DNA of 64,000 nt. Source: Lysobacter enzymogenes. Its GTDB lineage: Bacteria; Pseudomonadota; Gammaproteobacteria; Xanthomonadales; Xanthomonadaceae. Location: NCBI RefSeq assembly GCF_017355525.1, contig NZ_CP067395.1, forward strand, positions 3,751,001 through 3,815,000, read 5' to 3'. Below are positions 1 to 64,000 of this stretch, in pieces (position 1 is the first letter of the stretch; each line of letters begins with the position of its first letter). A program made the position numbers and the translations under genes. The notes under the pieces are model-generated. The model worked only from the letters and a program-made list of their open reading frames with translations. It ran no database searches and was not told where the DNA came from.

Positions 1-513
1 GGCTTCACCCTGCCCGACCACGTCACCCCGATCGCCTGGGCGCTGGTGCTCGGCGGCGTGTGGATGATCGCGGCCGAGCATTTCGCCGCCAAACGCGCCG
101 CCGCGCTCGGCGAGCGCAGCGAGATCACCTGGACGGTCGCGACCCTGGTCGGCATCGCCCAGGTCGTGGCCGGCGTGTTCCCGGGCACCTCGCGTTCGGC
201 CGCGACGATCTTCGTCGCCCTGCTCGCCGGCACCACCTCGCGCGCGGCGGCGACCGAGTTCGCGTTCCTGGTCGGCATCCCGACCATGTTCGCCGCCAGC
301 GGCTACGAGCTGATGGGTGTGATCGGCACCCCGGCCGCGGCGCAGGAAGACTGGGGCGCGCTGGCGGTGGCCTTCGTCGCGTCGGCGGTGACCGCCTTCA
401 TCGCGGTCAAATGGCTGCTGCGCTACATCCAGAGCCATCGTTTCACCGCGTTCGCGATCTACCGCTTCGTGTTCGGCATCGCGCTGTTGCTGCTGATGCC
501 GGCGGGCAGCTGA
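1..513 (+). CDS. uppP: Undecaprenyl-diphosphatase UppP (BacA family), 3' part
   Basis: Integral inner-membrane phosphatase that converts undecaprenyl pyrophosphate to undecaprenyl phosphate, recycling the lipid carrier of peptidoglycan and other envelope polymers. The frame is open from the first base, so the start lies upstream of the window and only about 170 C-terminal residues are visible. The sequence shows the family motif PGTSRSAAT (the usual form is PGTSRSGxT) followed by hydrophobic helices to the end (VAFVASAVTAFIAVKWLL, FGIALLLLMP). The next gene starts 10 bases after the stop, so the two may be cotranscribed. Confident from the motif and the membrane pattern. Confidence 0.93.
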   Translation, partial: GFTLPDHVTPIAWALVLGGVWMIAAEHFAAKRAAALGERSEITWTVATLVGIAQVVAGVFPGTSRSAATIFVALLAGTTSRAAATEFAFLVGIPTMFAASGYELMGVIGTPAAAQEDWGALAVAFVASAVTAFIAVKWLLRYIQSHRFTAFAIYRFVFGIALLLLMPAGS

Positions 514-523
514 GGAAACCGTC

Positions 524-1057
524 ATGTCCGATCCGCAAGCACCCAACGCCAACGCCGCGCAGTTCGAGCAGGAACTGCTCGAAGACCAGGCGCTGTCGGC
601 CGCCGAGCGCTACGCCTCGTTCCTCGCCGCGGTCGCCGACAGCGGCCGCTTCTGGGTCGCCGAGTCGGGCGAGTACCTGCTGACCCTGTTCGACGGCGAC
701 GGCCAGGAACTGCTGCCGGCCTGGCCTTCGGCCGCGACCGCGCACGCCGCGCTGGCGCAGGCGCGCACGCAGTCGCCGAACCTCGCCGGCTACGCGCCGG
801 CGCCGCGCGAACTGGCCGCCTGGCGCGAGCGCGCCGCCGCGGCGATGGACGAGGCCGGCGTCGGCGTCGGCACGTTTCCGGACCTGGCGATGCAATGCGC
901 GGTGGTCGCGCCGACGCAATTGCTCGAACACCTCGATGCGGTGATCGCCGATGCCGGCGCGGCGGCGGACCAATCCGCGGACGCTGCGCCCGGGCTCGAC
1001 CTCGCCCAGGCGCAGCGCGCGCTGGCGCAGAAGTTCGCCAAGCCCAAGGGCGACTGA
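524..1057 (+). CDS. DUF2750 domain-containing protein
   Basis: Cytoplasmic protein of 177 residues without a signal peptide or membrane helix. The pattern RYASFLAAVADSGRFWVAE, then LFDGDGQELLPAWPS and a C-terminal segment with TFPD and a VAPTQLLEHLD stretch, resembles DUF2750 proteins, a family of unknown biochemical function. The C-terminal tail (from about residue 140) is low-complexity, Ala- and Gln-rich. ATG at 524 follows GAGGAAACCGTC, which is a reasonable ribosome binding site. It sits 10 bases after uppP but nothing ties it functionally to the phosphatase. Confidence 0.7.
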   Translation: MSDPQAPNANAAQFEQELLEDQALSAAERYASFLAAVADSGRFWVAESGEYLLTLFDGDGQELLPAWPSAATAHAALAQARTQSPNLAGYAPAPRELAAWRERAAAAMDEAGVGVGTFPDLAMQCAVVAPTQLLEHLDAVIADAGAAADQSADAAPGLDLAQAQRALAQKFAKPKGD

Positions 1058-1197
1058 GCGCCGCACGCGAGGAAACGCCTGTGCGCAAGCCTGCGCGCGC
1101 CGGTGACGAATCTCGATAGCGCGACCGCTATCGCACATCGGTATCGACGCCGCGCACCGGACTGCTTCACGCTGTGCGCCCCGATACGGAGATCGTC

Positions 1198-2112
1198 ATG
1201 GGCACCGGCATGAAATTCCCGCGCGTCGCCGCGATCGTCGTCGCGCTCGCCTTTTGCGCCGGCCTGGCGCTGGCGTACGCCGCCAGGCCGGGCGGCTACG
1301 GCGCCGATGCCTCGTCCGACCCGACCCTGACCTCGTTGCCGCGGCGCAAGGCCGGCATCGCCGACCTGACCGAATACCCATGGCAGGTGCAACTGGCCAC
1401 GCGCGCCGACGGCAACGCCTTGCCGCTGCTGCAGGCCGATGCGATCAGCCAGATCGAACTGCGCTTCAGCGACCGCAGCATGATGTTCCGCGGCGGCAAC
1501 ACGCATTCGATGGAGTACCGCATCGACGGCGCGCGCATCGTACCCGCTCATGGCGACAGCGACGGCTTCGCGATGACCCTCGCCGGCACCGCGCACGAGC
1601 GCCCGCGCGCGATCGACGACCTGCTGTCCGCGCACCTGCGGCCGCCGTTCGACTACTGGCTGGAAGGCAGCGGCGCGACCCAGCGCCTGTACCTGACCGG
1701 CGCCGACGGCACTCGCTTCATCCTGCAGACGCAGGACGCGGCGTACGGCGCCAAGGCCGAGCAGGTCAGCCTGGAAGCCGAACCCGGACTGCGCGCCTGC
1801 GCGGTCGGCTGCGCAGCGCTGGCGGCGCCGACGCCGAGTTGCCTGTCGGTGCGCAAGCTGCGCTGGGTGAAGTACATGCCGCAACCGGCGTCGGACTGGT
1901 TCCTGCTGCCGAAGCACGCCTTCGACGGGCGCCGTTCCGACCCGCAGCGACGCCAGTTGCTGGACACGCGCCACTATCCGAGCCTGACCGGACAAGCGTG
2001 CTCGCTCGGCGTCTACGTGGTCGACATGGTCACCGACTTCGATCAGATCCCGAAGGTCGAAGTCCATGGCAATACGGTCAGCGCGACGGCGCAACACGAC
2101 GCGCAGCCGTGA
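1198..2112 (+). CDS. Exported protein with degenerate META/DUF4377-like organisation
   Basis: Predicted exported protein of 304 residues. ATG at 1198 is preferred over an upstream GTG at 1174 because GGAG lies 7 bases before it and the N-terminus then reads as a hydrophobic signal (VAAIVVALAFCAGLALAYA). The middle part (about 50-190) looks like a diverged META/HslJ-type domain, and the C-terminal part (about 200-295) contains CLSVRKLRWVKYMPQPASDWFLLP, which resembles the DUF4377 pattern of the next gene (CLWVRERKYDDNGVALKPSDEWHFL). The two genes look like tandem, unequally diverged paralogues. Function is unknown; HslJ-type proteins have been linked to envelope stress and antibiotic tolerance, but that is only family background. 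Confidence 0.6.
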   Translation: MGTGMKFPRVAAIVVALAFCAGLALAYAARPGGYGADASSDPTLTSLPRRKAGIADLTEYPWQVQLATRADGNALPLLQADAISQIELRFSDRSMMFRGGNTHSMEYRIDGARIVPAHGDSDGFAMTLAGTAHERPRAIDDLLSAHLRPPFDYWLEGSGATQRLYLTGADGTRFILQTQDAAYGAKAEQVSLEAEPGLRACAVGCAALAAPTPSCLSVRKLRWVKYMPQPASDWFLLPKHAFDGRRSDPQRRQLLDTRHYPSLTGQACSLGVYVVDMVTDFDQIPKVEVHGNTVSATAQHDAQP

Positions 2113-2202
2113 GCCCGACCCGCGCCTGAACGCGCAAAACCCCATGCGGCGCGGGCCTGCGTTCATCTGTTTTTCGCGACTCACCCCGGATCATTGCGCC
2201 CC

Positions 2203-3096
2203 ATGAAAATCCAACGCCCCCTGCTTCTCGCCGCCGCGCTGTCCAGCGTCCTGCTCGCCGCCTGCGCCGCGCCTTCGACCAATGCCGGCAAGACCGCCGA
2301 CGCCAAGCCCGACGCGCAGTCGCAAAGCGGCGCCCAGCCCGACACCGGCGCCGCACCGGCCGCGGTCAAGAGCGATCCGGCGCTGGCTTCGTCGGTCGAC
2401 CTGCGCGGCTACACCTGGAACCTCGACACCGCGACCGACGCCGCCGGCAAGCCAATCGCGCTGTTGCAGCGCGAAGGCAAGTACGGCCTCAAGCTGAGCT
2501 TCAGCGGCGACAACCTCGGCGTGTCCGGCGGCTGCAACCACGTCGGCGCGGGCTTCAAGCTCGCCGGCGACCGCATCGACATCGGCGCGTTCCGCACCAC
2601 CCTGATGGCCTGCGAAGACCAGCGCCTGATGCAGATGGACAGCGCGATCAGCGAACAGCTCAAGGGCAGCGCGCGCTTCGCGATCGAAGGCGACGCGCCG
2701 CAGCCGCGCCTGCTGCTGACCACCGCCGGCGGCGCCAAGCTCGTCCTCAGCGGCGAGCCGACCGCGGAAACCCGCTACGGCAGCGCCGGCACGACGATGT
2801 TCCTGGAAGTGGATTCGCAGCTGCGCAAGTGCTCGCACCCGCTGATCCCGAACTACCAGTGCCTGTGGGTGCGCGAGCGCAAGTACGACGACAACGGCGT
2901 CGCGCTCAAGCCCAGCGACGAATGGCATTTCCTGTACCAGAACATCGAGGGCTACACCCACGAAGCCGGCATCCGCAACGTGGTGCGGGTCAAGAAGTTC
3001 GACATCAAGAACCCGCCGGCCGACGCGTCGTCGGTGGCGTACGTGCAGGACATGGTGATCGAAAGCGAATCGGTGCCGGCGCCGAAGTCGAAGTAA
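2203..3096 (+). CDS. META (HslJ-like) and DUF4377 domain lipoprotein
   Basis: Predicted lipoprotein of 297 residues: N-terminus MKIQRPLLLAAALSSVLLAAC with a lipobox LAAC (lipidated Cys at about 21). ATG at 2203 is chosen over a TTG at 2194 because it leads directly into the signal peptide. Residues about 65-185 carry a META domain (LRGYTWNL, GCNHVGAGFKL, TTLMACEDQRLMQMDSAI), the region seen in HslJ. Residues about 195-290 carry a DUF4377-type domain (CLWVRERKYDDNG, EWHFLYQNIEGYTHEAGIRNVVRV). It is probably an outer- or inner-membrane lipoprotein facing the periplasm. It is followed by a GC-rich hairpin. Confidence 0.78.
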   Translation: MKIQRPLLLAAALSSVLLAACAAPSTNAGKTADAKPDAQSQSGAQPDTGAAPAAVKSDPALASSVDLRGYTWNLDTATDAAGKPIALLQREGKYGLKLSFSGDNLGVSGGCNHVGAGFKLAGDRIDIGAFRTTLMACEDQRLMQMDSAISEQLKGSARFAIEGDAPQPRLLLTTAGGAKLVLSGEPTAETRYGSAGTTMFLEVDSQLRKCSHPLIPNYQCLWVRERKYDDNGVALKPSDEWHFLYQNIEGYTHEAGIRNVVRVKKFDIKNPPADASSVAYVQDMVIESESVPAPKSK

Positions 3097-3117
3097 GCCG
3101 CGCCGCCTCGCTTGCTG

Positions 3118-3155
3118 CGGGCCCGGTCGCCGCAAGGCGGCCGGGCCCGTTCGTT
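3118..3155 (+). terminator. Possible terminator after the META/DUF4377 lipoprotein
   Basis: A long GC hairpin follows the stop codon: CGGGCCCGG-TCGCC pairs with GGCGG-CCGGGCCCG around the loop GCAA (3118-3149), followed by TTCGTT. The T tract is poor, so termination may be inefficient. It separates this gene from the convergent RDD operon. Confidence 0.55.
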
Positions 3156-3203
3156 ATCGGCTCGGCTGCGAAGGTCGACGCAGGCGAATCTGTGCGCCGC
3201 GCT

Positions 3204-3740
3204 TCAGCGCTTGGCCGCCGCGCGCACCACCAGCGTCTTCGGCAAGCGGTCGTGCCACGCCGCCACGCGCGCGCCGCTGAAGAAGATCGTGAACGGTTCG
3301 AACGGAATCTGCCGCGCGGCGGTGCGTCCGAGCACCTGGGCCCAGCTCGGCGGCCGGCCCTGTACGTCGACCACGCGGGTGCTGGTGACCAGCTTGCCGA
3401 GGGTGACGCCGAAGATGCCTTCCATCGGGACGTAATAGGCGAACTGCACCAGCAGCATGGTCAGCGACATGGTCGGGTTCCACGGCGCGTCCGGCGCGGG
3501 CCGCAGCAGCTTGAGCACGTCGGGGTCGAACGCGGAATACACGCTGAGCCCGCCGAGCACCACCGCGCTGCACACCGCGCTGTCGATCAGCAGGTTGATC
3601 AGGCGCTGGGCGCGGCTGGCGACCACCAGTTCGGCGGCGCGCTCGGCGCGCAGTTCGGACTGCGGCCGCTCGTGGGGGTCGCGCTGCTGGGGGTCGCGCT
3701 GCTGGGGATCGCGCTGGCGGGAATCGTCGGGAAGGTTCAT
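3204..3740 (-). CDS. RDD family membrane protein
   Basis: Membrane protein of 178 residues. After a charged N-terminus (about 1-40) come hydrophobic segments (LINLLIDSAVCSAVVLGGLSV; LTMLLVQFAYYVPMEGIFG) and the RDD-type C-terminal pattern GVTLGKLVTSTRVVDVQGRPPSWAQVLGRTAARQIPFEPF with WHDRLPKT. The role of RDD proteins is mostly unknown; some act in ion transport. The N-terminus contains a perfect tandem peptide repeat (QQRDP), encoded by near-identical 15-base units at about 3683-3720. It is the last gene of a three-gene run (PEBP, SDR, RDD), 30 bases after the SDR stop. Confidence 0.8.
   Translation of the reverse strand: MNLPDDSRQRDPQQRDPQQRDPHERPQSELRAERAAELVVASRAQRLINLLIDSAVCSAVVLGGLSVYSAFDPDVLKLLRPAPDAPWNPTMSLTMLLVQFAYYVPMEGIFGVTLGKLVTSTRVVDVQGRPPSWAQVLGRTAARQIPFEPFTIFFSGARVAAWHDRLPKTLVVRAAAKR
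3683..3720 (-). repeat. Short tandem repeat encoding QQRDP in the RDD protein
   Basis: Adjacent 15-base units close to GTCGCGCTGCTGGGG in plus-strand orientation encode the repeated peptide QRDPQ in the hydrophilic N-terminus. In-frame units of this kind can change number by slippage without breaking the reading frame. Confidence 0.7.
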
Positions 3741-3770
3741 GGCGTCGTTCGTTTCGGATCGTGGCGCGGT

Positions 3771-4532
3771 TTACAGCGTGCGGGTCTGGCCGCCGTCGAC
3801 GTCGACGATGGCGCCCTGCATGTAGCTGGCGGCGTCGGAGACGAGGAAGGCGACCACGCGGGCGATTTCTTCCGGCGCGCCGAAACGCGCCACGCCGAGC
3901 GTGCGCGCCAGTTCGGCCGCGGCCGCGGCGGCGTCGAGGCCGCGTTCGCGCGCGATCGCGTCGATGCGGGTCTGGGTGCGTTCGGTGGCGATCGAACTGG
4001 GATTGACCGCGTTGACCCGCACGCCGTCGCGCACGCCGCGGTCGGCCAGGGCCTTGGTCAGGTTCAACAGCGCGGCGTTGACCGCGCCGCCGATCGCGAA
4101 CTCGGCGCTGCCGGTGCGCCCGCCGATGCCGGCGATGTTGACGATCGCGCCGCCGCGTTCGGCCAGCGCCGGCCACGCAGCGCGGCACAGCCGCACCGCG
4201 CCGAAGAATTTCAGGCCGAAGCCGGAGCTCCAGTCGGCGTCGGAAAAGCCGAGGAAATCGCCGCGCGGGGTCGCGCCGGCGTTGTTGACCAGCACGTCGA
4301 GGCCGCCGAAGCGTTCGTGCGCCGCGGCGACCGCGCGCGCGGCGGCCTCGGGTTCGGACAAGTCGGCCGCCAATGCCAGCGCCGGGCCCGGCAGTTGCGC
4401 GGCCAACGCGTCGAGCGCGGCGCCCGAGCGCGCGACCAGCACCACGCTGAGCCCGCCGGCCGACAGCTCGCGCGCGATCGCCGCGCCGATGCCGCGGCTG
4501 GCGCCGCTGACCAAGGCCACCCGCGTACTCAC
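3771..4532 (-). CDS. SDR-family protein lacking the usual catalytic Ser-Tyr-Lys
   Basis: Short-chain dehydrogenase/reductase fold, 253 residues. The nucleotide-binding part is intact: SGASRGIG (about 9-16), an acidic pair at AADLSE (57-58) and NNAG (83-86). The catalytic part is not: the usual NISS is NIAGIGG (132-138), and the Tyr and Lys of YxxxK are replaced by Gly148 and Asn152 in the stretch IGGAVNAALLNLTKALAD. Similar GGxVNAAL sequences occur in a subset of SDR proteins, so this looks like an established variant and not a fresh mutation. GTG at 4532 overlaps the upstream PEBP stop by four bases (GTGA), indicating translational coupling. It may bind NAD(P) without classic oxidoreductase chemistry. 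Confidence 0.82.
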   Translation of the reverse strand: MSTRVALVSGASRGIGAAIARELSAGGLSVVLVARSGAALDALAAQLPGPALALAADLSEPEAAARAVAAAHERFGGLDVLVNNAGATPRGDFLGFSDADWSSGFGLKFFGAVRLCRAAWPALAERGGAIVNIAGIGGRTGSAEFAIGGAVNAALLNLTKALADRGVRDGVRVNAVNPSSIATERTQTRIDAIARERGLDAAAAAAELARTLGVARFGAPEEIARVVAFLVSDAASYMQGAIVDVDGGQTRTL

Positions 4533-5155
4533 CCCTTGACCTCCGGGTTGAGCGAATACGTCGCATAGATCGACGCCTGCCCCAACACATGCCCCTGCAT
4601 CGCATTGAGCGCATCGGCCGCGGTGAAACGTGCGTCCAGCGGCAGGCGCTCGACGTCGAGGGCGAAGATGCGGAAGAAATAGCGATGCAGACGCAGATCG
4701 TTCGGCGGCGGGAACGCGCCGTCGTAGCCGTACCAGTCGCCGGCCAGATCCGGATCGGACGCGAACCAGCCGGTGTAGTCGTTGAGGCCCTGGCGCGCGC
4801 CGCTCGGGCCGGCCGGATCGCGCTTGCCGTGCGCGACCACGCCGTCGCTGCAGCTGCCGGCCGCGATCTCGCGCACATCGGCGGGAACATCGGCCACGAC
4901 CCAATGGATGAAATCGCCGCGCACCTGATGTTCGGGAATCTGCACGTCGTCGCGGCCGACCATCTCGGCCACCGTCGGCACGTCCGGGTCGATGCAGATC
5001 AGCACGAACGAACGCGTTCCTTCCGGCACGTCGTCCCAGGCCAGGTGCGGATTGCGGTTGGCGGCGAAGCCGAAACCGTCGGCCGTGGCCTGGCCGGCGG
5101 CGAATTCGGCGTCCAGGCGTTGGCGGTGCTGGAAACTGTTGCTGCGGATCTGCAT
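4529..5155 (-). CDS. YbhB/YbcL-type PEBP (Raf kinase inhibitor-like) protein
   Basis: Phosphatidylethanolamine-binding-protein fold, 208 residues, cytoplasmic (no signal peptide). Motifs: NPHLAWDDVPEGTRSFVLICIDPDVP (the ligand-pocket DPD element), RGDFIHWVVADVP and the GWFASDP...YGYDGAFPPPND loop with HRYFFRIFALDV. Bacterial members have no agreed function. ATG at 5155 is preceded by CCAGGAGTCCGTC, a good ribosome binding site. It is the first gene of the PEBP-SDR-RDD operon; its stop overlaps the SDR start. The 240 bases upstream contain two copies of GGACGCGGATGGTTCG and a short dyad but no recognisable promoter. Confidence 0.88.
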   Translation of the reverse strand: MQIRSNSFQHRQRLDAEFAAGQATADGFGFAANRNPHLAWDDVPEGTRSFVLICIDPDVPTVAEMVGRDDVQIPEHQVRGDFIHWVVADVPADVREIAAGSCSDGVVAHGKRDPAGPSGARQGLNDYTGWFASDPDLAGDWYGYDGAFPPPNDLRLHRYFFRIFALDVERLPLDARFTAADALNAMQGHVLGQASIYATYSLNPEVKG

Positions 5156-5394
5156 GACGGACTCCTGGTTCGAAGCCGGCGTGCGCACGCCGGCTTGGGG
5201 ACGCGGATGGTTCGAAGCGGATTTTCGGAGCGCGCCGGCGGACGCGGATGGTTCGGGTGTTTTGTTCGACGCGGCTGGCTCGACGCACGCGCGCGCCGCG
5301 GCGGGCGCGGCGGCGCGGGCGCCCATGATCGCACCCGCGCATGACGACGACCGCGACCGCCGCCGCATCGGCGGCGGCGGCGCGGCGCGCGCGC

Positions 5395-7467
5395 TCAGCG
5401 CTCGGGGTAACCGAGCCGGCGCGCGACCGGGCCGAGCACCGCGAAGGCCTCGCCGAGCGGGCCGGCGTAATCGCGCCAGCGGCCGTTCGGCAGGCGGTCG
5501 CTGATGTCGATCTCCTTCGGCAGCTGCAGGTTCACCCGCAGCGTGTCGGCCAGCACCTGGGCGATCTGCGCCGGGTGTTCGCCGACTTCGTCGAGCTTGA
5601 CCAAACGGTGCGGGAACAGGTTGCCTTCGTGCAGGTCGGCGACCTGCTCCAGGCTGCGCGCCAGCCAGCGCGCGCCTTCTTCCGGCGAGCTCAGGCGGTA
5701 CGGGGTCGGGCTGCCGAACGCCAGCCAGTCCAGCAGCATGTCGCGCGGGTCGCGCACCGCCATCAGCAGGAAGGCTTCGGGCAGGTACGGACGCAGCGCG
5801 CGCAGCAGCGCGTTGTCCCACCACAGCAGCCAGTCGTACACCGGCGCCTCGCCGACGCCGCGCGCGGACAGCGCGGCGCGGTAGAGCTTGACCAGGAACG
5901 CCGGATCCAGGCTGCCGGACAGCAATTCGTCGACCGTGCCGTAGCGCTGCATCGGGTCGCTCGGCGGCTGCGGGCCGAAGCGGTCGAACAGCAGCGGCGC
6001 GCCGGCCAGGCCGAGCACCTGGCCGATGCGTTCGATCTGCGAACCCGGCGCGCCCCACAGCAGCAGGATGCCGCGGCTGCCTTCCGGCGCCTTCGCCAGC
6101 GCCGGCCATTCCTGGCCGGTGCGCGCGCTGATCGGGTTCAGCGGCAGGCGCTGCTCGGTGACTTCGGCGTGCAGCTCGGCCCAGGTCGCGGCGGCGGCTT
6201 CGGGCTGGCCGGCGACGTCGAGGGTGCGGCCGAGCATCTGCCGCAGCTCGCGCTTGACGTTCGGATCCGGGGCCATCCCGATCAGCCGCTCGATGCGCTC
6301 GGCGGCGGCCTCGGGATCGCGTTCGACCAGCGCCTGGACGATGCGCATCTCGGCCTGGGCGTCGCCCGGGCTGAGTTCGGCGATGCGTTCGGCCAGGGCC
6401 ACGGCCTGATCGGTTTCGCCGAGGTGGTCGTGCACGGCGGCGCGCGCTTCCAGCGCGCCGAGATTTTCCGGCATGGCTTCGCGCCAGCGCGCGATCACCG
6501 CCAGCGCCGACTCCGACGCGAACGGTTCCAGCGCGACCCGCGCGCGCCACAGCTGCGGCGTCTGCGGCTGCGCGGCGAGCGCGGTTTCCAGCGACTGCAC
6601 CGCTTCGTCGAAGGCGTCGTTGCGGCGCCAGGCTTCCATCGTCGCGTCGAGCGTGCGCAGGTCGGCCGGATGCTCGGCGAAGGCGCTGCGCAGGAAACGC
6701 AGGGCGCGGTCGTTGCGGCCGGCGTCGAGTTCGACTTCGCCGGCCCAGCGGCGCACGCCGAAGTCGGCGCCGTCGCGTTCGGCCAGCGGCGCCAGGCGGT
6801 CGGCGGCGTCGACGAAGCGCGACTGGCGGCGCAGCAGTTCGGCCAGCAGCAGCGGCAGGGTCGGCTGGTCGGGATTGAGCTCGGACAGGCGCTGGAAGCA
6901 CTGCTCGGCGAAGGCGAGGTGGTCCTTGGCGAGGTACGCGAAACCCAGCGCGTGCAGCACCTGCGGGTCGTCCGGCGCGACCGAGCCGGCCTGGCTCAGC
7001 ACCGCCAGGGCGCGGTCGGGATCGCCGCGGCGCAGCGCCAGCATGCCGACCACCGCGGCCACGCGCGGATGGTCCGGGGCGATGCGCGCGGCGGTGCGGG
7101 CGAGCCGCTCGGCTTCGTCGAGGTCGCCGTGCAGCACCGCCAGCTGGGCCTTGATGATGTAGGCGGGGAAGGTGTTCGGGTCCAGGCCGATGGCTTGCGC
7201 CAGCGAGGCCTGGGCCTGGTCGAGCTGGCGCCCGTCGAGCAGCGCGCCGGCGCGCTCCAGGTGCAGCTGCGCGTCCTCGGGCGTCAGGCCGATGGCGCGG
7301 TCGAGCGCGGCCACGGCGGCCTCGCCCTGGCCGTCCAGGCGCAGCGCGGCGGCGTGCAGGCGGTGGGCGCTGGCGTCGTTGGGCTGCTCGCCGACGAGCT
7401 GCTCGGCGCTGGCGAGCGCCTGAGCCGTGTCGCCGCGGCGCAGGGCGTCGAGGATGGGTTCGTACAT
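5395..7467 (-). CDS. TPR protein with C-terminal sulfotransferase-like domain
   Basis: A 690-residue protein. Residues about 1-440 are a run of tetratricopeptide repeats (for example DASAHRLHAAALRLDGQGEAAVAALDRAIGL is one helix pair). Residues about 465-690 resemble a sulfotransferase domain: the 3'-phosphate-binding type motif is visible as VRDPRDMLLDWL (near 572), but the 5'-phosphosulfate loop, normally close to GxPRSGTT, reads LLWGAPGSQIERI (near 470), so it may not use PAPS in the standard way. ATG at 7467 was chosen because it begins the first repeat (MYEPILDALRRGD); the frame is open further upstream without similarity. No signal peptide. Related TPR-sulfotransferases are common in Xanthomonadaceae. 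Confidence 0.82.
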   Translation of the reverse strand: MYEPILDALRRGDTAQALASAEQLVGEQPNDASAHRLHAAALRLDGQGEAAVAALDRAIGLTPEDAQLHLERAGALLDGRQLDQAQASLAQAIGLDPNTFPAYIIKAQLAVLHGDLDEAERLARTAARIAPDHPRVAAVVGMLALRRGDPDRALAVLSQAGSVAPDDPQVLHALGFAYLAKDHLAFAEQCFQRLSELNPDQPTLPLLLAELLRRQSRFVDAADRLAPLAERDGADFGVRRWAGEVELDAGRNDRALRFLRSAFAEHPADLRTLDATMEAWRRNDAFDEAVQSLETALAAQPQTPQLWRARVALEPFASESALAVIARWREAMPENLGALEARAAVHDHLGETDQAVALAERIAELSPGDAQAEMRIVQALVERDPEAAAERIERLIGMAPDPNVKRELRQMLGRTLDVAGQPEAAAATWAELHAEVTEQRLPLNPISARTGQEWPALAKAPEGSRGILLLWGAPGSQIERIGQVLGLAGAPLLFDRFGPQPPSDPMQRYGTVDELLSGSLDPAFLVKLYRAALSARGVGEAPVYDWLLWWDNALLRALRPYLPEAFLLMAVRDPRDMLLDWLAFGSPTPYRLSSPEEGARWLARSLEQVADLHEGNLFPHRLVKLDEVGEHPAQIAQVLADTLRVNLQLPKEIDISDRLPNGRWRDYAGPLGEAFAVLGPVARRLGYPER

Positions 7468-7667
7468 GTGACGTGCTTCGCGCTGGATAAGAGGGGGGAT
7501 TGTAGGGGTGTGCGCGGTTTTGCGCTTTTTGCCCGGTTCGGCGGCTTCGGGCGGGCGCGCAGCGGGAGCGGGCGCTGCCGGGCGAACGCGCAGCGGTACC
7601 GGCGCACGGCGGCGGCGCGGACGCCGGCCGGGCGCGGCCCGGCGATGGCCGATCGGCGCGGCAGCGC

Positions 7668-8660
7668 TCAGCCGGCCGCCAGCGCGTCCATGCGGTCGGC
7701 GATCCAGCGTTCGGCGAAGCCGTCGAGCTGGGCGTTCTCGAGGAAGCCGCAATGGCCGCCCCACGGCGCCACTTCCAGGCGCGAATGCGGCGGCAGGCGC
7801 AGCTCGCGGAAGCCGGCCAGCGGAATCACCGGGTCGTCGGCGGCCATCAGGATGCTGGCCGGCACCTGCAGCCGCGCCATGCGTTCGCCGGCGATGGAAT
7901 AGCCGTCGAAATAGCGGTCCAGGGTGCCGAAGTCGGTGTGGCGCTCGACCATCCACTGGGTCAGCGGGCGCATGCGCAGGCCGAGGGTGCGGTCGTCGAA
8001 ATCGTGCACGGCCGGAAACAGTTCGCGCTTGCGCGCCAGCGAGCCGCGCCATTTGCGCTCGAAGTACCACAGGTACATCGGCAGCCCGGTTTCCATCTGC
8101 TCCATCGTGCGCGCCGGATCCAGCACCGGGCACACCGCCGCGGCGTGCGCCAGCGGCAGGCCGATCTCGGACGCGCGCAGCGCCAGGCGCAGGGCGAAAT
8201 TGCCGCCGAGCGAATAGCCGGCCACCGACAGCGGCCGCAGCGGGAAGCGCTCGGCCACGACCTGCGCGGCCTGCACCACTTCCTCCAGGCGGTTGGAGTG
8301 GAACAGGCCTTCGTTGAGGTGGTGGGTGTCGCCGTGGTCGCGGAAGTTGAGCCGGAACACTTCGAAGCCGCGGCCGAGCAGGCGCGCCGCGGTCAGGCGC
8401 ATGTAGTTGGATTCGGCGCTGCCTTCCCAGCCGTGCAGCAGCAGCACCAGGCCGCGCGGCGTGGTGCCGGGCACCGCGCTGTGCAGGCCTTGCAGGCGCA
8501 CGCCGCCGGCGGTTTCCAGCAGATGCAGTTCGCTGCGCGCGCCGGCCTGGGCCAGGCGCCGCTCGGCGTTGCGCCGGCGCAGCGGGCTGGAGCCCAGCAC
8601 CGACTGGATGTGAGCGTTGCGCAGCCAGCGCGGCGGCGCGTAGTCGGATGCGGTCAGCAT
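7668..8660 (-). CDS. YheT-type alpha/beta hydrolase
   Basis: Hydrolase of 330 residues of the YheT/ABHD1-3 group. It begins PPRWLRNAHIQSVLGS, typical of the family, and carries LLHGWEGSAESNY (oxyanion region), the nucleophile elbow GYSLGGN (near 148), an acid at AADDPVIP and the catalytic His in WGGHCGF. Members of this group are esterases or lipases of uncertain substrate. It starts 7 bases after the stop of a PlsC-type acyltransferase, so the two are probably cotranscribed and may both act on lipids or acyl esters. Confidence 0.88.
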   Translation of the reverse strand: MLTASDYAPPRWLRNAHIQSVLGSSPLRRRNAERRLAQAGARSELHLLETAGGVRLQGLHSAVPGTTPRGLVLLLHGWEGSAESNYMRLTAARLLGRGFEVFRLNFRDHGDTHHLNEGLFHSNRLEEVVQAAQVVAERFPLRPLSVAGYSLGGNFALRLALRASEIGLPLAHAAAVCPVLDPARTMEQMETGLPMYLWYFERKWRGSLARKRELFPAVHDFDDRTLGLRMRPLTQWMVERHTDFGTLDRYFDGYSIAGERMARLQVPASILMAADDPVIPLAGFRELRLPPHSRLEVAPWGGHCGFLENAQLDGFAERWIADRMDALAAG

Positions 8661-8667
8661 CGCCGCC

Positions 8668-9474
8668 TCAGCCCGCCATCGCCTCGACGATGCGCTGCCG
8701 CGCCAGATCGGCGATGCGGCGGCGGCCGTCGGCCTCGCCGGGGCCGATCGGCGCGAGGAAATGCACTTCGGCCAGCCGCCCGGGCTCGCCGAGCAGGCGC
8801 AGGAAGTTGGCGAAGAAGCTTTCGCGGTCCTGGAACGCGACCACCTGCTGGGCGTCGCCGCGCTCGCCGTAGCGCAGCGCCACCGGCTGCACCGGCACGC
8901 CGGCTTCGACCGCGGCCATGAAGATGCGCGCGTGGAACGGGCCGATCTCGCGGCCGCCGCGGGTGCCGCCTTCGGGGAACACGCCGACCGAACGGCCCGC
9001 GCGCAGGCGCGAGAGCATTTCGTGCAGCACCCCGCCGAGCGATTCGGTGCTGCCGCGCGAATGGAAGATGGTGTGGCCGCGCGCGGCCAGCCAGCCGACC
9101 ACCGGCCAGCCGGCGATTTCGCGCTTGGCGACGAAGCCCATCATGCGCTGGCTGTGCAGGATCTCGATGTCGACCCAGCTGACGTGGTTGGCGACGAACA
9201 AGGTCGCCCCGGCCAGCGGCGTGCCGACCCGGCGCAGGCGGAAGCCGAAGATCCGCATCAACCCGGCCGACCAGGCCCGGATCACGCGGTGTTCCAGGGT
9301 TTCCTCGCCCCAGGGGATGCGGGCGGTGGGCAGGGTGATCAGCAGCAGGACCAGCGGCAGGTGGACGAACACGTGCCACAGCAGCAAGGGCGTACGGATC
9401 AGGTAACGCAGCGCGCGCGCGGCCGACGCGCCGGTGGGCGCGACCGCGCCGGCGTGGGGAGGCGGCGCATTCAT
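8668..9474 (-). CDS. PlsC-type lysophospholipid/1-acylglycerol-3-phosphate acyltransferase
   Basis: Acyltransferase of 268 residues that probably transfers an acyl chain to a lysophospholipid or related acceptor at the inner membrane. The catalytic NHxxxxD motif is present as NHVSWVD (His97, Asp102) and the glycerol-phosphate-binding motif as FPEGGTR; an N-terminal hydrophobic segment (LLLWHVFVHLPLVLLLITL) should anchor it. ATG at 9474 is used; an in-frame GTG lies three codons upstream at 9483. It is first in an operon with the YheT-type hydrolase, 7 bases apart. The 226 bases upstream, up to the MFS gene, hold no further gene that I can see. Confidence 0.87.
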   Translation of the reverse strand: MNAPPPHAGAVAPTGASAARALRYLIRTPLLLWHVFVHLPLVLLLITLPTARIPWGEETLEHRVIRAWSAGLMRIFGFRLRRVGTPLAGATLFVANHVSWVDIEILHSQRMMGFVAKREIAGWPVVGWLAARGHTIFHSRGSTESLGGVLHEMLSRLRAGRSVGVFPEGGTRGGREIGPFHARIFMAAVEAGVPVQPVALRYGERGDAQQVVAFQDRESFFANFLRLLGEPGRLAEVHFLAPIGPGEADGRRRIADLARQRIVEAMAG

Positions 9475-9700
9475 TGCGTGCACGATACCGAAGCGCCGCC
9501 GCAGCGGCCAGGGTCAAATGGCGGAACGCCACGTCCGGCGAGGCCGGACGCGGCGGCGGTGAAATTTTCACCGGATCGGCGCCGGCGCTTCAAACGCCGG
9601 GCGCCGGCTGGCGGGACGAGCGGCAGCGGGGCCTCGCGGCGGCAAGGCCTCCCAGAAGGGCTCCAGCCCGGCGGACCCCGCCTGCGCGGGGCCCGGCGGT

Positions 9701-11014
9701 TCAGTTGGCCTCGACCGCCGGCGCCGCGCCGGCGCCGCTGCGCTCGCGCAGGCCGAGCTTATGCCCGACCTTGGCGAAGAACAGGATGTACAGGTAGCAC
9801 GGCACCATCAGCGCCAGGAACACCGCCTGGAAATCGAAGTGCTGCTTCAGCACCGCGTACAGCTGCGGCACCACCGCGCCGCCGGCGATGCCCATGACCA
9901 TGATCGCCGAGCCGGTTTCGGTGTGGCGGCCGAGGCCGCGGATGCCGAGCGGGAAGATCGCCGGCCACATCATCGCGTTGGCGAAGCCGAGCGCGGCGAC
10001 GAACAGCACCGAGACGTAGCCTTGGGTCGCGAACGCGCCGATGCTCAGCAGCACGCCGAGCACCGCCGACCACGACAGGTAGCGCTCCTGCGAGATGAAG
10101 CGCGGAATCACGATCAGGCCGACGATGTAGCCGGCCAGCATCCCGCCAAGGGTGAACGAGGTGAAGAACTTGGTCTTGTCCAGCGGCAGGCCGAAGCTGT
10201 GGCCGTAGGTGCCGATGGCGTCGCCGGCCATCACTTCCACGCCGACGTAGACGAAGATGCACAGCGCGCCGAGCCACAGGTGCGGATAGCCGAACAGGCT
10301 GCGGCCGTCGTCGCCGCCCGCGGCGCCGCCCTTGTTGACCTCTGCGGCGCGCAGTTCCGGCAGCGGCGAGAACAGCACGCCGACCGCGAGCAGCGCGAGC
10401 ACGCCGGCCATCAGCAGGTACGGGCCGTGGATGTTGGTGGCGAACTCGTTGAGCAGCTGCTGCTTGGTGGCCGGATCGGCGCCCTTGACCTGTTCGGCCA
10501 AGTCGCCCATGCCGTGCAGCACCAGGGTGCCGAGCACGATCGGCGCGAGGATGCCGGCGATCTTGTTGCAGATGCCCATCACCGCGATGCGCCGGGCCGC
10601 GCCCTCGATCGGGCCGAGGATGCTGATGTAGGGATTGACCGCGGTCTGCAGCACCGCCAGGCCGGCGCCGATCACGAACAGACCGCCGAGCGCGCCGGGG
10701 TACCAGCGCTGGGTGGTGAACTCGCCGAACACCGCCGCGCCGATCGCCATCACCATCAGGCCCAGGGCCATGCCGCGCTTCATCCCGGTGAAGCGCAGGA
10801 TCGACGAGGCCGGCAGGGCCAGGAAGAAGTACGACAGATAGAACGCCATCGGCACCAGGAACGCGCCGACTTCGTCGAGCTCGAAGGCGAGCTGGGCGAA
10901 GCCGATCAGCGGGCCGTTGAGCCAGGTGACGAAGCCGAACACGAAGAACAGCGCGCCGACGATCGCGATCGACATGAGATAGCGCGGCGGAGCGCTGGCG
11001 TTTGCAACCGACAT
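9701..11014 (-). CDS. nagP: Sugar MFS permease, probable N-acetylglucosamine transporter
   Basis: Inner-membrane transporter of 437 residues of the FucP/GluP/NagP sugar:proton symporter group. Family features: FVFGFVTWLNGPLIGFAQLAFELDE near the N-terminus, LQTAVNPYISILGP in helix 5, and the second-half stretch YVGVEVMAGDAIG. About 12 hydrophobic segments are visible. The substrate cannot be read directly from the sequence; N-acetylglucosamine is inferred because the gene is divergent from a glucokinase/NagK-type kinase and close to a TonB receptor and a GH20 hexosaminidase, as in the Xanthomonas nag regulon. ATG at 11014 is preceded by GGGAGGGGATGTCTC. The control region contains a perfect palindrome (11263-11278) and a half-matching copy (11092-11107). 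Confidence 0.8.
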   Translation of the reverse strand: MSVANASAPPRYLMSIAIVGALFFVFGFVTWLNGPLIGFAQLAFELDEVGAFLVPMAFYLSYFFLALPASSILRFTGMKRGMALGLMVMAIGAAVFGEFTTQRWYPGALGGLFVIGAGLAVLQTAVNPYISILGPIEGAARRIAVMGICNKIAGILAPIVLGTLVLHGMGDLAEQVKGADPATKQQLLNEFATNIHGPYLLMAGVLALLAVGVLFSPLPELRAAEVNKGGAAGGDDGRSLFGYPHLWLGALCIFVYVGVEVMAGDAIGTYGHSFGLPLDKTKFFTSFTLGGMLAGYIVGLIVIPRFISQERYLSWSAVLGVLLSIGAFATQGYVSVLFVAALGFANAMMWPAIFPLGIRGLGRHTETGSAIMVMGIAGGAVVPQLYAVLKQHFDFQAVFLALMVPCYLYILFFAKVGHKLGLRERSGAGAAPAVEAN

Positions 11015-11091
11015 GAGACATCCCCTCCCAGGGCAGGCGGGAGACGCCCGCCGCGTGCGCCTTGCTCCGGTTGACCGGCACGACAAGCGTT

Positions 11092-11107
11092 GGCCCAACG
11101 TTGTCAC
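11092..11107. promoter_or_regulatory. Second, imperfect copy of the nag-type operator
   Basis: GGCCCAACGTTGTCAC keeps the complete right half and centre (AACGTTGTCA) of the perfect palindrome at 11263-11278 but only part of the left half. It lies 78 bases upstream of the permease start, where a repressor would block transcription. Inferred from sequence match only. Confidence 0.45.
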
Positions 11108-11262
11108 AACTGCCCGCGTCCTGCCAACCGGGACCGCCCGAATCGGCTGAAACCCGCGCCAGAACGTGATCTCCGGCGCGCGTGGCGATGTTGCGCCGCA
11201 TCAAGAAAAGCGCGGCAACCGACACGGTTTGCGCCCGGCGATGACGGTTTTGCGGAGTCTTG

Positions 11263-11278
11263 TTGACAACGTTGTCAA
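11263..11278. promoter_or_regulatory. Perfect 16-bp palindrome, probable LacI-family (NagR-type) operator
   Basis: TTGACAACGTTGTCAA is its own reverse complement, with the central CG typical of LacI-family operators. It is in the divergent region between the permease (start 11014) and the sugar kinase (start 11438). Its location makes it a likely site for the regulator of N-acetylglucosamine uptake; the LacI-type gene at 40871 is a candidate regulator but the pairing is inference. Confidence 0.7.
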
Positions 11279-11437
11279 AGCGGGTGCAGTCTCGGCGCCG
11301 CCAAGGGGAACGCTCAAAGGCAGCCGTGGAGGGCGCATGCAGTGGGACGGGTCGTGGGAAACCGGACAATCGCAGCCGCAGAGCGGGCGCCGCGCGTGGC
11401 GCCTGAACGGGCGCGCCGCGCGGACGCGGGTGCGCGC

Positions 11438-12469
11438 ATGAGTGCGGCGCCGCGGCCGAGCACGGCCGCGCCGGCCGACGCCGGTACCTTCATCGCCGCC
11501 GACGTCGGCGGGACCCACACCCGGGTCGGGCTGGTGCGCCCCGGCCAGGGCGGCGACACCGTCGCCGTGCTCGCCCACCGCAAGTACGTGTGCGCCGACT
11601 ACCCGAGCCTGGCGCCGATCCTGGCCGAATTCATCGCCGGCAACGGCATCGGCGTGGAGCGCGTGGTCATCGCCTGCGCCGGCGTGGTGCTGGAAGACCG
11701 CGTGGTCAATTCCAACCTGCCGTGGCCGATCTCGCTGTCGGAACTGCGCCGCGAGCTGGGCCTGCGCGAAGTGTTGTTCATCAACGATTTCCAGGCCAAC
11801 GCCAACGCCGCCCAGTGCATGGCGCCGGAAGACTCGACCCTGCTGACGCCGGGCGTGCGCGACGCCGCGCCGGGCCCGGTGCTGGTGATCGGCCCCGGCA
11901 CCGGCCTGGGCGCGGCGATCCGCATTCCCAACGGCCGCGGCACCGTGGTGCTGCCGACCGAAGCCGGCCACACCGCGTTCGCGCCGGGCAACGCGCGCGA
12001 AGTCGAGATGCTGCGGCTGGTGCAGCAGCGCGGCCACGACTACGTCAAGACCGAACATTTCGTCTCCGGCCCCGGGCTGGTGAACCTGTACGACTCGCTG
12101 TGCACGCTGTCCGCGGTCGAGCCGGCGCTGCGCGCGCCGGCGGCGATCACCGAGGCCGCGCGCCGCGGCGACGCGATCGCGCGCGAGGCGGTGCTGACCT
12201 TCTGCGCCCTGCTCGGCAGCGTGATCGGCGACCTGGTGGTCATCAGCGGCGCCAAGTCGGTGTTCATCGCCGGCGGCATCCTGCCGCAGCTCAAGGACTT
12301 CGTGCCCGACAGCCGTTTCCACGCGCGCATGCTCGACAAGGGCGTGATGCGCCCGGTGCTCGAGAGCGTGCCGGTGCGGCTCATCGAGAACGAGCGCCTG
12401 GGCGTGATCGGCGCGGCCAGCTGGTACCTGGAACACAGCCGCGACGCCGCGGCCCGCAGCGTCACGTAA
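11438..12469 (+). CDS. Glucokinase-family kinase, probable GlcNAc/glucose kinase (Glk/NagK type)
   Basis: Cytoplasmic ATP-dependent sugar kinase of 343 residues, Glk family: N-terminal phosphate-binding loop FIAADVGGTHTRVGL (18-32), sugar-binding NSNLPWPIS and INDFQANA (catalytic Asp in NDF), GPGTGLGAA, and TEAGHTAFAP. It phosphorylates a hexose entering through the neighbouring permease; glucose or N-acetylglucosamine are both possible, and context favours the latter. ATG at 11438 was chosen; an open frame extends upstream to 11342 without similarity. In Xanthomonas two Glk-like kinases serve the GlcNAc route (NagK-I and NagK-II), so this gene may correspond to one of them. Confidence 0.85.
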   Translation: MSAAPRPSTAAPADAGTFIAADVGGTHTRVGLVRPGQGGDTVAVLAHRKYVCADYPSLAPILAEFIAGNGIGVERVVIACAGVVLEDRVVNSNLPWPISLSELRRELGLREVLFINDFQANANAAQCMAPEDSTLLTPGVRDAAPGPVLVIGPGTGLGAAIRIPNGRGTVVLPTEAGHTAFAPGNAREVEMLRLVQQRGHDYVKTEHFVSGPGLVNLYDSLCTLSAVEPALRAPAAITEAARRGDAIAREAVLTFCALLGSVIGDLVVISGAKSVFIAGGILPQLKDFVPDSRFHARMLDKGVMRPVLESVPVRLIENERLGVIGAASWYLEHSRDAAARSVT

Positions 12470-12738
12470 TCCCGAATTCCGTCGCGCGGCGCGCAGGCGC
12501 CGCGCGGCGCAGGCAGCACACGCACCAGGCGCAAGGCCGAAGGCACGCTCGCGGCCTCGCATCGAAGGCGGCAACACCCAGCGCTCCGCGCTGGCAGCAC
12601 AGGCAGCACCGGGAACACGCAGACGGCCGCAACGCGACCGGGCTGCCGCAGCACCGCACGCACACAAGACAACCGGACTCCGCGACGAACCGGCAACGGA
12701 CGATCGCCGAGCCATCACCGCCCGAGGGAGGAACAGTA

Positions 12739-15351
12739 ATGAAAGCGCGCAAGACCCTTTTGTCCGCCAGTATCGTCATGGCTCTGAGCATGGCCACGGG
12801 CGTAGCGATGGCGCAGGACGCACCGGCCGCCGCGGCCCAGGCCAAGGACCTCGACGCGGTCGTGGTCACCGGCATCCGCGCCAGCCTGGAGAAGTCGCTC
12901 GACACCAAGCGGGCCAACGTGACCGTGTCGGAGGCGATCACCGCCGAGGACATCGGCAAGTTCGCCAACACCAACGTCGCCGAAGCCATGTCGCAGATTC
13001 CCGGCGTGGTCCTGGACCGCCGCTTCGGCCAGGGCGAGCGCGTCAGCATCGACGGCACCGACCCCAGCCTCAACCTCAGCTTCCTCGACGGCCACCCGGT
13101 GGCGCAGTCGATCTGGCTGTACGGCGAGCAGCCCAACCGCGGCTTCGACTACACCCTGCTGGCGCCGGAAATCCTCGGCCGTCTGGAAGTCATCAAGTCC
13201 TCCGAAGCGCGCCTGACCGAAGGCAGCCTCGGCGGCACCGTGCTGATGCACACGCGCAAGCCGCTGGACCTGGACGCCAACTCCATCGCCGGCTCGCTGA
13301 GCTTCAACTACAACGACCAGGGCGGCGACACCCGTCCCAGCGGCTCGGTGATGTACAGCTGGAAGAACGCCGACGCGAACTTCGGCTTCAACATCGCCGC
13401 GCAGCACTACGAAGAGACCGTCGACCGTCAGGGCGTGGAAGTGTTCGGCTACCAGAAGGCCAGCGCCTTCCCGAACCAGACCGGCGCGGCGGCCAACATC
13501 GACGTGCCCAACTTCGTCAACGCCGCCTGGTTCCAGCAGACCCGCGAACGCAACAGCGCGAACCTCAACCTGCAGTTCAAGCCGAGCGACGAGCTGGAGT
13601 TCAACCTCAGCGGCTTGTTCATCCGCGAGAGCTTCGACAACTACAACCAGTCGTTCTACAACTTCCTGACCCAGCGTCCGGGCGCGGTGGACCGTCTGAG
13701 CACCAGCGGCGGCGTCGCCACCGGCGGCCACAGCAACGCCAACCCGGTGTTCTACGACAACAACGTGCGCGCCTCCGAGCCCGAGACCAAGGGCATCGAC
13801 CTGACCGGCAAGTACCAGACCGACACCTGGGGCGTGTCGGGCCAGGTCGGCCACAGCAAGTCGGAGAACACCCTGGAGCAGTGGTTCATCGAACCGGTCT
13901 ACACCGGCGGCTACAGCTTCGACCTCAAGCGCGGCCTGACCTTCGACAACCCGGCGGCGGCCAGCAACCCGGCCAACTGGGCCGGCGACGGCTTCATGGG
14001 CAACTACGGCGTCATCGACACCGAGACCAAGGACACCTACGGCCAGGTCGATTTCAACATCCGCTTCGACAGCGTGCTCAACAACCTCAGCTTCGGCGCG
14101 CGTCGCGGCAAGCACGAGGAAGACTACCGCCAGAACGTCTACGTCGGCCTGCCGGTCGCCGACCTGGTCACCGTCGGCACGATCAACCCGGTCAGCCTGC
14201 GCGACCTCAATCCCGGTTCGGGCCGCCACGTCCAGGTCGGCCGCCAGAACGTGATCGACTACGTCAACCGCTACCGCGGCGCGCTGACTCCGGATCCGGC
14301 CAGCTTCCTCAACAACACCTTCAGCATCGAGCAGACCAACACCGCGGCCTACGTCCAGGCCGACTTCGCCAGCGGCGGCTGGCGCGGCAACGTCGGCGTG
14401 CGCTACGTCGAGTCCAAGACCGACGGCGAGGGCTTCGCCTACGGCGGCACCCCGAGCCTGACCGACCTCGACTCCAAGCGCGTGCGCAGCTCGAAGAAGG
14501 AAGACTTCGTGCTGCCGTCGTTGAACGTGGTCTACGACACCGGCAACGACGTGCTGCTGCGCTTCGGCGCGGCCAAGGTCGTGGCCTGGGCGCCGTACAA
14601 CCAGCTGGTCGGCAACACCTTCCTCAACGACAGCACCTTCACCGGCAGCGGCGGCAGCTCCAACCTCGACGCGTACGAGTCGACCAACTACAGCCTGTCG
14701 GCCGAGTGGTACTTCGCCGAGCAGTCGGTGCTGGCGGCGTCGGTGTTCTACAAGGACATCGACAACTACATCACCAGCGAAGGCCGCATCGAGCGCCAGT
14801 TCAACTCCAACGCGACCACCGCGCCGGCGTTCTACCAGTCGCGCATCGTCGGCACCAACGGCTGCACCACCGACGGCTTCTGCAACTACAGCATCATCCG
14901 TCCGCTCAACGCCGGCAAAGGCAAGGTCAAGGGCTTCACCGTCAGCTACCAGCAGCCGTTCGGCGACACCGGTTTCGGCCTGACCGCGAACTACACCTAC
15001 GCCGACGGCGAAGGCGCCAACGGCACCGACCTGCCGTACCAGTCGCGCGATGCGGTGGCGATCAGCCCGTACTACGAGCGCGGCCCGTTCTCCGCCCGCA
15101 TCAGCTACAACTGGCGCAGCGATTACCTGGCCGGCGGCTACGTGGCCGGCGCGCCGCCGGCGAGCGTGGACGACTACGCCGAGCTCGGCGCGAGCGTGGC
15201 CTGGAACATCGACGACCGCCTGACGGTCGCGCTGGAGGGCATGAACCTGCTCGACTCGGAGTACAAGCAGTACCTCGGCCGCGAAGAACTGGTCGCCCAG
15301 AGCTTCCACACCGGGCGCCGTTTCATGGCGTCGTTCCGCTTCAAGTTCTGA
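12739..15351 (+). CDS. TonB-dependent outer-membrane receptor (probable chito-sugar transporter)
   Basis: Outer-membrane beta-barrel receptor of 870 residues. It has a signal peptide (1-26, cleavage near AMA-Q), a short linker with a possible TonB box (DLDAVVVTGI, about 37-46), a plug domain (VSEAITAEDIGKFANTNVAEAMSQIPGV to EVIKSSEARLTEGSLGGTVLMHTRKP) and a long barrel ending in the C-terminal aromatic signature FMASFRFKF. Such TonB receptors of the Caulobacter/Xanthomonas type import oligosaccharides. Neighbours (GH20 hexosaminidase downstream, kinase and permease upstream) suggest chito-oligosaccharides or N-glycan fragments. ATG at 12739 has GAGGGAGGAAC just upstream. A perfect terminator follows. 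Confidence 0.9.
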   Translation: MKARKTLLSASIVMALSMATGVAMAQDAPAAAAQAKDLDAVVVTGIRASLEKSLDTKRANVTVSEAITAEDIGKFANTNVAEAMSQIPGVVLDRRFGQGERVSIDGTDPSLNLSFLDGHPVAQSIWLYGEQPNRGFDYTLLAPEILGRLEVIKSSEARLTEGSLGGTVLMHTRKPLDLDANSIAGSLSFNYNDQGGDTRPSGSVMYSWKNADANFGFNIAAQHYEETVDRQGVEVFGYQKASAFPNQTGAAANIDVPNFVNAAWFQQTRERNSANLNLQFKPSDELEFNLSGLFIRESFDNYNQSFYNFLTQRPGAVDRLSTSGGVATGGHSNANPVFYDNNVRASEPETKGIDLTGKYQTDTWGVSGQVGHSKSENTLEQWFIEPVYTGGYSFDLKRGLTFDNPAAASNPANWAGDGFMGNYGVIDTETKDTYGQVDFNIRFDSVLNNLSFGARRGKHEEDYRQNVYVGLPVADLVTVGTINPVSLRDLNPGSGRHVQVGRQNVIDYVNRYRGALTPDPASFLNNTFSIEQTNTAAYVQADFASGGWRGNVGVRYVESKTDGEGFAYGGTPSLTDLDSKRVRSSKKEDFVLPSLNVVYDTGNDVLLRFGAAKVVAWAPYNQLVGNTFLNDSTFTGSGGSSNLDAYESTNYSLSAEWYFAEQSVLAASVFYKDIDNYITSEGRIERQFNSNATTAPAFYQSRIVGTNGCTTDGFCNYSIIRPLNAGKGKVKGFTVSYQQPFGDTGFGLTANYTYADGEGANGTDLPYQSRDAVAISPYYERGPFSARISYNWRSDYLAGGYVAGAPPASVDDYAELGASVAWNIDDRLTVALEGMNLLDSEYKQYLGREELVAQSFHTGRRFMASFRFKF

Positions 15352-15382
15352 TCGGCCGGCAAGGCGATCGATCGCTCGACCC

Positions 15383-15420
15383 GACAAGCCCGGCATGCGA
15401 ATGCCGGGCTTGTCTTTTTT
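15383..15420 (+). terminator. Rho-independent terminator after the TonB receptor
   Basis: GACAAGCCCGGCAT pairs perfectly with ATGCCGGGCTTGTC across a GCGA loop (15383-15414) and is followed by TTTTTT. It ends the kinase-receptor transcript, so the hexosaminidase probably has its own promoter or depends on read-through. Confidence 0.93.
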
Positions 15421-15541
15421 CCGCGCCGCCGAGTCCGCCGCGCATGCGGCCGACCGCGCGGACGCACAAACAAACAACCCCCGGCCGCCGCGCCTGCGGC
15501 ATGGTGAGCGGCCGAACGCCCCGCTCCGGAGTCCGTCCACG

Positions 15542-17956
15542 ATGAAGACCCGCCACCGCGTCGCCCCGCCCGTCCGTACCGCTTTCGTCCACGCCGGCTT
15601 GGCCTGCGCGCTGGTCGCCGCGCTGACCGCATGCGAACGCAAGGCCACGGCCGAACCCGTCGCCGCGCCGGCCGCCGTGCAACCCGCCGCGGCGCCGCGC
15701 GTCGCCCATCCCAGCGCGGTCCTGCCGCGCCCGGCCAAGTTCGTGCCGGGCCAGGGCGCGTTCGCGTTCGGCCCGCAGACCGTGGTGACGGTCGCGGCCG
15801 ACCAGCCCGGCGCGCGCCGCGTCGGCGAGTTCTTCGCCCAGCGCGTGCAGGCGCTGCGCGGCTTCGCGCCGAAGCTGCAGGACAACAGCGGCGAGACCAA
15901 GGGCGCGGTCGAGCTGGCGCTGGACCCGAAGCTGCCGATCGGCGAGGAAGCCTACGTGCTCGACATCGGCCGGGACGGCGCCAAGATCAGCGCGCGCAGC
16001 GAGGCCGGCCTGTTCTACGGCGCGGTCAGCCTGTGGCAGCTGGCCACCGCCGACGGCGGCCAGGGCGCCACGGTGATCGCCGCGCAGCGCATCGAAGACG
16101 CGCCGGCCTACCGCTGGCGCGGGCTGATGCTCGATGTCGCGCGCCATTTCCGCAGCGTCGACGAGGTCAAGGCGGTGCTCGACCAGATGGCTTCGCTGAA
16201 GCTCAACACCTTCCACTGGCACCTCACCGACGACCAGGGCTGGCGCGTGGAGATCAAGAAATACCCGCGCCTGGCCGAAGTCGGCGGCTGCCGCGTGCGC
16301 GCCGGCGCCAACGGCCGCGACGCGCGCGGCCAGCCGGTGCCGTACTGCGGTTACTACACCCAGGAACAGATCCGCGACGTGGTCGCCTACGCCGCCGCGC
16401 GCCACATCAACGTGGTGCCGGAAATCGAAATGCCCGGCCATGCCCAGGCCGCGATCGCGGCTTATCCGCAACTCGGCGTCGGCGACGTGCTCAAGCAGGC
16501 GCCGAAGGTGTCGTCGGATTGGGGCGTGCACACCTATCTGTTCAACCCCGAGGATCAGACGTTCGCGGTCCTGACCGACATCCTCGACGAAGTGGTCGCG
16601 CTGTTCCCGTCCAAGTACATCCACATCGGCGGCGACGAGGCGGCCAAGGACCAGTGGCAGGCCTCGCCGCGGGTGCAGGCCAAGATCAAGTCGCTGGGGC
16701 TGAAGGACGAAGCCGCGCTGCAGAGCTGGTTCGTCGGCCGCATCGGCCAGCACTTGGAGAAACACGGCCGCACCCTGGTCGGCTGGGACGAGATCCTGGA
16801 AGGCGGCGCGCTGCCGGCCAGCGCCACGGTGATGTCCTGGCGCGGCGACGCCGGCGCGCTGGAGGCCGCGCGCAAAGGCCATGACGTGATCCTCGCGCCC
16901 GACCGCAAGCTGTACCTGGACTACGCCCAGAGCGAACGCGACGACGAACCCAGCGGCCGCTTCCCGGTCAGCACGCTGCGCGCGTTCTACGATTTCCAGA
17001 TGACCCCGCCCGGCATGGACGCGCAGCAGGCGCAGCGGGTGATCGGCGCGCAGGGCAATCTGTGGGTCGAGCACAAGCGCACCTTCGAACTGGTGCAGCT
17101 GGCGCTGCATCCGCGCCTGGACGCGCTGGCCGAGGTGGTGTGGTCGCCGGCGCAGGGCCGCGACTGGAACGACTTCCAGCGCCGGCTGGTGCCGCAGCTG
17201 GCGCGCTACCAGGCGCTCAAGACCCCGTACAGCGACGCCGCCTACGCGGTCGACGTGCGGGCCGAGCCCGACGCCGCCGGCGCGCGGGTGACGCTGAGCA
17301 GCCAGACCGGCTTCGGCGAAATCCGCTACCGCACCGACGGCGGCGAACCCGACGCGTCCTCGCCGGTGTATACGCAGCCGGTGCAGGCGCCGCTGCCGCT
17401 GGACGTGGTCGCCACGACCTTCTTCGACGGCCACGCGCTGTCGGCGCCGGGCCGCTATCGCGCGCAGACCGCCGCCGACCTCAGCGAGCGCGGCAGCGCC
17501 CGGCTCAAGGCCTGCCGCGAGGGCTACAACCTGCGCCTGGAGGACGACGCGGCGCGCGACGGCAGCCTCGGCGACAACGGTACGCGCGCCGCGCTGACCG
17601 TGAACCTGATCGACCCGTGCTGGATCTACCCCGCCGCGAAGCTCGACGGCGTGGCCACGCTGCGCGCCACGGTCGGGCAGGTGCCGTACAACTTCCAGCT
17701 CTGGCACGACACCGACAAGATCGTGACCCGCAAGGCCGAGCCGGATGCGGCGCTGGAAGTGCGCCTGAACGACTGCAAGAGCGCGCCGATCGCGCGCCTG
17801 GCGCTGAAGCCGGCCCTGGCCAGCGACGGCCTGACCGTGCTGGAGGCGCCGCTGCCGAAGCTGTCGGGCACGCACGATCTGTGCTTCGTGTTCGCCAGCG
17901 GCCGCCACGATCCGCTGTGGGCGCTCGACCGGGTCAGCCTGCGGACCGCGCCCTGA
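15542..17956 (+). CDS. GH20 beta-N-acetylhexosaminidase lipoprotein
   Basis: Secreted glycoside hydrolase of 804 residues that should release terminal N-acetylglucosamine from chito-oligosaccharides or glycans. The N-terminus has a signal with a lipobox (LTAC, Cys near 36), so it is probably tethered to a membrane. Domains: GH20b-type N-terminal domain (about 60-190), TIM barrel from RWRGLMLDVARHF, the catalytic Asp365-Glu366 in HIGGDE, and a C-terminal chitobiase-like Ig region (FGEIRYRTDGGEPDASSPVY) and a further beta domain. It also shows W residues and HWHLTDDQGW of the substrate pocket. ATG at 15542 was chosen for the signal peptide; the open frame extends to 15395. It follows the TonB receptor and completes the uptake block. 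Confidence 0.93.
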   Translation: MKTRHRVAPPVRTAFVHAGLACALVAALTACERKATAEPVAAPAAVQPAAAPRVAHPSAVLPRPAKFVPGQGAFAFGPQTVVTVAADQPGARRVGEFFAQRVQALRGFAPKLQDNSGETKGAVELALDPKLPIGEEAYVLDIGRDGAKISARSEAGLFYGAVSLWQLATADGGQGATVIAAQRIEDAPAYRWRGLMLDVARHFRSVDEVKAVLDQMASLKLNTFHWHLTDDQGWRVEIKKYPRLAEVGGCRVRAGANGRDARGQPVPYCGYYTQEQIRDVVAYAAARHINVVPEIEMPGHAQAAIAAYPQLGVGDVLKQAPKVSSDWGVHTYLFNPEDQTFAVLTDILDEVVALFPSKYIHIGGDEAAKDQWQASPRVQAKIKSLGLKDEAALQSWFVGRIGQHLEKHGRTLVGWDEILEGGALPASATVMSWRGDAGALEAARKGHDVILAPDRKLYLDYAQSERDDEPSGRFPVSTLRAFYDFQMTPPGMDAQQAQRVIGAQGNLWVEHKRTFELVQLALHPRLDALAEVVWSPAQGRDWNDFQRRLVPQLARYQALKTPYSDAAYAVDVRAEPDAAGARVTLSSQTGFGEIRYRTDGGEPDASSPVYTQPVQAPLPLDVVATTFFDGHALSAPGRYRAQTAADLSERGSARLKACREGYNLRLEDDAARDGSLGDNGTRAALTVNLIDPCWIYPAAKLDGVATLRATVGQVPYNFQLWHDTDKIVTRKAEPDAALEVRLNDCKSAPIARLALKPALASDGLTVLEAPLPKLSGTHDLCFVFASGRHDPLWALDRVSLRTAP

Positions 17957-18160
17957 GCGGTACGGCGAGGGGGCGGCCGACCGACGCCCCCCGCCGTCCC
18001 GCAGACCGGCGCCTGGGACGTGTCCGAGGTGGCGTTACTGCATTTACAGCGCATGCGGGCATGCGTTCGGCCGCATTTCGGAAACAAAAATATGTGGCGA
18101 TGTTCATGAATCCGTGCTTTGGGCGGTAGCATGTGCGGCCCAAAGGGGGGACTCACGTAC

Positions 18161-18799
18161 ATGCTCATCCGCAATCTGCTGTTGGCCTCGGCGCTCGCCG
18201 CGGCCCTGGCTTCCGGCGCGGCCGCTGCGCAAAGCCTGCCCAAGCCCAACGAGTTCTACTTCGACGCCGACGCGCAGACCGCCAAGCCGGTCATCGCGGT
18301 GCGCGAAACCGGCGAGGCGGCGATGGACCGCCTGGCCAAGATCCTGGAACGCAAGGCGCACGCGCCGACCGAAGCCGCCCAGCTGGCGCATCTGGCGATG
18401 GAGGCCGGGCGCAACGACCTGGGCCGCCAGCTGTACGCCCGCGCCCTGCGCGAGATCGACAGCGGCAGCAGCTTCTGGCGCTCGATCAACTGGAGCTACG
18501 GCTGGGACCTGTACCACGCCGGCGCCCCGGAAGAGGCGCTGAAGGTGTTCGCCACCCTGCACAGCGCGCGCAACATCAGCGCCGGCTGGATGCCGCCGAC
18601 CTATGCGGTGGTGTTGTGGACGCTCGGCCGCAAGGACGAAGCGCTGCAGTGGTACGCCGCCGCGGTGCGCACCGAGCCGGACCAGTGGCGCGACGCCTCG
18701 CGCTACGCCGAACTGCTGCCGGGCTGGCGCGACGCCGACCGCGCGACCCTGGCCGAAGTGCAAAAGGCCTGGGCGGCCAATCCGCCGGCCTGGCCGTAA
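18161..18799 (+). CDS. Exported TPR-type protein of unknown function
   Basis: Protein of 212 residues with a signal peptide (LLLASALAAALASGAAAAQ, cleavage near 23-24). The mature part has helical repeats resembling tetratricopeptide repeats: AAQLAHLAMEAGRNDLGRQLYARALREI, SINWSYGWDLYHAGAPEEALKVFATLHS and YAVVLWTLGRKDEALQWYAAAVRTEPDQW. ATG at 18161 follows AAAGGGGGGACTCACGTAC. No family was recognised beyond the repeat type. The 200 bases upstream include an unusually AT-rich stretch for this window (about 18079-18115) that may hold its promoter. Confidence 0.72.
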   Translation: MLIRNLLLASALAAALASGAAAAQSLPKPNEFYFDADAQTAKPVIAVRETGEAAMDRLAKILERKAHAPTEAAQLAHLAMEAGRNDLGRQLYARALREIDSGSSFWRSINWSYGWDLYHAGAPEEALKVFATLHSARNISAGWMPPTYAVVLWTLGRKDEALQWYAAAVRTEPDQWRDASRYAELLPGWRDADRATLAEVQKAWAANPPAWP

Positions 18800-19024
18800 G
18801 CGAACGAGCGCGCGGGAGGTCGGCCGCGACGGCCGCATCCGGCCGCACGCGCGCCGCCGTCCGCGCGCGCCGCGCCACCCGCGTCACCCCGCGCCCGCGA
18901 CGCCCGTCGCAGGCGCTCCAGACCGTTCGTCGCCACGCTTCCCGTTGACTCGGCTACACGGCTACATTCGGCCGTCCGCTGCCTCCGGGCGCGGCTCGTC
19001 GCTGCGCCCGCAACCGGGGATCGG

Positions 19025-20236
19025 ATGTCGAAGTCGGCACTCAGCGTCCTGGTGGTCGAAGACCACGGCTTCCAGCGCCGCATGGCGCTGCGCCTGCTGG
19101 CCGAACTCGGCGTGAGCGCCCTGCACGAAGCCGCCGACGGCGCCGCCGCGCTGCGGCTGTTGCGCGAACTGCCGCAGGCCGCGGGCGCGGATCCGGTCGA
19201 CCTGGTCCTGGTCGACCTGGACATGCCCGGCATGGACGGCATCGAATTCATCGACCGCCTCGCCCAACAGCGCCTGGCCCGCGCCGTGCTGGTGGTCAGC
19301 GCGCTCGACCCGGCGTTGCTGCATACCGTGCAGACGATGGCGCGCGCCTGCGGCCTGCGCGTGCTCGACGCGCTGGCCAAGCCGCTGACGAAAGCCAAAC
19401 TGGAAGAAGCCCTGACGTCCCTGCGCCAAACCAAGGCCGACGAAGAACCCCCAACCACGCCGCAAGTCACCCCCGCAGAAGCCCGCACCGCCCTCGAAAC
19501 CGGCCAAATCGAACCCTGGTTCCAGTTACAAGTGGAACTAAGCAACGGCCGCGCCATCGGCGTGGAAGCGCTCGCCCGCTGGCGTCACGACGACGGCCGG
19601 GTGATCCTTCCCAAACATTTCGTGCCCCTGCTGGAAGCCCAGGACCTGCTCGACGAACTGACCGAACGCATGCTCGCCCAAGCCTGCCGCCACAAACGCG
19701 GCTGGGACCGCGAAGGCCTGCGCCTGAAGCTGTCGGTCAACGTCTCCGCGTCCACCCTCGACGACGTCGGCGCCGCCGACCGCTACCAGCGGATCGTGCG
19801 CGAGGCCGGGGTGGCGCCGAGCGAAGTGGTGCTGGAGCTGACCGAAAGCTCGCTGATGGCCGACGCCGCGCGCGGCCTGGCGGTGCTGGCGCGGCTGCGG
19901 CTCAAGGGCTTCGGCCTGTCGATCGACGACTTCGGCACCGGCTGGTCGTCGCTGTCGCAACTCTCGCAGGTGCCGTTCACCGAGCTGAAGATCGATCAGG
20001 AGTTCGTCGCCGGCGCCAGCCAGCGGCCGCGCAAGCGCGCGGTGGTCGAAGCCAGCCTGGACCTGGCGCGCAAGCTCGGCCTGGACGCGGTCGCCGAAGG
20101 CGTGGAGACGGTCGAGGACTGGCAGATGCTGGCCGAGCTCGGCTGCGCGGTCGCGCAAGGCCGGCTGATCGGCGAGGCGGTGCCCGGCGCCGAGCTGCGC
20201 GCCGCGCTCGCGCGCTGGCGCCGCCCCGAGCACTGA
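19025..20236 (+). CDS. Response regulator with EAL (c-di-GMP phosphodiesterase) output
   Basis: Two-domain cytoplasmic protein of 403 residues. A receiver domain (about 6-130) has the acidic pocket Glu12-Asp13, phosphoacceptor Asp64 in LVLVDLDMPG, Ser92 and Lys119. An EAL domain (about 150-400) keeps the residues of active c-di-GMP phosphodiesterases: EAL in GVEALARWRH, Asn in LSVNVSAS, Glu in LTESSL, DDFGTGWSSL, the Lys in ELKID, EGVE and AQGRLIGEAVP. It should therefore lower c-di-GMP when signalled. It ends 7 bases before the start of a hybrid histidine kinase with its own Hpt domain, the likely partner. The frame choice at ATG 19025 starts the receiver domain directly. Confidence 0.93.
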   Translation: MSKSALSVLVVEDHGFQRRMALRLLAELGVSALHEAADGAAALRLLRELPQAAGADPVDLVLVDLDMPGMDGIEFIDRLAQQRLARAVLVVSALDPALLHTVQTMARACGLRVLDALAKPLTKAKLEEALTSLRQTKADEEPPTTPQVTPAEARTALETGQIEPWFQLQVELSNGRAIGVEALARWRHDDGRVILPKHFVPLLEAQDLLDELTERMLAQACRHKRGWDREGLRLKLSVNVSASTLDDVGAADRYQRIVREAGVAPSEVVLELTESSLMADAARGLAVLARLRLKGFGLSIDDFGTGWSSLSQLSQVPFTELKIDQEFVAGASQRPRKRAVVEASLDLARKLGLDAVAEGVETVEDWQMLAELGCAVAQGRLIGEAVPGAELRAALARWRRPEH

Positions 20237-20243
20237 CCCGACG

Positions 20244-23123
20244 ATGTTCGCCTGGCTCGACCGCTACAGCGTCCGCCGCCAGCTCTGGGGCCTGTTCGCG
20301 CTGTTCCTGGCCGCCGGCTCCAGCGTGCTGCTGATCGACGAGATCGAGCAGCACCGCGCGCGCGCCGCGCTGCAATCGCTGCAGGACGATTCGCTGCGCG
20401 GGCTGCGCCTGATCAAGACCATTTCCGACGCCTACGGCCTGGACGTGGTCGACACCACCTTCCGGGTGCGCAACGCCCTGGTCGGCTGGGACGAAGGCGT
20501 GGACCGGGTCGACCGCGCCCGCGCCCGCATCGACGCGGCCTGGCGCGAGCTCGACGCGCTGCCGCACACGCCGCGCGAGCAGCAGCAGCTCGGCGCCGCC
20601 GCGCTGGCCCGGCGCACCGCCGACGCCGCCGCGCAGGAGCTGCGCACGATCCTGCAACGGCGCGACCTGCGCGCGCTCGGCCGGTTCGCCGACACCCGTC
20701 TGTACCCGGCGATCGATCCGCTGACCCAGCGCATGCAGAGCCTGTCCGACCTGGAACTGATCCAGGCCGACGCGGTAGTGCGCGCCGACATCGCCCGCAG
20801 CGAACGGGTCAGCCTGCTGCGCATCGCGGTGTCGCTGCTGGCGCTGGCGCTGGCCGCGCTGGTCGGCCGGCGGGTGCTGCGCAACGCCTCGCGCGGGGTC
20901 GACCAGCTGACCTGGCTGGCGCGGCGCATGCGCGACCACGACTACACCGCCGACCCCGGCGACCTGCCGCTGGGCGAGCTCGGCGCGGTCATGCAGACCT
21001 TCCTGGACATGCGCCGCGACGTGCTCGGCTTCGAAACCGAACTGACCGGCCAGCTGATCCGCAACGAGCGCACCCGCGCCGAACTGGAGCGGCGCGAGCG
21101 CTTCCAGGCCTCGCTGCTGGATTCGGCCCAGACCGCGGTCATGGCGGTCGACGCGCACGGCCGCTTCACCCTGATCAATCCGTTCGCCGAACGCCTGCTC
21201 GGCGTGCGCGAAGCCGACGCGGTCGGCCGCGAACCGCTGCATGCGGTGTTCGAAACCCGCGCCCTGCAGGCGCTGGCGACCGAACTGGGCACGCGCCTGG
21301 GCCGGCCGGTGGCGGCCGACTGGACCGCGCTGCGCGAACTCGCGCGCGGCCAGGCCGCGCCGCGCGAAACCCGCCTGCGCCACCGCAACGGCACCTGGGT
21401 GCCGGCGCTGGTCGCGGTGTCGGCCACCGGCGGCGGCGACGACGAGGCGCCGGGGCTGCTGGTGATCGCCGCCGACCTCAGCGCGCTGAAGCGGCTGGAG
21501 CGCGAACTGCGCGCCAGCGAAGCGCGCGCGCAGGACGCGAGCCGGGCCAAGTCCTCGTTCCTGGCGGCGATGAGCCACGAGATCCGCACGCCGATGATCG
21601 GCGTGACCGGGATGATCGAAGTGCTCGCGCATTCGCGCCTGGACGGCGAGCAGCGGCAGGCGCTGGAGGTGATCCAGCAGTCCTCGCAGGCGCTGTTGCA
21701 GATCATCGGCGACATTCTCGACTTCTCGAAGATCGAAGCCGGCCGGCTGGAGCTGGCGCCGGAACCGGTGGATCTGGCCGCGCTGGTGCGCGCCACCGCC
21801 GCCGGCTTCCTCGGCGCGGCCGGCGCGCGCGCGGTGGCGCTGAGCTGCGAGATCGACCCGCGGCTGGCCCCGGCGTATCGCGCCGATGCGCTGCGGCTGC
21901 GGCAGATCCTCGGCAACTTCCTGTCGAACGCGGTCAAGTTCACCGAGCGCGGCACGATCGAGGCGGCGCTGGAATTCGAAGGCGCGCAGCCGCCCGCCGC
22001 CGGCGACGACGCGCCGCGCGACCGCCTGTGCCTGCGCGTGAGCGACACCGGCATCGGCATCGACGCCGAACAGCAACGCCTGCTGTTCCAACCGTTCCAG
22101 CAAGCCGACGCCGACACCGCGCGCCGCTACGGCGGCACCGGCCTGGGGCTGGCGATCTGCCGGCGGCTGGCCGAACTGATGGGCGGCGAGATCTCCATGC
22201 ACAGCGAGCCCGGCGTAGGCACGACCCTGCGCCTGCGCGTGAGCCTGCCGCGCGCGTCGGCGCCGGAAACCGCCGACGCGGCCGGCGACGCCGCCGCGCT
22301 GCCCGCCGCCGCGCCGCCGGACCCCGAACGCGCCGCGCGCGAAGGCCGGCTGGTGCTGCTGGTCGACGACCATCCGACCAACCGGCTGGTGATCGCGCGG
22401 CAACTGGCCCTGGCCGGCTATGCCTGCGAAACCGCCGACGGCGGCGAGGCCGGCCTGCAGCGCTGGCGCAGCGGCCGCTACGGCCTGGTCCTGACCGACC
22501 TGCGCATGCCGGGCCTCGACGGTTACGCATTGGCACGGGCGATCCGCGCCGAACAGACGCAGGCCGGGATCGGCGACGCCGACCCGCGGCGCACGCCGAT
22601 CCTCGCGCTGACCGCATCGGCCTTGAAGGACGAGGCCGACGCCTGTTTCGCCGCGGGCATGGACGATTGCCTGGTCAAACCGGTGGCCGCGGCGAAACTG
22701 GCCGCGGCGCTGCGGCGCTGGCTGCCGGCGGCGACCGATGCAGACGCACGCAGCGCGCACGAACCCGAATCGGCGCTCGCGCCCGGAGGCGACCTCGGCC
22801 GCGTGCTCGACCTCGAAGTCCTGCATTCCCTGCTGGCCGACAGCGGCGGCGGCGATGCCGAAGCGGTGCTGGGCGAATTTCTCGTAGCCGCCGACGAAGA
22901 CCTCGGCGGCCTGCGCCACGCCCGCGACGCGCAAGACGCCGCCGCGCTGTCGCGCCACGCCCACCGCCTCAAGGGCGCGGCGCAACTGATCGGCGCACAG
23001 GAACTCGGCGACGCCGCGCAAGCGCTCGAACACGCCGCCCGCGCGCAGGACTGGCCGCTGGCGAAACCGTTGCTCGGCGACGTCGAAACCGCGCTGCGCC
23101 GTTTGCGTCGCTTGCGCGGTTAG
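20244..23123 (+). CDS. Hybrid sensor histidine kinase with receiver and Hpt domains
   Basis: Membrane sensor kinase of 959 residues. Order: first membrane helix (LWGLFALFLAAGSSVLLI), a helical periplasmic domain (about 35-185), second helix (LLRIAVSLLALALAALVG), a HAMP-like segment, a PAS domain (about 295-415, MAVDAHGRFTLINPFAERLLG), HisKA with His445 in MSHEIRTPM, an ATPase domain with NAVKFT, DTGIGI and GGTGLGLAI, a receiver domain with Asp752 (LVLTDLRMPG), and a C-terminal Hpt with His907 in HAHRLKGAA. The complete relay lets phosphate pass to an outside receiver; the EAL response regulator just upstream is the obvious target. The periplasmic signal is not known. Confidence 0.93.
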   Translation: MFAWLDRYSVRRQLWGLFALFLAAGSSVLLIDEIEQHRARAALQSLQDDSLRGLRLIKTISDAYGLDVVDTTFRVRNALVGWDEGVDRVDRARARIDAAWRELDALPHTPREQQQLGAAALARRTADAAAQELRTILQRRDLRALGRFADTRLYPAIDPLTQRMQSLSDLELIQADAVVRADIARSERVSLLRIAVSLLALALAALVGRRVLRNASRGVDQLTWLARRMRDHDYTADPGDLPLGELGAVMQTFLDMRRDVLGFETELTGQLIRNERTRAELERRERFQASLLDSAQTAVMAVDAHGRFTLINPFAERLLGVREADAVGREPLHAVFETRALQALATELGTRLGRPVAADWTALRELARGQAAPRETRLRHRNGTWVPALVAVSATGGGDDEAPGLLVIAADLSALKRLERELRASEARAQDASRAKSSFLAAMSHEIRTPMIGVTGMIEVLAHSRLDGEQRQALEVIQQSSQALLQIIGDILDFSKIEAGRLELAPEPVDLAALVRATAAGFLGAAGARAVALSCEIDPRLAPAYRADALRLRQILGNFLSNAVKFTERGTIEAALEFEGAQPPAAGDDAPRDRLCLRVSDTGIGIDAEQQRLLFQPFQQADADTARRYGGTGLGLAICRRLAELMGGEISMHSEPGVGTTLRLRVSLPRASAPETADAAGDAAALPAAAPPDPERAAREGRLVLLVDDHPTNRLVIARQLALAGYACETADGGEAGLQRWRSGRYGLVLTDLRMPGLDGYALARAIRAEQTQAGIGDADPRRTPILALTASALKDEADACFAAGMDDCLVKPVAAAKLAAALRRWLPAATDADARSAHEPESALAPGGDLGRVLDLEVLHSLLADSGGGDAEAVLGEFLVAADEDLGGLRHARDAQDAAALSRHAHRLKGAAQLIGAQELGDAAQALEHAARAQDWPLAKPLLGDVETALRRLRRLRG

Positions 23124-23178
23124 GCGCGATCGCGAATCACTCGTCGCCGCAAACCTCGGAATTCCAGAGCGCCAAAAG

Positions 23179-23220
23179 AAAACGGGTTCCGACGCTCGCC
23201 GGAACCCGTTTTGATTTTGT
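23179..23220 (+). terminator. Terminator after the histidine kinase
   Basis: AAAACGGGTTCCG (23179-23191) pairs perfectly with CGGAACCCGTTTT (23200-23212) across an 8-base loop, followed by GATTTTGT. It lies 56 bases after the kinase stop and ends the EAL-kinase transcript. Confidence 0.8.
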
Positions 23221-23369
23221 CGTTGCCCTTGCCTTTCGCTCCCCCCGCCGCCCCGAACTCGCCACAGGCAATGAGAGACCCGAAGGGCGCGCGCATGGAT
23301 GCGCGCGTGCGGGACCGGGCCAGGATAGCCCTTGTCCCGCATCCCTGCGCAAGCTACGAACGATAGTGG

Positions 23370-23490
23370 CTCTTGATTCGAAAACAGGGAAAGCGCCTTT
23401 CTTTGGTTACTTTCTTTGGCAAGACAAAGAAAGTGACCCGGCCGCTTGCGGACGGAAGCTTTGGATTGTGGCTTGTCTTCACCCGCAATG
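23370..23490. repeat. Intergenic repeat with ACTTTCTTTG hairpin (family E)
   Basis: This stretch includes CTTTCTTTGGTTACTTTC, then a perfect stem ACTTTCTTTG (23409-23418) and CAAAGAAAGT (23425-23434), followed by GACCCGGCCGCTTGCGGACG. I recall very similar sequences scattered between genes in Xanthomonadaceae genomes, often miscalled as small proteins. Only one copy is in this window, so the repeat status rests on prior knowledge. Confidence 0.5.
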
Positions 23491-23523
23491 AAGACAACGA
23501 CGAAACCAACCGCGGAACGCCCG

Positions 23524-23622
23524 CTGTAGGAGCGACGCAAGTCGCGACCGCGAAACCGCAGCCCTTGCGCAGGTTTCGTCGTAGTTGAGTTTTCGCGGTC
23601 GCGACTTGCGTCGCTCCTACAG
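23524..23622. repeat. Perfect 32-bp inverted repeat element, family A, copy 1
   Basis: The left arm (23524-23555, beginning CTGTAGGAGCGACGCAAGTC) and the right arm (23591-23622) are exact reverse complements of 32 bases, separated by 35 bases. Two further copies lie at 38856-38955 and 59415-59502. The loop contains GGTTTCGTCGTAGTTG, also found beside copy 2. Such elements resemble REP/BIME-type or small nonautonomous palindromic repeats. Confidence 0.88.
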
Positions 23623-23699
23623 CCGGATACGAAACGTTCCGGTGTTCCTGGAACTGCGACCGCGACACCCCTCCAACGACGAAGCCCTCGCCGCGCGAC

Positions 23700-25442
<1,743 letters not shown>

Positions 25443-25694
25443 GGTCGAGCTCCCCAGGACAGCCTTCGACGATAGCGCAGGCGCGCGCCGAACTGAGTAG
25501 GCCGAAAGTCGAGCCCGGGCGGCTGAATGCGTGCTTCGGCGCCGGCCAAGCCGCGCCATGCGGCGGCGCAGCGCGAATTCGCCCGAACCGGCAAGGGCCG
25601 TCGCGGCGCGCGCGGATCCGGCACCGGTACCGGTCCGTCGCGCCGGCGGCGGGTTAGCATCGGCCCTTCCCACCGCAATCCGGCGGAGGCGCTC

Positions 25695-26465
25695 ATGCAC
25701 ACCGACCGCAAGGCCCGCGCCGCGCGCGGGCTGGCCTACGCCGCGGCGTTGGGCGCGTGCCTGTGCGCCGCTGCCGCGTTCGCCCAACCCGGAGCCAGGG
25801 CCATGCGCGCCAGCCAGGCGTTTTCCTCACCGGCCGCGGCCGAACTGGCGCAGGCCGCCGGCGACGGCGACGCCGCACGGGTGCGCGCGCTGGTCGCCGC
25901 CGGCGCCGATCCCAACGCGCGCGGCGAGCGCGGCGTCAGCGTGCTGCAATGGGCGTTGTACCAGCGCAGCGTCGACGGTCTGCGCGCATTGCTCGCGGCC
26001 GGCGCCGACCCGGCCCAGGGCGCCGACGACGGCGCCACCGTGCTGCAACTGGCGGCGATGGCCGACGACCCGCGCTATCTGCGCGCCTTGCTCGAGGCCC
26101 AGGTCGATCCGAACCTGAGCAACACCGTCACCGGCGCCAGCGCGCTGGCCGCGGCGCTGCTGGCCGAGCGCGCCGACAACTTCGCCGCGCTGCTCGCAGC
26201 CGGCGCCGATCCGAACCGCGCCGACCGCACCGGCAACACGCCGCTGCACGTCGCGGCGAAGATCAACGAATTCGGCCACGCGCTGACCCTGCTGCGCGCC
26301 GGCGCCGATGCGAACGCGCGCAACGCGCAGGGCGCGAGCTTCCAGCGCTACATGTTCATGAGCCCGGACCGGTTGCTCAACGCGCGCACGCGCGGCGAGC
26401 GCGATGCGGTCGAGGCGTGGCTGCGCGAGCGCGGGGTGGCGCTGGAGGATACGGCGGCGAAGTAA
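25695..26465 (+). CDS. Exported ankyrin-repeat protein
   Basis: Protein of 256 residues with a signal peptide (LAYAAALGACLCAAAAFAQ, cleavage near 31). At least five ankyrin repeats follow, with the AGADPN turn recurring: VRALVAAGADPNARGERG, LRALLAAGADPAQGADDG, LRALLEAQVDPNLSNTVTG, FAALLAAGADPNRADRTGNTPLHVAA and LTLLRAGADANARNAQG. The role is probably protein binding in the periplasm. ATG at 25695 has GGCGGAGGC just upstream; an earlier in-frame start at 25527 would hide the signal peptide. It is divergent from the gamma-glutamyltransferase. Confidence 0.85.
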   Translation: MHTDRKARAARGLAYAAALGACLCAAAAFAQPGARAMRASQAFSSPAAAELAQAAGDGDAARVRALVAAGADPNARGERGVSVLQWALYQRSVDGLRALLAAGADPAQGADDGATVLQLAAMADDPRYLRALLEAQVDPNLSNTVTGASALAAALLAERADNFAALLAAGADPNRADRTGNTPLHVAAKINEFGHALTLLRAGADANARNAQGASFQRYMFMSPDRLLNARTRGERDAVEAWLRERGVALEDTAAK

Positions 26466-26834
26466 GCCGCCGCGCGCGGTTCGCGCCGCCGTTGCCGGTT
26501 CGGTCGCCGCCGCGTGCGGCGCGGCCGAGGCGATGCGCTCGCGCCGACCGCGATACCCGGCGGCGGACGCCGACGCAACGACGAGAATTTTTCGCGCACC
26601 GCTGCGCCGCTCCGCGAAGGTTTCGCTATTTCGCCGCGCCCGCGCGTTTCGCGTTGACAGCCCGCCGCGCCGCATCGAACACTGCGCCGGCATCGCGTTG
26701 CGATGCGTCCACTGCGCGGCGCCGGCACGGCCCCGCGCGTCCGGACCCGAGGGGTGCTGCGACGGAGCCTGCGCTCCGCCACGCTCGGGCCGCGATGCCG
26801 AGCAAGGGCGCCCTCCCGTCATGTTGGAGGCGTC
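26466..26834. other. Gene-free region before the ATP-grasp gene
   Basis: About 370 bases between the ankyrin gene and the ATP-grasp gene with no supportable gene. It holds a locally less GC-rich stretch (26578-26640, with AGAATTTTTCGCG and GGTTTCGCTATTTCG) and a TTGACAGCC at about 26656 that could be part of a promoter, but no convincing partner hexamer was identified. Confidence 0.4.
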
Positions 26835-27788
26835 ATGTCCCTGTCCGATCCGCACACCCCCGCCGCCGATGCGCGCGCACCCGGCTTCGTCCGCTTCGAT
26901 CCGCCGCTCTCGCTCGCCCTGGTCGTGTCCGACGTCCAGCCCGAACCGCACGAAGACGACGCCGGCCTGATCGCCGCGCTGCGCGAGCACGGCATCCACG
27001 TCCACGCCCGCAGCTGGAGCGACGCCACCGTCGACTGGGCCGCGCACGATGCGCTGCTGGTGCGCAGCACCTGGGATTACTTCGAGCGTTACACCGAGTT
27101 CCTGCAGTGGTACCAGCGCATCGAAGCGCTGCGTTGTCCGATCGCCAATCCGCTGCCGCTGTTGGTATGGAACAGCGACAAGCGCTATCTGCTGGAACTG
27201 GCCGCGCAAGGCGTGGCGATCATCCCGACCGTGCATGCGCGCGGCGCCGACCTCGACGCCGCGCTGACGCCGATGCAGGGCGAGGTGGTGGTCAAGCCCA
27301 GCGTCAGCGGCGGCGCCTGGAACACGCTGCGCGGCCGCATCGGCAGCGACGGCTTCGCGCAAGCGCTGGCGGCGCTGCCGCGCGAGCTGGATTACCTGAT
27401 CCAGGCGTTCGTGCCGCAGGTGGTCGAAGACGGCGAGTGGTCGCTGCTGTTCTTCGGCGGCGTCTACAGCCACGCGGTCCTGAAGAAGCCGGCGCGCGAC
27501 GACTATCGCGTGCAGACGTACTACGGCGGCACCGCCGTGCTCACCGAACCGCCCGCGCACGTCGCCGCCTCGGCGCGGCGCGCGCTCGATGCGGTCGCGG
27601 CGCTGGGCTTCCGCGACCAGGCCTATGTGCGCGTGGACGGCGTGGTGGTCGGCGACGAGTTCCAGGTCATGGAGCTGGAATTCATCGAACCGTTCCTGCA
27701 TCTGGCCGCGCATCCGCCGGCCGCGCGCCTGTTCGCGGCGCAACTGGCGCAGCGTTGGTCGGCGCTGCGCGAGGCCGCGGCGGCCTGA
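26835..27788 (+). CDS. ATP-grasp family protein (RimK/DcsG-like)
   Basis: Cytoplasmic protein of 317 residues with an ATP-grasp fold. Typical stretches are LLVRSTWDYFERYTEFLQWYQRIEALRCPIANPLPLLVWNSDKRYLLELA, EVVVKPSVSGGAWNT (nucleotide-binding Lys and glycine loop) and VVGDEFQVMELEFIEPFLHL (metal-binding acids). The arrangement resembles the ATP-grasp group that includes DcsG of D-cycloserine biosynthesis and RimK-type ligases, which activate a carboxylate as acyl phosphate and couple it to an amine. No partner enzymes of cycloserine synthesis are present, so the substrate is unknown. ATG at 26835 follows TTGGAGGCGTC. Neighbouring genes act on gamma-glutamyl bonds, a possible but unproven link. 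Confidence 0.8.
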   Translation: MSLSDPHTPAADARAPGFVRFDPPLSLALVVSDVQPEPHEDDAGLIAALREHGIHVHARSWSDATVDWAAHDALLVRSTWDYFERYTEFLQWYQRIEALRCPIANPLPLLVWNSDKRYLLELAAQGVAIIPTVHARGADLDAALTPMQGEVVVKPSVSGGAWNTLRGRIGSDGFAQALAALPRELDYLIQAFVPQVVEDGEWSLLFFGGVYSHAVLKKPARDDYRVQTYYGGTAVLTEPPAHVAASARRALDAVAALGFRDQAYVRVDGVVVGDEFQVMELEFIEPFLHLAAHPPAARLFAAQLAQRWSALREAAAA

Positions 27789-27884
27789 CCCCGGCCGCGG
27801 CACCGTCATCGGCCGCGCGCGGCGATTGCGCGCGCGGCCGATGCCGCTTAGCGTCGGGTGCCCCGCATCGAAGACCGCACGCAG

Positions 27885-28232
27885 ATGAGCGACGCCCACG
27901 ATCAGCGCCTGTTTTCCTACGGCACCCTGCAACTGCCGGCGGTGCAGCAGGCCACCTTCGGCCGCCTGCTGGCCGGCGAAGCCGACGCCTTGGTCGGCTT
28001 CCGCCGCACGATGGTGAAGATCGACGACCCGCAAGTCGTCGCCACCAGCGGCCAGACCCACCACCCGATCGTCGAACCCAGCGGCGACCGCGGCGACCGC
28101 GTCGACGGCACGGTGTTCGCGATCAGCGCCGCCGAACTGGCGCGCGCCGACGACTACGAAGTCGACGACTACGTCCGCGTCGAGGCCGTGCTGGCCTCGG
28201 GCGGACGCGCCTGGGTGTACGTGAAGGCTTAA
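27885..28232 (+). CDS. Gamma-glutamylcyclotransferase-like (AIG2/GGCT fold) protein
   Basis: Small cytoplasmic protein of 115 residues. It starts with the substrate loop FSYGTLQLPAVQ (the YGTL motif) and has VDGTVFAISAAELARADDYEVDDYVRVEAVLASGGRAWVYV, the typical end of the fold with an acid at the position of the general base (LARADDYE). Members release 5-oxoproline from gamma-glutamyl amines or peptides, though many bacterial ones are untested. Its stop overlaps the stop of the convergent MFS gene by three bases. It lies 96 bases after the ATP-grasp gene on the same strand. Confidence 0.85.
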   Translation: MSDAHDQRLFSYGTLQLPAVQQATFGRLLAGEADALVGFRRTMVKIDDPQVVATSGQTHHPIVEPSGDRGDRVDGTVFAISAAELARADDYEVDDYVRVEAVLASGGRAWVYVKA

Positions 28233-29575
28233 CCGGCCGCAGCAACGTCGGCGGGAGCGGCGTCCGCGGCCGACGCGCGCGAGCCGCGCAGCAGCTTGCG
28301 CAGCGCCGGCACGCACGGCAGGTACAGCGCCGCGCCGACGACCCAGACCCAGCCGTCCCAATGGCCGGCGCCGGCGACGTAAATCGCGCCGAACAGCAGC
28401 GGGCCGATCACCGCGGCGAGGCTCGCGAGGCTGGCCAGCACGCCTTGCAGCGCGCCCTGGCGGGCTTCGTCGGTGCGCTCGCTCGACATCGCCAGCAGCG
28501 CCGGCCCGCCGATGCCGCCGCCGGCGGCCAGCAACAAGCCGGGCGCGAGGGTCGCGGCGCTGCGGGCGAAGGCGAAGGTCAAATAACCGAGCACGTCGGA
28601 GATCACCCCGCCGATCAGGGTCTTGCCGGGGCCGAAGCGGTCGCTGATGCGGCCGGTGGCGAAGGCCTGGAACAGCGAGTGGATGACCCCGAACGCAGCC
28701 AGCGACAGGCCGACCGCGGTCGGGTTCCAGCCGAAGCGGTCGTGGCCGTAGATCGCCCACAGCGTGCCGGGCACCTGGCCGGCGAGCTGCATGGCCAGGT
28801 ACAGCCACAGCAGCGGGGCGAGGTCCGGCAGGCGGCCGAGTTCGCGCAGCGAATGCCACGGCGCCAGCTCGCGCAGCGACGGCGCCGGCCGCGGCTGGGG
28901 ATCGCGTTCGCGCTTGGGTTCGGGCAGGGCCAGCCAGGCCAGGGCGAAGTTCAGCAGCGCCAGCGCGGCCGCGGCCACGAACGGCGCGCGCAGCCAGATC
29001 GCGCCGAGCAGGCCGCCGATCACCGGCCCGGCCACCAGGCCCAGGCCGAACGCCGCGCCGAGCCAGCCGTAGCGGCGCGCGCGCTGGGATTCGTCGGAGA
29101 TGTCGGCGATGTAGGCGCCGGCGACCGAGCCGCTGGCGCCGCTGATGCCGGCGATGGCGCGGCCCAGGTACAGCAGCGACAGCCACGGCGCGCAGGCCAT
29201 CAGCAGGTAGTCAAGCGAACTGCCGAACAGCGAACACAGCAGCACCGGGCGGCGGCCGAAGCGGTCGCTGAGCGCGCCCAGCGCTGGGGCGCAGACGAAC
29301 TGCATCAGCGCGTACAGCGCGGTCAGGGCGCCGGCGTGCAGGGCCAGGTTGTGGTGCAGGCCGAACGAGTCGAGCAGTTGCGGCATGACCGGCGCGATCA
29401 GGCCGATGCCGATGGCGTCGAGGGCGACGGTGGCCAGGATCAGGCCCAGCGCGAGGCCGGTGCCGGAGATGGCGGCGGACGAAACGGCGGCGGGGGCCGG
29501 GCCGTTCGCTTGAGCCGCGGCCTCGGCCGCCGGCTCGGCCGGCGCGGAGGCCGGCGGTTGGATCGGGGTGTGCAT
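28229..29575 (-). CDS. TetA-like MFS drug:proton antiporter
   Basis: Inner-membrane efflux transporter of 448 residues with about 12 hydrophobic segments, in the TCR/Tet branch of the drug:H+ antiporters. It matches TetA-type features: LILATVALDAIGIGLIAPVMPQLL in helix 1, the loop motif GALSDRFGRRPVLL between helices 2 and 3, GRAIAGISGASGSVAGAYIADI, and the motif C-like GPVIGGLLG. The exact drug is unknown. The N-terminus is an Ala/Pro-rich extension of about 38 residues. It is divergent from a TetR gene, with two tet-type operators between them, so drug-inducible expression is expected. A predicted promoter reads into it (29611-29639). Confidence 0.9.
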   Translation of the reverse strand: MHTPIQPPASAPAEPAAEAAAQANGPAPAAVSSAAISGTGLALGLILATVALDAIGIGLIAPVMPQLLDSFGLHHNLALHAGALTALYALMQFVCAPALGALSDRFGRRPVLLCSLFGSSLDYLLMACAPWLSLLYLGRAIAGISGASGSVAGAYIADISDESQRARRYGWLGAAFGLGLVAGPVIGGLLGAIWLRAPFVAAAALALLNFALAWLALPEPKRERDPQPRPAPSLRELAPWHSLRELGRLPDLAPLLWLYLAMQLAGQVPGTLWAIYGHDRFGWNPTAVGLSLAAFGVIHSLFQAFATGRISDRFGPGKTLIGGVISDVLGYLTFAFARSAATLAPGLLLAAGGGIGGPALLAMSSERTDEARQGALQGVLASLASLAAVIGPLLFGAIYVAGAGHWDGWVWVVGAALYLPCVPALRKLLRGSRASAADAAPADVAAAG

Positions 29576-29583
29576 GGCACGCT

Positions 29584-29602
29584 TCCCTATCGGTGATAGA
29601 TT
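29584..29602. promoter_or_regulatory. tet-type operator O1
   Basis: TCCCTATCGGTGATAGATT contains the dyad CTATC-GGT-GATAG and differs from the classical tet operator TCCCTATCAGTGATAGAGA at only three positions. It begins 8 bases beyond the exporter start and would block the start of that transcript. Confidence 0.9.
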
Positions 29603-29610
29603 CGACGCGG

Positions 29611-29639
29611 ATGCTAATCTATCGCCGATAGGGACACAA
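29611..29639 (-). promoter_or_regulatory. Predicted promoter of the TetA-like gene
   Basis: On the minus strand TTGTGT (29634-29639) is followed after 17 bases by TAGCAT (29611-29616), a plausible sigma-70 promoter. Operator O2 lies almost entirely in the spacer, as expected for TetR repression. Confidence 0.6.
29616..29634. promoter_or_regulatory. tet-type operator O2 (inverted)
   Basis: Read on the minus strand this is TCCCTATCGGCGATAGATT, with the dyad CTATC-GGC-GATAG. The centres of O1 and O2 are 32 bases apart (about three helical turns), in inverted orientation, as in classical tetR-tetA control regions. Confidence 0.9.
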
Positions 29640-29666
29640 GCCCCCACCGGCCGGAGACCGAATTCG

Positions 29667-30296
29667 ATGAAACTGCAACGCGAGACCGTGGTCGCCGCCG
29701 CCCTGAAGCTCCTCGACGAAGTCGGCATGGACGGCCTGACCACGCGCCGGCTGGCCCAGGAACTGGGCGTGCAGCAGCCGAGCCTGTACTGGCATTTCAA
29801 GAACAAGCGCGAACTGCTCGACGCCCTGGCCGAGGCGATGCTGGCCGAGCAACAGCCGGCCGATCACACCCAGTACCCCGACTGGCGCGAGTGGATGGCC
29901 GCCCAGGCCCACGCGTTCCGCCGCTGCCTGCGCGCCCACCGCGACGGCGCGCGCGTGCACATCGGCACCCGCCCCGAGGGCGGCGACTTCGGCGACGGCG
30001 AAGCCGAGCTGGCCTATCTGGTCGCCGCCGGCTTCACCCCGGCCGACGGCCTGCGCGCGCTGATCTCGCTGAGCTACTACACGATCGGCTGGCTGCTGGA
30101 AGAACAGGCCGCGACCGAAGCCGGCCGCGGCCCGGGCCAGGCGCCGATGGTGCCGGACCCGCAGCGCTACCCGCTGCTGGCGCAGGCGCAGACGGTGCTG
30201 AGCCAGAACGATGTCGATGCGGATTACGAGTACGGGCTGCGGGCGTTGATCGCGGGGTTCGAGGCCTTGTTGCCGCTGCGGGCGGTTGGGCGCTGA
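29667..30296 (+). CDS. TetR-class repressor, divergent from the TetA-like exporter
   Basis: Repressor of 209 residues that is close to the classical tetracycline repressor. The helix-turn-helix region (LTTRRLAQELGVQQPSLYWHFKNKRELLDALA, about 24-55) nearly matches TetR(B). The region FRRCLRAHRDGARVHIGTRP (84-103) keeps the residues that match His100 and Thr103 of TetR. By my alignment from memory, residues matching His64, Asn82, Gln116 and His139 are changed (to Gln, Gln, Glu and Tyr), so the inducer may not be tetracycline itself. It should bind the two operators at 29584-29634 and repress both genes. ATG at 29667 follows CCGGAGACCGAATTCG. Confidence 0.9.
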   Translation: MKLQRETVVAAALKLLDEVGMDGLTTRRLAQELGVQQPSLYWHFKNKRELLDALAEAMLAEQQPADHTQYPDWREWMAAQAHAFRRCLRAHRDGARVHIGTRPEGGDFGDGEAELAYLVAAGFTPADGLRALISLSYYTIGWLLEEQAATEAGRGPGQAPMVPDPQRYPLLAQAQTVLSQNDVDADYEYGLRALIAGFEALLPLRAVGR

Positions 30297-30353
30297 GCGG
30301 CCGAGCGATCGAGGACAGGAGCGCAGCGCGCATGGACCGCGCAGCTGCCAGAA

Positions 30354-30438
30354 CGTCATGCCCGCGAAGGCGGGCATCCAGAGACTTCAACGCTTTGTCG
30401 CGATAAAGCCCGGGATGCCTGCCTTCGCGGGCATGACG
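30354..30438. repeat. 85-bp family B palindromic repeat, copy 1
   Basis: Outer arms CGTCATGCCCGCGAAGGCGG and its complement-like partner CCTTCGCGGGCATGACG at the other end; the inner part is CATCCAGAGACTTC and AAGCCCGGGATG. The unit has exactly the same length as copies at 30508-30592 and 43499-43583. Confidence 0.88.
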
Positions 30439-30507
30439 GCTGGGTAGATCGCATAGCGACTGCGCAAGAGCGGCGAATCCCTAAGACTCGCTTCGCCTCC
30501 ATCGGCA

Positions 30508-30592
30508 CGTCATCCCCGCGAACGCGGGGATCCAGAGACTTCAGCGTCCTGCCTGGATAAAGCCCTGGATGCCCGCCTTCGCGGGCATGACG
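30508..30592. repeat. 85-bp family B palindromic repeat, copy 2
   Basis: It begins CGTCATCCCCGCGAACGCGG, continues GATCCAGAGACTTCAGCG and AAGCCCTGGATG, and ends CGCGGGCATGACG. The left arm differs from copy 1 by several changes that keep its own small hairpin, suggesting selection on the fold. Confidence 0.88.
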
Positions 30593-30623
30593 GCGGGTGA
30601 GTTTCGTCGCGTCTCTCTCAGGT

Positions 30624-30667
30624 CGTCATCCCCGCGAACGCGGGGATCCAGAGCCTTCAGCGTCCTG
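30624..30667. repeat. Family B repeat, left half only (copy 3)
   Basis: CGTCATCCCCGCGAACGCGG, then GATCCAGAGCCTTCAGCG and TCCTGCTT, match the left half of copy 2 closely and then stop without the right arm. It is a truncated unit 24 bases before the AAA ATPase stop. Confidence 0.8.
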
Positions 30668-30692
30668 CTTCACGGCAACCGCCACCGCCGCT

Positions 30693-32177
30693 TCAATCCG
30701 CCGGCACCGTCCGCCCCCGCGCCCACTCGCGCAGCTCCGCCACCTTCTCGCCCATCAGCACCGACAGCGGCCGGGTCTGCTTGAGTTCGGCGCGCACCTG
30801 GAAATCCGACAGCGCGGTGCCGGCGGCGTGCGCGGCGTACATCGCCGCGACGATGGCCTGTTCGATCTCGGCGCCGGAAAAGCCGTCGCTGGCCGCGGCC
30901 AGCGCGGGCAGGTCGAAGCCGGCCGGGTCGAGCGAGCGCCGGCGCAGGTGGATCGCGAACAGTTCCTCGCGCACCTCGGCTGCGGGCAGGTCGACGAAGA
31001 AGATTTCGTCGAAGCGGCCCTTGCGCAGCAGTTCCGGCGGCAAGGCGTCGATCTGGTTGGCGGTGGCGACCAGGAACAGTTTCGAGCGGCGCTCGGCCAT
31101 CCAGGTCAGCAGATAACCGAGCACCCGCCGCGACACGCCGCCGTCGCTGTCGCCGCTGTCGGCCAGGCCTTTTTCGATTTCGTCGATCCACAGCACCGCC
31201 GGCGCCAGCTGTTCGGCCGAGGCCAGCGCGGCGCGCAGGTTCTTTTCGGTTTCGCCGTGGAACTTGTCGTACAGGGTGCCGAAGTCCAGCCGCACCAGCG
31301 GCACGCCGAAACCGGCGGCGACGGCCTTGGCGATCATCGATTTGCCGCAGCCCTGCACGCCGAGCAGCAGCAGGCCCTTGGGCGGGTCCAGGCCCGGCGG
31401 CGGTTCGGCGCCGGCGAACACCGGGCGGCGCTGTTCGACCCAGCGCTTGAGCCGGCGCGCGCCGGCGACCTCGCCCATGCGCGCGCTGTCGTATTCGTAA
31501 TGCAGGTGGCCGGAGCGGTTCAGCAGTTCGAACTTGAGCTTGGCCAGCTCGGGCAGGTCGTCGGCGTTGAGCGCGCCGTCGCGGAAGATCAGGTGGCGGG
31601 CGATGCGGCGCGCGTCGACCGCGTCGATGCCCTGCAGGTTGCGCACGATCTGCTTGACCGCCTCGCCGTCGGCCTCGACCCGGCGGCCGCCGTTTTCGCG
31701 CGCGTAGTTCTCCGCTTCCTCGCGCACCAGCTTGAGCAGGGCGTTGGCGTCGGGCAGGCGCGGGGTGAAGCGCACCGCCAGCGCGTCCAGGTCCGGCGGC
31801 AGTTCCTGCTTGTGGCCGATCAGCACCAGCACGTGCGGCTCGCACTCGCGGCGCTGGGCGATCTCGCGCAGCTGGCGCTGGGTGCTGGCGTAGCTCAGGT
31901 ACGGATGGGCGTCGAACAGCAGGTAGATGCCGCGCTGGTCGGCCTGGCGGATCGCCTGCAAGGTGGTCGAGATGTCGGGCGCGACCTCGGCGTCGTCCTC
32001 GCGGTCCAGGTCGATCCGGCGCAGGCCTTCGGTGATCGACCACCGGTACAGCGCGCGCCAGACGTTCATCAGCGCCTGGCGGAACAGTTCGACCACGCGG
32101 GTTTCGTCGCGGGTCTCGATCACGATCAACGGGGTGTTGGCGCGGATCAGCGCGGTCAGGTCTTGCAGGTCGCTCAT
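30693..32177 (-). CDS. AAA+ ATPase of the Ycf46 type
   Basis: Cytoplasmic ATPase of 494 residues. The N-terminal half (about 1-240) is the pseudo-AAA/Ycf46 region beginning LTALIRANTPLIVIETRDETRVVELFRQAL. The C-terminal AAA module has Walker A GVQGCGKS (273-280), Walker B VLWIDEIEKG (328-337), sensor-1 LVATANQ, an arginine-finger-like GRFDEIFFVDLP and the lid helix GFSGAEIEQAIVAAMYAA. Ycf46-like proteins are found in cyanobacteria and plastids, where they have been linked to inorganic carbon use, and in many bacteria with no defined role. Here it has no obvious partner gene; the AEC transporter diverges upstream. Confidence 0.88.
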   Translation of the reverse strand: MSDLQDLTALIRANTPLIVIETRDETRVVELFRQALMNVWRALYRWSITEGLRRIDLDREDDAEVAPDISTTLQAIRQADQRGIYLLFDAHPYLSYASTQRQLREIAQRRECEPHVLVLIGHKQELPPDLDALAVRFTPRLPDANALLKLVREEAENYARENGGRRVEADGEAVKQIVRNLQGIDAVDARRIARHLIFRDGALNADDLPELAKLKFELLNRSGHLHYEYDSARMGEVAGARRLKRWVEQRRPVFAGAEPPPGLDPPKGLLLLGVQGCGKSMIAKAVAAGFGVPLVRLDFGTLYDKFHGETEKNLRAALASAEQLAPAVLWIDEIEKGLADSGDSDGGVSRRVLGYLLTWMAERRSKLFLVATANQIDALPPELLRKGRFDEIFFVDLPAAEVREELFAIHLRRRSLDPAGFDLPALAAASDGFSGAEIEQAIVAAMYAAHAAGTALSDFQVRAELKQTRPLSVLMGEKVAELREWARGRTVPAD

Positions 32178-32429
32178 GGGCCGGGGTCTTCCGTGGAACG
32201 GGCATGATACGGCGGCGCGCGCTGGCGGGTCGCGCCGGCGCGGGTTTCGGCCCGGCGCGCGTTCGCGGGCGCACTGGCGGTTACACGCAAACCCGCGCCG
32301 GCGCGGATCGCCCACGCGGACGCGGCGGCGCCGACCCGCATCGCGGCGCGCGGGCCTAATCCGAAAGCCGTCTTGAGCCGGCGCGCGCCAGCCGCGACCA
32401 TGCCGGCATCCCCTGCCACGCCGCGACTC

Positions 32430-33338
32430 ATGGCTTTCGACGCCTTCGCCCTGGTTCTGGCCATGCTGGTGCTGGGCTATCTGTTCCAGCGCCTGCGCGC
32501 CCTGCCCGACAACGCCGCCCAGGTCCTCAACCAGGTCGTGCTGTACGTCTGCCTGCCGGCGGCGGTGCTGCGCTACGCCCCGCGCCTGCACCTGGAACCG
32601 GCCCTGCTCGGCGTGGCCGCGGTGCCGTGGCTGCTGCTGGCGGCGACCGTGCTGCTGGTCGGCCTGCTCGCGCGGGCGCTGAAATTGCGCCGCGACGAGC
32701 ATGCGGTGCTGCTGCTGACCGTGGCCCTGGGCAACACCAGCTTCCTCGGCTACCCGCTGACCCGCGCCCTGATCGGCGAACACGCCCTGCCGTACGCCGT
32801 GGTCTACGACCAGTTCGGCGCGTTCCTGATCCTGTCGACCTTCGGCCTGTGGGTGCTGGCGCGCTACGGCGGCGACACCCGCCCGAGCGCGGCCGACATG
32901 CTGCGGCGGGTGCTGCGTTTTCCGCCGCTGTGGGCGCTGATCCTGGGCTTCACGGTCATGCCTGCCGAACCGCCGGGCTGGATCGCCGGCGGCCTGCAAC
33001 GCCTGTCCGACGCGCTGCTGCCGCTGGCGATGCTGACCATCGGCCTGTCGGTGAAGCTGGCGCTGCCGCGCGAGGAGCTCAAGCCGCTGGCCGCCGGCCT
33101 GGCGCTGAAGCTGGCGCTGATGCCGGCGCTGGCCTGGGCGCTGGTGCCGCTGCTCGGCCTGCAGGGCGAGATGGCCCGCACCACGGTGCTGGAATCGGCG
33201 ATGCCGCCGATGGTCACCGCCGGCGCCCTGGCCATCGCCCACGGCCTGGCGCCGCGGCTGGCGGCGGCGATGGTCGGGTATGGCCTGCTGTTGTCGCTGG
33301 CGAGCTTGCCGCTGTGGGCGGGGCTGGCGGTAGGCTGA
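32430..33338 (+). CDS. AEC family transporter
   Basis: Inner-membrane protein of 302 residues with about ten hydrophobic segments, in the auxin efflux carrier family, which moves small carboxylates or amino acid-like compounds in bacteria. Visible marks: LGYLFQRLRALPDNAAQVLNQVVLYVCLPAAVLRYA at the N-terminus, TVALGNTSFLGYPLTRALIG (the broken-helix signature) and VLESAMPPMVTAGALAIAHGL near the C-terminus. ATG at 32430 places the first helix at once; an in-frame ATG at 32400 is possible. The substrate cannot be inferred. The lipoprotein gene follows after 23 bases. Confidence 0.88.
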   Translation: MAFDAFALVLAMLVLGYLFQRLRALPDNAAQVLNQVVLYVCLPAAVLRYAPRLHLEPALLGVAAVPWLLLAATVLLVGLLARALKLRRDEHAVLLLTVALGNTSFLGYPLTRALIGEHALPYAVVYDQFGAFLILSTFGLWVLARYGGDTRPSAADMLRRVLRFPPLWALILGFTVMPAEPPGWIAGGLQRLSDALLPLAMLTIGLSVKLALPREELKPLAAGLALKLALMPALAWALVPLLGLQGEMARTTVLESAMPPMVTAGALAIAHGLAPRLAAAMVGYGLLLSLASLPLWAGLAVG

Positions 33339-33361
33339 GGCTTCTCCGCCGGCCGCCGCTC

Positions 33362-34501
33362 ATGCTCGCTTCCACCTTGTACCGCTCGCGCTTCACCGTC
33401 CTCGCCGCGCTGGCGCTGGCGCTGGCGTTCGCCGGTTGCGACCGCGGCGCGGCCGAGGCCGACCCGCCGCAAGCCGCGTCCGCGGCATGGCAGGCCGCAT
33501 CCGACACCCTGCTGCGCGCGCATCTGCGCCGATTGGCCGAACGCGAGGACCTGCAAAGCCAACGCGACCTGCTGCGCCTGCAAACGCTGTCGCCGAACTT
33601 CCACACCCAGTCGGCGCAGCGGCTCGCGCGCGAGCGCCTGGGCGTCATCGCCCGGGTGCGCGCGGCCGCGCCGGCCGACACCGAAGCCGACTGGTACCAC
33701 GCCGAGCTGTGCGTGCGCCGGCATCCGCCGGCGACGCAAGGCTGCGACCCGGGCCCAGCCCTGCGCCGGCTGCAAGCGGCCGAACCGGACAACGCCGCGG
33801 TCTGGCTGCTGGCCGCCGACGCCGCCGATGCACGCCACGACCCCGCCGGCTATCTCCTCAGCCTGCGCCGCGCCGCCGCGGCGCGCCGCTACGACCTGCA
33901 CTACGCCCGCCACTGGAGCGGCGCGCTGGAGTCGCTGCAGCGCCTGCCGTTGCCGCCGCTGGACCCGCCCACCCGCCGCTACTTGAACGACGAAGACCCC
34001 GACGCGGCCAGCGACGCCGATATGCGCACGCTGCTGGCGACGATGGCGGCGCCGTTGCCGCTGCCGACCGCGGCGGTGCTGAACTGTCGCGCGCCCGAGG
34101 ACGAGGAGCGCGCGGCCTGCGCCGCGGTCGCCGGCCTGATGGCCGCGTCCGACACGCTGATCGGCCAGACCCTCGGCCTGTCGACGATGGCGCGGCTCAG
34201 CGCCGATGCCGCCGACGGCCCGGCCTGGCGCGAGCGCCTGCGCCAGGCCTATTGGCGCAACGAGCGCGCCCGCGACCTGCCGGCCTCGCCGCAGTTCGTC
34301 TCGCTGCTGCGCAGCCGCGGCGAAGTGGCCGCCTACGACGCGCTGCTGCGCGCCGCCGGCCGCGAGCGCGCGCCGCCGGGTTGGCTGCCGCAACAGGCGA
34401 TGGCGCGCGAGCTGGTACGCACCGGTCGTAGCGATGGCGACGGCGACGACGCAAACGCCGACACCGAAGCGGCGGCGCCTGCGCCGCCGGTCCCGTTGTA
34501 A
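33362..34501 (+). CDS. Lipoprotein with helical repeats, unknown function
   Basis: Predicted lipoprotein of 379 residues: signal FTVLAALALALAFAGC with lipidated Cys near 26. The mature part is helical and Ala/Arg/Leu-rich and looks repeat-like (SDTLLRAHLRRLAEREDLQSQRDLLRLQ, TEADWYHAELCVRRHP, DNAAVWLLAADAADARHDPAGYLLSLRRAAAARRYD), without a motif I recognise. It has Cys residues at ELCVRRHPPATQGC, NCRAPEDEERAAC that may pair in the periplasm. It begins 23 bases after the AEC transporter, suggesting an operon. Confidence 0.7.
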   Translation: MLASTLYRSRFTVLAALALALAFAGCDRGAAEADPPQAASAAWQAASDTLLRAHLRRLAEREDLQSQRDLLRLQTLSPNFHTQSAQRLARERLGVIARVRAAAPADTEADWYHAELCVRRHPPATQGCDPGPALRRLQAAEPDNAAVWLLAADAADARHDPAGYLLSLRRAAAARRYDLHYARHWSGALESLQRLPLPPLDPPTRRYLNDEDPDAASDADMRTLLATMAAPLPLPTAAVLNCRAPEDEERAACAAVAGLMAASDTLIGQTLGLSTMARLSADAADGPAWRERLRQAYWRNERARDLPASPQFVSLLRSRGEVAAYDALLRAAGRERAPPGWLPQQAMARELVRTGRSDGDGDDANADTEAAAPAPPVPL

Positions 34502-34856
34502 TCCTCACGCCGGCGCCGGCCGCGGGCCCGGGTCCGGATCGCCGCAGCGGCCGCCTCGGTTCCAGCCTCAGCCACCGCTCCGGGTCGCTCCCCGGACCGG
34601 CGCCGAACCTCGCCGGCACGCCCGCCGCGACGCAGGCGACCGGCGCTTACGCGCCGCGTCTACCGGTCGATGCGTTCCCGGCCGATGCCATTCCCGTCGA
34701 TGTGGACTGGGTCGCAGATCGCACCGGCCGGCCGGGCGGTCGTCGCAGGCCCGTACCCACGGACCCCACCGCGGACGCGACGAGACCGGCCCGCGCCGTG
34801 ATGACCGGCTGCACGGAGCCGGTGTAGGCTGGGGCTCCGATCCGGAGGGAGCTCGC
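34502..34856. other. Gene-free region before the ParA-like gene
   Basis: About 355 bases without a supportable gene. The open frame that covers it in phase with the ParA-like gene has Arg/Pro-rich composition, typical of out-of-frame GC-rich sequence. No repeat or clear promoter was recognised. Confidence 0.45.
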
Positions 34857-35486
34857 ATGAAGACCGTGCTGGTGGCCAGTTCCAAGGGCGGTGTCGGCAA
34901 GACCACGATCGCCACCCACCTCGCCGCGCAGGCGGCCTTGGAAGGGTTGCGCACGGCCTTGATCGACGCCGATCCGCAAGGCTCCTCGACCCGCTGGGCG
35001 CAGCGCCGCTCAGTCCTGGAAAGCGCGGTGCTGCCGCTCGACGGCACGCGCAAGAAGGCCTGGCGCAAGCAGCTGCCCGAAGACGCCCAGCGCACCGTCA
35101 TCGACGCTCCGGCCGGCGCCATGGCCGAGGACCTGGAATCCTTCCTCGAGGTCGCCGACGCGGTGATCGTCCCGGTCCAGCCCTCGACCCTCGACATCGA
35201 AGCCACCGTGCCCTTCCTCGACACCCTGGCCCAGCACCCGCGGGTGCGCCGCGGCCAGCTGCGCGTGGGCCTGGTCGGCAACAAGCTCAAGCCGTGGACC
35301 AACGCCTCGCAGCAGGCGCTGGACCTGCTCAGCGAATGGCCGTATCCGGTGGTCGGGCAGATCCGCGACAGCCAGGCCTACGTGGTCATGACCGCGCTGG
35401 GCAAGAGCCTGTTCGACTACCACTCGCAGCAGATCCGCGAGCATCAGGCCGATTGGGCGCCGTTGTTGAAGTGGCTGAAGAAGTGA
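34857..35486 (+). CDS. Orphan ParA/MinD-family ATPase
   Basis: P-loop ATPase of 209 residues with the deviant Walker A of the ParA/MinD group, SSKGGVGKTTIATHLA (Lys10 and Lys16), DADPQGSSTRW (near 39) and the Walker B-like VIDAPAG and VIVPVQPSTLDI. It is short, lacking the N-terminal HTH of plasmid ParA, which is typical of small orphan ParA proteins that position cellular cargo. No parB or cargo gene is adjacent, so it is not a chromosome partition locus. ATG at 34857 follows CGGAGGGAGCTCGC, a strong ribosome binding site. Confidence 0.87.
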   Translation: MKTVLVASSKGGVGKTTIATHLAAQAALEGLRTALIDADPQGSSTRWAQRRSVLESAVLPLDGTRKKAWRKQLPEDAQRTVIDAPAGAMAEDLESFLEVADAVIVPVQPSTLDIEATVPFLDTLAQHPRVRRGQLRVGLVGNKLKPWTNASQQALDLLSEWPYPVVGQIRDSQAYVVMTALGKSLFDYHSQQIREHQADWAPLLKWLKK

Positions 35487-35592
35487 GGCGCACCGCGCGC
35501 GCATTCACCCACACCCGCCGCCGCACCCGCTACCCTGACCGCCCTGCGTTCGCGCAAGCGCCGCCCCTCTCCATCCGATCCGTCAAGGCCAC

Positions 35593-36069
35593 ATGCGCGA
35601 ACTGATCCTGCTCCGCCACGCCCACGCCGAACCCGCCGCCAACGGTCAGGCCGACCTCGACCGTCCCCTGTCCGCCGAAGGCCTGGCCGAAGCCGAAGCC
35701 GCCGGCCGCTGGCTGGCGCAGAACAAGCTGGTGCCCGACTGCGTGCTGTGCTCGCCGTCGCGGCGCACGCGCGAAACCCTGGAAGCCGTGCTCGGCGCGA
35801 TCGGCTACGTCGAACAGCGGATCGAGCCGTCGGTGTACGAGGCCACCCCGGGCACGCTGATCGCCCTGGCCGACACCCACGCCGACGTCGAACGGCTGAT
35901 GCTGGTCGGGCACAACCCCGGCCTGGAGCGGCTGGCCGCGCTGCTGCACAGCGGCCAGTCCGGCGATTACCGCGGCATGCCGCCGGCGGGCATCGCCGTG
36001 CTCAGCCTCGTCCCCGGCGTGGCCCTGGAACCCGGTTCGGCCCAGCTCAGCGCCTTCTGGTGGCCGTGA
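35593..36069 (+). CDS. sixA: SixA-like phosphohistidine phosphatase
   Basis: Histidine phosphatase superfamily, 158 residues. The catalytic His9 lies in the LRHAHAE motif (RHG-type), followed by DRPLSAEGLAEAEAAGRWLA, CSPSRRTRETLEAV and MLVGHNPGLERLA, in which the second catalytic His sits. SixA removes phosphate from the Hpt domains of phosphorelays in E. coli; the hybrid kinase at 20-23 kb contains such a domain but no direct link is visible. It has no signal peptide. Its TGA overlaps the GTG start of the next gene (GTGA). Confidence 0.9.
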   Translation: MRELILLRHAHAEPAANGQADLDRPLSAEGLAEAEAAGRWLAQNKLVPDCVLCSPSRRTRETLEAVLGAIGYVEQRIEPSVYEATPGTLIALADTHADVERLMLVGHNPGLERLAALLHSGQSGDYRGMPPAGIAVLSLVPGVALEPGSAQLSAFWWP

Positions 36070-36788
36070 CCGCGTCGCGGCCGCGGCCGTTCGGCCGCGC
36101 TGCGACGTCGCTGCCTCTCGCCCTGCTCCTGCTCGCCGGCGGCGCCGGCGCGCAGGCGCCGTTGCCGTCGGCGGCGCCCGCGACCGCCGCGCCGCTGCCG
36201 GCGCCGGGCCCGCGCGTGGTCGCGCAGACCGGCTTCGATCCGCTCCACACCCGTTTCAGCTTCGAACTGCGCACCCGCTGGGGCCAGAAGGTCGGCGGCG
36301 AGTTCCCGCGCTACGACGGCGAGGTCAGCGTGCTCGCCGACGGCCGCCATCAGGTCCGCATCCGCCTGGCCACCGGCGCGGTCGTGGTCGGCGATTCCGA
36401 GCGCTACACCCGCATGGCCCGCGGCGATCGCTTCTTCGCCGCCGAGCGTTATCCGTACATCGAATTCCTGTCCGAGCCGCACGCGGCCGACCTGGTCCGC
36501 CAGGGCGGCGCGCTGCGCGGACGGCTGACCCTGCACGGGATCAGCCGCATGGAAACCTTCGTCCTGGCCCCGGCCGCGTGCGCGCGCCCGGGCGAGGACT
36601 GCGACGCGATCGCCCACGGCAGCGTCAGCCGCGACGACTACGCTCTGGACGGATGGCAGTTCGCGTTGGGCGACCGGGTGCGTTTCACCATGCAAGTGCG
36701 CCTGTTATCCACGCAAAATAAGCTTCCCCCGCCGCGGACCCCGCCGTCGCGGCCCCCCGAGACGGTTCCGGCACGGCCGGAGCGCTGA
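36066..36788 (+). CDS. YceI-family exported lipid-binding protein
   Basis: Periplasmic protein of 240 residues with a signal peptide (SLPLALLLLAGGAGAQA, cleavage near 30). The YceI lipocalin-like domain is visible from DPLHTRFSFELRTRWGQKVGGEFPRYDGEV to RFTMQVRL, including DSERYTRMARGDRFFAAERYPYIEFLS, LRGRLTLHGISRMETFVL and HGSVSRDDYAL. YceI proteins bind polyisoprenoid or amide lipids. GTG at 36066 overlaps the sixA stop, indicating coupling. The C-terminus is a Pro-rich tail. The previous start choices in this frame do not give a signal peptide. Confidence 0.88.
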   Translation: MTASRPRPFGRAATSLPLALLLLAGGAGAQAPLPSAAPATAAPLPAPGPRVVAQTGFDPLHTRFSFELRTRWGQKVGGEFPRYDGEVSVLADGRHQVRIRLATGAVVVGDSERYTRMARGDRFFAAERYPYIEFLSEPHAADLVRQGGALRGRLTLHGISRMETFVLAPAACARPGEDCDAIAHGSVSRDDYALDGWQFALGDRVRFTMQVRLLSTQNKLPPPRTPPSRPPETVPARPER

Positions 36789-36836
36789 CCCACCCGCGTT
36801 GCCGCACCGGCGCCGCGACGCCAAGGAGCTGTACCG

Positions 36837-38828
36837 TTGAACCCCGTGTCGCGCGGCCTTGCGGCCCTGCTCGCCCTGTCCCTGTCGGCCTGCGCCTCGC
36901 TGAGCCCGGCCCAGCGCGACCGCGCCAGCGCGATCGCCGCCGCCGCGCGCTCGGCGCAGATCGACTGCCACGGCGAGAACGCCTGCGCCCAGCCCTCGCC
37001 GCTGTACGACCTCGGGGTCAAGGCGCTGGCCGAATCGGCGCCGGAGCGGCCGCGCCACTACACCGTGATCCTCGACCGCGGCCCCGACGCGCTGCTGGCG
37101 CGGATCAACCTGATCCGCAGCGCGCGCCACACCCTGGACCTGCAGACCTACATCTTCGAGGAGGACGACGCCGCGCGCCTGGTCCTGGACGAACTGCTCG
37201 CCGCCGCGCGCCGCGGCGTGCGCGTGCGCCTGCTGATCGACCAGCTCGCGGCGATGCGCCACATCGACACCCTCGCGGCGCTGGCCGGCGCCCACGTCAA
37301 CTTCGAGATCAAGCTGTACAACCCGGTCCTGCACCGCGCCCGCATCACCTACCCGCAGTACGCGCTGGCCGCGGCCTGCTGCTGGCGCCGGCTCAACCAG
37401 CGCATGCACACCAAGCTGCTGCTGGCCGACAGCCAGGTCGGCATTTCCGGCGGGCGCAATTACCAGGACGACTATTACGACTGGGACGACGAGTACAACT
37501 TCCGCGACCGCGACGTGATCGTCGCCGGCCCGGTCGCGCAGGTCATGGGCACCGACTTCCAGGTGTTCTGGAGCGACCGCCGCAGCGTGCCGGTCGAGCG
37601 TCTGGCCGACGTGGGCCAGCGCATCATCGACGACGGCGTGCCGCTGCTGCCGCCGAGCAAGTTCGAACGCCCGCAGCGCGCGCAGGCGATGCGCGAGGCG
37701 GCCGCCGACGACGCCCAGGTGCGCGAGCGGCTGGTCGAACCCGCGATCGCGGTCGGCGCGGTGCGCTACATCTCCGACACTCCGGACAAGCACCGCGAGG
37801 ACGCCGAGAGCAACGCCCTGGCCTCGGACTCGCTGCGCAACCTGATCGCCAATTCGCGCGACGAGGTGCTGCTGCAGACGCCGTACCTGGTGCTGTCCAA
37901 GTCGGCGCAGCAGCTGTTCCGCACCCTGCACGCGCGCCCCGACCGGCCGCGGGTGATCGTCTCGACCAACTCGCTGGCCGCGACCGACGCCTTCATCGCC
38001 TACGCGCTGTCGTACAAGTACAAGCGCCGCTACCTGCGCGAGTTCGGCTTCAACATCTACGAGTACAAGCCGTTCCCGGCCGACGCGCCGATCGACATCG
38101 CCGCGACCGGCGCCGAACTGCCGGCGCTGGGCCTGCCCGGCCTGGCCGAGACCGGCGCGGACGGGCCCGAAGGGCGCGCCGAACCGGGCGACGTCTCCGG
38201 CGCAGGCCTGGCCGAATCGCGCCGGCGCCGCAACGACCCGGACCGCAGCAGCGTGCTCTACCGCCAGCGCTACCGCCAACCGCTGACCCAGGAATACGCG
38301 GCGATGCGCTACGCGCGGCGCCGCACCAACGAACCGGTACCGCTCAAGCGCGCCGGCGTGCGCATCGGCATGCACGCCAAGTCGATGGTGATCGACCAGC
38401 GCATCGGCGTGATCGGCACCCACAACTTCGACCCGCGCGGCGACCACTACAACACCGAGAGCGCGGTGGTGATCGACGATCCGGCGTTCGCCCAGGCGTT
38501 GGCGGCGAGCATCCGCCGCGACATCGCGCCGGAGAATTCGTGGGTGATCGCGCGCCGCGACAAGCCGCCGATCTTCTCCGGGCTGGAGTATTCGATCGCC
38601 AAGATCTCCGAGCACCTGCCGATCTTCGACCTGTGGCCGGTGCGCTACGCCACCAGCTACGAATTCGTGCCCGGGCCGGATTGCCCGAATCCGCTGTTGC
38701 GCACCGATCCGGGATTCCGCGCGTGCTACAAGCCGGTCGGCGATTTCCCCGAGGTCAATCTCGGGGTCAAGAGTCTGACGACGCGGATGTTCACCGCGTT
38801 CGGGGCGGGGTTGGCGCCGATTCTGTAA
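36837..38828 (+). CDS. Phospholipase D-family lipoprotein (cardiolipin synthase-like)
   Basis: Lipoprotein of 663 residues (signal LLALSLSAC, Cys near 19) with two HKD catalytic motifs: HTKLLLAD (His191, Lys193, Asp198) and HAKSMVID (His513, Lys515, Asp520), each followed by the GxxN/THN element. Both half-sites of a phospholipase D fold are present, so it should be able to form the covalent phosphatidyl intermediate; cardiolipin synthase or phospholipase activity are both possible. An insertion of about 80 residues rich in Ala, Gly and Arg (about 420-480) separates the halves. The start is TTG at 36837 with AAGGAG 9 bases before. Being membrane-tethered, it acts outside the cytoplasm. Confidence 0.88.
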   Translation: MNPVSRGLAALLALSLSACASLSPAQRDRASAIAAAARSAQIDCHGENACAQPSPLYDLGVKALAESAPERPRHYTVILDRGPDALLARINLIRSARHTLDLQTYIFEEDDAARLVLDELLAAARRGVRVRLLIDQLAAMRHIDTLAALAGAHVNFEIKLYNPVLHRARITYPQYALAAACCWRRLNQRMHTKLLLADSQVGISGGRNYQDDYYDWDDEYNFRDRDVIVAGPVAQVMGTDFQVFWSDRRSVPVERLADVGQRIIDDGVPLLPPSKFERPQRAQAMREAAADDAQVRERLVEPAIAVGAVRYISDTPDKHREDAESNALASDSLRNLIANSRDEVLLQTPYLVLSKSAQQLFRTLHARPDRPRVIVSTNSLAATDAFIAYALSYKYKRRYLREFGFNIYEYKPFPADAPIDIAATGAELPALGLPGLAETGADGPEGRAEPGDVSGAGLAESRRRRNDPDRSSVLYRQRYRQPLTQEYAAMRYARRRTNEPVPLKRAGVRIGMHAKSMVIDQRIGVIGTHNFDPRGDHYNTESAVVIDDPAFAQALAASIRRDIAPENSWVIARRDKPPIFSGLEYSIAKISEHLPIFDLWPVRYATSYEFVPGPDCPNPLLRTDPGFRACYKPVGDFPEVNLGVKSLTTRMFTAFGAGLAPIL

Positions 38829-38855
38829 CGCGGCGGTCGCGTCGGGTTCGTCGTC

Positions 38856-38955
38856 GTTGCGTTGTCGCGGTCGCAGCTCGCGCAGCTCCTACAGGGGCTG
38901 CGGCCGGTTGCGTGTCCGACTGTAGGAGCGGCGCGAGCCGCGACCGCAACGCTGC
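38856..38955. repeat. Inverted repeat element, family A, copy 2
   Basis: Left arm (38856-38894) GTTGCGTTGTCGCGGTCGC... and right arm (38920-38955, beginning CTGTAGGAGCGGCGCGAGCC) form an imperfect inverted repeat with the same TGTAGGAGC edge as copies 1 and 3. The flanks keep GTTCGTCGTCGTTG and its counterpart CAACTACGACGAAACC. It is between the phospholipase D gene and a convergent gene. Confidence 0.85.
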
Positions 38956-38976
38956 AACTACGACGAAACCACCCGC

Positions 38977-39546
38977 CTAGCGCGAGCGCACCGGCCGATA
39001 CTGCTTGCGATCTCCATACCCCGCGGCCTTCTCGTCCACGTTCGCGCACAAGCGCCCGTCGCACAGGGTCACGTCCGCACGGTTGTAGGCGCGCAGCAAT
39101 TCGGCCGAGATCCGGCTCTGGTCGATATCGGCGCGGTACTGCCACAGCAGCCAGCCGCCGCCGAGCAGCAACAGCAGCACGCTGCCGAACGCGGCGCCGA
39201 CGACTTTCCACACCAGATGCTTGTGCAGCTGCTCCATGCGCTTGAGCTGCCCGGCCAGCGTCTGCGAGCCGTCGTGGAGCAGGCTGCCGGCGTCGCGCAG
39301 ACGTTTTTCGTACGCGCCCACCGGTTCCGACAAACCGCTTTCGAGCTTGCCCATGACCGCCCCGGGCAGCGTGCGCAGGCTGTCGTCGGCCGATTGCCGC
39401 AGCACCCCGGGCACTTGCTGCGCCAGCGCCTGCAGGTGCTCGGCCAAGGCGCGCTGGTGGCGCTCGAGTTCCTCGCAGCGGCGCTCGAACTGTTCCATCA
39501 ACACCGCGGTCTTGCTGATCAGCGCGGTCAGCTCGTCCTGTTGCAT
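38977..39546 (-). CDS. Coiled-coil membrane protein of unknown function
   Basis: Protein of 189 residues. The first 110 residues are charged and helical with a heptad-like pattern (AVLMEQFERRCEELERHQRALAEHLQALAQQ), then one hydrophobic segment (KVVGAAFGSVLLLLLGGGWLLW, about 114-136) and a C-terminal part with ADVTLCDGRLCANVDEKAAGYGDRKQYRPVRSR. I have the impression of similarity to accessory proteins found beside relaxase genes, from the C-terminal pattern, but no mobilization gene is near and I cannot confirm it. It probably forms an oligomer with one membrane span. Confidence 0.65.
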   Translation of the reverse strand: MQQDELTALISKTAVLMEQFERRCEELERHQRALAEHLQALAQQVPGVLRQSADDSLRTLPGAVMGKLESGLSEPVGAYEKRLRDAGSLLHDGSQTLAGQLKRMEQLHKHLVWKVVGAAFGSVLLLLLGGGWLLWQYRADIDQSRISAELLRAYNRADVTLCDGRLCANVDEKAAGYGDRKQYRPVRSR

Positions 39547-39947
39547 CGTGACTCTCCCTGCTTGAGCGCGGCCCGTCGACCGCAGGCTCGCGATGACGGA
39601 GCAGCCGGTCCGGCCGCAACCGGTCCGAGCCTACGCGAGCGTTCGCGCCCGCGGCAACGCGGCGCGGCGCCCGGCCGAAGTGCGTTGCCGGCCCGGGCTG
39701 GCGCCGCCGCAGTCACACCCGCGCCGGCGCCGCCGTCTAGGTCGTCAGTCATGGCAACCCCGGCCGCCCCGGGCTCATCCATATCCTCGAACCCGGTAGA
39801 TGCAGCCCCGCCGGCCAGCCCCCAGAACCGCACGGGGCATGACTAAAGGGGGATATGACTTCCAGCACATACCGATTTCTGCACAGGTGTTGTACTTTAC
39901 CAACACACCGAAGCACTACCACCCCACGACACACCAAGGACCCGACC
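39547..39947. other. 400-base divergent region upstream of the small 61-residue protein
   Basis: No gene is visible here. The part just before the small protein (about 39841-39925) is markedly more AT-rich than its surroundings and contains a dyad GTGTTG (39887-39892) with CAACAC (39901-39906), 8 bases apart, a possible regulatory site. A promoter is expected here but I could not assign hexamers with confidence. Confidence 0.45.
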
Positions 39948-40133
39948 ATGAACGCCTCCAACGCCCGCACCCAGACCGCCGCCCCGACCGCCAAGACCCC
40001 GGCCGCCAACGCCCCGGTCCGCCACGTCCACCGCCAGCGCGACTTCGGCGTCGGCTACGGCAACTCCAGCGGCTACGCCAGCAACCGCAGCTACGCCAGC
40101 AACTGGGTCCAGCCGCGCTTCCGCTTCGCCTGA
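39948..40133 (+). CDS. Small 61-residue Gly/Tyr/Asn/Ser-rich protein
   Basis: Short gene of 61 residues. The first half is Ala/Thr/Pro-rich (NASNARTQTAAPTAKTPAAN), the middle is basic (VRHVHRQRDF), and the end holds GVGYGNSSGYASNRSYASNW with a repeated YASN element. ATG at 39948 follows CAAGGACCCGACC. Reasons to believe it is a real gene: a ribosome binding site, an AT-rich upstream region, a terminator-like hairpin downstream and a biased but regular composition. I recall a vaguely similar C-terminus in Xanthomonadaceae hypothetical proteins but cannot name a family. Confidence 0.6.
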   Translation: MNASNARTQTAAPTAKTPAANAPVRHVHRQRDFGVGYGNSSGYASNRSYASNWVQPRFRFA

Positions 40134-40177
40134 TCGCAGCATGGCGTCCCTGGTCCGGTCGGCCACGCTTCCCTGGT

Positions 40178-40243
40178 CCGGATCGGCGCACTGAGCGCTC
40201 CCTTTTCCCAAAAGTCCCAGCGCGCGCCGATCCGGCCTCTTTT
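40178..40243 (+). terminator. Long hairpin terminator after the small protein
   Basis: CCGGATCGGCGC (40178-40189) pairs exactly with GCGCCGATCCGG (40224-40235), followed by CCTCTTTT. The loop of 34 bases contains its own CTTTT/AAAAG pairing. It supports a separate short transcript for the 61-residue gene. Confidence 0.7.
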
Positions 40244-40365
40244 GCCCCGCCCGAACCGAACTGCGTTCCGCCCGAAGCCGTTGCCACCGCCGTAACCGCT
40301 GTTCCCCGGCGCAAGCCGACACGTCCCGGCTGGTCCGGTCGCCGTCCCGCCGCTATCGTTCTGCG

Positions 40366-40845
40366 ATGAGCGCATCGGACCCGACCAGCCCCGCGGCCCC
40401 GGCCGCCACTCCGCCGGCAGCCAAACCGCTGTTCCGCGGCACCACCACCGTCGACGACCTCAACCGGCTCTCGCGCAACACCGCGATGGAGCCTTTGGGC
40501 ATCGCCTTCACCGAAATCGGCCCCGATTACGTGCGCGGCACCATGCCGGTCGACGCGCGCACCCACCAGCCCTACGGCCTGCTGCACGGCGGCGCCTCGG
40601 TGCTGCTGGCCGAAACCCTCGGCAGCAGCGCCGGCAACCTGTGCTGCCCGGACGGCAAGGTCTGCGTCGGCATCGAGATCAACGCCAACCACGTGCGCGG
40701 CGTGCGCCAAGGCACGGTCACCGGCACCGCCCGGCCGATCCACGTCGGCGCCAGCACCCAGGTCTGGGAAATCCGCATCGAGGACGAGGCCGGCCGCCTG
40801 GCCTGCATCTCGCGCCTGACCCTGGCCGTGGTACCCAAGGCCTGA
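40366..40845 (+). CDS. PaaI/YdiI-type hotdog thioesterase
   Basis: Cytoplasmic thioesterase of 159 residues. After a Pro/Ala-rich leader comes the hotdog domain with ITDI-like FTEIGPDYVRGTMPVDARTHQPYGLLHGGASVLLAETLGSSAGNL, which holds the catalytic Glu of the MenI/PaaI group in LLAETLGS, and GIEINANHVRGVRQGTVTGTARPIHVGASTQVWEIRIEDEAG. It hydrolyses an acyl-CoA; YdiI/MenI acts on 1,4-dihydroxy-2-naphthoyl-CoA, but the substrate here is not determined. It precedes the LacI gene by 25 bases on the same strand. Confidence 0.9.
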   Translation: MSASDPTSPAAPAATPPAAKPLFRGTTTVDDLNRLSRNTAMEPLGIAFTEIGPDYVRGTMPVDARTHQPYGLLHGGASVLLAETLGSSAGNLCCPDGKVCVGIEINANHVRGVRQGTVTGTARPIHVGASTQVWEIRIEDEAGRLACISRLTLAVVPKA

Positions 40846-40870
40846 AGCGGCGAGTAGGCTAAAGCCCCGC

Positions 40871-41959
40871 GTGGCGCGCACGACGCGCCCGCACCGCGCT
40901 CACCGCCGAGGCCCCGTGCGCCGACCCACCATCAAAGATGTCGCCGAACTCGCCCAGGTCTCGCTGAAGACCGTCTCGCGGGTCATCAACGACGAGTCCG
41001 GCGTGCGCGCCCGCACCCGCGCGCGGGTGCACGAGGCGATCGCCGAACTCGAATACCGCCCCGACCCGTCCGCGCGCAGCCTGCGCAGCGCCCAGCCGTA
41101 TGCGCTCGGCGTGGTCTACGACAACCCGAACCCGTACTACATCATCAGCGTGCAGAACGGCGTGCTCGCCGCCTGCCGCGAAACCGGCTACGGCCTGCAG
41201 ATCCATCCCTGCGATTCGTCCTCGCCGCTGCTGGCCGCCGACCTGATCGACCTGGTCCAGGGCGCGCGCCTGGCCGGCCTGGTGCTGGCGCCGCCGATGT
41301 CCGAGCGCATGGAGCTGGTCAGCGAACTGACCGCGCACGGGATCAAGCTGGTGCGCATCGTCTCGGCCGCCGAAGACCCGCGCGACGGCGCGCCGTGCGT
41401 GTGGGTCGACGACCGCGACGCCGCCTACGACATCACCGAACACCTGATCCAGCTCGGCCACCAGCGCATCGGCTTCCTGTGGGGCGGCAAGTCGCACCGT
41501 TCCAGTTGGGAGCGCTACAAAGGCTATGCGCAGGCGCTGACCGACTACGGCATCGGCGAAGACGAGAATCTGGTCCTGCCCGGCGACTATTCGTTCGACG
41601 ACGGCTTCCGCGGCGCGCGCCGCCTGTTCGCCCTGCCCGACCGGCCGACCGCGATCTTCGGCAGCAACGACGAAATCGCCGCCGGCGTGCTCGCGGCGGC
41701 GAAGTCCTCGGGCATGCACGTGCCTTACGACCTGTCGATCGCCGGCTTCGAGGACAGCCCGTTTTCCAAGCAGTCGTGGCCGACGCTGACGACCGCGCGG
41801 CAGGCGACCGAAGAAATCGCGCGACACGCCGCGTACCGCCTGATCGCCGAACTGCGGCGCGAGAGCGACACCCAGCTGGAGCCGCCGGCGAACGAAGGCT
41901 TCAGCCCGATCCTGGTGGTGCGCGGGTCGACTGCGCCGCCGCGGCCGGCGCAGGCGTAG
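40871..41959 (+). CDS. LacI-family transcriptional regulator
   Basis: Regulator of 362 residues. The N-terminal HTH is clear (RRPTIKDVAELAQVSLKTVSRVINDESGVRARTRARVHEAIAELEYRPDPSARSLR) and a sugar-binding periplasmic-binding-protein-like domain follows (from YALGVVYDNPNPYYIISVQNGV, with IFGSNDEIAAGVLAAAK). GTG at 40871 gives a 15-residue basic leader; GTG at 40916 would start just before RRPTIKD. It converges on the eda-edd-zwf run. By position it may control the Entner-Doudoroff genes or, as NagR does in Xanthomonas, the GlcNAc genes; central-CG palindromes at 11263 and 48084 are candidate sites. Confidence 0.9.
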   Translation: MARTTRPHRAHRRGPVRRPTIKDVAELAQVSLKTVSRVINDESGVRARTRARVHEAIAELEYRPDPSARSLRSAQPYALGVVYDNPNPYYIISVQNGVLAACRETGYGLQIHPCDSSSPLLAADLIDLVQGARLAGLVLAPPMSERMELVSELTAHGIKLVRIVSAAEDPRDGAPCVWVDDRDAAYDITEHLIQLGHQRIGFLWGGKSHRSSWERYKGYAQALTDYGIGEDENLVLPGDYSFDDGFRGARRLFALPDRPTAIFGSNDEIAAGVLAAAKSSGMHVPYDLSIAGFEDSPFSKQSWPTLTTARQATEEIARHAAYRLIAELRRESDTQLEPPANEGFSPILVVRGSTAPPRPAQA

Positions 41960-41975
41960 CCGCCTGCATTCCGGT

Positions 41976-42091
41976 CCCCTCTCCCGCTTGCAGGAGAGGG
42001 TTAGGGTGAGGGCAAATGCGACTTCAATGCCTGCGCGGGTGCGGACGCAGCGCGTGCCCTCCGCCGGCCCTCTCCCGCAAGCGGGAGAGGG
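41976..42091. repeat. Palindromic repeat pair, family C
   Basis: Two small palindromes, CCCCTCTCCCGCTTG-CAGGAGAGGG (41976-42000) followed by TTAGGGTGAGGG, and CCCTCTCCCGCAAGCGGGAG (42068-42087, stem continuing to 42091), form an inverted pair around 67 bases. The type is widespread in Xanthomonadaceae by my recollection. Lying between convergent lacI and eda, it may act as a two-way terminator. Confidence 0.75.
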
Positions 42092-42099
42092 AGCAAAGC

Positions 42100-42744
42100 T
42101 CATTTCAGCGCCGCCGCCTCGCGCGCCAACGCCTCGACCTGGGCCCAATCCCCCGCCTTCACCGCCGCCGCCGGCGCCACCCACGAGCCGCCGACGCACG
42201 GCACGTTCGCCAGCGCCAGGTACTCGCGCGCGTTGTTCGCGCCGATGCCGCCGGTGGCGCAGAACCGCAGCTCCGGCAGCGGGCCGCCGAGCGACTTCAG
42301 CGCGGTCGCGCCGCCGATCGATTCGGCCGGGAAGAACTTGAGCTGGGTGTAGCCGTGTTCGAGCAACGCCATCGCTTCCGACGCGGTGGCCGCGCCCGGC
42401 AGCCACGGCAGATCGATCTCGCGCGCCGCGGCGATCAGCCCCGGCGAACTGCCCGGCGACACCGCGAAGGTCGCGCCGGCCTTCAACGCATCGACGAAAT
42501 CCTGCGGCCGCCGCACGCTGCCGACGCCGACCGCGGCGCCTTCGACTTCCGCGGCGATCGCCCGCACCGCCTCCATCGCGACCGGCGTGCGCAGCGTCAC
42601 TTCGATCGCCGGCAAGCCGCCGGCGACCAGCGCGCGCGCCAGCGGCACCGCATGGCTGAGGTCGTCGATCACCAGCACCGGCACCACCGGCGCCAGCGCC
42701 AGCACCGCGCCGACGCGCTTTTGCAGATCCTGCATCGCAGTCAT
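42100..42744 (-). CDS. eda: 2-keto-3-deoxy-6-phosphogluconate aldolase
   Basis: Class I aldolase of 214 residues that splits KDPG into pyruvate and glyceraldehyde 3-phosphate, the last step of the Entner-Doudoroff pathway. The general base Glu48 is in AIEVTLRT and the Schiff-base Lys136 in [23 protein letters not shown] corresponds to the substrate-binding GAGTVLNPxQ of the family, and RFCATGGI to the phosphate site. It is the last gene of the zwf-pgl-edd-HAD-eda run, 22 bases after the HAD gene. Confidence 0.95.
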
Positions 42745-42766
42745 TGTTCGGTTCCCAGAAAAATAA

Positions 42767-43447
42767 TCAGGCGCGCGCGGCGACTTCGTCGATGTGCTTG
42801 AGCAGGTCGGCCGGGTCTTCGTAGACGCGGAAGCCGCCGGCGCGTTCGAGTTCGTCCTGGCCGTAGCCGCCGGACAGCAGGCCGACGCCGAGCGCGCGGG
42901 CGCGGCGCGCGGCGAGCAGGTCCCAGATGCTGTCGCCGACCACGACCGAATGCTCGATGTCGGCGCCGAGCTTGTCGGCGGCGGCGAGGAACAGGTCCGG
43001 ATCGGGCTTGGCGTAGCGCACCATGTCGCGGGTGATCACCACGTTGCGCTCGGGGTCGACGCCGAGCGCGACCAGGTTGTGGCGCGCGGTTTCCATGCGG
43101 CCGCTGGTGGCGATGGCCCAGGGAATTTCGTTTTCGGTCAGGTACGCGAGCAGTTCGACCGCGCCCGGCAGCGGCCGGATCTGCGTCGCCTGCGCGGCGT
43201 AGGCCTGCGCGTGCAGCTTGTGCAGGCGCTCCACGCGCTCGGGTGTGATGTCGATTCCGGTCTCGCGCAGCAGGATGTTGGTGAACAAGCCGCCGCTCAT
43301 GCCGATCTTGCGGTGGATGCGCCACACCGACAGCGGGATGCCGTCGGCGTCGAGCGCTTGTTTCCAGGCCAGGACGTGTTGGTAGACGCTGTCGACCAGG
43401 GTGCCGTCGAGGTCGAACAGGAAGGTGGTGCGGATCGGGGCGGGCAT
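42767..43447 (-). CDS. HAD-family phosphatase in the Entner-Doudoroff run
   Basis: Haloacid-dehalogenase-type hydrolase of 226 residues, subfamily IA. Motif I is DLDGTLVDS with nucleophile Asp12 and Asp14, motif II is the Ser/Thr in AIATSGR, the Lys of motif III is in YAKPDPDLF, and motif IV is VVGDSIWD. Its substrate is not visible; a phosphorylated sugar or glycolytic by-product is likely given its place between edd and eda. It begins 180 bases after edd across a family B repeat and ends 22 bases before eda. Confidence 0.88.
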   Translation of the reverse strand: MPAPIRTTFLFDLDGTLVDSVYQHVLAWKQALDADGIPLSVWRIHRKIGMSGGLFTNILLRETGIDITPERVERLHKLHAQAYAAQATQIRPLPGAVELLAYLTENEIPWAIATSGRMETARHNLVALGVDPERNVVITRDMVRYAKPDPDLFLAAADKLGADIEHSVVVGDSIWDLLAARRARALGVGLLSGGYGQDELERAGGFRVYEDPADLLKHIDEVAARA

Positions 43448-43498
43448 GGCGCTGCCTTTTGGAATTCGGAAGTTGGGGGCGATGCAGTTCTTACCTAC

Positions 43499-43583
43499 CG
43501 TCATTCCCGCGAAAGCGGGAATCCAGAGACTTCAGAGTCATGTCGCGATGAAGCCCTGGGTTCCCGCTTTCGCGGGAACGACG
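43499..43583. repeat. 85-bp family B palindromic repeat, copy 4
   Basis: It begins CGTCATTCCCGCGAAAGCGG and ends CGCTTTCGCGGGAACGACG, 85 bases like copies 1 and 2, with the shared interior ATCCAGAGACTTCAGAG and AAGCCCTGGG. It sits between edd and the HAD gene, inside an apparent operon. Confidence 0.88.
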
Positions 43584-43626
43584 GTCGGGGCAGCGCGGCG
43601 CGATCAACACCGCACCGCCCTCGCAA

Positions 43627-45459
<1,833 letters not shown>

Positions 45460-45519
45460 TTGAACCTTGCTCGATGCGGGGCGCCGGCATCGGCGCCTGG
45501 CCGGTGACTCGAAAAACGA

Positions 45520-45671
45520 GACTCCCCTAAAAAAGGGAGAGAGGGGGGATTTGCTCTTCCTACACCTTCCGGAGAAGCACCGGCAAAAGCAAATCCCCCC
45601 GCGTCCGCGGTGCGGACGCCGCCCCGGCGACGGGGCGACAGCAAAAGCCTTAACTGGGAGGGGAGGGAGTC
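45520..45671. repeat. 150-bp foldback repeat, family D
   Basis: The outer ends GACTCCCCT (45520-45528) and AGGGGAGGGAGTC (45659-45671) are complementary, and inside them GGGGGGATTTGCTCTTCC pairs with GCAAAAGCAAATCCCCCC (about 45545 and 45583). It lies between pgl and edd and could reduce read-through. I recall similar GGGGGATTTGC units in Xanthomonadaceae; only one is seen here. Confidence 0.65.
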
Positions 45672-45727
45672 AGGGCTTGGCTGTCTGCGGAACCCAAAAC
45701 GACGCGGGTTCCAAATAATCGTGCGGG

Positions 45728-46483
45728 TTACGGACTCCAATACAAGGTCGGCACGTGCGGCGCGCCGGCCAGCGCGGCGCGGATCGGCAGGGTCGAACGC
45801 GGGTCGCTACGCGCGGCGTCGAGCACCGCGCGCTTGCTTTCGCCTTCGATGTGCAGATACAGCGCCGGCGCGGTGAAGATCGCGCTCAGGGTCAAGGTCA
45901 TGCGCGGCTCGGGCATCGCCGCGGTGCGCACCGACATCACCGGCGCGCGGCCGCGCGGCTGCAGGCCGATCTCGCGCAGCGCCGGGTTGTCGTGGCCGAG
46001 GTCCGGGAACAGCGAGGCGGTGTGGCCGTCGTCGCCCATGCCGAGCACCGCGACGTCGAGCGGCAGGCCTTCGTTGGCGATCTTGGTCAGCACCGGCATC
46101 AGCGCCATCTCGGGCGTGTCGACCGGGCGATACAGCGGCAGGAAGCGCGCCGCCGCGGCGTTGTGCTGGAACAGGTGCTCGCGCAGCAGGCGTTCGTTCG
46201 AACGCGGATGCTCGGCCGGCACCCAGCGCTCGTCGATCGGCAGCACGGTGACCCGCGCCCAATCCAGCGTCTGCTGCGACAGCTGCTGGAAAAAGCGCTT
46301 CGGCGTGTTGCCGCCGGACAGCGCGATGCTGGCTTCGCCGTGGCGCGCGAGCGCGGCGCGCAGGTCGGCGGCGACTTGCCGCGCCAGCGCCAACGCCAGC
46401 TGTTCGCCGTCGTCGAACAGTTTTTCGTGCAGCGGCAGCGGCAAGGGTTCGATCACGGTCAGTCGCTCAGCCTGCATCTTCAT
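45728..46483 (-). CDS. pgl: 6-phosphogluconolactonase
   Basis: Lactonase of 251 residues (DevB/Pgl family) that opens 6-phosphogluconolactone to 6-phosphogluconate. It has ALSGGNTPKRFFQQL, LPIDERWVPAEHPRSNERLLREHLF and GMGDDGHTASLFPD, the usual three signatures, the last containing the catalytic His. ATG at 46483 (MKMQ) is chosen because GGGAGGACGTGGC precedes it; starts at 46498 and 46477 are alternatives. The start overlaps the end of zwf by 17 bases, indicating coupled expression. Confidence 0.94.
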   Translation of the reverse strand: MKMQAERLTVIEPLPLPLHEKLFDDGEQLALALARQVAADLRAALARHGEASIALSGGNTPKRFFQQLSQQTLDWARVTVLPIDERWVPAEHPRSNERLLREHLFQHNAAAARFLPLYRPVDTPEMALMPVLTKIANEGLPLDVAVLGMGDDGHTASLFPDLGHDNPALREIGLQPRGRAPVMSVRTAAMPEPRMTLTLSAIFTAPALYLHIEGESKRAVLDAARSDPRSTLPIRAALAGAPHVPTLYWSP

Positions 46484-47984
46484 GCCACGTCCTCCCATCG
46501 CGTTCGATCAGCGCCACCGCGGCGCTCGGTCCCCAGCTGCCGGCGGTGTACGGGCGCGGCGCCTCGGCGCTCGCGGCCCAGGCCGCGCGGATCGGGTCGA
46601 TCCATTTCCACGCCGCGTCGACTTCGTCGCGGCGCATGAACAACATCGGATTGCCGCGCACCACGTCCATCAGCAGGCGCTCGTACGCATCGGCCTGGCG
46701 TCCGCCGAACGCGGCCGCGAAGCTCATGTCCAAGGGCACGTGGCGCAGGCGCAGGCCGCCGGGGCCGGGCACCTTGTTCATCAACCACAGCTTCACGCCT
46801 TCGTCGGGCTGCAGCCGCAGCACCAGCTTGTTCGGCTGCAGGCGGCTGGACGGGTCCTGTTCGGTCAGGCCTTCGAAAATCGAATGCGGCACCTGACGGA
46901 ACGTCACCACGATTTCCGACACGCGTTCTGCCAGCCGCTTGCCGGTGCGCAGGTAGAACGGCACCCCGGCCCAGCGCCAGTTCTTCACTTCGGCCTTGAG
47001 CGCGACGAAGGTTTCGGTGAACGACTGCGCGCCCAGTTCCTGCGCATAGCCCGGCACCGCGCGGCCTTCGACCGCGCCGGCCTTGTACTGGCCGCGCACG
47101 GTGAAGCCGGCGGCGTTGCCGTTCTCGATCGGGCGCAGCGCGCGCAGCACCTTGAGTTTCTCGTCGCGGATCGCGTCGGCGGCCAGCGACGACGGCGGCT
47201 CCATCGCGACCAGGCACAGCAGCTGCAACAGGTGGTTCTGGACCATGTCGCGCAGCGCGCCGGACTTGTCGTAATACGGGGCGCGCGATTCCACGCCGAC
47301 GGTTTCGGCCACGGTGATCTGCACGTGGTCGATGTGCTCGGCCTTCCACAGCGGTTCGAACAGCGCGTTGCTGAAACGCAGCGCGGTCAGGTTCTGCACC
47401 GTCTCCTTGCCGAGGTAATGGTCGATGCGGAAGATTTGGGTTTCGTTGAACACCCGCGCCAGCGCGTCGTTGATCGCGTCGGCGCTGGTGCCGTCCTTGC
47501 CGAGCGGCTTTTCCACCACCACGCGGGTCTTGGGATTGACCAGGCCGTGCGATTGCAGCCGGTCGGAGACCACGCCGAACAGGTCCGGGCCGACCGCGAG
47601 GTAGAACACCCGCACCCGCTCGGCGTCGGCGAACTCGGCGGCGAACTCGGGCCAGCCGCTGTCCGAGCTCAGGTCCAGCCGGCGGTACGACAGCAGCGCC
47701 AGGAAGCCGTCGAGCACCTCGGTCTGCTGCGCCTGCTCGCCGGCGAACTGGATCAGCGCCTCGCGGATCTTGCCGCGGTAGGCCTCGTCGCTGCGCTCGT
47801 CGCGGGCGATGCCGACGATGCGCGCGGCGGCGACGATCTGGCCGTCGGCATAACGGTGGAACAAGGCCGGCAGCAGCTTGCGCAGGGCCAGGTCGCCGGT
47901 GCCGCCGAAGATCACCAGATCGAACGGGGCCAGCGGCGCCAGATGCGGGGGTTGCGCGGTGGAAGGCACGGAATAGACGCTCAT
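46467..47984 (-). CDS. zwf: Glucose-6-phosphate 1-dehydrogenase
   Basis: NADP(+)-linked dehydrogenase of 505 residues that makes 6-phosphogluconolactone, the entry to the Entner-Doudoroff and pentose phosphate routes. The cofactor loop is IFGGTGDLALRKLLPALF (27-33 for GGTGDLA), the catalytic site is RIDHYLGKE with its Asp-His pair, and VEKPLGKD is the usual substrate-binding element. ATG at 47984 was chosen because MSVYSVPSTAQPPHLAPLAPFDLVIFGGTG agrees with family N-termini; the open frame runs to 48098. It is divergent from nagQ and has a predicted promoter overlapped by ATACCA repeats. Confidence 0.95.
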   Translation of the reverse strand: MSVYSVPSTAQPPHLAPLAPFDLVIFGGTGDLALRKLLPALFHRYADGQIVAAARIVGIARDERSDEAYRGKIREALIQFAGEQAQQTEVLDGFLALLSYRRLDLSSDSGWPEFAAEFADAERVRVFYLAVGPDLFGVVSDRLQSHGLVNPKTRVVVEKPLGKDGTSADAINDALARVFNETQIFRIDHYLGKETVQNLTALRFSNALFEPLWKAEHIDHVQITVAETVGVESRAPYYDKSGALRDMVQNHLLQLLCLVAMEPPSSLAADAIRDEKLKVLRALRPIENGNAAGFTVRGQYKAGAVEGRAVPGYAQELGAQSFTETFVALKAEVKNWRWAGVPFYLRTGKRLAERVSEIVVTFRQVPHSIFEGLTEQDPSSRLQPNKLVLRLQPDEGVKLWLMNKVPGPGGLRLRHVPLDMSFAAAFGGRQADAYERLLMDVVRGNPMLFMRRDEVDAAWKWIDPIRAAWAASAEAPRPYTAGSWGPSAAVALIERDGRTWHEDAG

Positions 47985-48023
47985 GGACGGTCCGGCGGGG
48001 TCTCGACTGGTCTGGATGAAACC

Positions 48024-48053
48024 ATACCAGCAAAGATACCAGTAAGATACCAC
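48024..48053. promoter_or_regulatory. Three ATACCA repeats, probable NagQ/GntR operators
   Basis: ATACCA starts at 48024, 48036 and 48047, that is 12 and 11 bases apart, about one helical turn, as ATACCAG, AGATACCAG and AGATACCAC. An inverted copy TGGTATCT lies at 48127-48134, just ahead of nagQ. The cluster covers the predicted zwf promoter. A GntR/HutC-type repressor is the expected binder. Confidence 0.65.
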
Positions 48054-48061
48054 CCGTGCAA
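48033..48061 (-). promoter_or_regulatory. Predicted zwf promoter
   Basis: On the minus strand TTGCAC (48056-48061) and TATCTT (48033-48038) are separated by exactly 17 bases, about 50 bases upstream of the zwf start codon. The -10 hexamer and spacer lie in the ATACCA repeats. Confidence 0.65.
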
Positions 48062-48078
48062 AATAACCATAAATCAAT

Positions 48079-48093
48079 GGTTTAAACCGGTTT
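48079..48093. promoter_or_regulatory. Overlapping palindromes GGTTTAAACC and AAACCGGTTT
   Basis: Two 10-base palindromes overlap by five bases. AAACCGGTTT (48084-48093) has the central CG of LacI-family operators. It is in the zwf-nagQ divergent region and is a second candidate site for the LacI-type protein at 40871. Confidence 0.45.
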
Positions 48094-48126
48094 AGCACGT
48101 CTTTGTTGCCGCCAATGGTCTGCCAC

Positions 48127-48134
48127 TGGTATCT
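48127..48134. promoter_or_regulatory. Inverted ATACCA copy before nagQ
   Basis: TGGTATCT is the reverse complement of AGATACCA and ends 8 bases before the nagQ start codon, so a bound protein would block the nagQ-nagB-II-nagA transcript directly. Confidence 0.55.
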
Positions 48135-48142
48135 TTTCCCGC

Positions 48143-48895
48143 ATGCAGGACTATCTGCAAAACGAATTCCGCCGCCAGTCCGACGCGCGCCGCGCGCCGG
48201 CGTATCAACACCTGCGCCGCACCCTCCAGCACGCGATCGAGAACGGCGAGCTGACCGCCGGCCAGGCCCTGCCCGGCGAACGCGAGCTCGGCAAGCTGCT
48301 CGACCTGTCGCGGGTGACCGTGCGCAAGGCCATCGCCGGCCTGGTCGGCGACGGCCTGCTGGTGCAGCGCCAGGGCGCCGGCACCTTCGTCGCCGAGCGC
48401 ATCGTCAAATCGTTCTCGCGCCTGACCAGCTTCACCGACGACTTGCGCGCGCGCGGGCTCGATCCGCGCTCGACCTTCCTCGAACGCGGCCTCGGCGAGG
48501 TCACGCCGGAGGAAGCGATGGCGTTGAACCTGTCGCCGGGCGCGGCGGTGATCCGCTACTACCGCCTGCGCACCGCCGACGGCGTGGCCTTGGCGCTGGA
48601 GCGCACGGTGGTGCCGGCCGCGGTCATCGGCGATCCGGACCTGGTCGAGAACTCGCTCTACGAAGCCTTCGCCAAGCTCGGCATCCGCCCCGCGCGCGCC
48701 TTGCAGCGCCTGCGCGCGATCGCCTTCGACGCCGAGCAGGCGCGGCTGATGAACCTGCCCGAAGGCGCGCCCGGTCTGTTCATCGAACGCCGCACCTTCC
48801 TCGACGACGGTCGCGTCGTCGAGTTCACCCGATCCTTCTACCGCGGCGACGCCTACGACTTCGTCGCCGAACTCCAGAGCGAACCCACCCCGTGA
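48143..48895 (+). CDS. nagQ: GntR/HutC-family regulator (NagQ type)
   Basis: Regulator of 250 residues. An N-terminal winged HTH (PAYQHLRRTLQHAIENGELTAGQALPGERELGKLLDLSRVTVRKAIAGLVGDGLLVQRQGAGTFVAE, about 20-85) is followed by a UTRA effector domain (SFSRLTSFTDDLRARGLDPRS to the end), which in this group binds a phosphosugar such as GlcNAc-6-P or GlcN-6-P. It matches NagQ of the Xanthomonas nag regulon in its place ahead of nagB-II and nagA. Its stop overlaps the GTG of nagB-II (GTGA). It probably represses its own operon through the ATACCA sites. Confidence 0.88.
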   Translation: MQDYLQNEFRRQSDARRAPAYQHLRRTLQHAIENGELTAGQALPGERELGKLLDLSRVTVRKAIAGLVGDGLLVQRQGAGTFVAERIVKSFSRLTSFTDDLRARGLDPRSTFLERGLGEVTPEEAMALNLSPGAAVIRYYRLRTADGVALALERTVVPAAVIGDPDLVENSLYEAFAKLGIRPARALQRLRAIAFDAEQARLMNLPEGAPGLFIERRTFLDDGRVVEFTRSFYRGDAYDFVAELQSEPTP

Positions 48896-49941
48896 GCGCC
48901 GACACCCTGCTCGACCCCAGCACCACCCGCATGTACGCCGAAGCGCAGGAAGCCGGCGACGCGGTCGCCCGCCAGTTCGCCGCCAACGCCGACATCGTCG
49001 ACGAGCTGGCCGAACGCCTGCGCGCGCAGCCGCCGCGCTTCATCGTCACTTGCGCGCGCGGCAGTTCGGATCACGCCGCGACCTACGGCAAATACCTGTT
49101 CGAGACCCAGCTGGGCCTGGTCACCGCCTCGGCGTCGCCGTCGGTGGGCTCGGTCTATGCGGTCAAGCCGCAGTTGCAGGATTCGCTGTTCGTGGCGGTG
49201 TCGCAGTCGGGCAAAAGCCCCGACCTGGTGCGCAACGCCGAGATCGCCAAGAGCGCCGGCGCGCACGTGCTGGCCCTGGTCAACGTCGCCGACTCGCCGC
49301 TGGCGCAGGTCGCCGACACCGTGCTGCCGTTGCACGCCGGCCCGGAAAAGAGCGTCGCGGCGACCAAAAGCTATCTGTGCTCGCTCGCGGCGATGCTGCA
49401 GCTGACCGCGCGCTGGAGCAGCGACGCGCGCCTGTTCGACGCCGTGCACGCGCTGCCGGCGGCGCTGCGCGAGGCGTTCGCGCAGGACTGGTCGCCGCTG
49501 GTCGAGGGCCTCAAGGACGCGCACAACCTGTTCGTGATCGGCCGCGGCCTCGGCCTCGGCGCGGCCCAGGAGGCCGCGCTGAAGTTCAAGGAAACCTGCG
49601 GCCTGCACGCCGAAGCCTTCAGCAGCGCGGAAGTGAAGCACGGCCCGATGGCGATCGTCGGCCCGGGCTTTCCGGTGCTGGCCTTCGCCCAGGACGACGG
49701 CACCGGCGACGGCACCGTGGCGGTCGCGCGCGAGTTCCGCCAGCGCGGCGCGCCGGTGTGGCTGGCCGCGCCGGGCATCCACGGCGGCGATGCGCTGCCG
49801 CTGGCGCGCTCGCTGCACCCGGCGATGACGCCGCTGCTGACCGTGGCCAGCTTCTACAAGGCGGCCAACGCGCTGTCGGCCGCGCGCGGGCTGAACCCGG
49901 ACGTGCCGCCGCATCTCAATAAAGTCACCGAGACCGTCTGA
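48892..49941 (+). CDS. nagB2: Glucosamine-6-phosphate deaminase, SIS type (NagB-II)
   Basis: Double-SIS-domain protein of 349 residues, related to the isomerase half of GlmS and not to classical NagB. First SIS domain: RFIVTCARGSSDHAATYGKYLFE and AVSQSGKSPDLVRNAEIAKSAGA; second: NLFVIGRGLGLGAAQEAALKFKETCGLHAEAFSSAEVKHGP. In the context of nagQ and nagA it should convert GlcN-6-P to fructose 6-P and ammonia. The start is GTG at 48892, overlapping nagQ; nagA begins 4 bases after its stop. The N-terminus (YAEAQEAGDAVARQ) has no glutaminase domain, ruling out GlmS. Confidence 0.9.
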   Translation: MSADTLLDPSTTRMYAEAQEAGDAVARQFAANADIVDELAERLRAQPPRFIVTCARGSSDHAATYGKYLFETQLGLVTASASPSVGSVYAVKPQLQDSLFVAVSQSGKSPDLVRNAEIAKSAGAHVLALVNVADSPLAQVADTVLPLHAGPEKSVAATKSYLCSLAAMLQLTARWSSDARLFDAVHALPAALREAFAQDWSPLVEGLKDAHNLFVIGRGLGLGAAQEAALKFKETCGLHAEAFSSAEVKHGPMAIVGPGFPVLAFAQDDGTGDGTVAVAREFRQRGAPVWLAAPGIHGGDALPLARSLHPAMTPLLTVASFYKAANALSAARGLNPDVPPHLNKVTETV

Positions 49942-49945
49942 GGCC

Positions 49946-51079
49946 ATGACCGCCACCGCCTTCGTCAACGGCCGCGTGCTCAGCGAGCGCGGCTTCGAAT
50001 CCGACCTCAGCGTCATCGTCGAGGACGGCTGGATCGTCGCCGTGCTGCCCGGCCCGGCGCCGGCCGGCGCGCAGGCGGTCGATCTGCACGGCCGCTATCT
50101 GGCGCCCGGCTTCATCGACACCCAGGTCAACGGCGGCGGCGACGTGCTGTTCAACGATGCGCCGACGGTCGACGGGCTGCGCACGATCGCCCAGGCGCAC
50201 CGCAAGTTCGGCACCACCGGGATGATGCCGACGCTGATCAGCGACGACGTCGAGGTGATGCTGCGCGCGATCGCCGCGGTGCGCGAGGCCATCGCCGCGG
50301 GCGTGCCCGGCATTCTCGGCATCCATCTCGAAGGCCCGTACCTCGCGCCGGCGCGCAAGGGCGTGCACAACCCCGACAAGTTCCACACCCCGGGCGAGGA
50401 CGAGCTCGACCGCATCGCCTCGCTCGACAACGGCAAGACGATCCTGACCTTGGCGCCGGAGCGCTTCGACGACGCCACCCTGCGCGCGCTGGCCGCGCGC
50501 GGCGTGCTGCTCAGCGCCGGCCACACCGCCGCCGATTACGAACGCCTGCGCTCGGCCTTCGCCAACGGCATCAGCGGCGTCACCCACCTGTTCAACGCGA
50601 TGACGCCGCTCGGCAGCCGCGAACCCGGCGGCGTCGGCGCCTGCCTCGACGATCCCGGCTCGTGGTGCGGGGTGATCGTCGACGGCGAACACGTGCATGA
50701 CGCTTCGCTGCGCGTGGCCATCGCGGCCAAGCCGCGCGGCAAGATCATGCTGGTCACCGACGCGATGCCGCCGGTCGGCGGCGTCAACGAAGACTTCGTG
50801 CTGTACGGCGAGACCATGACCTGCCGCGACGGCAAGTGCAGCACCGCCAGCGGCACCCTGGCCGGCTCGGCGCTCGACATGGCGACCGCGGTGCGCAACA
50901 CCGTGCGGCGCCTGGGGCTGCCGCTGGAGGACGCCTGCCGCATGGCCTCGGCGTATCCGGCCGACTTCCTCGGCCTCGGCGGCGAGCTCGGACGGATCGC
51001 GCCGGGCTATCGCGCCGATCTGGTCGCGCTCGACGACGAGCTGACGGTGCGCGACAGCTGGATCGCCGGCCGGCGCTGA
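49946..51079 (+). CDS. nagA: N-acetylglucosamine-6-phosphate deacetylase
   Basis: Amidohydrolase of 377 residues that removes acetate from GlcNAc-6-P. Metal and catalytic positions: Glu129 in IHLEGPYLAP, His193 in SAGHT, His214 in VTHLFNAM, and the general acid/base Asp272 in VTDAMPPVG. The N-terminal part LHGRYLAPGFIDTQVNGGGD and the end RIAPGYRADLVALD are typical of the family. It completes the nagQ-nagB-II-nagA operon; the kinase and permease for the pathway are in the 9.7-12.5 kb block. No terminator hairpin is obvious after it. Confidence 0.95.
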   Translation: MTATAFVNGRVLSERGFESDLSVIVEDGWIVAVLPGPAPAGAQAVDLHGRYLAPGFIDTQVNGGGDVLFNDAPTVDGLRTIAQAHRKFGTTGMMPTLISDDVEVMLRAIAAVREAIAAGVPGILGIHLEGPYLAPARKGVHNPDKFHTPGEDELDRIASLDNGKTILTLAPERFDDATLRALAARGVLLSAGHTAADYERLRSAFANGISGVTHLFNAMTPLGSREPGGVGACLDDPGSWCGVIVDGEHVHDASLRVAIAAKPRGKIMLVTDAMPPVGGVNEDFVLYGETMTCRDGKCSTASGTLAGSALDMATAVRNTVRRLGLPLEDACRMASAYPADFLGLGGELGRIAPGYRADLVALDDELTVRDSWIAGRR

Positions 51080-51100
51080 GCGCGCCGGCAAACGTTGCCA

Positions 51101-51361
51101 TCAACGGCGGCGGCGATACACCACGTCTTCCAGCGTCGGATCGTCATACGCGTAGACGTGCTCGCCGGCTTCGAGCAGCGCCGAATGGGGGCTGGCGATG
51201 AAGGCCGCGACGGCGGCATGGAAGTCCTCCGGCGCCTCGTCGTCTTCGTAGCCTTCGGGCACCAGCGCGCATTCGCGGCCGCCGAGCACCGACAGGGCCA
51301 GCGGCGTGTCGCAGCGCGATTCGAACAAGGCGGCGGGGTCTTTGGGTGGGCGTTTGGCCAT
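51101..51361 (-). CDS. Small hypothetical protein, 86 residues
   Basis: Short acidic protein on the opposite strand, converging on nagA. It starts MAKRPPKDPAALFESRCDTP and ends in EDVVYRRRR; the middle has two acidic patches (EGYEDDEAPEDF, AYDDPTLED). No signal peptide or family was recognised. ATG at 51361 follows a sequence with GCAGGAGCGACCCGC, a good ribosome binding site, which favours a real gene. Confidence 0.5.
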   Translation of the reverse strand: MAKRPPKDPAALFESRCDTPLALSVLGGRECALVPEGYEDDEAPEDFHAAVAAFIASPHSALLEAGEHVYAYDDPTLEDVVYRRRR

Positions 51362-51574
51362 GCGGGTCGCTCCTGCGAGGAGTGGCAACGGCGGCGCCCG
51401 GCGGTCCCGGCTGCGGGCACAAGCATAGGCCGGCGCGCCGAGTCTCGATTCACTCGCCACAGCAGTGGCGCCGCCGCATCGCCGCGCGTGTCCCGACGCG
51501 GCTTCATGCGTCCACAAGGCGGAGAGGGTGGGGCGCGCCGACAGCACGGCCGCTGAGGCCGCGCCGCGCCCGGC

Positions 51575-52012
51575 TCAGCCGCCGCGGCAGTCGCGGCGCG
51601 CGCGGTCTTCGCGCTGGGCGACGTCGCCGGCGCCGGCTTCGCGCATCTTCTTGATCGAATGCGCGCAGCGGTCGCTCATCGGCTTGCGCACGTTGCCTTG
51701 CGCATCGCGTTCGCCGGCCGCCGGTTCGCTCCAGCGCACCAGCGGCTGCGGCGACGGCATCGGGAAGTTCGCCGCGCCCGGCTCGGCCAGGCGCGCGTTG
51801 GCCGGGCTCTGGCGATACAGCGCGTCCTGCGGGTTCGCCGCGCCCGGCGGCGCATGCGCGGAGGGTTCGCGCTTGGGAGCAGCCAACACCGGCGGCGAGG
51901 TCTTGGCGGCCGCGACGGCGGCGGGCTTGGCCGCCGGCCGAGCGGGCGCCTGGGCGAAGGCCGGCGCCGACAACAGCAGCGCGAGCGCTGCGGCGAGAGG
52001 AAGACGGAACAT
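51575..52012 (-). CDS. Exported hypothetical protein, 145 residues
   Basis: Protein of 145 residues with a clear signal peptide (LPLAAALALLLSAPAFAQ, cleavage near 21). After an Ala/Pro/Lys-rich linker it contains QDALYRQSPANARLAEPGAANFPMPSPQPLVRWSEP and ends with two Cys in SDRCAHSIKKMREAGAGDVAQREDRARRDC, which may form a disulfide in the periplasm. No family recognised. It is divergent from the large indolepyruvate oxidoreductase gene. Confidence 0.65.
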   Translation of the reverse strand: MFRLPLAAALALLLSAPAFAQAPARPAAKPAAVAAAKTSPPVLAAPKREPSAHAPPGAANPQDALYRQSPANARLAEPGAANFPMPSPQPLVRWSEPAAGERDAQGNVRKPMSDRCAHSIKKMREAGAGDVAQREDRARRDCRGG

Positions 52013-52411
52013 GAGCGCGGTCCTGAAATTACGCCGGATCGTCGCCGGCCTTGCGACTGTAGCGGCATCGCGACGCCGCCACGCCGCGGCGCGGCGCAGG
52101 CGTTCATGCGCGGTGCGCATTGGCGGCCATCGCGCGCCGCGCAGCCTGCGCGGCGCAGGCCGGATGCGCCGGCCGCGACGGCGGCGCGCAGCCCGGTGGC
52201 GGCCCTCGCATTCCCCTGTTCATCCTGCGCACGCAGCGGCCGCCGTCCCCGTATACGAAAGGCACACTCTGCCCGTCTGGCGGCCCAATTACGCACACAG
52301 GCTATAATTCCGAGTCTTTGCTCGGCTCCCGGCGCGCCACACCGGACCGCACGGACGCCCGCCGCACCGCCCCCGCCAGCCCACCCGCGGCATCGCCGCG
52401 AGAGCCCGCCC
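52013..52411. other. Divergent region upstream of the indolepyruvate oxidoreductase
   Basis: About 400 bases between two divergent genes with no gene visible. A perfect -10 hexamer TATAAT occurs at 52303-52308 (in CAGGCTATAATTCC), 104 bases before the start codon and pointing to it; a good -35 is not visible at normal spacing. Confidence 0.5.
52303..52308 (+). promoter_or_regulatory. Probable -10 box of the oxidoreductase gene
   Basis: TATAAT in a strongly GC-rich region is unlikely to be chance, and it points to the gene at 52412. No matching -35 was found, so it may rely on an activator. Confidence 0.5.
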
Positions 52412-55400
52412 ATGACCAGCACCGCAGAACTCAGCTCGCCGTCGTCGGCGAACACGGACCTCACCAACTCCGTGCTCGACCCGGACTACACCCTCGAGCA
52501 CAAGTACACCCGCCAGGAAGGCCGCATCTATCTGTCCGGCGTGCAGGCGCTGGTGCGCCTGCCGCTGATGCAGCGCCTGCGCGACCAGGCCGCGGGGCTC
52601 AACACCGCCGGCTTCATCTCCGGCTACCGCGGCTCGCCGCTGGGCGGGTTCGACCTGGAGCTGTGGCGCGCGCGCAAGCATCTGGAAGCGGCCGGGGTGA
52701 AGTTCACCCCGGGCCTCAACGAAGACCTCGGCGCGACCATGGTCTGGGGCACCCAGCAGACCAACCTGTTTCCCGGCGCCAAGGTCGAAGGCGTGTACGG
52801 CATGTGGTACGGCAAGGGCCCCGGCGTGGACCGCACCGGCGACGTGTTCAAACACGCGAACGCCGCCGGCACCAGCAAGCACGGCGGCGTGCTGGCGCTG
52901 GCCGCCGACGACCACGCCTGCCGCTCCTCGACCCTGCCGCACGGCTCGGAAGGCGAGTTCACCAGCGCGATGATGCCGATCCTCAACCCGGCCGGCGTGC
53001 AGGACATCCTCGACATGGGCCTGATCGGCTGGGCGATGTCGCGCTACACCGGGCGTTGGGTCGGCTTCAAGACCATCGCCGAAACCGTGGAGTCGTCGGC
53101 GTCGGTCGACGTCAATCCGCTGGCGTTGCAGATCGTCACCCCGGACGACTTCGTCATCCCGGCCGGCGGCCTCAACATCCGTTGGCCGGATCCGCCGATG
53201 GACCAGGAAATGCGCCTGCACCAGTACGCGGTCAAGGCCGCGCAGGCGTTCGCGCGGGCCAACAGGATCGACCGCATCGTCATCGATTCGGCCAACGCGC
53301 GCCTGGGCATCATCACCACCGGCAAGAGCTACCTCGACGTGCTGCAGGCGCTGGAATACCTGGGCCTGGACGCGCGCGCCTGCGCCGACCTCGGCATCCG
53401 CGTGTACAAGGTCGGCATGACCTGGCCGCTGGAACCGGTCGGCCTGCGCGCGTTCGCGCGCGGCCTCGACGACATCCTGGTGGTCGAGGAGAAGCACGCC
53501 TTCATCGAAAGCCAGATGAAGGAATCGATGTACAACTGGGACGGCGGCAAGCGTCCGTCGATCGTCGGCAAGTACGACGAGAACGGCGAGTGGATCCTGC
53601 CCTCGACCGGCGAGCTGACCCCGGCGCGCATCGCCGGCGTGATCGCGCGCCGCATCCAGCGCTTCCACGACAGCGAGCAGATGCGCGACGTGCTGCGCTG
53701 GATGGAGGAAAAGGAAAGCGAGCTGGCGCTGCCGCGGGTCGCGTTCCCGCGCGTGCCGCACTACTGCTCGGGCTGCCCGCACAACACCTCCACGGTGGTG
53801 CCGGAAGGCTCGCGCGCGCTCGGCGGCATCGGTTGCCATTACATGGTCACCTGGATGGACCGCGACACCAACACCTTCACCCAGATGGGCGGCGAAGGCG
53901 TGACCTGGTGCGGACAGGCCGGTTTCACCGAGACCGAGCACGTGTTCCAGAACCTCGGCGACGGCACCTACTTCCACTCGGGCTCGCTGGCGATCCGCCA
54001 GTCGGTCGCCGCCGGCGTCAACATCACCTACAAGATCCTCTACAACGACGCGGTCGCGATGACCGGCGGCCAGCCGGTCGACGGCACCTTGTCGGTGCCG
54101 CAGATCGCGCATCAGGTGCGCTCCGAGGGCGTGCACACGATCGTCCTGCTGTCCGACGACATCGCCAAGTGGAACCGCCGCGAGCTGTTCCCCAGCGACG
54201 TCGAATTCCACGACCGCAAGGAACTCGACGCGATCCAGAAGCGCCTGCGCCAGGTCAAGGGCGTCAGCGTGCTGATCTACGACCAGACCTGCGCGACCGA
54301 GAAGCGCCGCCGCCGCAAGCGCGGCAAGATGGTCGATCCGCAAAAGCGCGTCATGGTCAATTCGCTGGTCTGCGAAGGCTGCGGCGATTGCGGCAAGAAG
54401 TCGTTCTGCGTGTCGGTGCTGCCGAAGGAAACCGAGTTCGGGCGCAAGCGCGAGATCGACCAGTCGAACTGCAACAAGGACTATTCCTGCGTCAATGGTT
54501 TTTGCCCGAGCTTCGTCACCGTCGAAGGCGGCGGCCTGAAGAAGAAGAAGGGTTCCTCGGCCAAGGATCGTCTGAACGATCTGCCGCTGCCGCAGCTGCC
54601 CGCGCTCGACCAGCCCTGGAACATCCTCATCACCGGCGTCGGCGGCACCGGCGTGGTCACCATCGGCGCGCTGCTCGGCATGGCCGGGCACCTGGAAGGC
54701 AAGGGCGCGAGCGTGCTCGACCAGACCGGCCTGGCGCAGAAGGGCGGCGCGGTGACCACCCACATCCGCATCGCCAAGACCCCCGAGGACATCCACGCCG
54801 TGCGCATCGCCGCCGGCGAGGCCGATCTGGTGCTGGGCTGCGACATGGTCGTGGTCAACGACTACTGGGCGCTGTCGAAGATCCGCGCCGGCCGCAGCCA
54901 GGTCGTGCTCAACAGCTACGAAGCGATGCCGGGCACCTTCACCACGCGTCCGGACATGCAGTTCCCGGCCACCGACATCGTCGCCGCGATCAAGCTCGCG
55001 CTCGGCGATCAGGCGCCGCATCTGGTCGATGCGACCCAGCTCGCCACCGCCCTGCTCGGCGACGCCATCGCCGCCAACCTGTTCATCCTCGGCTACGCCT
55101 GGCAGCGCGCGCTGGTGCCGATCAGCTTCGACGCGCTGATGCGCGCGATCGAGCTCAACGGCGCGGCGATCGAGATGAACAAGACCGCGTTCGCCTGGGG
55201 CCGCCTGGCCGCGATCGACCCGCGCGCGGTGGCCGAAGCCGCCGGCGTGACCCGCAAGGTGCCGACCGCCGCCGAAGCGACCCCGCGCGACCTGCCGCAC
55301 CTCAAGCCCGGCGAGTGGGAAGGCAACGAGTGGGGCGCGACCTCGGCGCCGCGCGCGACCCGCAACGAGGACGAGCTGCGCCACGTGCCTGCCAAGGCCG

Positions 55401-56104
55401 ATGGCGACAACGTCGCGTTCCTGCCGCTCGACGACCTGCGCCTGTCGCGCTCGCTCGACGAACTGATCGCGCGCCGCGTCGCCTTCCTGACCGACTACCA
55501 GGACGCCGCCTACGCCAAGCGCTATTCCGACTTCGTCGCCAAGGTGCGCGAGGCCGAGCAAAAGAAGGCGCCGGGCTCGACCGATCTGGCCGAGGCGGTC
55601 GCGCGCTACTTCTTCAAGCTGATGGCCTACAAGGACGAGTACGAAGTCGCGCGCCTGTACACCAGCGGCGAATTCCAGCGCCGCCTGCAGCAGCAGTTCG
55701 ACGGCGACTACAAGCTCAAGTTCCACCTCGCCCCGCCGCTGCTGGCCAAGAAGGACGCGCAAGGCCGTTTGATCAAGCAGGAATTCGGCCCCTGGGTGTT
55801 CACCGCGTTCAAGTGGATGGCCAAGCTGCGCAAGCTGCGCGGCGGCACCTTCGACATCTTCGGCTACACCGAGGAACGCAAGATGGAGCGGCGCCTGATC
55901 GGCGAGTACGAACAGACCGTCGGCGGCCTGCTCGACAAACTCGACGGCGGCAACGTCGACCTCGCCGCGGAAATCGCCGGCATTCCCGAGCACATCCGCG
56001 GCTACGGCCACGTCAAGGAAGAACACCTGCACAAGGCCAAGGCGCGCGAGGCGGAGTTGCTGAAGGAATTCGCTAATCCGTTGCGGATCGTGCAGGCGGC
56101 TTGA
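52412..56104 (+). CDS. Indolepyruvate ferredoxin oxidoreductase (fused, large form)
   Basis: Large enzyme of 1230 residues that oxidatively decarboxylates aryl- or branched 2-oxo acids (from amino acid degradation) to acyl-CoA with reduction of an electron carrier. Order: pyruvate-ferredoxin-type alpha region (about 40-400, GFISGYRGSPLGGFDLEL), a thiamine-diphosphate domain (CSGCPHNTSTVVPEGSRALGGIGCHYM and NLGDGTYFHSG), a cluster region with CEGCGDCG (Cys654, 657, 660) plus C666, a gamma-type Rossmann domain with GVGGTGVVTIG (from 742), and a C-terminal domain of the DUF6537 kind. It follows a -10-like box and ends in a strong terminator. Confidence 0.93.
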   Translation: MTSTAELSSPSSANTDLTNSVLDPDYTLEHKYTRQEGRIYLSGVQALVRLPLMQRLRDQAAGLNTAGFISGYRGSPLGGFDLELWRARKHLEAAGVKFTPGLNEDLGATMVWGTQQTNLFPGAKVEGVYGMWYGKGPGVDRTGDVFKHANAAGTSKHGGVLALAADDHACRSSTLPHGSEGEFTSAMMPILNPAGVQDILDMGLIGWAMSRYTGRWVGFKTIAETVESSASVDVNPLALQIVTPDDFVIPAGGLNIRWPDPPMDQEMRLHQYAVKAAQAFARANRIDRIVIDSANARLGIITTGKSYLDVLQALEYLGLDARACADLGIRVYKVGMTWPLEPVGLRAFARGLDDILVVEEKHAFIESQMKESMYNWDGGKRPSIVGKYDENGEWILPSTGELTPARIAGVIARRIQRFHDSEQMRDVLRWMEEKESELALPRVAFPRVPHYCSGCPHNTSTVVPEGSRALGGIGCHYMVTWMDRDTNTFTQMGGEGVTWCGQAGFTETEHVFQNLGDGTYFHSGSLAIRQSVAAGVNITYKILYNDAVAMTGGQPVDGTLSVPQIAHQVRSEGVHTIVLLSDDIAKWNRRELFPSDVEFHDRKELDAIQKRLRQVKGVSVLIYDQTCATEKRRRRKRGKMVDPQKRVMVNSLVCEGCGDCGKKSFCVSVLPKETEFGRKREIDQSNCNKDYSCVNGFCPSFVTVEGGGLKKKKGSSAKDRLNDLPLPQLPALDQPWNILITGVGGTGVVTIGALLGMAGHLEGKGASVLDQTGLAQKGGAVTTHIRIAKTPEDIHAVRIAAGEADLVLGCDMVVVNDYWALSKIRAGRSQVVLNSYEAMPGTFTTRPDMQFPATDIVAAIKLALGDQAPHLVDATQLATALLGDAIAANLFILGYAWQRALVPISFDALMRAIELNGAAIEMNKTAFAWGRLAAIDPRAVAEAAGVTRKVPTAAEATPRDLPHLKPGEWEGNEWGATSAPRATRNEDELRHVPAKADGDNVAFLPLDDLRLSRSLDELIARRVAFLTDYQDAAYAKRYSDFVAKVREAEQKKAPGSTDLAEAVARYFFKLMAYKDEYEVARLYTSGEFQRRLQQQFDGDYKLKFHLAPPLLAKKDAQGRLIKQEFGPWVFTAFKWMAKLRKLRGGTFDIFGYTEERKMERRLIGEYEQTVGGLLDKLDGGNVDLAAEIAGIPEHIRGYGHVKEEHLHKAKAREAELLKEFANPLRIVQAA

Positions 56105-56147
56105 GGCCTTCGGGTCCGCGACGCGCACGCGATCGCACCGTTGGAAC

Positions 56148-56180
56148 GAAACGCCCCGCATCCGCGGGGCGTTTCTTTTT
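56148..56180 (+). terminator. Rho-independent terminator after the oxidoreductase
   Basis: GAAACGCCCCGC (56148-56159) pairs perfectly with GCGGGGCGTTTC (56164-56175) across a short loop, followed by TTTTT. It ends the 3.7-kb gene and, being between convergent genes, may work in both directions. Confidence 0.93.
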
Positions 56181-56210
56181 CCCCTTCGCAAGCCGCCGAA
56201 GCTCGCCGGC

Positions 56211-56966
56211 TCAAATCGCCCGCAACGCGTGCCGCACCACATCCGCGCTGGCCGCATCGCCCGCGCTGACCATCGCGTAGTTGTAGCCGCCGCGCGACCA
56301 GTACTGCGCCAGCAGGCCGCCGTCGCGGCGGTCGCCGCGCGGCAGCATGTGGTGGCGCGGGCCGGGCGGGCGGATGTAGAAGCTGATCGCCGCGCCGGCC
56401 GGGTCCTGGTAGACCACCAGCGCCGCGGCGCCCTGGTCGGTGGACAGCGCGCGCGCGCCGACCGGGCGGTAGCCGGCGGCGCTGAGGTCGGGCAGGCGCA
56501 TGGGTTCGCGGAAGTTCGCGTCGAGCCAGGACTGCACATCGCCGGCGACCGCGTCGGTGCGCAGGTCGTGGCGCGCGGCGAACAGCCGGTGCGCGGCGAT
56601 CGCGTCGGCCATCGGCGCGCCGGCCAGCATCGCCGGCGCGGCGGGACGGCTCCATTCGCGCGCCTGCCAGCCGCCGATGCCGCCCACGCCGAGGCTCAGC
56701 AGCACCGCCGCGGCCACGGCGTAGCGCGCGCTGCGGCGGCGCGCGAGGCCCGCACGCAGGCGCGCGGGGTCGAGCGCGGGCTCCAGCGGCGGCAGCGCGC
56801 CGGCGAGCCCGACGCGCAGTTGCTGCGCGTCGCGCTGCCAGGCCTGCAGTTCGGCCAGCCGCTCGGGCTGGCGCGCCAGCCAGGCCTCGACCTCGGCGCG
56901 GCGCGCGGGGTCCAGGCGGCCGTCGATGTAGGCGTGCAGATCGTGTTCGTCGGGGACGTGGGTCAT
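56211..56966 (-). CDS. Anti-sigma factor with one membrane span
   Basis: Protein of 251 residues that should hold the adjacent ECF sigma factor inactive. A cytoplasmic N-terminal domain (EHDLHAYIDGRLDPARRAEVEAWLARQPERLAELQAWQRDA) has the usual anti-sigma helix pattern but lacks the HxxxCxxC zinc motif. A membrane helix follows (YAVAAAVLLSLGVGGIGGW, about 82-100), then a periplasmic domain of about 150 residues with a sensor-like end (YRPVGARALSTDQGAAALVVYQDPAGAAISFYI). It lies directly downstream of the sigma gene in the same direction and is cotranscribed. Confidence 0.85.
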   Translation of the reverse strand: MTHVPDEHDLHAYIDGRLDPARRAEVEAWLARQPERLAELQAWQRDAQQLRVGLAGALPPLEPALDPARLRAGLARRRSARYAVAAAVLLSLGVGGIGGWQAREWSRPAAPAMLAGAPMADAIAAHRLFAARHDLRTDAVAGDVQSWLDANFREPMRLPDLSAAGYRPVGARALSTDQGAAALVVYQDPAGAAISFYIRPPGPRHHMLPRGDRRDGGLLAQYWSRGGYNYAMVSAGDAASADVVRHALRAI

Positions 56967-57009
56967 ACGGAACTCGCAAGCGGAAGCGAACAGCGGCGGG
57001 ACGAACGCA

Positions 57010-57525
57010 TCATTTCAGCAATCTCAGCGGCGGCGCGGCGGTCTCGCCGTCGCTGAGCCGGCGCAGCGCCTGGCGCGCGCGCGACAGCCGCGACATCACC
57101 GTGCCGATGGGGACTTCGAGAATATCGGCGACTTCCTGATAGCTCAGGCCTTCGACCGACACCCACAACAGCAGGCTGCGCTGCTCCACCGGCAACTGCT
57201 GCAAGGCCTCCAGCGCCGAGCGCGCGATCGCCTCGCGCTCGGCCGAGGGCTGGCTGTCCGGCGCGCCCAGGCCGGTCCGCGCGAGCACGCCGGCATAGCG
57301 CTGGGCGCGGCGCTGGCCGTCGAGGAACTGGCGGTAGAGGATCGAGAACAGCCACGGCCGCAGCGCCGCCTCGTCGCGGCGCTGGTCCCAGCCGGCGATG
57401 GCGCGCTCGAGCGCGCTCTGGACCAGATCGTCGGCCGCGTGCGGGTCGCGCGCCAGCCAGCGGGCGAAGCGCCGCAGCGAGGGCAGTTGTTCGCGCAGGG
57501 CCTGATCGAGTTCGTGCGGGGACAT
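57010..57525 (-). CDS. ECF sigma factor
   Basis: Sigma-70 family protein of 171 residues. Region 2 is ALREQLPSLRRFARWLARDPHAADDLVQSALERAIAGWDQRRDEAALRPWLFSILYRQFLD, region 4 is ALQQLPVEQRSLLLWVSVEGLSYQEVADILEVPIGTVMSRLSRARQAL. It has no extra C-terminal domain. It is paired with the anti-sigma gene downstream and divergent from catalase-like and cytochrome b561 genes. The region upstream carries a GGGAATAA-N14-CGTC element (57556-57581) 30 bases before its start, matched by a second facing the peroxidase, suggesting that it drives both transcripts. Confidence 0.92.
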   Translation of the reverse strand: MSPHELDQALREQLPSLRRFARWLARDPHAADDLVQSALERAIAGWDQRRDEAALRPWLFSILYRQFLDGQRRAQRYAGVLARTGLGAPDSQPSAEREAIARSALEALQQLPVEQRSLLLWVSVEGLSYQEVADILEVPIGTVMSRLSRARQALRRLSDGETAAPPLRLLK

Positions 57526-57555
57526 GGGCGCGGTTCGCAGGGGTTCGTCCGGTGT

Positions 57556-57581
57556 GACGCCGCCGGACCCAGTTTATTCCC
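57556..57581 (-). promoter_or_regulatory. Predicted ECF promoter of the sigma/anti-sigma operon
   Basis: On the minus strand GGGAATAA (57574-57581) is followed after 14 bases by CGTC (57556-57559), 30 bases before the sigma factor start. The same pattern and spacing occurs in the opposite direction at 57616-57641. Confidence 0.7.
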
Positions 57582-57615
57582 GCGGCCGGTCGCCGCGCCG
57601 TTCAGGACGCGGCGA

Positions 57616-57641
57616 GGGAATAAGCGCCGCGGCCGCGCGTC
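57616..57641 (+). promoter_or_regulatory. Predicted ECF promoter of the peroxidase-cytochrome operon
   Basis: GGGAATAA (57616-57623) is followed after 14 bases by CGTC (57638-57641), 42 bases before the peroxidase start. It is identical in core and spacing to the element facing the sigma gene. Confidence 0.72.
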
Positions 57642-57683
57642 GTACCGGTGACGCAGCCACTCCCGCAGCCACGATCGCCCGCC

Positions 57684-58760
57684 ATGAACGAACCCTTCGC
57701 ACCGCCCCGACCGCCCGTCCCGCTCGCCCGCTGGGCCCTGATCGCGCTCGCGGTCGGCGGCCTCGCCGGCGCCTTCGCCTATGTCGCCGGCTACCTCGAC
57801 CCGCAGCGGCTGACGCCGAAGCGCCTGGTCGATCAGTTGCAGACCAACGGCGGCCTGCACCCCGGCTACCGCCGCAACCACGCCAAGGGCGTGTGCGTGA
57901 TCGGCCGCTTCGACAGCAACGGCGCGGCCGCGCCGTACTCGCGCGCGGCCCTGTTCGCTGCGGGTGCGAGCACGCCCCTGGTCGGCCGCTTCGCCCTGCC
58001 CGGCGGCAACCCCTACGCGCCCGACGGCGGCGTGCCGATCCGCAGCCTGGCGCTGCGCCTGACCCAGGCCGACGGCCAGCAATGGCGCACCGGCATGAAC
58101 AACATGCCGGTGTTTCCGGTCGCCACGCCGCAGGCGTTCTTCGAGCAACTGCGCGCGACCGCGCCCGACCCGGCCACCGGCAAGCCCGACCCGGCCAAGC
58201 AAAAGGCGTTCTTCGAGGCGCACCCGGAAACGTCCGCGTTCCGCGCCTGGATCAAGGACCAGAAGCCGTCGGCCAGCTACGCCACCGACAGTTACTACGG
58301 CCTCAACGCGTTCTACTTCGTCGGCGCCGACGGCGCGCGCCATGCGGTGCGCTGGCGGGTCGAGGCCGACAACGGCGCCGCCGCCGCACCGCTCGGCGCG
58401 CAGGACGTGAACACCCTCGCCGCCGAACTCGAACAACGCCTCGCCCGGGGCCCGCTGCGCTGGCGGCTGTGGGCGACGCTGGCCGCGGCCGGCGATCCGG
58501 TCGACGACGCGACCCAAGTCTGGCCGGCGCAGCGCCCGCAGATCGACGCCGGCACGCTGATCCTGGAACGCGCCCAGGACCAGGACAGCGGCGAATGCCG
58601 CGACATCAACTACGACCCGATGGTGCTGCCCGACGGCATCGTCGCCTCGGCCGACCCGCTGCTGCCGGCGCGCTCGGCCGCTTACGCCGAGTCCTACCGC
58701 CGCCGCACCGCCGAGGAAGCGCGTGCCGGCGGCCGTCCGCCGCAGGAGGCCGCGCGATGA
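57684..58760 (+). CDS. Membrane-anchored catalase-like peroxidase (SrpA type)
   Basis: Heme protein of the catalase-related family, 358 residues, smaller than true catalases. An N-terminal segment (WALIALAVGGLAGAFAYVAGYL, about 17-38) anchors it, leaving the enzyme in the periplasm. The distal His66 is in RRNHAKGVCVIGRF, FALPGGNPYAPDGG follows, and the proximal heme ligand is Tyr334 in the R330-xxx-Y334 motif (RSAAY). In this family peroxidase activity with organic donors is more usual than strong catalase activity. Its TGA overlaps the ATG of the cytochrome b561 gene (ATGA), so the two are coupled, and an ECF-type promoter precedes it. Confidence 0.9.
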   Translation: MNEPFAPPRPPVPLARWALIALAVGGLAGAFAYVAGYLDPQRLTPKRLVDQLQTNGGLHPGYRRNHAKGVCVIGRFDSNGAAAPYSRAALFAAGASTPLVGRFALPGGNPYAPDGGVPIRSLALRLTQADGQQWRTGMNNMPVFPVATPQAFFEQLRATAPDPATGKPDPAKQKAFFEAHPETSAFRAWIKDQKPSASYATDSYYGLNAFYFVGADGARHAVRWRVEADNGAAAAPLGAQDVNTLAAELEQRLARGPLRWRLWATLAAAGDPVDDATQVWPAQRPQIDAGTLILERAQDQDSGECRDINYDPMVLPDGIVASADPLLPARSAAYAESYRRRTAEEARAGGRPPQEAAR

Positions 58761-59347
58761 ACGCCGAGACGAATGCCGAACCGACCCGCCGCGACGAAAC
58801 GATGTTCTGGTGGCCGGCGCGCGTGCTGCACTGGCTGATGGCGCTGATGATCCTGACCATGCTGTTCGTCGGCGCGGGCCTGGTCGCGAGCGTGTCGGAA
58901 CGCCACGCCTGGCTGCTGGCGCTGCACAAGCCGCTCGGCGCGGCGATCCTGGTGTTGGCGGTGTTGCGGCTGGCGCTGCGGCTGTGGCGCCGCCCGCCGC
59001 CGCTGCCGCGCGAGCTGAGCGCGGCGCAGCGTTTCGCCGCGCACGCCTCGCACTGGCTGTTGTACGCGCTGATGCTGGCGATGCCGCTGATCGGCTGGGC
59101 GATGCTGTCGGCCGGCGGCTATCCGGTCGACCTCGGCGCCGGGCTGCGCCTGCCGCCGATCGCGCCGTTCGACCCGAGCTGGTTCGCGGCGCTGCGCTGG
59201 CTGCACCGGACCTTGGCGTACGCCTTGTTCGCGCTGGTGCTGCTGCATCTGGCGGCGGCGCTGTATCACGGCCTGATCCGCCGCGACGGGGTGTTGCGCA
59301 GCATGCTGTGGCGGCGGCGCGAGATTGTGGAGCAGGACCTCGGCTGA
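58757..59347 (+). CDS. Cytochrome b561-family membrane protein
   Basis: Integral membrane di-heme cytochrome of 196 residues with four hydrophobic segments. Possible heme His residues lie in RVLHWLMALMILTMLF, LLALHKPLGAAILVL, AHASHWLLYALMLAMPLIGW and ALRWLHRTLAYALFALVLLHLAAALYH. It may pass electrons from the quinone pool to the periplasmic peroxidase encoded just before it, with which it is translationally coupled. Together with sigma and anti-sigma genes this four-gene arrangement is a known recurring one in proteobacteria. Confidence 0.9.
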   Translation: MNAETNAEPTRRDETMFWWPARVLHWLMALMILTMLFVGAGLVASVSERHAWLLALHKPLGAAILVLAVLRLALRLWRRPPPLPRELSAAQRFAAHASHWLLYALMLAMPLIGWAMLSAGGYPVDLGAGLRLPPIAPFDPSWFAALRWLHRTLAYALFALVLLHLAAALYHGLIRRDGVLRSMLWRRREIVEQDLG

Positions 59348-59414
59348 GTGGCGATTGCGGCACCGTGCTTTCGGCGCGAACGGCCACAATTCTGCGCGCA
59401 AGCGCCGATTCCGA

Positions 59415-59502
59415 CTGTAGGAGCTGCGCAAGCTGCGACCGCGACATCGCGCTTACGACGCAAACGGCTACCCCGCGGTCGCGGCTCGCGCCGCTCCTAC
59501 AG
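59415..59502. repeat. Inverted repeat element, family A, copy 3
   Basis: Left arm (59415-59444, CTGTAGGAGCTGCGCAAGCT...) and right arm (59474-59502, ending GCCGCTCCTACAG) form an imperfect inverted repeat; both have the TGTAGGAGC edge of copies 1 and 2. It follows the cytochrome b561 gene and precedes a convergent gene. Confidence 0.85.
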
Positions 59503-59515
59503 GAAGCGATCCGGT

Positions 59516-59818
59516 TTACCCGGCCGGCGGCAGGCCGTGCCCGCCGACCGGCTCGGTTTCGAAATGCGAATCGAACCCCGCGATCATCGGCCGCGCCTTG
59601 GCGATCGTCGCCTGCACCTGCGGCAACGACAACGAGGCGCGATGGCTGTCGGCGTCGTCCCAGACCTCGGTGATCCAGATCGCGTCGCCGTCGCCCGGAT
59701 CGCGCGCGACGATGTAGCTGCGGCAGCCGGGCATCGCGCCCACGTCCTGCAACAGCAGCGCGATCAGCGCGTCGCGCTGGCCCGGCGCGGCTTTCATGCG
59801 GCCGATCAATCCGTACAT
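59516..59818 (-). CDS. Antibiotic biosynthesis monooxygenase-fold protein
   Basis: Dimeric alpha/beta-barrel protein of 100 residues. The ABM-fold pattern is MYGLIGRMKAAPGQRDALIALLLQDVGAMPGCRSYIVARDPGDGDAIWITEVWDDADSHRASLSLPQVQATIAKARPMIAGF, with the conserved E-W-D element (ITEVWDD) and the following helix. Such proteins are mono-oxygenases or isomerases of quinone-like compounds, or have no known activity. ATG at 59818 follows GCGAGGACACCGCC. No adjacent biosynthetic genes are seen. Confidence 0.88.
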   Translation of the reverse strand: MYGLIGRMKAAPGQRDALIALLLQDVGAMPGCRSYIVARDPGDGDAIWITEVWDDADSHRASLSLPQVQATIAKARPMIAGFDSHFETEPVGGHGLPPAG

Positions 59819-59984
59819 GGCGGTGTCCTCGCATGCGGGCGCGGGCCCGCCGGGAGCCGACTCTAGCGCCGTATTGCGGACAGATCGCGGACAGCAAGCT
59901 CGCGAACGGCTGGCTCGCGGAAAGCCAGCGGGGATAGCGGGCCCATAGACAGCCGGCTCGTGGGCACCGGGCCCGCGAACAGGC

Positions 59985-60584
59985 TCAGCGCGCCTCGCGC
60001 GGCAACTCCGCCCGACCCAGCGCGTACGGCAGCAGCCGCGCGATGTTGCGCGCATCGTCGATGCCGCGGTGGTGGGTGCCGGCGAACTCCAGCCGCGCGC
60101 GGCGCACGCCGCCGCCGAGGCCGAACTTGCGGCCCGAGCCTTCGCGCTGCGCGAACAGCCGCTTGATGTTGCGGTGCGGCGCGCCGACCGGATCGGCGAC
60201 GCGGTGGAAGCCGCAGTCCTGCTGCAGCTGATTGCGGTCGTAATCGCCCCACGAACCCCAGATCAGGTCCGGATACGCGCCGCGCCAAGCCTTCAGCGCG
60301 GCGGCCACGTCGGCGAAACCGGGCGCGGCGTCGACCTGCGCCTGGGTGATCGTGGTCAGTTGCGTGCAGAAATCGCTCAGCCGCGGATGCCGCACCGGCC
60401 GCACGAAACTCTGGAATTCGTCGACCACGCGCAACGTCGCGGTTTCGACCATCACCGCGCCGATCTCGATGATCTCCATCTGCTGGCGCGGCACCGACCC
60501 GTCGTTGGCGCAGGTCGCTTCGAAGTCGATCAGCAGGTAATGCGCGGGTTCTCGTTCTGGTTCTTTTTCGATGTTTTCGTTCAT
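59985..60584 (-). CDS. DEDDh 3'-5' exonuclease (ERI1/Snipper-like)
   Basis: Exonuclease of 199 residues. Exo I is LLIDFEATCAND (Asp and Glu for metal binding), Exo II is the aspartate in WGSWGDYDRNQLQQDC, and Exo III is GTHHRGIDDARNIARLL with the His and Asp of the DEDDh type. The layout resembles ERI1-like nucleases that trim RNA 3' ends, with the phrase IEIGAVMV of the family. It has no extra domain. The start at 60584 uses the ATG upstream of ENIEKEPEREPAHYLLIDF. It is followed by the M61 peptidase, 97 bases upstream on the same strand. Confidence 0.88.
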   Translation of the reverse strand: MNENIEKEPEREPAHYLLIDFEATCANDGSVPRQQMEIIEIGAVMVETATLRVVDEFQSFVRPVRHPRLSDFCTQLTTITQAQVDAAPGFADVAAALKAWRGAYPDLIWGSWGDYDRNQLQQDCGFHRVADPVGAPHRNIKRLFAQREGSGRKFGLGGGVRRARLEFAGTHHRGIDDARNIARLLPYALGRAELPREAR

Positions 60585-60652
60585 AGCGCGGCATTGTCGC
60601 GCGTCCCACGCTGTCGCCGCCGCACCGCCGGTCGGCCGCCAAACGGCGGCCT

Positions 60653-60676
60653 GCGCGGTCGCGGCTCGCGCCGGAA
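60653..60676. repeat. Remnant of a family A repeat
   Basis: The sequence CGCGGTCGCGGCTCGCGCCG matches the inner part of the right arm of family A copy 3, but the TGTAGGAGC edge is lost. It lies between the exonuclease and the M61 peptidase and looks like a decayed unit. Confidence 0.45.
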
Positions 60677-60680
60677 CGGC

Positions 60681-62576
60681 TTACTTCGGCGCGAAAATCT
60701 TCGACAGGCGATCCGGCGCACCGTCGATCCGCTCCAGCCGCGGGTAACGCAAGCCGCCGCGGTAATCGATGCGCACGCTGCGCACCGCATCGCCGTTGCG
60801 CACGATCAGCTCGATCGGCTGCTTGCCGTCCTTGTTCGCGCCGACCGCGTCCTTGAGCCGCTCGCCGCTGGCGCTGTAGCCGTTGATCGCGATCAGCGTG
60901 CTGCCCGGAGCGATGCCGGCGTCGAAGGCCGGGCCGTCCCAGCGCACCGCGACGACGTTGTTGTCGTTGGACAGGCTCAGGCCGAGCGAATAGGTCAGGT
61001 CGGTCTGCTTGCGGTCGCTTTCGGCGAGCTTGGCGTATTCGCTCGGCGTGTCGGCGAAGCTCAGCTTCCAGCCGCTCGCGGCCAAGCCGTCCAGCGGCGC
61101 GGCGCGCGCGTCCAGGCGCTCGCGCAGGAACCCGGCCCAGTCGAACGGCGCGACCTTGTCGAGCGCGGCGACCACGTCCTCGAACTCGTACGGCTTGACC
61201 TCGAAATCGCCGTCGGCGCCGCGGAAGAAGCCGCGCGCGAAGTCGTCGAGCGAGCGCTTCTCGCCGCTCAGCGCGCGCAGCTTGGCGTCGACCGCCAGCC
61301 ACACCAGCTGGCCGCCGCTGTAGTAGTCCTCGCTGAGCTGGTAGCTCGAATACGATTTGGGCCGGCGCATCGAAATCACCGGATCCATCGTGGTGTCCTG
61401 CAACGGCCGCCAGCTCAGGCCCGGGCGGTCCTCGGCGTAGCGCGCGGCCACCAGCGCCAGCGCGTCGCGCGCGAACTCGGGCTTCCACAAGCCCGAACGC
61501 GCGGCCAGCACATAACCCCAGTACTGGGTCTGGCCTTCGTACACCCACAGCAGGCTGTCGCGCAGCGGCTGGTTGAAGTTGCCCGCGACCAGCCCGGCCG
61601 GACGGCGGAATTTGCCGTTCCAGGCGTGGGTGTACTCGTGCGCGAGCAGATCGCGGCCGAGCGCGCTGCTGCCGTCCCAGCCGGTGAAGTAGTCGGCGTC
61701 GACGCCGTTCTCGCTGGAGCGATGGTGTTCCAGGCCGATCCCGCTCATCTGGCCCGACAGCGCCAGCAGGAAATCGTAATGGTCGTAAGGCTGCGAGCCG
61801 AACAGCTTGACCGCCTGCGTCACCAGTTCGCGGTGCGGCTTGAGCTGTTCGGGCTTGGCTTCGAGGAACTTGGCCGCGTCGGCGACCAGATTCAATCGCA
61901 CCGGAATCTTCGCGCCCGGGGCCAGATCGATCTGCTTGTAATGGCGGCCGGCGAACACCGGCGAATCCAGCAAGGTGTTGAGCGGCACCGGGCGGAAGCG
62001 CAGGGTGTCGCCCTGGCGCGCGTCCAGTTCCAGCGCGGTGCCGGCCTGCCAGCCGGCCGGCAGTTTCAGGCTCGGCGCCACCTGGATGCCGCGCGCGTAG
62101 TAACCGGCCGGATACAGCGCGACCTGGTTCCATTGCACGTTGAGCATGTCGGCGGTCATCACCACCCGCCCCTGGTTGCCCGCGGTCGGGGTCAGCATGT
62201 CGAACTCGATGTCCAACTCGCCGACGCCCTGCGGCACCTCGAGCTTGAACGCGTACACGTCGAGCGGATCGCGCGCCCAGGCGATGGCCTGGCCGTTGCC
62301 GCGCACGCGCAGGCCGGCGAGCTTGTCGATCGGGCCGGTCGGCGAATGGTTGCCCTGGATCCACTGCGGGAACAGCAAGGTCAGCGGCCCGGCCTGCACC
62401 GGCAGGCGCTGGCGCGCGTGCAGCACGCGCCGGGCGATGTCGCTGGCGTCGACCTCCAGTTGCACGGTGCCGGGGTACGGCCGGTCCTGCGGCGGCGCGG
62501 TCTGCGCGCGCGCGGCGTGCCAGGGCAGCGCAGCGGCGATCAGCAAGGGCAACAGGGCGAGCGGGGATCGGCGCAT
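60681..62576 (-). CDS. M61-family aminopeptidase with PDZ domain
   Basis: Secreted metallopeptidase of 631 residues related to glycyl aminopeptidase. The signal peptide is SPLALLPLLIAAALPWHAARA (cleavage near 24). The zinc motif HEYTH is at 313-317 with the third ligand Glu347 in VYEGQTQYWG; GLEHH (281-285) is the usual upstream element. The C-terminal 100 residues form a PDZ domain (LSLSNDNNVVAVRWDGPAFDAGIAPGSTLIAINGYSASGERLKDAV). Probably acts in the periplasm or outside the cell on peptides with small N-terminal residues. ATG at 62576 gives the signal; further in-frame starts lie upstream. Confidence 0.93.
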   Translation of the reverse strand: MRRSPLALLPLLIAAALPWHAARAQTAPPQDRPYPGTVQLEVDASDIARRVLHARQRLPVQAGPLTLLFPQWIQGNHSPTGPIDKLAGLRVRGNGQAIAWARDPLDVYAFKLEVPQGVGELDIEFDMLTPTAGNQGRVVMTADMLNVQWNQVALYPAGYYARGIQVAPSLKLPAGWQAGTALELDARQGDTLRFRPVPLNTLLDSPVFAGRHYKQIDLAPGAKIPVRLNLVADAAKFLEAKPEQLKPHRELVTQAVKLFGSQPYDHYDFLLALSGQMSGIGLEHHRSSENGVDADYFTGWDGSSALGRDLLAHEYTHAWNGKFRRPAGLVAGNFNQPLRDSLLWVYEGQTQYWGYVLAARSGLWKPEFARDALALVAARYAEDRPGLSWRPLQDTTMDPVISMRRPKSYSSYQLSEDYYSGGQLVWLAVDAKLRALSGEKRSLDDFARGFFRGADGDFEVKPYEFEDVVAALDKVAPFDWAGFLRERLDARAAPLDGLAASGWKLSFADTPSEYAKLAESDRKQTDLTYSLGLSLSNDNNVVAVRWDGPAFDAGIAPGSTLIAINGYSASGERLKDAVGANKDGKQPIELIVRNGDAVRSVRIDYRGGLRYPRLERIDGAPDRLSKIFAPK

Positions 62577-62756
62577 GTACGGACTCCAGGACGCAGGACA
62601 CGAAAAACCCATCCTACTCACCGCGCCCGCACGCCGGCCCCCTGCCATTGGGCATGGGTCGGCGATACCGCGACGCCGGTACGGCGTAGCGGCAAATTGC
62701 GCACATCCGCGGCCGGCCGACGCCCGTCGCCGGCGTCCGCGCAGCGCCGTCCGCCG

Positions 62757-64000
62757 TCAACGCGGCGGCAGCGCCTCCTGGCTGCGCTCGCTGCGCTGGG
62801 CCGTGCCGGTTCCGTCTTCGAAGTAATCCACCGCGGTCACCGCGCCGGCCGCGTCGCGCACCAGCTTCAGCCGCGCGATGCCGTTGGGATAGACGAATTC
62901 GCCGGCGCCGACCGCGGTCAGCGTGGCCGCCGCGCCGCCGCCGATGCGCTGGATGCTCAGCCCGCCGCCGTCGGCGCGCAGCGCCCACGAACGCGCGGGC
63001 ACGGCCTGCCGGTACACGCCTTCGGCCTGGCGCAGCGTGCGCGGTTCCTCGGCCACCGCCAGCGCCGGCGGATACGGATCGCCGAGCGCGGCCGCGGCCA
63101 GCTTGCGCACGATCGGCTCCAGCCCCGCGCTGCCCGGCGCGCCGGTGTCGCTGTTGCTGAGCACCGCCACGGTGATCTCGCGCTCGGGCAGGTACAGCAG
63201 GTACGAAGCGAAGCCGAAGATGCCGCCGCTGTGCGCGTAGCCGTCGCGCCCGCGCACCGCCGTGCGGCCGATGCCGTAACCGTAGCCGTACGCGCCCTGC
63301 TGCGCCTTGCCGTGCGCGGTGGTCATGGCCGTGTAGTCGGCCGCGCCGATCGCCTTGCCGCCGTGCAGCGCGCGATTCCAGCGCAACAGGTCGTCGAGCG
63401 TGGACACCAGCGCGCCGGCCGCGTGCGGCTGGCTCATGTCGAGGAAGTCCATCGGCGCGACCGCATCGTCGCGGCGGGTGTAGCCGTTGACCATGCCGGG
63501 AATCAGCGCGTGCACGTCGCCGTAGCGGGTGTGTTCGAGCTTGAGCGGCTGCAGCAAGCTGCGGCGCAGGTACTCGTGCCAGGGCTGGCCGCTGGCGGCC
63601 TCGATCACCGCGCCGAGCAGCACGTAACCGGAATTGTTGTAGCGGAAGTCCTGGCCCGGGGCGAAGTCCGCCGGCAGGTCCTTGAACACCGCGATCAGTT
63701 CCTGGGTGCTCAGTTCGCGCTTGATCGACTCGCGCATGTAGCCGTCGATGCCGGTGTAGCTCTTGACTCCCGAAGTGTGGTCGAGCAGGTGGCGGACCTT
63801 GATCGCCTCGCCGTTGGGATAGCCGGGCACGTACTTGGACAGGGGATCGTCGAGCCCGACCTTGCCGGCTTCGACCAGCTTGAGCAGGGCCGCGGCGGCG
63901 AACTGCTTGGTCACCGAGCCGATGCGGAAGGTCTGCTGCGGGGTCAGCGGCACGCCGAGTTCGACGTCGGCCAGCCCGCGCGCGCCGCGGTACAGCACGC
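62757..64000 (-). CDS. Beta-lactamase-family serine hydrolase, N-terminus beyond window
   Basis: Penicillin-binding-protein/beta-lactamase class C type hydrolase; the 5' end lies beyond position 64000, so the first residues are missing. The SxxK motif is SVTK (in FRIGSVTKQFAAAALLKL), the second motif YNN is in DFRYNNSGYVLLGAVIEA, and HSGG in YAHSGGIFGFASYLLYLP corresponds to KTG. A C-terminal beta domain follows (about residue 290 onward). It could be an esterase, D-alanyl peptidase or carboxypeptidase; the visible part does not decide. It overlaps no neighbour; M61 peptidase follows downstream. Confidence 0.88.
   Translation of the reverse strand, partial: VLYRGARGLADVELGVPLTPQQTFRIGSVTKQFAAAALLKLVEAGKVGLDDPLSKYVPGYPNGEAIKVRHLLDHTSGVKSYTGIDGYMRESIKRELSTQELIAVFKDLPADFAPGQDFRYNNSGYVLLGAVIEAASGQPWHEYLRRSLLQPLKLEHTRYGDVHALIPGMVNGYTRRDDAVAPMDFLDMSQPHAAGALVSTLDDLLRWNRALHGGKAIGAADYTAMTTAHGKAQQGAYGYGYGIGRTAVRGRDGYAHSGGIFGFASYLLYLPEREITVAVLSNSDTGAPGSAGLEPIVRKLAAAALGDPYPPALAVAEEPRTLRQAEGVYRQAVPARSWALRADGGGLSIQRIGGGAAATLTAVGAGEFVYPNGIARLKLVRDAAGAVTAVDYFEDGTGTAQRSERSQEALPPR

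Follow-up and report, generated by a model that had tools for sequence, protein, structure and literature searches.

At one locus of Lysobacter enzymogenes, an ECF sigma factor gene and a gene for a catalase-fold heme peroxidase are transcribed away from each other across a short gap, which raises the question of whether the sigma factor transcribes both itself and the peroxidase. We addressed this question in a stretch of 64,000 nucleotides around the locus (the window, whose numbering is used below unless another source is named) and in related loci of other genomes. Judging from these comparisons, two elements in the gap are very likely the -35 and -10 boxes of a divergent promoter pair recognised by the adjacent sigma factor (57010–57525, ECF26/PrtI type), which would drive its own operon and the peroxidase–cytochrome b561 operon under anti-sigma control.

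Two divergent elements in the sigma–peroxidase gap

The gap of 158 bp (57526–57683) separates the ATG of the sigma gene (57525, minus strand) from that of the peroxidase gene (57684, plus strand). According to the original prediction, it holds the same GGGAATAA-N14-CGTC element once in each direction, with the same core and spacing, and the pattern search found exactly this arrangement: one copy on the plus strand (57616–57641) and one on the minus strand (57581–57556), with 34 bp separating the two GGGAATAA boxes (Table 1). The consensus described for ECF26 factors is GGAATA at -35 and GT at -10 (PMC6180224), and both elements carry GGAATA at -35 and GT at -10. At the ECF26 promoter of Sinorhizobium meliloti SMc04049, the mapped start lies 10 bases past CGTC (PMC6180224). 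Applied to both elements, this distance predicts transcription starts near 57651 and 57546, giving predicted leaders of about 33 bases on the peroxidase side and about 21 bases on the sigma side. The ATG at 57684 is the likelier start of the peroxidase, since a frame beginning at GTG 57648 would open just upstream of the predicted transcription start. A scan of 56000–60000 found no sigma-70-type promoter; terminator-like sites were found twice, one of them within the gap (57547–57568), and were no commoner than in shuffled sequence.

Table 1. Features of the sigma–peroxidase locus, in window coordinates
Feature	Position	Strand	Basis and remarks
Membrane anti-sigma factor, 251 aa: predicted N-terminal anti-sigma domain, one TM helix, periplasmic domain	56211..56966	-	Profiles, alignment, structure prediction
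ECF sigma factor, 171 aa, ECF26/PrtI type	57010..57525	-	Pfam regions 2 and 4; best genome match of S. meliloti RpoE6
Candidate -10 CGTC, sigma promoter	57556..57559	-	Pattern search and locus comparison; predicted start ~57546
Candidate -35 GGGAATAA, sigma/anti-sigma operon promoter	57574..57581	-	Pattern search; GGAATA core kept in 23/23 sigma-bearing distinct loci
Candidate -35 GGGAATAA, peroxidase/cytochrome promoter	57616..57623	+	Pattern search, genome scan, locus comparison
Candidate -10 CGTC, peroxidase promoter	57638..57641	+	Pattern search and locus comparison; predicted start ~57651
Catalase-fold heme peroxidase, 358 aa, N-terminal membrane anchor	57684..58760	+	PF00199; nearest solved structure 3e4w; hydrophobic segment at residue 18
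Cytochrome b561, 196 aa	58757..59347	+	PF01292; four hydrophobic segments; overlaps peroxidase stop codon (ATGA)

The strict pattern GGGAATAA-N14-CGTC matched twice in the whole genome (5,947,018 bases, one contig), both times in the gap, against an expectation from base composition of 0.22 per genome and 5e-6 in the gap. Neither the reversed pattern, searched in the whole genome, nor 100 dinucleotide shuffles of the window gave a match.

Further targets, for which a genome scan had been proposed, have not emerged so far. No third site for the strict pattern was found in the genome, and by that pattern the putative regulon is local. The shortened pattern GGGAAT-N16-CGTC gave 14 genome sites: the two in the gap, seven of GGGAATGAC type and five others. 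Six of the seven GGGAATGAC-type sites are located in repeats (stretches L186–L188), the remaining one at 1690360 of the genome. When the five other sites are taken together with one spacing variant (L185), five of the six fall within long open frames; the L181 site, whose -35 is poorer, lies outside any frame of at least 150 aa (stop to stop). GGAATA-N14-17-CGTC gave 24 genome sites versus 10 for the reversed control, and four of the 24 were inspected (the two in the gap and two others). With the inspected relaxed matches consisting of long frames, repeats and one weaker site, a wider regulon in this genome has so far gained no support.

That the match is a chance coincidence or the leftover of a repeat has a practically negligible probability: the dispersed GGGAATGAC repeats do match the shortened pattern, but they lack GGGAATAA, shuffling the window never reproduced the element, and the comparison below refutes this explanation, as the pair is kept in every sigma-bearing distinct locus (23/23). 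The repeats themselves are partly tandem, with spacings of 140 and 115 bp, and mimic the shortened promoter pattern through GGGAATGAC...CGTC. They occupy L186 900–1250, L187 900–1300 and L188 1000–1250, near 1.666, 5.102 and 1.512 Mb of the L. enzymogenes genome, respectively.

Co-occurrence of the elements with the sigma gene

Next, we compared the gap across related loci. The set comprised 80 named loci (the best 80 among 421 relatives) together with a further 29 from genomes of the same family (the best 30 matches less the window's own, from a search with matches in 128 of 198 genomes). Merging loci that share a 40-mer upstream of the peroxidase reduced these 109 to 65 distinct loci. A sigma gene was scored as present when tblastn matched it in the locus at E 0.001, and elements by the loose pattern GGAATA-N14-16-CGT, with 300 bp upstream scanned where the sigma gene was absent.

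The divergent sigma gene was present in 23 of the distinct loci, and all 23 carried the element in both directions. Among the 42 loci without it, none carried both elements, 39 carried neither in the 300 bp and three carried one. The loose pattern had a background of 17 matches in 753,848 strand-bases outside the sigma–peroxidase gaps (whole loci where there was no sigma gene), or about 2e-5 per base. Because, in the loci examined, the pair is present whenever the sigma gene adjoins and both elements never otherwise, the sigma factor very probably activates its own gene as well as that of the peroxidase. This comparison (23/23 against 0/42) lends support to the proposal made from the window alone, that an autoregulated ECF sigma factor also drives a peroxidase and a cytochrome b561.

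The geometry of the pairs bears on a different explanation, in which TTATTCCC...GGGAATAA, an inverted pair, serves as the operator of a dimeric repressor or activator and not as two promoters. In the window the two boxes are indeed inverted copies of each other, separated by 34 bp and flanked by divergent genes, as would suit an operator. Across the 23 sigma-bearing loci, however, the two GGAATA cores stand anywhere between 3 and 249 bp apart, in sigma–peroxidase gaps of 117 to 509 bp (approximate lengths, measured between tblastn matches). By contrast, CGT follows each core at a near-fixed distance (N15 in 43 of 46 elements and N16 in three, in a search that allowed 14 to 16). Moreover, single elements precede a Pantoea operon, two Pseudomonas peroxidase genes and the distant sigma genes of the latter. 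We therefore regard an operator as highly unlikely and favour two promoters. One base past CGTC, TAC is favoured, with A in 17 of 23 elements of each direction.

Of the three single-element loci, two are from Pseudomonas (L024 and L082) and have only the peroxidase-facing element; in both genomes a sigma gene (58% identity) lies elsewhere with its anti-sigma gene, behind a GGAATAA-N14-CGTC element. On a Pantoea plasmid, the peroxidase, cytochrome, sigma and anti-sigma genes are co-oriented and preceded by a single exact element. In an 8.5-kb Cupriavidus plasmid stretch, sigma and anti-sigma genes are accompanied by one exact element, and no peroxidase was matched. The third single-element locus, L105, has only the sigma-facing element, and its genome contains no close sigma factor (best match 3.1e-9), so that the element is apparently a relic left after loss of the sigma gene. 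Upstream of the L105 peroxidase, a decayed peroxidase-facing element (GGAATC) was also noticed by eye on the reverse strand.

Distant sigma genes were sought in 20 genomes, including 17 without an adjacent sigma gene or element, chosen from the 39; in these 17 the best sigma match had at most 47% identity. One genome counts against our reading: L104/G164 encodes an ECF26-like sigma factor (47%) with its own GGGAATAA element elsewhere (L148), and its peroxidase gene has no element.

The association was also followed on a tree of 69 peroxidases (the 65 distinct loci, three merged ones restored, and the window), with elements sought in 600 bp upstream. The sigma label changed nine times on this tree, at least four of the changes being forced by well-supported branches. 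The element pair likewise changed nine times and agreed with the sigma label in 69 of 69 rows (both elements in 27/27 with the sigma gene and in 0/42 without). All four independent pairs on well-supported branches pointed in the same direction (sign test, p 0.125, a value that cannot fall lower with only four independent pairs; the loci are related).

The sigma factor and its anti-sigma factor

The sigma factor consists of sigma regions 2 and 4 without an extra C-terminal domain (Pfam/NCBIfam). S. meliloti RpoE6, an ECF26 factor according to PMC6180224, was the sole reference for the group, so that the comparison lies within ECF26 only. Its gene was taken as L113 18903–19508, beside a divergent serine-protease-like frame on pSymA, which matches the published description (PMC6180224). 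Queried against the whole L. enzymogenes genome, RpoE6 matched the sigma factor at 57010–57525 best (97.7 bits, 2.0e-27), the next match reaching 55.1 bits (2.3e-14). The downstream anti-sigma factor of ECF26 systems also has its counterpart here, with a predicted N-terminal anti-sigma domain, one TM helix and a periplasmic domain.

These data also bear on the possibility that the elements are real ECF promoters used mainly by another ECF sigma factor of the genome. Candidates are many, as 39 genome matches to sigma region 4 exceed the Pfam cut-off (not necessarily all of them ECF factors), and cross-activation among ECF26 factors occurs in S. meliloti (PMC6180224). Nevertheless, RpoE6 points clearly to a single gene of the genome, that at 57010–57525, and in both the loci and the tree the element pair tracks the gene corresponding to it. 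We consider another sigma factor improbable, and the adjacent one remains our preferred user of both promoters.

The S. meliloti ECF26 factors RpoE1, RpoE3, RpoE4 and RpoE6 resemble the system of the window in group (by sequence, with RpoE6 alone compared), in the type of -35 and -10 boxes and in a downstream membrane anti-sigma factor, and rpoE6 is likewise divergent from a target gene (PMC6180224). In contrast, their targets are a sulfite oxidase, a serine protease and others (PMC6180224), and RpoE1 and RpoE4 respond to sulfite (PMC3511301). Autoregulation is not uniform in the group: activation of its own operon appears to be lacking for RpoE3, and the mapped rpoE6 promoter looks RpoD/RpoH-like, yet ecfR6 rose on over-expression of RpoE6 (PMC6180224). 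A second likeness is to PrtI/PrtR of Pseudomonas. It is one of name on the anti-sigma side, where an L. enzymogenes homologue (P0005, 89% identity) is called PrtR, and EcfB of Burkholderia cenocepacia has been called closely related to PrtI (PMC2194791). PrtI, however, was described for temperature-dependent regulation of proteases (PMC2194791), whereas the neighbours at the window locus are a peroxidase and a cytochrome.

The anti-sigma factor had been predicted to lack zinc ligands, and its 251 residues indeed include no cysteine. Consequently, the Hx3Cx2C motif of ChrR/RsrA-type zinc-binding anti-sigma factors is absent, which is ordinary, given that about 44% of this class also lack the motif (PMC7406223). 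The single hydrophobic segment lies at residue 82. Two anti-sigma models matched the protein, both under their own cut-offs (Pfam/NCBIfam), and Pfam at E 0.001 gave no match for the window's protein. For a family view, 24 loci were tried, of which 19 had a complete anti-sigma frame, one short one of these being omitted from the alignment. With Pfam at E up to 1, an N-terminal zinc-finger model matched 19 of 19 members (best E 0.00023) and was the only model matched by more than three of them; the window's protein scored 19.6 bits, below the cut-off of 22.2. The match to an EcfR6 profile was weak (probability 29, E 6e-4). Just outside the membrane helix, P118-M119 and D121-A122 are invariant in the 19 members, a possible cleavage or sensing site.

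The predicted periplasmic domain of the anti-sigma factor superposes on the C-terminal domain of RseB/MucB, the periplasmic regulators of RseA/MucA, and resembles that domain in its predicted fold. In E. coli and Pseudomonas aeruginosa a separate protein provides such a domain, whereas here it would lie within the anti-sigma factor itself, and the match is confined to the C-terminal domain of RseB/MucB. The sequence searches for this link failed: MucB_RseB_C (PF17188) was not among the 18 Pfam families found in the 19 members at E up to 1, PF17188 had no match in the genome, and hhalign with E. coli RseB gave E 0.55. On the basis of the structure prediction, we tentatively raise a possibility that we hold to be rather doubtful: that the anti-sigma factor carries an RseB/MucB-like periplasmic domain in cis, so that a single zinc-free and cysteine-free protein senses periplasmic oxidative damage. 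Until displaced by a signal, the domain might protect the anti-sigma factor against site-1 cleavage. The switch might control a quinol-peroxidase defence encoded at one locus. The predicted RseB-like domain is the part of this locus that a specialist would not expect, and, if true, it would offer a compact model for periplasm sensing by zinc-free membrane anti-sigma factors.

An induced orthologue and the peroxidase operon

Published expression data come from B. cenocepacia, in which the putative sigma factor gene BCAL3478 and the divergent putative catalase gene BCAL3477 showed very similar expression after H2O2 (PMC2830190). BCAL3478 is ecfB (3817661–3818182, 522 bp; PMC2194791). The sigma gene of our locus L052 is also 522 bp long. 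Exact matches to the two published ecfB primers, with an identical offset (57 bases) for the forward primer, identify BCAL3478 as the L052 sigma gene. The B. cenocepacia locus (L052/L177) carries both elements. A second peroxidase–cytochrome b561 pair of B. cenocepacia (L179) has no sigma match or element in its stretch.

By qPCR at 15, 30 and 60 min of H2O2, BCAL3478 gave no significant change, 5.5 and 16.6, and BCAL3477 gave 1.7, 6.5 and 23.1; microarray values at 30 min were 3.4 and 2.7, respectively (PMC2830190). NaOCl at 5 min, the one early time used, caused no significant change in either gene (PMC2830190), as was also the case for the sigma gene at 15 min of H2O2. H2O2 was down to a trace after 15 min, and the authors suggested indirect triggering of the catalase (PMC2830190). 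From this locus, Table 3 of that paper gives BCAL3477 and BCAL3478; the cytochrome and anti-sigma genes are absent from the portion covered. EcfB/BCAL3477 thus shares with the window an orthologous divergent pair and both elements, and is co-induced by H2O2; on the other hand, the covered parts of PMC2830190 and PMC2194791 name no promoter element, and the published guess was temperature-dependent regulation (PMC2194791).

These observations allow us to propose how the switch may work. The co-transcribed anti-sigma factor would hold the sigma factor at the membrane until an oxidative signal in the periplasm releases it; this signal would probably be something that follows from H2O2, not H2O2 itself. 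The released sigma factor would transcribe its own operon and the peroxidase–cytochrome b561 operon, and since this positive feedback would also make new anti-sigma factor, we propose that the response is limited. The peroxidase, attached to the periplasmic side of the inner membrane, would reduce peroxides with electrons passing from quinol to cytochrome b561 to the peroxidase.

A literature search for ECF26 together with catalase and cytochrome b561 found nothing, and no description of the promoter pair was found in a search covering few subscription journals; the portions covered of PMC3420878, PMC4373377, PMC6372562, PMC13192273 and PMC3597554 contain nothing on the pair. An autoregulated ECF26/PrtI-type sigma factor with a divergent peroxidase–cytochrome target is well supported by the comparisons above. 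A widespread, little-characterised ECF switch thereby gains a defined putative promoter, a defined output (a membrane-anchored peroxidase and cytochrome b561) and a published H2O2-induced orthologue, so that the Burkholderia co-induction, left unexplained, gets a concrete testable cause.

The best solved relative of the peroxidase is 3e4w (E 4.5e-34 over residues 43–349); we take 3e4w/3e4y to be MAP-2744c. The nearest named relatives, among the best 80 of 421, are from Lysobacter, with 93% to L. enzymogenes. An alignment of 17 loci and the window (L050, with a short peroxidase frame, and others being omitted) showed H66, N139, R330 and Y334 to be invariant in the 18 members and aligned with active-site positions of catalases. 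These residues presumably have the catalase roles of those they align with, as distal His, Asn and proximal Arg-x3-Tyr. The peroxidase thus has the distal His and Asn and the proximal Arg-x3-Tyr of the catalase family, and its activity is predicted. We also considered Tyr310 as the proximal heme ligand and rejected it, as the alignment with solved structures points to Arg330/Tyr334 and 3 of the 18 members have Phe in place of Tyr310. The window's peroxidase differs from that of 3e4w/3e4y, labelled a putative uncharacterized protein, in its membrane anchor and in the overlap of its gene with that of a cytochrome b561.

Three minor observations concern this side of the locus. All 18 aligned peroxidases share Cys71 and Cys305, for which a periplasmic disulfide would be possible. 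Between the cytochrome gene and the next gene, an inverted repeat (TAGGAGCTGCGCAAGCTGCGACCGCGA ... TCGCGGCTCGCGCCGCTCCTACA, 59418–59508) was noted by eye. Last, a small antibiotic-biosynthesis-monooxygenase-like protein (PF03992) is encoded at 59516–59818, adjoining the cytochrome gene on the opposite strand.
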